Positions 1 through 20,197 of a stretch of DNA of 20,197 bases are shown in pieces. This DNA comes from a virus. Made by a program: the position numbers and the translations under genes. The first letter of the stretch is position 1, and every line of letters begins with the position of its first letter. The notes beneath the pieces are model-generated. The model searched no databases. It saw nothing but the letters and a program-made list of their open reading frames with translations, and was not told the DNA's origin. The stretch is from positions 1 through 20,197 of the IMG/VR virus record IMGVR_UViG_3300025292_000108; one strand, 5' to 3'.

Positions 1-924
1 CTTGGCCGAACCCGAACGGTCAGCGTGACCGGCGAGCATGACCTGCGTACCCGTGCAACCACGGTTGTAGGCGCTGATCGCGTTGTCGAGCGTCGAAGCC
101 GCTTCCGGCGTGATGTCCGACTTATCCCAGTCGAAGTACACGATGTACGGTCCCGGGGCGCATTCCACGACCGGCGGCGGCGGCGGAGGCGGCGGGGGCG
201 GCGGCGGAGGCGGCGGGGGCGGCGGAGCCGGTTCCACCGGAGCCGGAGCACCGCCGAAGTTGAACGTCAGCGTGCCGAGGATCGAGTGCGAACGGAAGCG
301 CGTCGAAACGTCGCGGCCGAGCTGATCGACCAGATCGATGTTGTCGGCATTGAAGAAACGATACTTCAGACCCACGTCGATGCTGTCGCTCAGCGGAGCG
401 CGGACGCCCGCAATCGCCTGCCAGGCGAAGCCCGTGTCAGAATCGTCGAGGAAGTTACCGGCATAGACGGGTTCGACCGAAACGCGGGCGACACCGGCAC
501 CACCGCCGACAAAGCCCTGGAGGCCGTCGTCATCGCCGAAGTCGAGCAGGCCGTTGACCATGAAGCTCAGCGCGTTCGTATCGCCGGCGAGGTCGAATGC
601 GCCGGTAGCCAGCGCACCCGAGCCGGCAACCGACTGCGGGATGCCCGGGGTCGCGAAGCGGCCCGACTTGATGTCGGCTTCACGGAAACCGACTTCGACT
701 TCCGCGCGGAAACCACCGAAGTCATAGCCGACAGTGCCTTCGACGTCATAGCCAGCGCGATGATCAAGCGTACCGGCATTGTTGAAGGCGCCGATATCGA
801 GATCCAGGTCCTCGACAAGCATTGCGCCCGCACCAACACCCACGTACCAGGAGTCGTCGCGCGCCAGAGCAGGCGATGCCAGGGCGGTGGAGGCCAATGC
901 CATAGCGACGGCAAGCTTCCTCAT
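1..924 (-). CDS. OmpA-family outer-membrane protein, 3' end cut by window edge
   Basis: An open frame of 308 codons runs off the left edge without a stop. It begins with a clear Sec signal peptide (residues 1-21, ending SPALA before RDDSW). Residues about 22-225 look like an eight-strand outer-membrane beta-barrel, rich in alternating aromatic and Gly residues. A run of 18 consecutive prolines (residues 234-251) then leads to the start of an OmpA-like peptidoglycan-binding domain (VYFDWDKSDIT, residues 262-272, and GHADRSGSAK at the edge). Such proteins tether the outer membrane to peptidoglycan. The start at 924 is preceded by AAAGGGG at a good distance. The gene is transcribed in the same direction as the phage-like cluster but is separated from it by 130 bases and reads as a separate chromosomal gene. 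The family assignment is firm; the exact subfamily is not. Confidence 0.93.
   Translation of the reverse strand, partial: MRKLAVAMALASTALASPALARDDSWYVGVGAGAMLVEDLDLDIGAFNNAGTLDHRAGYDVEGTVGYDFGGFRAEVEVGFREADIKSGRFATPGIPQSVAGSGALATGAFDLAGDTNALSFMVNGLLDFGDDDGLQGFVGGGAGVARVSVEPVYAGNFLDDSDTGFAWQAIAGVRAPLSDSIDVGLKYRFFNADNIDLVDQLGRDVSTRFRSHSILGTLTFNFGGAPAPVEPAPPPPPPPPPPPPPPPPPPVVECAPGPYIVYFDWDKSDITPEAASTLDNAISAYNRGCTGTQVMLAGHADRSGSAK
172..225 (-). repeat. Poly-proline codon tract with 21-base repeat
   Basis: Eighteen uninterrupted proline codons form the linker of the OmpA-family protein. On the plus strand most units are CGG, with AGG and GGG at regular places, so a seven-codon unit (CGG CGG AGG CGG CGG GGG CGG) occurs about twice in tandem. 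The interruption pattern suggests the linker grew by duplication of the 21-base unit. Confidence 0.9.
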
Positions 925-951
925 AGTAATTCCCCTTTCAAGTTGAGATAT

Positions 952-967
952 ACGTCTCGGCAGACGT
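952..967. other. Perfect hairpin in the ompA-like 5' leader
   Basis: ACGTCT and AGACGT form a 6-bp perfect inverted repeat around a CGGC loop. It lies 28 bases upstream of the start codon of the OmpA-family gene and just upstream of its ribosome-binding site. It could stabilise the 5' end of the mRNA or be a protein-binding site; the sequence alone does not decide. Confidence 0.5.
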
Positions 968-992
968 CCTACTCGCCGCTTTGGTTCCGTGC

Positions 993-1021
993 AAGCTAAC
1001 AAATCGTCAAAATGTTGCCAA
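993..1021 (-). promoter_or_regulatory. Candidate promoter of the OmpA-family gene
   Basis: The 130 bases between the DUF2793 gene and the OmpA-family gene are noticeably AT-richer than their surroundings. On the minus strand TTGGCA (1021-1016) is followed after 17 bases by TAGCTT (998-993), a modest match to a housekeeping promoter. TTGACG at 1010-1005 is an alternative -35. A weak TTGG/CCAA stem at 1033-1044, followed on the minus strand by five T, could end the upstream operon. The elements are weak and the call is tentative. Confidence 0.25.
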
Positions 1022-1054
1022 AAAGTCGCACTTGGTTCGCCAAAGAACGAAAAT

Positions 1055-1507
1055 TCAGCCTGAAATCAGAAGACCATGCGCCGCGAGGTGAAGGACCAGC
1101 GTGGAGATCGCACTCCGCGCCTCGGAATCGATGATTGCCCCGCCCGTCGGCACAGCGATCGTCACCGGCGGAACCCATGCGCCACCCTCGAAACGCAACC
1201 GTATATTGTCGATCAGCCGTACCACCGTCATTCCCTCGCGCGGCGCGGCAAATCGCCAGCCGCCCGGGGTCCAGATCGCGACCGCATGGCCATTTCCGGC
1301 CCACGCGCCGGTCGGCGCCGCACCGACGATCCAGCTTTGCCCTGCGGCGGGACTTGCAGGCGGCGTCGCGATCGGACCCGCTTCAACCGCAGCGTGAACC
1401 AGCGCGTCCAGCATGGTGAGTGCCTCGTTATGCGTAACCTCTTTTTGCGCTTGTGAAACGGCGAGTAACGGTAACGCGAAGCGCGGCGTCGTCGGCATGT
1501 CGGTCAT
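1055..1507 (-). CDS. DUF2793 domain protein, last gene of the cluster
   Basis: This 150-aa protein matches the DUF2793 family in its N-terminal signature (LPLLAVSQAQKEVTHNEAL, residues 12-30, then LDALV) and in its central GNGHAVAIWTPGGWRFAAP segment (residues 71-89). The family is found with phage and GTA tail genes, and its role is not established; a baseplate, fibre or spike accessory part is an inference from position. The ATG at 1507 is chosen because AGAGGA lies seven bases upstream. The gene starts 11 bases after the g15 stop, and that stop overlaps its ribosome-binding site, so it belongs to the same operon. The last 30 residues (from PTGGAIIDSEARSAIS) look like a separate short helical tail. 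It is the final gene before the 130-base gap to the OmpA-family gene. Confidence 0.82.
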   Translation of the reverse strand: MTDMPTTPRFALPLLAVSQAQKEVTHNEALTMLDALVHAAVEAGPIATPPASPAAGQSWIVGAAPTGAWAGNGHAVAIWTPGGWRFAAPREGMTVVRLIDNIRLRFEGGAWVPPVTIAVPTGGAIIDSEARSAISTLVLHLAAHGLLISG

Positions 1508-1518
1508 GGCTTTATCCT

Positions 1519-3696
1519 CTATGTCAAAGGCAGCGAAAGCGGCGGCGACAGCGCAAGATCGCCCACCTGGCGGATTTCGATTAGGCAGCCGGACGGCAAG
1601 GCCGAGCGCTCGCTGGCCCCGATGACAAGCGAAGGCGAGGCCCGCTCCCACGGACCTATCCCCGGCACGGGCGGCGACAGCTCGACATGCCATGCCTCAC
1701 GGCTTTCGCCGGTGGGCTGATCGACATGGTCGCGCCAGCCCGCATCGACACGACTGCGTCTTGTCCAGCCGATCGTCACGTCGCCCCCGCCATCGACGCT
1801 GATCTGCCCATGCACCGGAGCCAGAGGCCGGATGGCTTGACCGACCGCCGGAAAATCGACCTCGTTCAGGTCTGTACCGCCGCGCGCCACCCACTGGAGA
1901 AGCGCTCCGCCGCCCTCGGCCAGCCCGGCGATGGCGTCGGGCAACAGCAACACGGCCGGATCGTCGAGCAAGACGAAGGGCTCGCCCGCCGCATGGTTTG
2001 TGCCCGCCTCGGTCCCGGCACGCCCGCGAAGCAGCCGCGACAGGCGCCAGGCAGTCGGCCCCATCCGATCGGCGACGCCGAACTGCAACAGTTCAGCACC
2101 CACCATGGCCTGGTTTGCGCCACCGAGCAGCGCAGCATCGCCAACCGATTCCAGCGTCATCGCGGGATTTACCAATTCGACCACCACAGTTCCCGACAGG
2201 TCGAAGAGGCAGTCATTTCCCGCGGCCAACGGCTCCCCAAGCCGGCCCAGCGCCGCCGCGGGACGCACGGGTCCTACGGGAATGGGCTCGGCACCGACGG
2301 CGGGAACAACCCAGCAATCGGCACCGCGCCAGCCATTATTGCTTCCGGCTCCGGCGATTGCGATCCGCGGCGCCGCCGCCGCCGGACTGCCCGGATTGGG
2401 AAGATCGAAGAGGCAAACCGTGCCCGTAGCGTCGGGCCAGTCGGGCGCGTTCACCGGCACGCCGGGCTCGGCCGGGAGGTCAACGGCGGGCAGCGGCTGA
2501 TGGCGCGCGAGTTCGAGCCATATTTCGTTTCCGCGTACCGTTCTCCCGGCCAGTCGCCAGCCGCTGCCATCGGCCAGCCTCACAACCTGGCCGATCGTCA
2601 GCGCCAGTGCCGCAATGTCGCCCTGCCAGAGCAATGACTCGCGCCCGTCTGCGGCAGCGGCAGCGAGCCGCTGGGCCAGCGCCCGCGCCGACGTCGCCGG
2701 CAACACGGCGGGCAGATCGATCCGCTCCTCACGCACGCCGCCGCCCGCGACCTCGCTCGCCTGCTGGCCCAGCTGATAATCCCGTTCGGGCTCATAGTGC
2801 CGCAGCCGTATCGTACCCGGCAGCGACGATAGCGGGGCGCGGCGATGCTCGATCAGGTCGCCCGGGGCCTGGGTTCGCCGCGCCGCGCGAAAATCCGACA
2901 ATGCCAGCTCGTCCATGGCGGGTGGCGGCGGCCCGAGACGCCAGCCTTCCGGTCCGCTCGCCAGACGGATGCCGTCTGCCTCGAACAACGGTGCGAGCGC
3001 GTCGCGCGCACGGTCGCCCGAAGCCGCATAACCCGCAAAGGCCCATTCGCCATCGCAGCGCCCCTCCTCTCCGAGCAGGCCGTTGCCGACCAGCCCCGCG
3101 TCGACGGTCCCCGCATCGGCCTCGACCTCGAAGGTCAGCGACGGAATCCGGTTGCCGAATGCCCCCAGCTCGAGCTCCTCGAACACGGCATAGGCGAGCC
3201 CGCGGAACGCACTCGCCGACGCCATACCGACCGCCGACGCGATCAACGGATCGACGGCCTGATCCTCGCCTCCGTCATGCCAGCGAAATGTGCAGCGCTC
3301 TTGGAACGCCCCGCTCGATCCGCGCAGCAGATTGCCATCGGCCCAGATACGACGGATCGCGCGGATCGGGCGCGACGACAGCGCGACCGCGAGCGACACC
3401 GCATAGCTATATTCGGTTGTCGACGGCCGCCCCTTGCCGCCGCCCTGTTTATTGCGCCTTTCGATCAGGTCGGTCGCCCAGATCACGCTGCCGGCAACGC
3501 GCATCGTCCCGAACAGCTGCGGAACCTGCTGGCCATAGGTCGATGCCTGAATCTTCAAATCTGCAAGCCGCGGCCCCTCGCGCCCCTTTGGCTTGAAAAT
3601 CTGCGCGTCGATCTGTTGTCCGACCGCGGCACCGATCGCCGCGCCCACCGGTCCGCCGACAATCCCGCCGACCACCGTCAGTACCAGAGTCGCCAT
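1519..3696 (-). CDS. GTA g15-like tail tip / baseplate protein (short form, no TIM barrel)
   Basis: This 725-aa protein corresponds to RcGTA g15, the large tail-tip protein. Residues 1-30 are a Gly/Ala-rich hydrophobic stretch (GGIVGGPVGAAIGAAVG). Residues 48-80 carry the family signature (ASTYGQQVPQLFGTMRVAG followed by SVIWATDLIE). FGNRIPSLTFEV (180-191) marks the junction that in RcGTA-type proteins precedes a TIM-barrel domain. Here the sequence passes almost directly to the phage-tail-3-type beta domains and to the C-terminal fibre-binding region (AMVGAELLQFG, then WRLSRLLRGRAGTE). RcGTA g15 is roughly 1,300 residues from memory, so this is a much shorter version. The ATG at 3696 is preceded by GGGGAG; in-frame upstream extensions would run back into the g14 gene. 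It probably forms the tail tip and the attachment point for receptor-binding parts. Confidence 0.85.
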   Translation of the reverse strand: MATLVLTVVGGIVGGPVGAAIGAAVGQQIDAQIFKPKGREGPRLADLKIQASTYGQQVPQLFGTMRVAGSVIWATDLIERRNKQGGGKGRPSTTEYSYAVSLAVALSSRPIRAIRRIWADGNLLRGSSGAFQERCTFRWHDGGEDQAVDPLIASAVGMASASAFRGLAYAVFEELELGAFGNRIPSLTFEVEADAGTVDAGLVGNGLLGEEGRCDGEWAFAGYAASGDRARDALAPLFEADGIRLASGPEGWRLGPPPPAMDELALSDFRAARRTQAPGDLIEHRRAPLSSLPGTIRLRHYEPERDYQLGQQASEVAGGGVREERIDLPAVLPATSARALAQRLAAAAADGRESLLWQGDIAALALTIGQVVRLADGSGWRLAGRTVRGNEIWLELARHQPLPAVDLPAEPGVPVNAPDWPDATGTVCLFDLPNPGSPAAAAPRIAIAGAGSNNGWRGADCWVVPAVGAEPIPVGPVRPAAALGRLGEPLAAGNDCLFDLSGTVVVELVNPAMTLESVGDAALLGGANQAMVGAELLQFGVADRMGPTAWRLSRLLRGRAGTEAGTNHAAGEPFVLLDDPAVLLLPDAIAGLAEGGGALLQWVARGGTDLNEVDFPAVGQAIRPLAPVHGQISVDGGGDVTIGWTRRSRVDAGWRDHVDQPTGESREAWHVELSPPVPGIGPWERASPSLVIGASERSALPSGCLIEIRQVGDLALSPPLSLPLT

Positions 3697-3707
3697 CGCT
3701 GTCTCCC

Positions 3708-4109
3708 CTATGAAAGCCGCCATCGAGGCGCCGACCGGGTCGTCGCGTCGAGCGGCGTTTCCACCACCCGGCGCAGGCCGGCATGCGCATGGACGAATGT
3801 CGCCCGTCCCAGCAGGCCGAGATGGAATTGCCGCGCCGGCTGGACGAACAGGGCGATGTCTCCGGCCACGATTTCGTCGATGACAGGCACAAAGCCGGCG
3901 ACCGTCAGCGCGGTTTCGACCTGCACCCGTGACCAGCCTCGCAGCGGATAGCCGACCGGCCGTATCAGACACCGCCCTGTCGTTGCATAAGCCGCCGCGA
4001 CCAGCCCGACGCAATCGAGCCCTGTCGCGGGATCGCTTCCCTGCAACCGGAACGCTACCCCGACCATCGTCCGCGCTGCTTCGAACGCACGCGCACCGAC
4101 GTCATCCAC
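3708..4109 (-). CDS. GTA g14-like NlpC/P60 tail peptidase
   Basis: This 133-aa protein has the NlpC/P60 catalytic layout: Cys33 in GLDCVGLV, His96 in QFHLGLL, and a third polar candidate in the FVHAHAG segment (His107 or His109). In GTAs and siphophages this enzyme sits at the tail tip and cuts peptide cross-links in peptidoglycan during DNA entry. The start is a GTG at 4109 that overlaps the end of the g13 gene by eight bases. No good Shine-Dalgarno precedes it, so translation is probably coupled to g13; an ATG four bases inside is out of frame. The length is normal for the phage subfamily, which lacks the extra SH3 domains of cellular NlpC/P60 proteins. Confidence 0.9.
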   Translation of the reverse strand: MDDVGARAFEAARTMVGVAFRLQGSDPATGLDCVGLVAAAYATTGRCLIRPVGYPLRGWSRVQVETALTVAGFVPVIDEIVAGDIALFVQPARQFHLGLLGRATFVHAHAGLRRVVETPLDATTRSAPRWRLS

Positions 4110-4923
4110 CGGGATAACGCGTCAGCAGATCATTGCCGGGCAGGTGCGCCTCACCGCGGAAGTTGACCGCGTTGGCAAAACGGTCGCGACAGGTCGCAAG
4201 CTGCTTGTCGCAACCTTCGGTCAGGCGCACGCGTGCGGGGCCGTCTGGCGCGAACGGCGGCGCCTCGGCGAGATGCAGTGCCGCGCCGTCGGCCACGACC
4301 ACCGGACTCGCCAACCCGCAATTGGCCCCCTCCATCCAGAGCAGCTCGCCAAAGGCCATGCCGGTCACCGGCGCGTCAAGCGTTACCACGCGACCGTCGA
4401 CCGCGACCACATTGCGCATATGCGTCCGCGGCCCCAGATCGACGCGGCACGCCCGATCGCCCAGCACCGCGCGACACGAGGGCGAGGTTGCCGGGCACAC
4501 CGGCCGGTCAAGCCATCGCGTCACGCCCTGCAGCTCCGCGACAAAGGCTGACCCGCGGCGCTCGATTGCCCCCAATGATCCTTGCGCAACGATCACCGGC
4601 GCCAGCCCGGGCGCGCTCCAGTCGGTCACGAACAATTCGAGTTCCGCACCATCCCAGCGCCCTGCAGCGAGGTCGCGGGCCGCAATCGTGTCGCTGGCAA
4701 CGGCCCCTTCCAGATCCATCGTCACGGCATCCAGGCGATCGCTCGTCTCGAGCGCCGATGGCTTCATTCCCGGTGCCGCGCGGTACATTATGCCGCCGAC
4801 GGTCATGTCGCGGTCGTGCGAGGTCAGCCCGATCACGACGCCGTCGCGCCGCGACAGCCGCCAGCACCAGGCGAGCGTCACCAGCTCCTCGCGCATCCAG
4901 TCGGGCGCCCGCTCCATCACCAT
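4102..4923 (-). CDS. GTA g13-like tail hub protein (DUF2163)
   Basis: This 273-aa protein matches the DUF2163 / GTA g13 family throughout, with SHDRDMTVGGIMYRAAPG near residues 35-52 and a C-terminal TEGCDKQLATCRDRFANAVN segment (235-254). The family forms the hub of the tail tip. Four to five cysteines are well placed for a metal or iron-sulfur cluster: Cys143, Cys150, Cys159, Cys238 and Cys245. Hub proteins of this class, including lambda gpL, are known to carry iron-sulfur clusters; that this one does is inference. ATG 4923 has GAGGTG about eight bases upstream. A second ATG at 4917 forms a TGATG junction with the g12 stop and is an alternative start that would remove only two residues. 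Confidence 0.9.
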   Translation of the reverse strand: MVMERAPDWMREELVTLAWCWRLSRRDGVVIGLTSHDRDMTVGGIMYRAAPGMKPSALETSDRLDAVTMDLEGAVASDTIAARDLAAGRWDGAELELFVTDWSAPGLAPVIVAQGSLGAIERRGSAFVAELQGVTRWLDRPVCPATSPSCRAVLGDRACRVDLGPRTHMRNVVAVDGRVVTLDAPVTGMAFGELLWMEGANCGLASPVVVADGAALHLAEAPPFAPDGPARVRLTEGCDKQLATCRDRFANAVNFRGEAHLPGNDLLTRYPGG

Positions 4924-7241
4924 GGCGCCCGCACCTCGACCAGGGGCACGCCCGCCATCTCCCCCGCCAGAAACGTCGCACGGCTCACTTCCAGCCGGTC
5001 CTCGGCAAAGCGAACCGGCACGTCGAACAAATAACCTGCGCGTACGATGATGCCGACCCCCGGCGCGGCATCGAGCAGTATCTCGCCCTCGTCCGTCACC
5101 AGAAATGCAGCCGTTTCCAGTCCGTCGACCGATATGCGTACGCTGCCCTCCACCGGAAGGCGGATCCGGCGCAGCTGCTCGGCATCGCCGCTCCCGTACC
5201 GCTTCACCAGCGCGAACTGCCGCCGTGTACCGTCCCCCTCACCGAGCAGCTGATCGACCGCCGTCGGCAGCCCGCCATCCGCCGCCGAGCTGCAATCGAA
5301 CGGATCGCGAAACCGGAACGCGCGCGCTGCGCCGCGCCGCGCGCGAAAGAAATCGGCGAGCGCCCGCACATCGGCTTCGGACCGTATTCCCGGTCCCGCG
5401 TCATAGCGCATCCGCGCCTCGGCCCATTCGCTCGCGCGCTGTTCGTGCCCCGATGGCGAACTCACGATCTGCGTCGAAAATTCGGTCGCAACCATCGCTT
5501 CGCGCCCGATCGCGAGCGGGAAATCCACTGCATCGAAAGCCTGCACCGCATCCTCCCCGTCAAATGTCACGAAGCCGTCGCGCGCGATCTGCGGCAGTGC
5601 CCAGACAAAGGTCCGCCCCACCCCGGCCTTTCGCGCGCGCGCCGCCGCATCGGCGATCGCCGCCCACTGCGCCCGATCCTCCGCACGCAGCACGAATCCC
5701 GAAAAATAATGCTGATTCTCAGCAGGATAACCGAGCCGCAACGTCATCGCGGCACGCGCTCCGGCGGTCTCGGCACCGCGACCGCCAGTCACCCAGTCAT
5801 AATCCTCGAGCTGCAGCACATCGAAGGCCGGCGCCGCCCACCCCGGCGGCACATTCGCGCGCCGCAGCGCCGGCGCGGCCGGGTCGAGCACCGTCGGCAG
5901 ATAGACGAGCACATGGCTCACCAGCCCCGATGTCCCCGCCTCGTCGCGCGCCGCCGCGATCAGTGCCGCGGTCGACCCTGCCAGCAGCGCCCCAAGCGCA
6001 TCGAGCATCGCCAACTGCGACGTGCCCAGCGTCCCGCGCACATCGGCGATCGGGACGCTCGCCGCCCCCAGTACCGCGGTCGTCGCGGCGTCATAGGCGC
6101 AGATTCGTCCCCCGCTCGCGACCCACCACCAGGGCTCGCCGACCTGGAACTTCGGTTCCAGCCCCGCCGCCGCCCCGATCGCGACGAATGCGCGTGCGAC
6201 GAGCTGCAAATATTCCATGGCCGTCGCGTTCGCCGGCGACAGCAAGGTCGAAGGCGGCTCCCACCCGGTCAGCGCCGGAGCGCCGTCGCTCGCCCGCTGT
6301 TTCCAGTCTTCCCGGCAATAGGCATCGAACAATTCATAGGAGAGCGACCAGATCACGCCCAGCCCCGCCTCGCGACACGCCGTCGCAAACCCCGCATGCC
6401 ACGCCGCACAGGGCGCGTTGGTCGCACCGCCCGCAAGGCTCGCGTAAAAGTCGCCGTCCGACGTTTCGAGCCGCATATAATGGCTCATCCCCACATAATG
6501 GACGATGTCGCCGCGATAGCCGAGTTGCACGATCTGCCGCACCAGCCGCGCCGGCGTCAGGTGATAGCTGTCGTCGTAGCCGCTCGCGATGCAAAGCCCA
6601 TGCTCGGGCAACGTCACGTCGCCGATCGCGAGTACCGACCCCGATCCCGAAGCGGCGATCCCGCTCATCTCGGCCCAGCCCGCTACCGGCGACGCCAACA
6701 CACCGTCGCTGCCATCGTAAACGGGCGGCACCAGCGACACGAACATCCGGTCGATATCGCCCGCCCACACCGGATCGGCCTCGCCCGGCGGCATGAAGCC
6801 GCCGTCAAGGTTGTCGAAATCGAGACTGACGAGCGCATCCTCGCCCGACCCCGTCGCATAGTTCCACAGACGCACATACCAGGCGCGCGGGTTTCCCGCA
6901 GCATCGCGCCCCTCGATCGTCAGCGTCGGCCCGTGCAGCGCGTCGAGCGGCTTCACCCCGCCCGAGCGCCAGCGGAACCGGAGCTGCACATGCCGGAAAT
7001 CGCGACTGGTCTCATAGGCGAGCAGCGGATGATCCCAGCGATCCTCGGCCTCCCAGATCAACCCCGCCAGATCCTGTTTTCGATAGAAGACCGCCTCGAC
7101 GCGCAGCACGCCGGGGGCATCGCCCGTCACGCTCGCCATCATCGGGCGCGCAAAATCGACCGTCCAGAAGCGCGGGTCGAACCGCTTGAGCCAGCCCTTG
7201 CGATGATGCGGCTCCGCCTCCGCAACCAGCGCCCAGCCCAT
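4917..7241 (-). CDS. GTA g12-like DUF2460 protein with large N-terminal TIM-barrel-like extension
   Basis: The last ~205 of 774 residues (from about 565, VQAFDAVDFP to LVEVRAPW) are the DUF2460 / TIGR02217 distal-tail domain, which in RcGTA is a stand-alone protein of about that size. The N-terminal ~560 residues are extra. Residues 1-180 look like a beta-sandwich (VRLWNYATGSG, FVSLVPPVYDG). Residues ~195-560 alternate hydrophobic strands and helices as in a TIM barrel, with conserved-looking GEPWWW (Glu369) and LQLEDYDW (Glu479) at strand ends. These resemble the acid pair of glycoside hydrolases, but activity is unproven. A structural TIM barrel, as in phage tail-sheath-like proteins, is the alternative. 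The start ATG 7241 forms a TGATG junction with g11 and has GGGAGAGGA upstream; a TTG at 7244 is less likely. Confidence 0.86.
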   Translation of the reverse strand: MGWALVAEAEPHHRKGWLKRFDPRFWTVDFARPMMASVTGDAPGVLRVEAVFYRKQDLAGLIWEAEDRWDHPLLAYETSRDFRHVQLRFRWRSGGVKPLDALHGPTLTIEGRDAAGNPRAWYVRLWNYATGSGEDALVSLDFDNLDGGFMPPGEADPVWAGDIDRMFVSLVPPVYDGSDGVLASPVAGWAEMSGIAASGSGSVLAIGDVTLPEHGLCIASGYDDSYHLTPARLVRQIVQLGYRGDIVHYVGMSHYMRLETSDGDFYASLAGGATNAPCAAWHAGFATACREAGLGVIWSLSYELFDAYCREDWKQRASDGAPALTGWEPPSTLLSPANATAMEYLQLVARAFVAIGAAAGLEPKFQVGEPWWWVASGGRICAYDAATTAVLGAASVPIADVRGTLGTSQLAMLDALGALLAGSTAALIAAARDEAGTSGLVSHVLVYLPTVLDPAAPALRRANVPPGWAAPAFDVLQLEDYDWVTGGRGAETAGARAAMTLRLGYPAENQHYFSGFVLRAEDRAQWAAIADAAARARKAGVGRTFVWALPQIARDGFVTFDGEDAVQAFDAVDFPLAIGREAMVATEFSTQIVSSPSGHEQRASEWAEARMRYDAGPGIRSEADVRALADFFRARRGAARAFRFRDPFDCSSAADGGLPTAVDQLLGEGDGTRRQFALVKRYGSGDAEQLRRIRLPVEGSVRISVDGLETAAFLVTDEGEILLDAAPGVGIIVRAGYLFDVPVRFAEDRLEVSRATFLAGEMAGVPLVEVRAPW

Positions 7242-7825
7242 CAATCCTCTCCCTGGGCGACCGCGCGCCGCACCGCGCGTGCCAGCTGCCGCCCCGTCTG
7301 CGCCAGCCTCTGCGGCTCGCTCCCCGCCTCGCCCCGGACATTTACCGTGATCGCGATGTTACGCACGGCCGCACCCGCGGCGTCGATCCGCCCGCTCGCA
7401 GTCGGCACGAACAGCTCGGGCCCGCGCTCGCCGACGCGATAGGCCCGTCCGGCGCTCACCGGCCCGCCTGTCGCGCGGCCCGGCGCGCCGAACAAGGCCA
7501 TCGCGATCGAGGTGCCGAGCGACAGCAGACCACCGCTCCCGCCGCCGCCCGACCCGCCGCCGCCCGCCGCTGCATTGATACCGTTGGAAATCGCCGCGCG
7601 CGCGATATCGGCCATCACCGACAGCGCGAGCCGCTTCAGATCCTCGAACCCCGTCTTGCCGCTGACGATCGCGCGTGACAGCGCCCGCTCGATCGCGCGC
7701 CCGGCATCCTCCGCACCGGCGACCAGCGGCCCGCCCAGTTCGGCACGCATCGCCGCGATATCGCGGCGGAACGCGCCCGTGTCGGCGCGTACCGCAACGA
7801 TCATTTCGTCGATCTCGTTATCCAT
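7241..7825 (-). CDS. GTA g11-like tail tape measure protein, very short
   Basis: This 194-aa protein has the C-terminal tape-measure signature RATGGPVSAGRAYRVGERGP (117-136) followed by ELFVP. Residues 1-80 are helical. Residues 88-99 are a glycine-serine linker (GGGGSGGGGSGG), and 100-113 are hydrophobic enough to insert in a membrane. Tape measure proteins set tail length and help form the DNA channel. Phage versions are usually several hundred to over a thousand residues, whereas GTA versions are near 200, so the length supports a GTA-type short tail. ATG 7825 has GGAGAG upstream and overlaps the chaperone gene by eight bases; the stop shares one base with the g12 start. Confidence 0.85.
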   Translation of the reverse strand: MDNEIDEMIVAVRADTGAFRRDIAAMRAELGGPLVAGAEDAGRAIERALSRAIVSGKTGFEDLKRLALSVMADIARAAISNGINAAAGGGGSGGGGSGGLLSLGTSIAMALFGAPGRATGGPVSAGRAYRVGERGPELFVPTASGRIDAAGAAVRNIAITVNVRGEAGSEPQRLAQTGRQLARAVRRAVAQGED

Positions 7826-8021
7826 CGGGAAATCTCTCCATCATCGCCGCGAGCAGAGAGCGATTGACGCCGGTATCGCCATCGACTTCGGCCCAGCCCG
7901 CCAGCACCGCGCGCACATCCGCCGGCGTTGCCGCCCAAAACACATCGGGGCGCCATCCCGCGACGCGTGCCATCACGCCCGCGAGCGCGATCGCCGCAGG
8001 TCCCAGCCGGTCTTCCGCCAC
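7818..8021 (-). CDS. Small phage tail assembly chaperone (g10.1 position)
   Basis: This 67-aa protein lies between the g10-like gene and the tape measure, the usual place for a tail assembly chaperone. Its pattern (GWRPDVFWAATPADVRAVLAGW, shared in parts with the TIGR02216 / phage TAC type) fits the chaperone family known from GTA clusters. Such proteins bind the tape measure before the tube polymerises. The start is GTG 8021, with AAGGA seven bases upstream, one base after the g10 stop. A nearby ATG (8026) is out of frame. The 3' end overlaps the tape measure start by eight bases. Confidence 0.8.
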   Translation of the reverse strand: MAEDRLGPAAIALAGVMARVAGWRPDVFWAATPADVRAVLAGWAEVDGDTGVNRSLLAAMMERFPDG

Positions 8022-8022
8022 T

Positions 8023-8334
8023 TCATCGTCCTTGCAGGATTTGCCCCAGCAGGACGCGCAGCGCCGGCGTCACCACCGCCAGCCCCTGCGCGACCGCTGC
8101 CTCGCCGACCGCTTCGCGCGTCAGCTCCTCCGGCCGCTCCTTCACGCAGTGCCAGAACAGGCACGCGAGCTCGCCCAGCCCCAGCCGCCCCTCGGCGGCG
8201 CGCTCGACCAGCGCGAACAGCGGGCCCAGTTCGGTTTCCGCCGCCACCAGCGCGGCAAAGCTCGGGCGCAATATATAGGTCCGCTCGCCGACACGCAGTT
8301 CCGCCTCGCCGCGCAATATGTTCGCACGGCTCAC
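8023..8334 (-). CDS. GTA g10-like tail assembly chaperone (gene transfer agent family protein)
   Basis: This 103-aa protein begins RANILRGEAELRVGERTYIL and continues with SFAALVAAETELGPLFALVER, the signature of the GTA g10 family. The following helical half (LGELACLFWHCV) ends in a short basic tail. Proteins of this family are proposed to assist tail-tube assembly, as the phage gpG-type chaperones do. The start is GTG 8334, which overlaps the g9 stop in the GTGA form, so translation is coupled to the abundant tube protein. No programmed frameshift site joining it to the next small frame was evident. Confidence 0.85.
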   Translation of the reverse strand: MSRANILRGEAELRVGERTYILRPSFAALVAAETELGPLFALVERAAEGRLGLGELACLFWHCVKERPEELTREAVGEAAVAQGLAVVTPALRVLLGQILQGR

Positions 8335-8738
8335 AGGCTCACCACTGCGCCGCTCGATTCCAGGTTCAGCGTGTAGTTGCGTTCGCCATTATAATCGCCG
8401 GCATAGTCGAGCCGCGTGACAAGGAAGCGCCCGCGCATCCGCTCGCCGCTTTCGAAGCTCAGTTCATAATCGTCGACGACGCCCGACAGCGCATGATTGC
8501 GCAACCGCACCTCCGCGTCGGATCCCGTGAAAATGCCGGCCGCGCTCACCGAGACCGATCGCACCCCGGCACCCGACAGCAACTCGCGCCAGCCGCCCGA
8601 ATCCTTGGTCGTGACGTTCACCGCCTCGCCGTTCACCGACAGCTGGGTGGTACGCAGACCTGCGACGGTACGATAGGTGGGCGGCGCTTCGCCGTCGCCG
8701 ATCTTGAGCAGAAAATCGCTCCCATTTTCAATCGCCAT
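8331..8738 (-). CDS. Major tail tube protein, TP901-1 type (g9-like)
   Basis: This 135-aa protein matches the phage major tail protein family of TP901-1 and GTA g9: NGSDFLLKIGDGE at the start, then TTQLSVNGEAVNVTTKDSGG, then WRELLSGAGVRSVSVSAAGIF. Hexamers or trimers of this fold stack to form the non-contractile tail tube. Length is normal for the family. ATG 8738 is preceded by GAGGAG about nine bases upstream. It is the first cluster gene after the 443-base stretch that holds an oppositely oriented gene, so it may need readthrough or a promoter of its own. Confidence 0.92.
   Translation of the reverse strand: MAIENGSDFLLKIGDGEAPPTYRTVAGLRTTQLSVNGEAVNVTTKDSGGWRELLSGAGVRSVSVSAAGIFTGSDAEVRLRNHALSGVVDDYELSFESGERMRGRFLVTRLDYAGDYNGERNYTLNLESSGAVVSL
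8704..8732 (+). promoter_or_regulatory. Candidate promoter of the antisense exported-protein gene
   Basis: On the plus strand TTGAGC (8704-8709) is followed after 17 bases by TTCAAT (8727-8732), a moderate housekeeping-type match about 54 bases before the ATG at 8787. It lies inside the first codons of the g9 gene on the opposite strand. The match is weak and the site is proposed mainly because the gene needs its own plus-strand promoter. Confidence 0.25.
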
Positions 8739-8786
8739 CGTCTAATCTCCTCAGGGAAAAAATTACTGCTAACGGGGAGTCGCAGG

Positions 8787-9122
8787 ATGCTGATCACGAC
8801 ATTGATTTTGGCTTTCATGGTGCAGTCGCCTTCGGCGACGGTCGACACGACGCGCGCCGCCTTCACCAAGTGCCTGCGCACCGACATGAAGAAGGCGCTC
8901 GAGGCCAAGATGGAAGAGGCCGAATATGAAATGCAGGTGAAATCGAACTGCGCGACCGAACGCGACGCCTTCCGCAAGGCGGTGATTGCGCTCGGCAAGT
9001 CAGGCGGCGATTCCGAAAAGGTCGCGGCCGAAGACGCCGACATGCAGATCGACGACTACCACGCCAATTTCACCGACAAGTTCAAGGACTATAAGTCGAC
9101 CAACACTTTGCCGGGCGAGTAA
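8787..9122 (+). CDS. Small exported helical protein, antisense to the cluster (moron-like)
   Basis: This is the only convincing plus-strand gene in the window: 111 residues, ATG 8787 with GGGGAG seven bases upstream, TAA at 9120-9122. Residues 1-17 are a hydrophobic signal peptide (ITTLILAFMVQ, probable cleavage after SPSA). The mature part is highly charged and helical (KKALEAKMEEAEYEMQ, residues 35-50) with two cysteines, Cys29 and Cys55, that could form a disulfide after export. The family is not recognised. It fills the gap between g8 and g9, is oriented against them and is followed by a perfect hairpin, the layout of a moron: a cargo gene with its own start and stop signals placed in a phage operon. 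The function is unknown. Confidence 0.75.
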   Translation: MLITTLILAFMVQSPSATVDTTRAAFTKCLRTDMKKALEAKMEEAEYEMQVKSNCATERDAFRKAVIALGKSGGDSEKVAAEDADMQIDDYHANFTDKFKDYKSTNTLPGE

Positions 9123-9132
9123 GCGCCAAGAC

Positions 9133-9169
9133 CCGGTAAAGCGACGCTCGAGACGTCGCTTTACCGGGC
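9133..9169. terminator. 15-bp perfect hairpin between convergent genes
   Basis: CCCGGTAAAGCGACG (9133-9147) pairs perfectly with CGTCGCTTTACCGGG (9155-9169) around the 7-base loop CTCGAGA. It lies 11 bases after the stop of the plus-strand exported-protein gene and 13 bases after the stop of g8 on the other strand, so it could act in both directions. There is no clear T run on either side, so efficient intrinsic termination is uncertain. If it stopped minus-strand transcription, the tail genes from g9 onward would be uncoupled from the head genes. Confidence 0.65.
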
Positions 9170-9181
9170 CCGAACCTTGCC

Positions 9182-9574
9182 TCACGCGGCGAGACAACGG
9201 CACCGCACCCATATTTCGTGGCGCCAGCCGCTCTCGCGTGCGAAGGTTAAACGCGTGCGGATCACCCGCGCGCCGACCACCGACCAGGTTCCTGCCGGAC
9301 CGCGCATCGCTGCGGCGACAGCTTCGACCCGCCCGATCGCCTTGTCGTCGGTCGCCCTGCCCGCGCCGAACAGCGTCAGCGTCAGACGGACTTCGCGGCC
9401 CGCGCGATCCTTGGTTCCCCAGTCGACACCATCGGCCGCACCCACCGCGACATAGGGAGCCGTGGCGCGCGGCGGCGTGCCGTCGAATATGCCGTGGACC
9501 ATCCCGGCCAGCACCTCGTCGCGGCCCAGCAGCTCCACCGCCCGCGCACGCAGCGCGCCTTCGGCGCCGGTCAT
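9182..9574 (-). CDS. GTA g8-like tail terminator protein (DUF3168)
   Basis: This 130-aa protein has the DUF3168 pattern: an N-terminal helix (GALRARAVELL), then GIFDGTPPRATAPYVAVGAA, then a beta segment (VRLTLTLFGAG) and a C-terminal strand pair. Proteins of this family cap the tail tube at the head-proximal end and join tail to head (RcGTA g8). ATG 9574 overlaps the g6 stop in the ATGA form and has a G-rich run upstream. In the RcGTA order a g7 head-tail stopper gene lies between g6 and g8; here the two genes overlap directly, so none is present. The gene ends just before the hairpin at 9133-9169. Confidence 0.87.
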   Translation of the reverse strand: MTGAEGALRARAVELLGRDEVLAGMVHGIFDGTPPRATAPYVAVGAADGVDWGTKDRAGREVRLTLTLFGAGRATDDKAIGRVEAVAAAMRGPAGTWSVVGARVIRTRLTFARESGWRHEIWVRCRCLAA

Positions 9575-10119
9575 CGTCCGCCCCCCAGCGTCAACCGCCG
9601 CCACGGTTTCCACAGCGCGGCGATCATGGCCGGGGGTGCCACGTCATCATCGTCGCGCGCGTCGTGCAGATGCTGCGTCATGCGGACGATGCCCTGACGG
9701 ATCGCCTCGGGGACGCCGTTCGCATCTGCAGCGATCCCGGCGCGGCAGGTGATGCGCACGCGTTCCGCCTGTCCGGGATCGACTATCGCGACCCGGCCCG
9801 TGCCATCGCGCGCGACGGTCAGATGATAGCGTTCGGCCGGCAATATCTCCGCTGTTTCCGGCAACAGCAGCGTCACGCCGTCCAGCGCGATCACCGGCCG
9901 CGGAGAGAGCGTCGCCGCGCCGCCCGACAAGGGGACGGTTTCCTCGGCCGCGCGTTCGATCAGCCACTGGCCGATAAACGCTTCGCAGATATTGGTCGCC
10001 GCGCGGACCAGTCCGGCGACGACAGCATCGTCGATCGTCGCGCCCATTCGCAGCCAGCCTCGCGCCTCGTTCAGGCTCACCGGCATTTCGCCCGGCAACA
10101 TGTTCGTAACGGCCATCAT
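9571..10119 (-). CDS. GTA g6-like head-tail connector protein
   Basis: This 182-aa protein matches the phage gp6-like / phiE125 gp8 connector family: PVSLNEARGWLRMGATIDDA (13-32), then VVAGLVRAATNICEAFIGQW, a beta-rich middle (LDGVTLLLPETAEILPAERY), and a C-terminal helix (VPEAIRQGIVRMTQHLHD) ending with KPWRRLTLGGG. The protein forms a ring on the portal that adapts it to the tail. The ATG at 10119 overlaps the upstream stop as ATGA and has a strong GGAGG five bases upstream. In RcGTA this gene directly follows the capsid gene; here three other genes intervene. Confidence 0.9.
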   Translation of the reverse strand: MMAVTNMLPGEMPVSLNEARGWLRMGATIDDAVVAGLVRAATNICEAFIGQWLIERAAEETVPLSGGAATLSPRPVIALDGVTLLLPETAEILPAERYHLTVARDGTGRVAIVDPGQAERVRITCRAGIAADANGVPEAIRQGIVRMTQHLHDARDDDDVAPPAMIAALWKPWRRLTLGGGR

Positions 10120-10397
10120 CGTTCCTCCACCCGCACGACGACCGACCGTTCGTCGATCTGCCCGTCGCTCATCGTGACGCGATTGGTGACGCGATAGACA
10201 TGCCCCGCGATCCCGTCCGCCAGCGTCACCGTCGCCTGCATCAGGTCATGCGCCGACCCGACGATCGCCACGCCGCCCGCTTCGCCCGGAGTCGCCGTCC
10301 ATACGCTCGCGACGACCGCCTGCCCGTCGGGATAGGCGGCCGCCCAGTCGATCTCGAAATCGATCCGTGTGCCCGGATCCTTCACCATCAGCGTCAT
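10116..10397 (-). CDS. Phage fibre-tail adaptor-type protein
   Basis: This 93-aa beta-rich protein has KDPGTRIDFEIDWAAAYPDG near the start, then VVASVWTATPGE, and ends VYRVTNRVTMSDGQIDERSV followed by VVRVEER. The W-A-Y/W...VxxSxWT...YxxTNxVTxxxGxxxxRS layout is that of proteins annotated as phage fibre-tail adaptors, which have an Ig-like fold. The position just after a fibre gene supports that role. ATG 10397 has AAGGAA upstream and starts 15 bases after the small orphan gene. It overlaps the connector gene by four bases. The family name rests on pattern memory and was not confirmed by a search. Confidence 0.72.
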   Translation of the reverse strand: MTLMVKDPGTRIDFEIDWAAAYPDGQAVVASVWTATPGEAGGVAIVGSAHDLMQATVTLADGIAGHVYRVTNRVTMSDGQIDERSVVVRVEER

Positions 10398-10412
10398 CGC
10401 CGTTCCTTCCGT

Positions 10413-10568
10413 TCAGGGTTTCCGGACGATCAGCCGCCGGCCGGCTTCGCGCGGCAGCGACAGCGGCGTCTGCGGCGCAGCCGGTTCGGGGCCCGCCCAT
10501 TCGACCGCGAGATCGCGCCGCGCGGCATCGCCGAGCGCCCGCGCCGACAGCGCCGAACCATCGATCAT
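10413..10568 (-). CDS. 51-aa orphan protein in the fibre cassette
   Basis: This short frame encodes MIDGSALSARALGDAARRDL and ends with a basic tail (GRRLIVRKP). It is called a gene because its ATG overlaps the fibre gene stop as ATGA, because GGAGG lies five bases upstream, and because it exactly fills the gap to the fibre-tail adaptor gene. The protein has no signal peptide or membrane segment. It starts with a helical half and continues with a proline-rich stretch (GPEPAAPQTPLSLP). The family is not recognised. A small fibre chaperone or an internal minor structural peptide is possible but unsupported. Confidence 0.6.
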   Translation of the reverse strand: MIDGSALSARALGDAARRDLAVEWAGPEPAAPQTPLSLPREAGRRLIVRKP

Positions 10569-11929
10569 GCCGCCGCCTCCAACGCCCGGAGGCGCGCTTC
10601 CTGTGCCGCGATCAGGAACAGCGCCAGCTGGTCGATCCGGATACCGAAACGATTGCCCGCCGGGCGATCGGGTCCCGTCTCCCATTCGTCCCAGCACAAA
10701 AAGGCATAGGGGGTTCTTCCCGGCCGACCGCCCTCGCCGGCCGGATCGATCAGCCCCTCATCCGCCATGATCGCCCAGACCGCCTGCGCGCGAACGCCGA
10801 AATGCAGTCGCGCCCCGTCGGGGCCCTTGCGAACCACCGCGTCTTTCCACTGGAAGAAGCCAAGCTCCCGCAATATTCGCGCAGCCGCCCGCAATTCGGT
10901 CTTGCTTGCCGCGGCTCGCCATATCTTCTCGCGCTCGTCGGACGTGTTGATCGTGCCGGTGGCGGCATAGAGCGCCGACCATCGGTTGACCGCCACCCCC
11001 AGCGACTGGGCGTTGTCGCCGCCGGGGCGCATATAGGTGCCGTCGATGACCAGCAGCGTCGCGTCGGCGGTAGCATCATAGACCGACAGCGACGACTGGC
11101 TCGCATTGTGGATGCCCGACACCAGATCATAGACGCGCCCGCCCGCCGCACTGTTGCGGATACGCAGGCGCGCGACGATCTGGTCGGAGCCCGCAATTTC
11201 CAGTCGTGTAGCGGGATTTGCGGTGCCGATGCCGACCCGGCCCGACCCGGCGATCCGCATCCACTCGACGCCGCCCGCTGCAACGCCGAGGCTGTCGGCT
11301 CCGGGGCGGAACAGCCCGGTATCGGCGTCGTCGGCAAAACCGATCGCAGGCGCGGGCGCGGTTCCGTTCTCCGCTGCCAGCGCGCCACTCAGCCGGTGAC
11401 GCCCGCCGGCATCGCGAACCGCCAGGGCCGCCAGCGGCAGATTGACCCAGCCGGCGCCGCGGCGGACGGTCACCCTGTCGTCGACCTCGCCCGCTGCTGC
11501 GTCCGCGTGGCCGGTCGACAGCGGCTGCCTTGCGTCAATCGCTGCGGTCAGGCCCGCGACCTCTCCGCCGAGCGCGGTCACGCCTGCCGCAAGCGTCGCC
11601 GCCTGCGCCTCGCTGGCGGCGAACCACGCCGCCCCGACCGTCAGCGCGATCGTCTTGAGTCCCGCGGTGAAATCGACGCGCACGCCGCCGTTCGACGACG
11701 CGGCGACGACATCGCGAAGCAGCCGCCCGCTGCCATCGATCCGGCCGGTCCCGACCTCCCATTGTTCCGGGCGGGCGATGCCCGCCACCGCATAGTGAAA
11801 GGAAACACCGGGCGGTACCGCCCCGGCAAAGCGGCGATGGCCGGGCAAAGCGCCCGACGGCGTCAAGGGTCCGGTCCCGCCCTCCTCGGCGAGCTCGCGC
11901 ACCAGGTCGGCAAAAAAAGGGGTCGGCAT
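10565..11929 (-). CDS. Tail-fibre protein with S74-type intramolecular chaperone domain
   Basis: This 454-aa protein has three parts. Residues 1-105 are an attachment region, with FHYAVAGIARPEQWEVGTGR in the middle and ending GLKTIALTVGAAWF. Residues about 106-325 are shaft-like, with a helical stretch, GIGTANPATRLEIAGSDQIV (233-252) and repeats of short beta segments. Residues 328-454 are an S74 / endosialidase-type chaperone domain: TSDEREK with Ser330-Asp331 at the expected self-cleavage point, HFGVRAQAVWAIM (376-388), and the terminal helix beginning RIDQLALFLIAAQEARLR (431-448). Such domains trimerise fibres and then cut themselves off. ATG 11929 has AAGGA about ten bases upstream. The location right after the capsid gene is unusual for a tail fibre; a head fibre is an alternative reading. 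Confidence 0.85.
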   Translation of the reverse strand: MPTPFFADLVRELAEEGGTGPLTPSGALPGHRRFAGAVPPGVSFHYAVAGIARPEQWEVGTGRIDGSGRLLRDVVAASSNGGVRVDFTAGLKTIALTVGAAWFAASEAQAATLAAGVTALGGEVAGLTAAIDARQPLSTGHADAAAGEVDDRVTVRRGAGWVNLPLAALAVRDAGGRHRLSGALAAENGTAPAPAIGFADDADTGLFRPGADSLGVAAGGVEWMRIAGSGRVGIGTANPATRLEIAGSDQIVARLRIRNSAAGGRVYDLVSGIHNASQSSLSVYDATADATLLVIDGTYMRPGGDNAQSLGVAVNRWSALYAATGTINTSDEREKIWRAAASKTELRAAARILRELGFFQWKDAVVRKGPDGARLHFGVRAQAVWAIMADEGLIDPAGEGGRPGRTPYAFLCWDEWETGPDRPAGNRFGIRIDQLALFLIAAQEARLRALEAAA

Positions 11930-11964
11930 GGCAGAGCCATCCTTTCCAGATGTTCGATCTCGGG

Positions 11965-12019
11965 AAAAATTGGCGCCCGGTCCCTTTTACCGAAAGGGAA
12001 GGTTATGGGACCGGACGCC
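11965..12019 (-). terminator. Terminator/attenuator-like structure after the capsid gene
   Basis: Arms at 12007-12019 and 11972-11984 pair at 12 of 13 positions (CCGGTCCC with GGGACCGG plus a GGCG/CGCC extension). On the minus strand the second arm is followed by AATTTTT, as in an intrinsic terminator. Inside the loop a second 7-bp stem (TCCCTTT/AAAGGGA, 11981-11987 with 11993-11999) uses bases of one outer arm, so the two hairpins are mutually exclusive. It lies 20 bases after the capsid stop and may reduce transcription into the fibre and tail genes. Confidence 0.7.
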
Positions 12020-12039
12020 GCATCGCGCACCAGCAGCGC

Positions 12040-13179
12040 CTAGCTGGCGGCGAATTTCATCAGTTTGATGGCCTGTGAATCGATGATCGCACCGCCGACC
12101 CTTTTGGTTGCATAGAAATGCACGAAGGGCTTGTTGCTGAACGGATCGCGGAGGATGCGCGTCTCGCCGCGGTCGGCGACCAGATAGCCGGCACGGAAAT
12201 TGCCGAAGGCGATCGACAGGCTGTTCGCCGCGACGTCGGGCATATCCTCGGCCTCGACCACCGGATAGCCGAGCAAGGTCGCCGCCTGCCCCTCGACCAT
12301 TCCCGGCTGCCAGATGAACGCCCCGTCGGTGGTCTTGAACTTGCGGATACGCGCCAGCGTGTCCGAATTCATCACCCAGCAGGCGCCCTGCCGGTACGGC
12401 GCCTTCAGCGAATGGACCAGCTCGACCAGCTTGTCCTGCGGGTTCGACGCCGGAAAGGCGCCCGCCGTGCCGGTCGCGAGATGCTGCAGCGTCCCGAACG
12501 CGCGCACGCCGTCGAGTTCGTTCGTCGTCGCATAGGTCAGAAAGCCCTTGGGCCGGTTCGTGCCATTGCCGTTCACGAAGGCCGCGCCCTCGGCCACCGC
12601 GAACTCGCGCCCGAGTTGTTCGGCCAGCCAGTCCTCGACGTTGAACATCGCATCGTCGAGCATCGCCTGGCTCGCCGCCGGATTGGCATAAAGCTCGCCC
12701 GACGGCGGCGCGATCTCGGCAAAGCTGCGCGTTGCGGTCTCGGGCCGCGCCGCGGTCTCGCCGACCCAGCCCGCGCCCATCGATCCCGTCGCGACCAGCT
12801 TGCGATAGCCGCTTGTCCCCGTCTGCACGACCGTCGCGATGCTACGGATCGGCGACAGCGCCTTCAGCGTCGCCGCGATGCTGCCGTCGATCTCGCGCGG
12901 CACGGCATAGCCGCCCTCGGCCGCGCTCGCGCCCGACAGGCTCTTCAGCTCCACGCCCACGTCGATCCCGCGCCGCAGATAGCGTTCGACGAACGCACCC
13001 AGCGCCGGATCGGCCGCCTTCGCCCCGTCGAGCGGCAGCCGCGATGCGGCGACCGCCTGCGCGTCCACTTGCGCCTTCAGCGCCGCGACCGATGCTTTCA
13101 GTTCATCGACCGCCCCGGCCGCCAGCACCGCATCGAACGCTCCTTCGAGCGCGTCCGCCTTCACTTCGATATCGTCCAT
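12040..13179 (-). CDS. HK97-family major capsid protein (g5-like)
   Basis: This 379-aa protein has the HK97 capsid layout. Residues 1-70 form a charged helical delta domain (LKASVAALKAQVDAQ). A likely prohead cleavage region lies near 75-85 (ELKSLSGASAAEGGYAVP). The body has SPIRSIATVVQTGTSGYRKL, then AAFVNGNGTNRPKGFL (E-loop and spine region), and a P-domain end with KPFVHFYATKRVGGAIIDSQ. It assembles the head shell and is cut by the neighbouring protease. ATG 13179 has AAGGAG eight bases upstream. The gene starts five bases after the protease stop and is followed by the terminator-like structure at 11965-12019, which fits high capsid expression. Confidence 0.96.
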   Translation of the reverse strand: MDDIEVKADALEGAFDAVLAAGAVDELKASVAALKAQVDAQAVAASRLPLDGAKAADPALGAFVERYLRRGIDVGVELKSLSGASAAEGGYAVPREIDGSIAATLKALSPIRSIATVVQTGTSGYRKLVATGSMGAGWVGETAARPETATRSFAEIAPPSGELYANPAASQAMLDDAMFNVEDWLAEQLGREFAVAEGAAFVNGNGTNRPKGFLTYATTNELDGVRAFGTLQHLATGTAGAFPASNPQDKLVELVHSLKAPYRQGACWVMNSDTLARIRKFKTTDGAFIWQPGMVEGQAATLLGYPVVEAEDMPDVAANSLSIAFGNFRAGYLVADRGETRILRDPFSNKPFVHFYATKRVGGAIIDSQAIKLMKFAAS

Positions 13180-13184
13180 GCCTG

Positions 13185-13574
13185 TCACTCCTTCACCACC
13201 TGAATTATCCGCGCCAGCGGCTGCATCGGCGCCGCGACGAGGCTCACCTCGGCGAGGTCGAGCGCGGTGAGTTCGCGCGGATTGTCCCCGCGCGACTCCC
13301 GCACCCGATACCCGAAGCTCAGCCCCGTCAGCGCGCCCTGCGCCACCAGCCTCGCCGCCGCCGTGTGCGTCACCCGCGCCACGACGCGCAGTCCCCGTGC
13401 ATCCTCTGCCAAGGTCTCGATCGAACCGATGACGGCCTCCGGCCGATGCTGCCAAAGCAGGGGCACCGCGTGCCGCTCGCGCAAACTCGCCGCAAATGCC
13501 CCGCAACGCACGACATCGCCGCCGCGATCGACCCGGCCGAACACCGATGCATAGCCCGCAAAGCGCACGCTCAT
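13185..13574 (-). CDS. HK97-family prohead protease (g4-like)
   Basis: This 129-aa protein begins MSVRFAGYASVFGRVDRGGD, typical of the phage prohead protease family S78. The catalytic triad can be placed as His43 (LLWQH), Ser86 (ALTGLSFGY) and Glu109 (LAEVSLV). It removes the delta domain of the capsid protein during head maturation. The ATG at 13574 overlaps the upstream stop as ATGA, and the gene lies directly before its substrate gene, five bases apart. A much longer in-frame extension upstream exists but has the composition of an antisense or off-frame reading and overlaps the previous gene, so the short start is preferred. Confidence 0.92.
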   Translation of the reverse strand: MSVRFAGYASVFGRVDRGGDVVRCGAFAASLRERHAVPLLWQHRPEAVIGSIETLAEDARGLRVVARVTHTAAARLVAQGALTGLSFGYRVRESRGDNPRELTALDLAEVSLVAAPMQPLARIIQVVKE

Positions 13575-13879
13575 CTGAGCAGTCCCGGCAGCCCCAGCTT
13601 CACCGCCAGTCCCACGACGACCAGCGCCAGCACACAGCGCACCGCCCAGTCGACCACCGCCGCCCAGACGCTCTTCTTCGCATCGCGCCACGCGCCGAGC
13701 AGCTGCCGCAAATCGCTCACATCGTCGCGCGCCGCCTCGTCGGCGAGCCCCAGCCGCGCGAGCGCCCGCCGCGCCCCCAGCTCGCTCGCCTCCTCCACGA
13801 CCGCGCGCAGCAAGGCGGCATCGGGCGCACTCGTCCCCGCCAGCGCGATCAACCGCGCCAGCGCCTCTTCCTCGTCCAT
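13571..13879 (-). CDS. Small membrane protein in the g3.5 position (DUF6127-like)
   Basis: This 102-aa protein has an acidic helical N-terminal part (MDEEEALARLIAL), a central stretch DLRQLLGAWRDAKKSVWAAV and one hydrophobic segment near the C-terminus (CVLALVVVGLAVKLGLPGLL, residues 82-101) that should span a membrane. It resembles proteins called DUF6127 in sphingomonad GTA-like clusters; this is from memory and not checked. ATG 13879 has GGGAGA upstream, and the stop overlaps the protease start. The position between portal and protease equals the small orf 3.5 of RcGTA. The role is unknown; a membrane tether for capsid assembly would be a guess. Confidence 0.75.
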   Translation of the reverse strand: MDEEEALARLIALAGTSAPDAALLRAVVEEASELGARRALARLGLADEAARDDVSDLRQLLGAWRDAKKSVWAAVVDWAVRCVLALVVVGLAVKLGLPGLLR

Positions 13880-13924
13880 GTCGATTTCTCCCGTCGCCCG
13901 CGCGGAGGGCGTTTTGAGTCACGC

Positions 13925-13987
13925 GCCGCTAAACGCGGCCGTTGGCAACCTTGCGCTACGCCGTCAGCGGCCCCCGCCTCCGCGGGG
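13925..13987. repeat. Two palindromes, one REP-like, in the portal/g3.5 gap
   Basis: The 112-base gap after the portal gene holds two hairpins: GCCGC-TAAAC-GCGGC (13925-13939) and CCCCGC-CTCC-GCGGGG (13972-13987). Read on the minus strand, the second has the form CCCCGCGGAGGCGGGG, with flanks resembling a palindromic element scattered between genes of many alphaproteobacteria. It begins five bases after the portal stop codon. It is probably an interspersed repeat. Confidence 0.55.
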
Positions 13988-13991
13988 ACGA

Positions 13992-15098
13992 TCAGCTCAA
14001 ACCCAGCAGCGCCTTCTTCTCGTCCGCGCTCAGCCAGTCCGCCGCCGACACCTCGCGCCACAGCGCCATCCGGTCCTCGGCCAGCGCGGGCACCCGATCG
14101 AGATCGACGCGCAGTTCCGCACTCTCGAACCACCCCGACAGCCCTTGCGCCACCGCCCCCAGTATCTTCGCGCAAAGCGGCAGCACCGTCAGCCGCCACA
14201 GCGCGCGATTGGCCTCGCGATAATTGGCGTAGGTCGCGTCCCCGGGCAGCCCGAGCAGCATCGGCGGCACGCCGAAGGCCATCGCGATCTCGCGCGCGCT
14301 CGAATCCTTGAGCGCGAGAAAATCCATCTCCGCCGGCGACAGCGACAAGGCCTGCCACTTCAGCCCGCCCTCCAGCAGCAAAGGCCGGCCCGCATTCGCC
14401 CCGCCCGCAAAACTCTCGGCCAGTTCCTCGCGCAGCCGGTCGACCTGCTCGGCCGACAAAGGCATCCCCTTGTCGCCCGGATCATGCACCAGCGCTCCCG
14501 AAGGCCGCGCCGCATTCTCCAGCAGCGCCGCATTCCACTTCGCCGCCGCATTATGCGCCGCAATCGCGCCCGAAGCCGCACCGAGACACCCCGCCCCATA
14601 ATGATCGTCGAGCGGATGCAGCGCCTTCACATGCACCACCGCGACGCGCCCCGCGCCATCCTCGGCGGGCAACACTGCCGCCGACCCGCCGGCCTTGTAG
14701 CGATAAGCCACCGGCCACCCGCGCGCGTCCGCCTCCACCGTCACCCGCTCGGGCCGCAGCGCAAACAGCTCCGCCGGCGCCCCCGCGCCATCGGTCAGTA
14801 TCTGCACATAGCCATTGCCGTGCAGCAGCAACTGCGACGCGAGCGTTTCGACGAGCCCCTGTCCGCCCGACGTCGCGCCGACCAGCGCCGCCAAGCCCGG
14901 ATCGCTCGCCACCAAGGGCGCGCTGCCCGCAGCTTCAGCCACCAGCCGCACCGCCCGCTGCACGATCGCATTGGACAGATAGCCCTCGCGAACCTGCGCC
15001 TCCCACGACAAAGGCGCAGGCGCACTCCAGTTCCCATACACACGCGACAAAGCGGGCCGCGCAACACCCTGCGCGGCCTTGCGGCCAAACCAGTTCAT
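13992..15098 (-). CDS. HK97-family portal protein (g3-like)
   Basis: This 368-aa protein matches the HK97 portal family. Its landmarks, in order, are AIVQRAVRLVAEAAGSAPL (44-62), LLLHGNGYVQIL (about 90-101), ELFALRPERVTV, and KDSSAREIAMAFGVPPMLLG followed by LPGDATYANYREANRALWR. Twelve copies form the ring through which DNA enters the head; the protein binds the large terminase and later the g6 connector. ATG 15098 has AGGAG six to seven bases upstream. It is slightly shorter than many phage portals but normal for GTA clusters. It is separated from the terminase by 114 bases and from the next gene by 112 bases, the only loose spacings among the first genes; both gaps hold palindromic repeats. 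Confidence 0.95.
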   Translation of the reverse strand: MNWFGRKAAQGVARPALSRVYGNWSAPAPLSWEAQVREGYLSNAIVQRAVRLVAEAAGSAPLVASDPGLAALVGATSGGQGLVETLASQLLLHGNGYVQILTDGAGAPAELFALRPERVTVEADARGWPVAYRYKAGGSAAVLPAEDGAGRVAVVHVKALHPLDDHYGAGCLGAASGAIAAHNAAAKWNAALLENAARPSGALVHDPGDKGMPLSAEQVDRLREELAESFAGGANAGRPLLLEGGLKWQALSLSPAEMDFLALKDSSAREIAMAFGVPPMLLGLPGDATYANYREANRALWRLTVLPLCAKILGAVAQGLSGWFESAELRVDLDRVPALAEDRMALWREVSAADWLSADEKKALLGLS

Positions 15099-15147
15099 GA
15101 TGATCTCCTGTTATCGTGCCCGCGACACCGCGATCCGAACCAACGTC

Positions 15148-15168
15148 ACCCCGGGCTTGACCCGGGGT
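15148..15168. repeat. REP-like palindrome in the terminase/portal gap
   Basis: ACCCCGGG-CTTGA-CCCGGGGT is a perfect 8-bp inverted repeat with a 5-base loop, preceded by GTC and followed by CCCGCT. This form is widespread between genes in sphingomonads and related bacteria. It lies between the terminase stop and the portal ribosome-binding site. It is probably an interspersed repeat that inserted here or was retained. Confidence 0.65.
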
Positions 15169-15212
15169 CCCGCTGCGAGCCGAGCGAACCGGCGCAGCGA
15201 ACAGCAACCAAA

Positions 15213-16547
15213 TCAAACCCGCGTCACCCCCGGCGCCCGCCCCCTCTTCAACCCCTCCAGCAAAGCCGCAAGCGCCCACACACACGCATCCGCCCGGTCG
15301 GGCGAGCGCCCCGGCCCCGCATAGCCGCCGCCCACCTGCAACCCGCAGAGCTGGTCCTCCAGCGCGGCAAACACGCCCGCATGCACCACCTGCCCGCGCT
15401 CGTAAGCGATCGCGACCGGCTCCGCGCGCCGCGCCTTGCCGACGCTCGCGTGCACCGGCACCACCGGCAGCGTACAGTCGGCTTGGCGCAGCGTCGCCTC
15501 GACCATATCGCCGCCCATATTGTTCTCGGCGACGATCCGGTCGGCGCCCCAGCGCGCCGCCGCCGCCGCGACCGCCTGCGCCCACACCCCCGGCGGCGGA
15601 TTTTCGACGCTCGCATCCTCGACCACCGCGAGCCGTCCATCGCGCAGCAGCGCCGCCACCACGATCCCGCACGCATCGCCATGCGCCGTCGCCGGCGGAT
15701 CGACGCCGATGATCACGCGCACCGGTTTGCCGATGCTGTCCGCCGCGACGCGGCAACGCTCGATCAGCCCGCGTGTCCACAGCGCGCCCTCGACGTCTTC
15801 CAGCAACTCGCCATCGAGCTCCTGCCGCCCGAGCCGCGTCCCGCCGTAACTCGCGACCATCGCCTCGACGAAATTCGACGGCAGATAGGGATTGTCGTTC
15901 GTTCCGCCGCGCGTCTCCACAAACCTCGGCAGCGCCATGATCCGCCGCATCAGCGCGGTGGGCCGCGGCGTCGTTGTCACCAGCACCCGAGGATTATCGC
16001 CCAGCCGCAGCCCCATCATCAGATTATCCCATGCCGCATCGCCGCGCGGCCATTTCGCCAGCTCGTCGCACCAGGCGACATGATGCTCGGGGCCGCGCAA
16101 ATTTTCCGCCGCCGCCGCCGAATAGAGCGTTGCAACCGCGCCGCTCTCGAAATGCAGCTCGCGCCGCCCGCCGACCCAGCGCGGTTCCTCTTCCGACCGC
16201 GCGACCGCGAGCAATCCGCTCGGCCCCTCGATCATCACCCGCTGCCCGTCGGCATCGTTCGCCGCGACGAGCGCGATCCGCGCACCGGGCACCATCCGCG
16301 CCCATTCGCTGATCCACTCCGCCCCCGCGCGCGTCTTGCCGAACCCGCGCCCGGCGCGGATCATCCAGATGCGCCAGTCGCCCGGCGGCTCGCATTGCCC
16401 GTCCTGCGCCCAGCCCTGCCAACGCTCGATCAGCTCGCGCCGGTGCCGTGCCGACAGGTCGCGCATCAGCCGCCGGAGCTGGCCCGGGCTCAGCCCCGAC
16501 AATATTTTCAGGACGCCGCCAACGACGTCGCGCACCGCCTGCGCCAT
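15213..16547 (-). CDS. Phage/GTA large terminase subunit (g2-like)
   Basis: This 444-aa protein is the ATP-driven DNA packaging motor and nuclease. The Walker A region is RAGRGFGKT (residues 64-72); Walker B is HHVAWCDE with Asp161-Glu162; the coupling motif is VLVTTTP (188-194). The C-terminal RNase H-like nuclease has acidic residues Asp283 (IIGVDPP), Glu341 (IVAENNMGGDMV) and Asp420 (DRADACVWAL). It belongs to the terminase_6 / COG5323 type used by GTAs and many headful-packaging phages. The start at 16547 lies three bases after the small terminase stop; the Shine-Dalgarno is poor, so coupling is likely. All key residues are present, so the motor appears functional. Confidence 0.96.
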   Translation of the reverse strand: MAQAVRDVVGGVLKILSGLSPGQLRRLMRDLSARHRRELIERWQGWAQDGQCEPPGDWRIWMIRAGRGFGKTRAGAEWISEWARMVPGARIALVAANDADGQRVMIEGPSGLLAVARSEEEPRWVGGRRELHFESGAVATLYSAAAAENLRGPEHHVAWCDELAKWPRGDAAWDNLMMGLRLGDNPRVLVTTTPRPTALMRRIMALPRFVETRGGTNDNPYLPSNFVEAMVASYGGTRLGRQELDGELLEDVEGALWTRGLIERCRVAADSIGKPVRVIIGVDPPATAHGDACGIVVAALLRDGRLAVVEDASVENPPPGVWAQAVAAAAARWGADRIVAENNMGGDMVEATLRQADCTLPVVPVHASVGKARRAEPVAIAYERGQVVHAGVFAALEDQLCGLQVGGGYAGPGRSPDRADACVWALAALLEGLKRGRAPGVTRV

Positions 16548-16550
16548 CGG

Positions 16551-17069
16551 TCACAGCTGCTCCCAGCCGCGCTGGCGGCGCAGTATCGCCAATCGCTTCA
16601 GGATCGCTTCGTCGGTCTCTTCCGAGGTCGGCATCGGCCCCCTCCCCCGCCGGTTGGATCGGAACCCGCCGCTGCGAACGCTCTCCGCGTGCCGCCGCAT
16701 CAGGCGAAGCGCCTGCTCCATCGTCATCGGTTCGATGACCGGCCGCGCCGCCCCTTCTCCCCCTTCGTCCTCATCGGCGCGGCGACCTTCGACCACCGCT
16801 AGCGCCGCCTGCACCAGCCCCATTTCGAGCCGGCGATACCCCTCGTCGAGCGCGCCCTGCCATGCCGCGGCAAAGGCGGCATCGCGCTGGCGGATCCGAT
16901 AGAATGTCGTGACCGCGACCCCCGTGCGTTCGGCCGACAGCCTGATGTTGCAGGTCTCGCCCAGATGCTCGATGAAATCGTCGCGCTTGCGCTGCGAAAT
17001 CGCGCGCGGCGACGGCCTCTTCTTTGCCAGCAACTGATTCTTCGTACCCCCCACCACCATCTCATCCAT
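16551..17069 (-). CDS. GTA g1-like small terminase subunit
   Basis: This 172-aa protein is placed as small terminase because it directly precedes the large terminase. It also carries a helix-turn-helix (IRLSAERTGVAVTTFYRIRQ, from residue 42) followed by AFAAAWQGALDEGYRRLEMG, a layout seen in GTA g1 proteins and TerS-like regulators. The middle is acidic and low-complexity (RRADEDEGGEGAARP). The C-terminus is helical and basic (EAILKRLAILRRQRGWEQL), suited to contact the large subunit. The ATG at 17069 is preferred because GGAGAC lies about eight bases upstream; the frame is open to an ATG at 17111, which lacks a ribosome-binding site. It is the first gene of the cluster. Confidence 0.82.
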   Translation of the reverse strand: MDEMVVGGTKNQLLAKKRPSPRAISQRKRDDFIEHLGETCNIRLSAERTGVAVTTFYRIRQRDAAFAAAWQGALDEGYRRLEMGLVQAALAVVEGRRADEDEGGEGAARPVIEPMTMEQALRLMRRHAESVRSGGFRSNRRGRGPMPTSEETDEAILKRLAILRRQRGWEQL

Positions 17070-17147
17070 CGCCCGTCTCCAAAGCAATCGGGCCGGAACG
17101 CCCTCCCGCATCGGAAAGGCGCCGGCCCGACTCGCAATTCTTCATGA

Positions 17148-17183
17148 TGTGACACTTGTGCCACAACAGCGTCACGATGTCAA
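17148..17183 (-). promoter_or_regulatory. Candidate cluster promoter with overlapping palindromic operator
   Basis: On the minus strand a perfect TTGACA (17183-17178) lies in the 233-base gap upstream of the small terminase gene, with an A/T-rich stretch just before it. At the expected -10 distance (17160-17155) the sequence is CACAAG, a poor -10. That site falls inside the near-perfect palindrome TGTGGCAC-AA-GTGTCACA (17148-17165, 7 of 8 pairs). A good -35, a poor -10 and an overlapping dyad suggest a promoter that needs an activator or is held by a repressor. The rest of the gap (17184-17302) shows no clear gene or terminator. Confidence 0.5.
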
Positions 17184-17302
17184 GAAAAATAACCGATTTG
17201 GTAAAGTCTCGAACGGCCAAGGTCCGGGCCCCGGCGCAGGACGACATCCGGTCGATGCACCAACCCGGTCGGGAAGGCTTTCAGATCACCGCCTGCAACC
17301 CG

Positions 17303-20197
17303 TTATTTGCCCGCCTTGTCGCTCACCGCCTTGATCACCAGCGCCCGGTCGTCGACCAGATAGCGCTTCGCGAGCGCCTGCAACTCGGCCGGCGTCGCCG
17401 CCTCGACCTCGCCGATCCCCTTACGGCTGCGGTCGAGGCGATCGGCGTGGCTCGTCGCCTCGGCGACATAGTTCAGCCAATAGCTGTTCTCGCGCCGCGA
17501 CTTCACCATCGCTTCGAGCAGCGGTTTGCGCGCGCGGTCGAGCAGATCGGCGTCGACGGGCTTGTCGCGCAGCTCCTTCGCGATGGCGAAGATCGCCGCG
17601 CGCGTCGTCGCGAGATCCTTGTAGTCGACATTGCTCGCGGCGAAGAGATGGCCATAGCCCGGAAACTCGTCCGACAGGCTCGCTGCAGCGCCGGGGCTGT
17701 AGCTTTCGCCCAGCTTCTCGCGCAGTTCCTCGGTCAGCTTGAGCTGCATCGCGCGCGCAAGCAGGTTGAGGCGCATCGCCTCGCCAAGGTCGCTGTCGTC
17801 GCGCGCCGGCCAATAGACGCGCAGCTCGGCCTGTTCGGCGGGGCCCTTGTGGATCAGCGTGCGTTCGCTGCGGTCGGTTGCGAACGCTCGGATCCGCGCC
17901 TCGGCGCGCGGATCGAAGGCGGCGCGACGCTCGGGCAGCGCGCCGAAGGTCGCCGCGATCGCGTCGATCGCCGACTGCTCGCCGATATCGCCGACGACGC
18001 CGATCTCGATCGCACCATGCGTGAAACTGTCGGCGATCGCGGGTTTGAGCTGCGCCCAGTCGAGCGCCATCACCTTGCCCAGCGGCGGCGTCTGCGAACG
18101 CGGGTCGTCATTGGCGAGGATACCCCCCGCATCGCGCCCGAGCACCGCCGCCGGGGTCGCGTCGTTCGCGGCATATTGCTGCGGCAGCACGCGGCGGATC
18201 AGCGCGAGCCCGTCGGCACGATAGCCCGGATGCGTGAGATAGGCCGCCATCAGCTTCGCCTGCAGCGCGAAATCCTCGGGCGAGGTCACCGCCGAGCCGC
18301 CGAAGGCGTCGGTCGAGTTGCCGAACACCGGGCTGATCGTCTTGCCGGCAAGGATCGAGCGCAGCTCGTCGAGGCTGTGCGCCTCGAGCCCGCCGAGCAT
18401 CAGCGAACCCGCGAGCGACACCTTCGTCGGATCGTCGCGCGTCGCGAGCAGATTGCCGCCGTCGACGCGCAGCGACAGCATGACCTTGTCCTTCTGGAAA
18501 TCGGTCGTCTTGATGTTGAGCATCACATTGTTGGCGAAACGGATGCGGCGGATGCCCAGATCGTCGACGCGTTCGTCGCTGACGATCGTACCGGGCGTAC
18601 CGAAACTGTCATAGGCGAAGGCCGCGTTCGCCGCCGCGGCGGGCGCCGCGACCGCAACCTTCGCCGATGCCTGCAGATCGGCGAGGATCGCCGGCGTCCC
18701 GCCCTCGACGGGCTTTTTGGTCGTGACGCGCACCAGCGGCGGGCTCAGCCCGTCCATGCGCGCGCGGAACGCCGCGGTGACCGTTGCGGCGCTCAACGCC
18801 GGCGCGGTCGCCTCGAACAGCGCCTGCGAGGTTTCTGGGCGCGCAAAGACGAAATCGCCCTCGGCCGCCGACACCAGCGCGTCGGCGAGCGCGTCGCTGC
18901 GCCGCGTCGTCACACCCGCGACAGCGTTTTTGTACGCGGTGCGGCGGTTCGCAACCTGCTCGTCGACCTCGGCCTGCGTGAAGCCATGTTCGAGCGCGCG
19001 GCGCTGTTCCTGCTCGACGAGCGCGAGCGCCTCTTTCCACGCGCCCTCCTTCGCGACCGCGCCGATCGTGACCTGGTCGAATTTCTTCCACCCCTCGGCG
19101 TCGCTGAAATAGCCGGTCAGGATCGGCGAATCCTCGTTCAGCGCGATTTTCGCCAGCCGGCGGCTGATGATCGCCTCGCCGACATCCTCGGCGAGCTTGC
19201 GCGCGCGCTTCGCCTTGGTGTCGGGCTCGTCGACCCATGGTTTGAAGCTCGCGATCGTCACCGAATCCTGGATCGCGGGATCGACGAAATCGTCGGCTGC
19301 GGCCGCACGCCCGTAATCGACATTGCCGATTTCGGGGTCGGCGCCGGCAGGGCCGCGGCCCTTCCAGTCGGCGAAGCGCGCCCTGATCTTCGCCTCGACC
19401 GCCGCGGGGTCGAAATCGCCGACCATCACCAAAGTCGCGCGCTCGGGGCGATAATAACGATCGTAAAGGTCGCGCAGCCGCGCCGCGGGCGCGGTCTTGA
19501 TCACCTCTTCGGTGCCGACGGGGATACGGTTGGCGACGTTCATCCCCTTCATCTGGAAATCGAGCTGGTCGATCAGGCTGCGCAGCTGATAGGTGTCGCG
19601 CGCGCGCCGTTCGGACAGGATGATCCCGCGCTCGCGGTCGACTGCGGCGGGGTCGATCGTCAGCTCGCTCCCCGTCTCGCGCATCAGCATCAGCCCGGTG
19701 TCGATCAGGTCGTCCGACGCATTGGGCAGGTCGAGCTTGTACACCGTCTCGTCGAACCCGGTCGACGCATTGGTATCGGCGCCGAACGCGAGGCCCTTGC
19801 GTTCGAGCAGCTTGATCATCTCGCCCTCGGGAACGCCCTTCGAGCCGTTGAATGCCATATGTTCGAGGAAGTGCGCCAGACCCCGCTGGTCCTCGGCCTC
19901 GGCAAAACTGCCGACGGCAAAGCGCATGCGCAGCACGACGCTGTCCTTCGGCGTGCTGTTCTTTAGCAGCGCATATTTCATCCCGTTGGGCAGCACGCCA
20001 AAGACGATGTTCGGATCGACCGACACGTCGCTCGCCGCGAAGTTCCATGCCTTTGCCGCCTCGCCCTGCGGATTGACCGCTGCGGGCGCGGCGGCTTTCG
20101 CTGCCGCGTCCCTCGCATGGGTCGGGGCGGTGCTGGCGATGAGGAGGACGAGGGGCGACAGCGCGGACGATGCGCGCCGGACGAGGGATTTGGTCAT
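17303..20197 (-). CDS. Periplasmic M16-family zinc metallopeptidase
   Basis: This 964-aa protein begins with a signal peptide (LSPLVLLIASTAPTHA, cleavage probably after Ala28). It has the inverted zinc motif HFLEH (His109, Glu112, His113) with the third ligand Glu189 in DRERGIILSE, 76 residues further on as expected for M16. The second half (from about 500, with MLNIKTTDFQKDKVMLSLRV) is the non-catalytic partner domain typical of long pitrilysin-type proteins, which close around peptides like a clam shell. LREKLGESYSPG near the C-terminus is the usual M16 C-domain signature. The ATG is the last codon of the window, so its promoter is outside. It belongs to the host chromosome and is separated from the phage-like cluster by the promoter gap. 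Confidence 0.95.
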   Translation of the reverse strand: MTKSLVRRASSALSPLVLLIASTAPTHARDAAAKAAAPAAVNPQGEAAKAWNFAASDVSVDPNIVFGVLPNGMKYALLKNSTPKDSVVLRMRFAVGSFAEAEDQRGLAHFLEHMAFNGSKGVPEGEMIKLLERKGLAFGADTNASTGFDETVYKLDLPNASDDLIDTGLMLMRETGSELTIDPAAVDRERGIILSERRARDTYQLRSLIDQLDFQMKGMNVANRIPVGTEEVIKTAPAARLRDLYDRYYRPERATLVMVGDFDPAAVEAKIRARFADWKGRGPAGADPEIGNVDYGRAAAADDFVDPAIQDSVTIASFKPWVDEPDTKAKRARKLAEDVGEAIISRRLAKIALNEDSPILTGYFSDAEGWKKFDQVTIGAVAKEGAWKEALALVEQEQRRALEHGFTQAEVDEQVANRRTAYKNAVAGVTTRRSDALADALVSAAEGDFVFARPETSQALFEATAPALSAATVTAAFRARMDGLSPPLVRVTTKKPVEGGTPAILADLQASAKVAVAAPAAAANAAFAYDSFGTPGTIVSDERVDDLGIRRIRFANNVMLNIKTTDFQKDKVMLSLRVDGGNLLATRDDPTKVSLAGSLMLGGLEAHSLDELRSILAGKTISPVFGNSTDAFGGSAVTSPEDFALQAKLMAAYLTHPGYRADGLALIRRVLPQQYAANDATPAAVLGRDAGGILANDDPRSQTPPLGKVMALDWAQLKPAIADSFTHGAIEIGVVGDIGEQSAIDAIAATFGALPERRAAFDPRAEARIRAFATDRSERTLIHKGPAEQAELRVYWPARDDSDLGEAMRLNLLARAMQLKLTEELREKLGESYSPGAAASLSDEFPGYGHLFAASNVDYKDLATTRAAIFAIAKELRDKPVDADLLDRARKPLLEAMVKSRRENSYWLNYVAEATSHADRLDRSRKGIGEVEAATPAELQALAKRYLVDDRALVIKAVSDKAGK

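Follow-up and report, generated by a model that had tools for sequence, protein, structure and literature searches.

A phage N4-type tail-sheath module on the distal tail protein of sphingomonad GTAs

The distal tail protein (Dit) encoded by g12 in a sphingomonad GTA cluster carries at its N-terminus an N4-type module, an all-β domain followed by a (β/α)8 barrel, and the megatron encoded by g15 in the same cluster is short and has no barrel. We consider it likely that this module is derived from phages, that six such barrels ring the end of the tail, where they bind and possibly cut a glycan of the recipient, and that they replace the GTA_TIM barrel. The feature is real, well bounded and ordinary within its bacterial order, and it is new in the context of a GTA tail; the domain families themselves were already known, and it is the exchange of barrel type, together with the change of carrier, that is of interest. 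Positions refer to the analysed window (the whole stretch of DNA, 20,197 nucleotides) unless stated otherwise, and are collected in Table 1.

Table 1. Coordinates of the tail-tip genes, domains and residues discussed in the text.
Feature	Position	Strand	Description and basis
g11	7241–7825	-	Short tape measure protein; TGA overlaps ATG of g12
g12	4917–7241	-	774 aa; NCTSP_N + TIM-barrel_NCTSP + DUF2460 distal tail protein (Dit)
NCTSP_N domain	6621–7190	-	All-β, g12 residues 18–207; PF23844 E 9.2e-95; AF2
TIM-barrel_NCTSP domain	5571–6608	-	(β/α)8 barrel, g12 residues 212–557; PF23845 E 2.8e-160; AF2; VIA
Barrel strands	g12 residues 216–221, 245–249, 295–301, 364–368, 441–447, 475–479, 510–513, 543–546		AF2
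Glu369 codon	6135–6137	-	GEPWWW; directly after strand 4 (AF2); invariant in 84 homologues
Glu479 codon	5805–5807	-	QLEDYDW; last residue of strand 6 (AF2); invariant in 84 homologues
DUF2460/TIGR02217 domain	4929–5531	-	Distal tail domain, g12 residues 571–771; PF09343 E 2.3e-70
g13	4102–4923	-	Baseplate hub; PF09931 + PF09356
g14	3708–4109	-	NlpC/P60-like peptidase; PF00877, weak, just under cut-off
g15	1519–3696	-	Short megatron, 725 aa; Phage-tail_3 + Rcc01698_C, without peripheral/GTA_TIM domain
FGNRIP junction in g15	3142–3159	-	Other megatrons carry ~350–710 extra residues here
gp65/gp64 barrel frames of phage N4 (L087)	2758–4011 and 4044–8192 (N4)

Results

Domain composition and predicted fold of g12

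A sequence-only reading of the window had proposed that g12 gained ~560 N-terminal residues containing a TIM-barrel-like pattern, and this was borne out down to the exact residue numbers. Three Pfam families span nearly all of the chain (hmmscan): NCTSP_N (315.7 bits) and TIM-barrel_NCTSP (533.5 bits), which exceed their curated cut-offs of 27 and together identify an NCTSP module, and a full-length DUF2460 domain (PF09343 positions 2–205 of 205; TIGR02217 197.7 bits against a cut-off of 136.65). The last of these matched the PDB entry for the RcGTA distal tail protein (6tba_6B, E 4.4e-39), and g12 lies between the tape measure and hub genes, as is characteristic of a siphophage or GTA distal tail protein. 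The frame starts at an ATG at 7241 and stops at 4917 (an alternative TTG at 7244 would give 775 aa).

An AlphaFold2 (AF2) model of g12, built on an 84-row alignment (mean pLDDT 91.6, pTM 0.83), comprises an N-terminal all-β domain and then eight barrel strands with intervening helices. Its best VIA-align match was N4 gp64 (Z 30.1, 297 residues, rmsd 2.2, 30% identity), giving substance to an earlier hint of likeness to phage tail-sheath barrels, and in comparisons with the PDB the barrel matched both N4 chains (gp64 E 1e-38, gp65 E 5e-16). Next by VIA-align were the GH153 domains of PgaB/BpsB (Z 22–23 over ~300–314 residues, 7–11% identity), β-amylases (Z 21–22) and members of GH35 and GH1 (Z ~20); Foldseek also places GH66 and GH31 among the barrel matches. 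The likeness to GH153 is at the level of fold, and no equivalence is drawn between Glu369/Glu479 and the catalytic Asp474 of BpsB. With its (β/α)8 barrel and conserved acids at the C-terminal ends of strands, g12 resembles the glycoside hydrolases in fold only. The R4C megatron (8gtc_M) was absent among the best 50 VIA matches listed for g12, which is uninformative either way.

A short megatron without a barrel

The g15 protein had been read from the letters as 725 aa with no barrel after an FGNRIP-like junction, and two lines of evidence agree. An AF2 model based on a 66-row alignment (pLDDT 87.0, pTM 0.73) contained no barrel, nor did a Pfam search of g15 detect a barrel family, and the best Foldseek matches were all tail-tip proteins (R4C megatron, JBD30, RcGTA megatron, phage Chi tail tip); a barrel hidden inside g15 was rejected on these grounds. 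Moreover, an FGNR-P type junction is present in the collected long megatrons as well as in g15, and the sphingomonad g15 profile aligns to long megatrons as two blocks flanking ~350–710 extra residues (residues 27–225 and 792–1314 of the 1316-aa protein of L172, 4–212 and 706–1218 in L181, 8–225 and 934–1441 in R4C), so that the piece missing from g15 sits just after FGNRIP. Given its tail-tip matches the short g15 looks ordinary, and it is the barrel-bearing domain of long megatrons that behaves as an insertion. Against the GTA megatron equivalog NF048004, g15 scored 374.9 bits in two separate stretches and did not reach the cut-off of 800; judged by this profile, the cut-off needs the peripheral domain, the core of g15 being homologous and the peripheral domain absent.

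Homology to RcGTA (Rcc01695, Rcc01698) and R4C extends over the DUF2460 part of g12 and, in the megatron, over the iris, adhesin-like, central and fibre-binding parts. In those two systems, however, g12 is a stand-alone protein of ~210 aa and g15 has 1304–1447 aa with a peripheral domain, described in R4C as mannanase-like, whereas here the barrel is of another family and sits on g12. In two further contigs (L183 and L184), g15 residues ~224–628 form a ~400-aa insert at the usual junction, with no Pfam match in L184, which was scanned; this is possibly a third kind of peripheral domain. Another (L185, 817–2838, minus strand) has a 674-aa frame in which the attachment region of the hub runs into the C-terminal part of a megatron, apparently a deletion relic of g13–g15.

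Origin of the g12 barrel

Two origins had been offered for the barrel, movement of a domain from g15 to g12 or recruitment of an unrelated one, and the data favour the second. When NCTSP barrels were compared with megatron peripheral domains, hhalign gave probabilities of 0.4% and 0.2%, with no profile match, and neither g12 nor g15 matched GTA_TIM (PF13547) by hmmscan at any E value up to 1. The acidic motifs also differ: members of GTA_TIM have GSE(L/M)RGLT and TExGCP ~170–190 residues apart, and the g12 barrel has GEPWWW and QLEDYDW 110 residues apart. The g12 module has, besides, its own N-terminal domain and is ~30–36% identical to proteins of Loki, phi92 and other phages; its phage relatives comprise 322 phage records, all but one with less than 60% identity, and its nearest kin are the coliphage N4 sheath subunits gp64/gp65 together with many phage tail proteins. 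From the null profile comparison, the differing motifs and the abundance of phage relatives it follows that the barrel was most likely recruited from the phage pool rather than being a GTA_TIM domain that moved over.

These same data led to the rejection of a transposition in which the GTA_TIM barrel of g15 moved to g12 in a sphingomonad ancestor and then diverged. We regard such a history as very improbable, even though the sizes are similar (~350–710 additional residues in long megatrons, ~560 aa gained by g12), the two barrels did not co-occur, and a very weak profile stretch pairs LVGTE of a megatron with the end of the strand-4 segment (QVGEP). Both barrels may nevertheless be distant members of one large glycoside-hydrolase barrel superfamily.

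The module on other carriers

Among phages the NCTSP module may be part of the distal tail protein or of the hub, stand alone, or be divided between two chains. Both Pfam families occur in Loki gp17, phi92 gp142 and Acinetobacter phage fJoAci04. Loki gp17 (LOKI_17) lies beside a separate Dit in a siphophage tail operon, although its module is fused to another C-terminal sequence rather than to DUF2460. A search of viral contigs with g12 alone recovered only sequences 60–87% identical to the window module, and an alignment query was used next. Fusions to the hub N-terminus were found in five siphophage-like viral contigs (L200, L202, L204, L206 and L207), where PF09931, the hub attachment domain, bears the module and three copies are expected, as against six on Dit. 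In L200, for example, the fusion (NCTSP_N, barrel, PF09931 and PF09356) has as neighbours a separate Dit of 209 aa and a g15 of 767 aa with no barrel; this contig, L204 and L207 share with the window both the module and a short g15, although their Dit is stand-alone.

In N4, barrel profile positions 4–46 fall in gp65 and 60–347 in gp64, with no overlap, a profile pattern which suggests one barrel made by two chains; the profile is split in the same way in L193, L196 and L197. The N4 sheath gp64:gp65 (PDB 9LC0, 9YF4) resembles g12 in having NCTSP_N and TIM-barrel_NCTSP, in conserving Glu369/Glu479 and in its six-fold arrangement, which for g12 is expected, but N4 spreads the barrel over two chains and clothes a podophage tail with it, whereas g12 is a single chain fused to Dit. 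In a barrel tree read as unrooted the hub fusions formed one group (100/100) and the Dit label needed three changes, so the module was relocated or fused more than once. Other arrangements were also seen: the module shares a chain with a SASA-type carbohydrate esterase in L194 (4185–7577) and L198 (3501–10505, here also with DUF2612), and in phage contigs L219, L221, L231 and L240 an NCTSP–Dit fusion is followed by a second, partly Dit-like protein.

Distribution of the two barrel types

A genome scan gave 457 relatives, of which 80 (58–86% identity to the window) were kept; all were Sphingomonadales by name or metagenome bins close to them. Every one of 15 genomes held a single DUF2460, in a frame of 760–1016 aa. 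More widely, 149 genomes sampled from the order gave DUF2460 in 75, of which 65 have it in a frame of 740 aa or longer, and GTA_TIM in none. A barrel on g12 with a barrel-less g15 is, by these domain searches, the rule in Sphingomonadales. Among 39 DUF2460-positive genomes, 16 had the NCTSP barrel, 14 had GTA_TIM and none had both, and the 16 had short g15 frames (708–872 aa); since these 16 are sphingomonads or come from a sample of the class, this exclusion mostly sets a single clade apart from others. At this tail tip the two barrels, both of sugar type but unrelated, appear to substitute for one another. The difference in g12 and g15 length in sphingomonad GTAs was noted in 2020 (PMC7360931); neither that paper nor the searchable literature was found to give a reason for it.

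Conserved glutamates and purifying selection

Two glutamates, Glu369 and Glu479, had been singled out as well-placed acidic residues. Both were invariant in 84/84 diverse homologues, down to 29% identity, and both are kept in the Loki, phi92, fJoAci04 and N4 gp64 proteins. Conservation also differed between the two ends of the barrel: with loop limits placed by eye on the DSSP string, mean entropy was 1.40 in the C-terminal-face loops and 1.86 in those of the opposite face, which are thus the less conserved (p 0.003). In glycoside hydrolases of clan A the two acids belong to strands 4 and 7; in g12 they belong to strands 4 and 6, and no catalytic mechanism can therefore be transferred from that clan. 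Conservation of many of these residues could also reflect the strong packing constraints of a structural barrel.

The module part of g12 is 62–67% identical in other sphingomonads, compared with 66% for the capsid, 62% for the portal, 52% for g13 and 42% for g15, and its two domains have dN/dS values of 0.19 and 0.22. The module is under purifying selection. Such slow change in an exposed part of the tail would be easier to reconcile with a conserved target, or with enzymatic constraint, than with rapid evolution in a contest over receptors.

A GTA cluster filed as a virus

The window (1–20197) is filed as a virus in IMG/VR and looks like a Sphingopyxis-type chromosomal GTA cluster: head–tail genes in g1–g15 order, on a bacterial chromosome, in single copy and conserved across species, as in RcGTA-like clusters. 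That the module is instead part of a decaying prophage remnant, and the cluster not a working GTA, seems to us scarcely credible: the filing as a virus record speaks for it, but the g12 frames are intact in nearly all relatives, DUF2460 is single in the 15/15 genomes above, dN/dS is 0.15–0.23 and the module is as conserved as capsid and portal. Many IMG/VR relatives of the window likewise seem to be pieces of GTAs. A gene at 10565–11929 (minus strand), flanked by the major capsid gene and g6, encodes a protein resembling a fibre and bearing an S74 chaperone of endosialidase type; such a gene inside the head–tail cluster was found at 15 Sphingopyxis loci (median 54% identity) and at only four other sphingomonad loci.

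Discussion

In RcGTA six copies of the distal tail protein assemble at the tail end; the N-terminal residue of this protein touches the baseplate, where the N-terminal attachment domain of the hub binds as well (PMC7296036). Because distal tail proteins form hexamers, six barrels should ring the tail end in sphingomonad GTAs, and by extension from the structures of RcGTA and R4C they would lie just above the baseplate. As the RcGTA Dit N-terminus and the hub attachment domain both meet the baseplate, modules on Dit and on the hub probably share one junction, in six and three copies respectively. The expected six copies per Dit ring suggest a collar rather than a full sheath. With the N4-type non-contractile tail-sheath module fused to the N-terminus of Dit, these barrels would bind, and possibly cut, a conserved polysaccharide of recipient cells; such handling of glycan would let the particle reach the outer membrane, and the NCTSP barrels would stand in functionally for the GTA_TIM/peripheral domain of many other alphaproteobacterial GTAs.

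A saccharide role is plausible because the structural neighbours of the barrel are glycoside hydrolases and because N4 and the phi92-like phages that carry the module depend on NGR; the barrel may also cut its saccharide. NGR is the surface glycan on which N4, Vequintavirinae and phi92-like phages depend (PMC8669472, PMC8594841), and the domain common to these phages has been reported as a predicted poly-GlcNAc deacetylase (PMC8594841). By VIA-align, however, the g12 model aligns with PgaB residues 312–669, the hydrolase domain of that protein, so the name ‘deacetylase’ was probably inherited from the two-domain PgaB.

N4 gp65 has been described as binding the outer-membrane protein NfrA, and the module may therefore be a structural or protein-binding scaffold. 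To our knowledge no enzyme activity is known for any member with an NCTSP barrel, and a literature search found no glycan hydrolysis assay of one and no report of activity for the module. A barrel serving as a structural and protein-binding collar, whether as stabiliser or as protein-receptor adhesin, and not acting on sugar would accord with this, and with the N4 sheath, which surrounds the tail, holds the plug in place and binds NfrA (PMC12633501, PMC12892993). We nevertheless think it unlikely, given that the invariant acidic and aromatic residues cluster at the barrel mouth, where the sites of glycoside hydrolases lie, that the nearest non-phage structures are glycoside hydrolases and that the domain-sharing phages have a common glycan dependence (PMC8669472). 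A bolder version of the glycan-handling role, which we put forward tentatively, is that the tail-tip ring of RcGTA-like tails is an exchangeable enzyme slot for two unrelated GH-type barrels, GTA_TIM on the megatron and NCTSP on Dit or hub, the latter belonging to an undescribed family of active polysaccharide hydrolases whose Glu pair lies on strands 4 and 6.

For annotation of phage tails it matters that a tail-tip barrel can sit on Dit, hub, megatron or two chains, and that proteins with the module are often annotated ‘glycoside hydrolase’, ‘capsid and scaffold protein’ or ‘deacetylase’. The barrel arrangement provides a concrete reason for the g12 and g15 length difference noted in 2020 (PMC7360931), links the GTA tails of a whole bacterial order with the sheath of phage N4, and yields testable predictions on what sphingomonad GTAs attach to.
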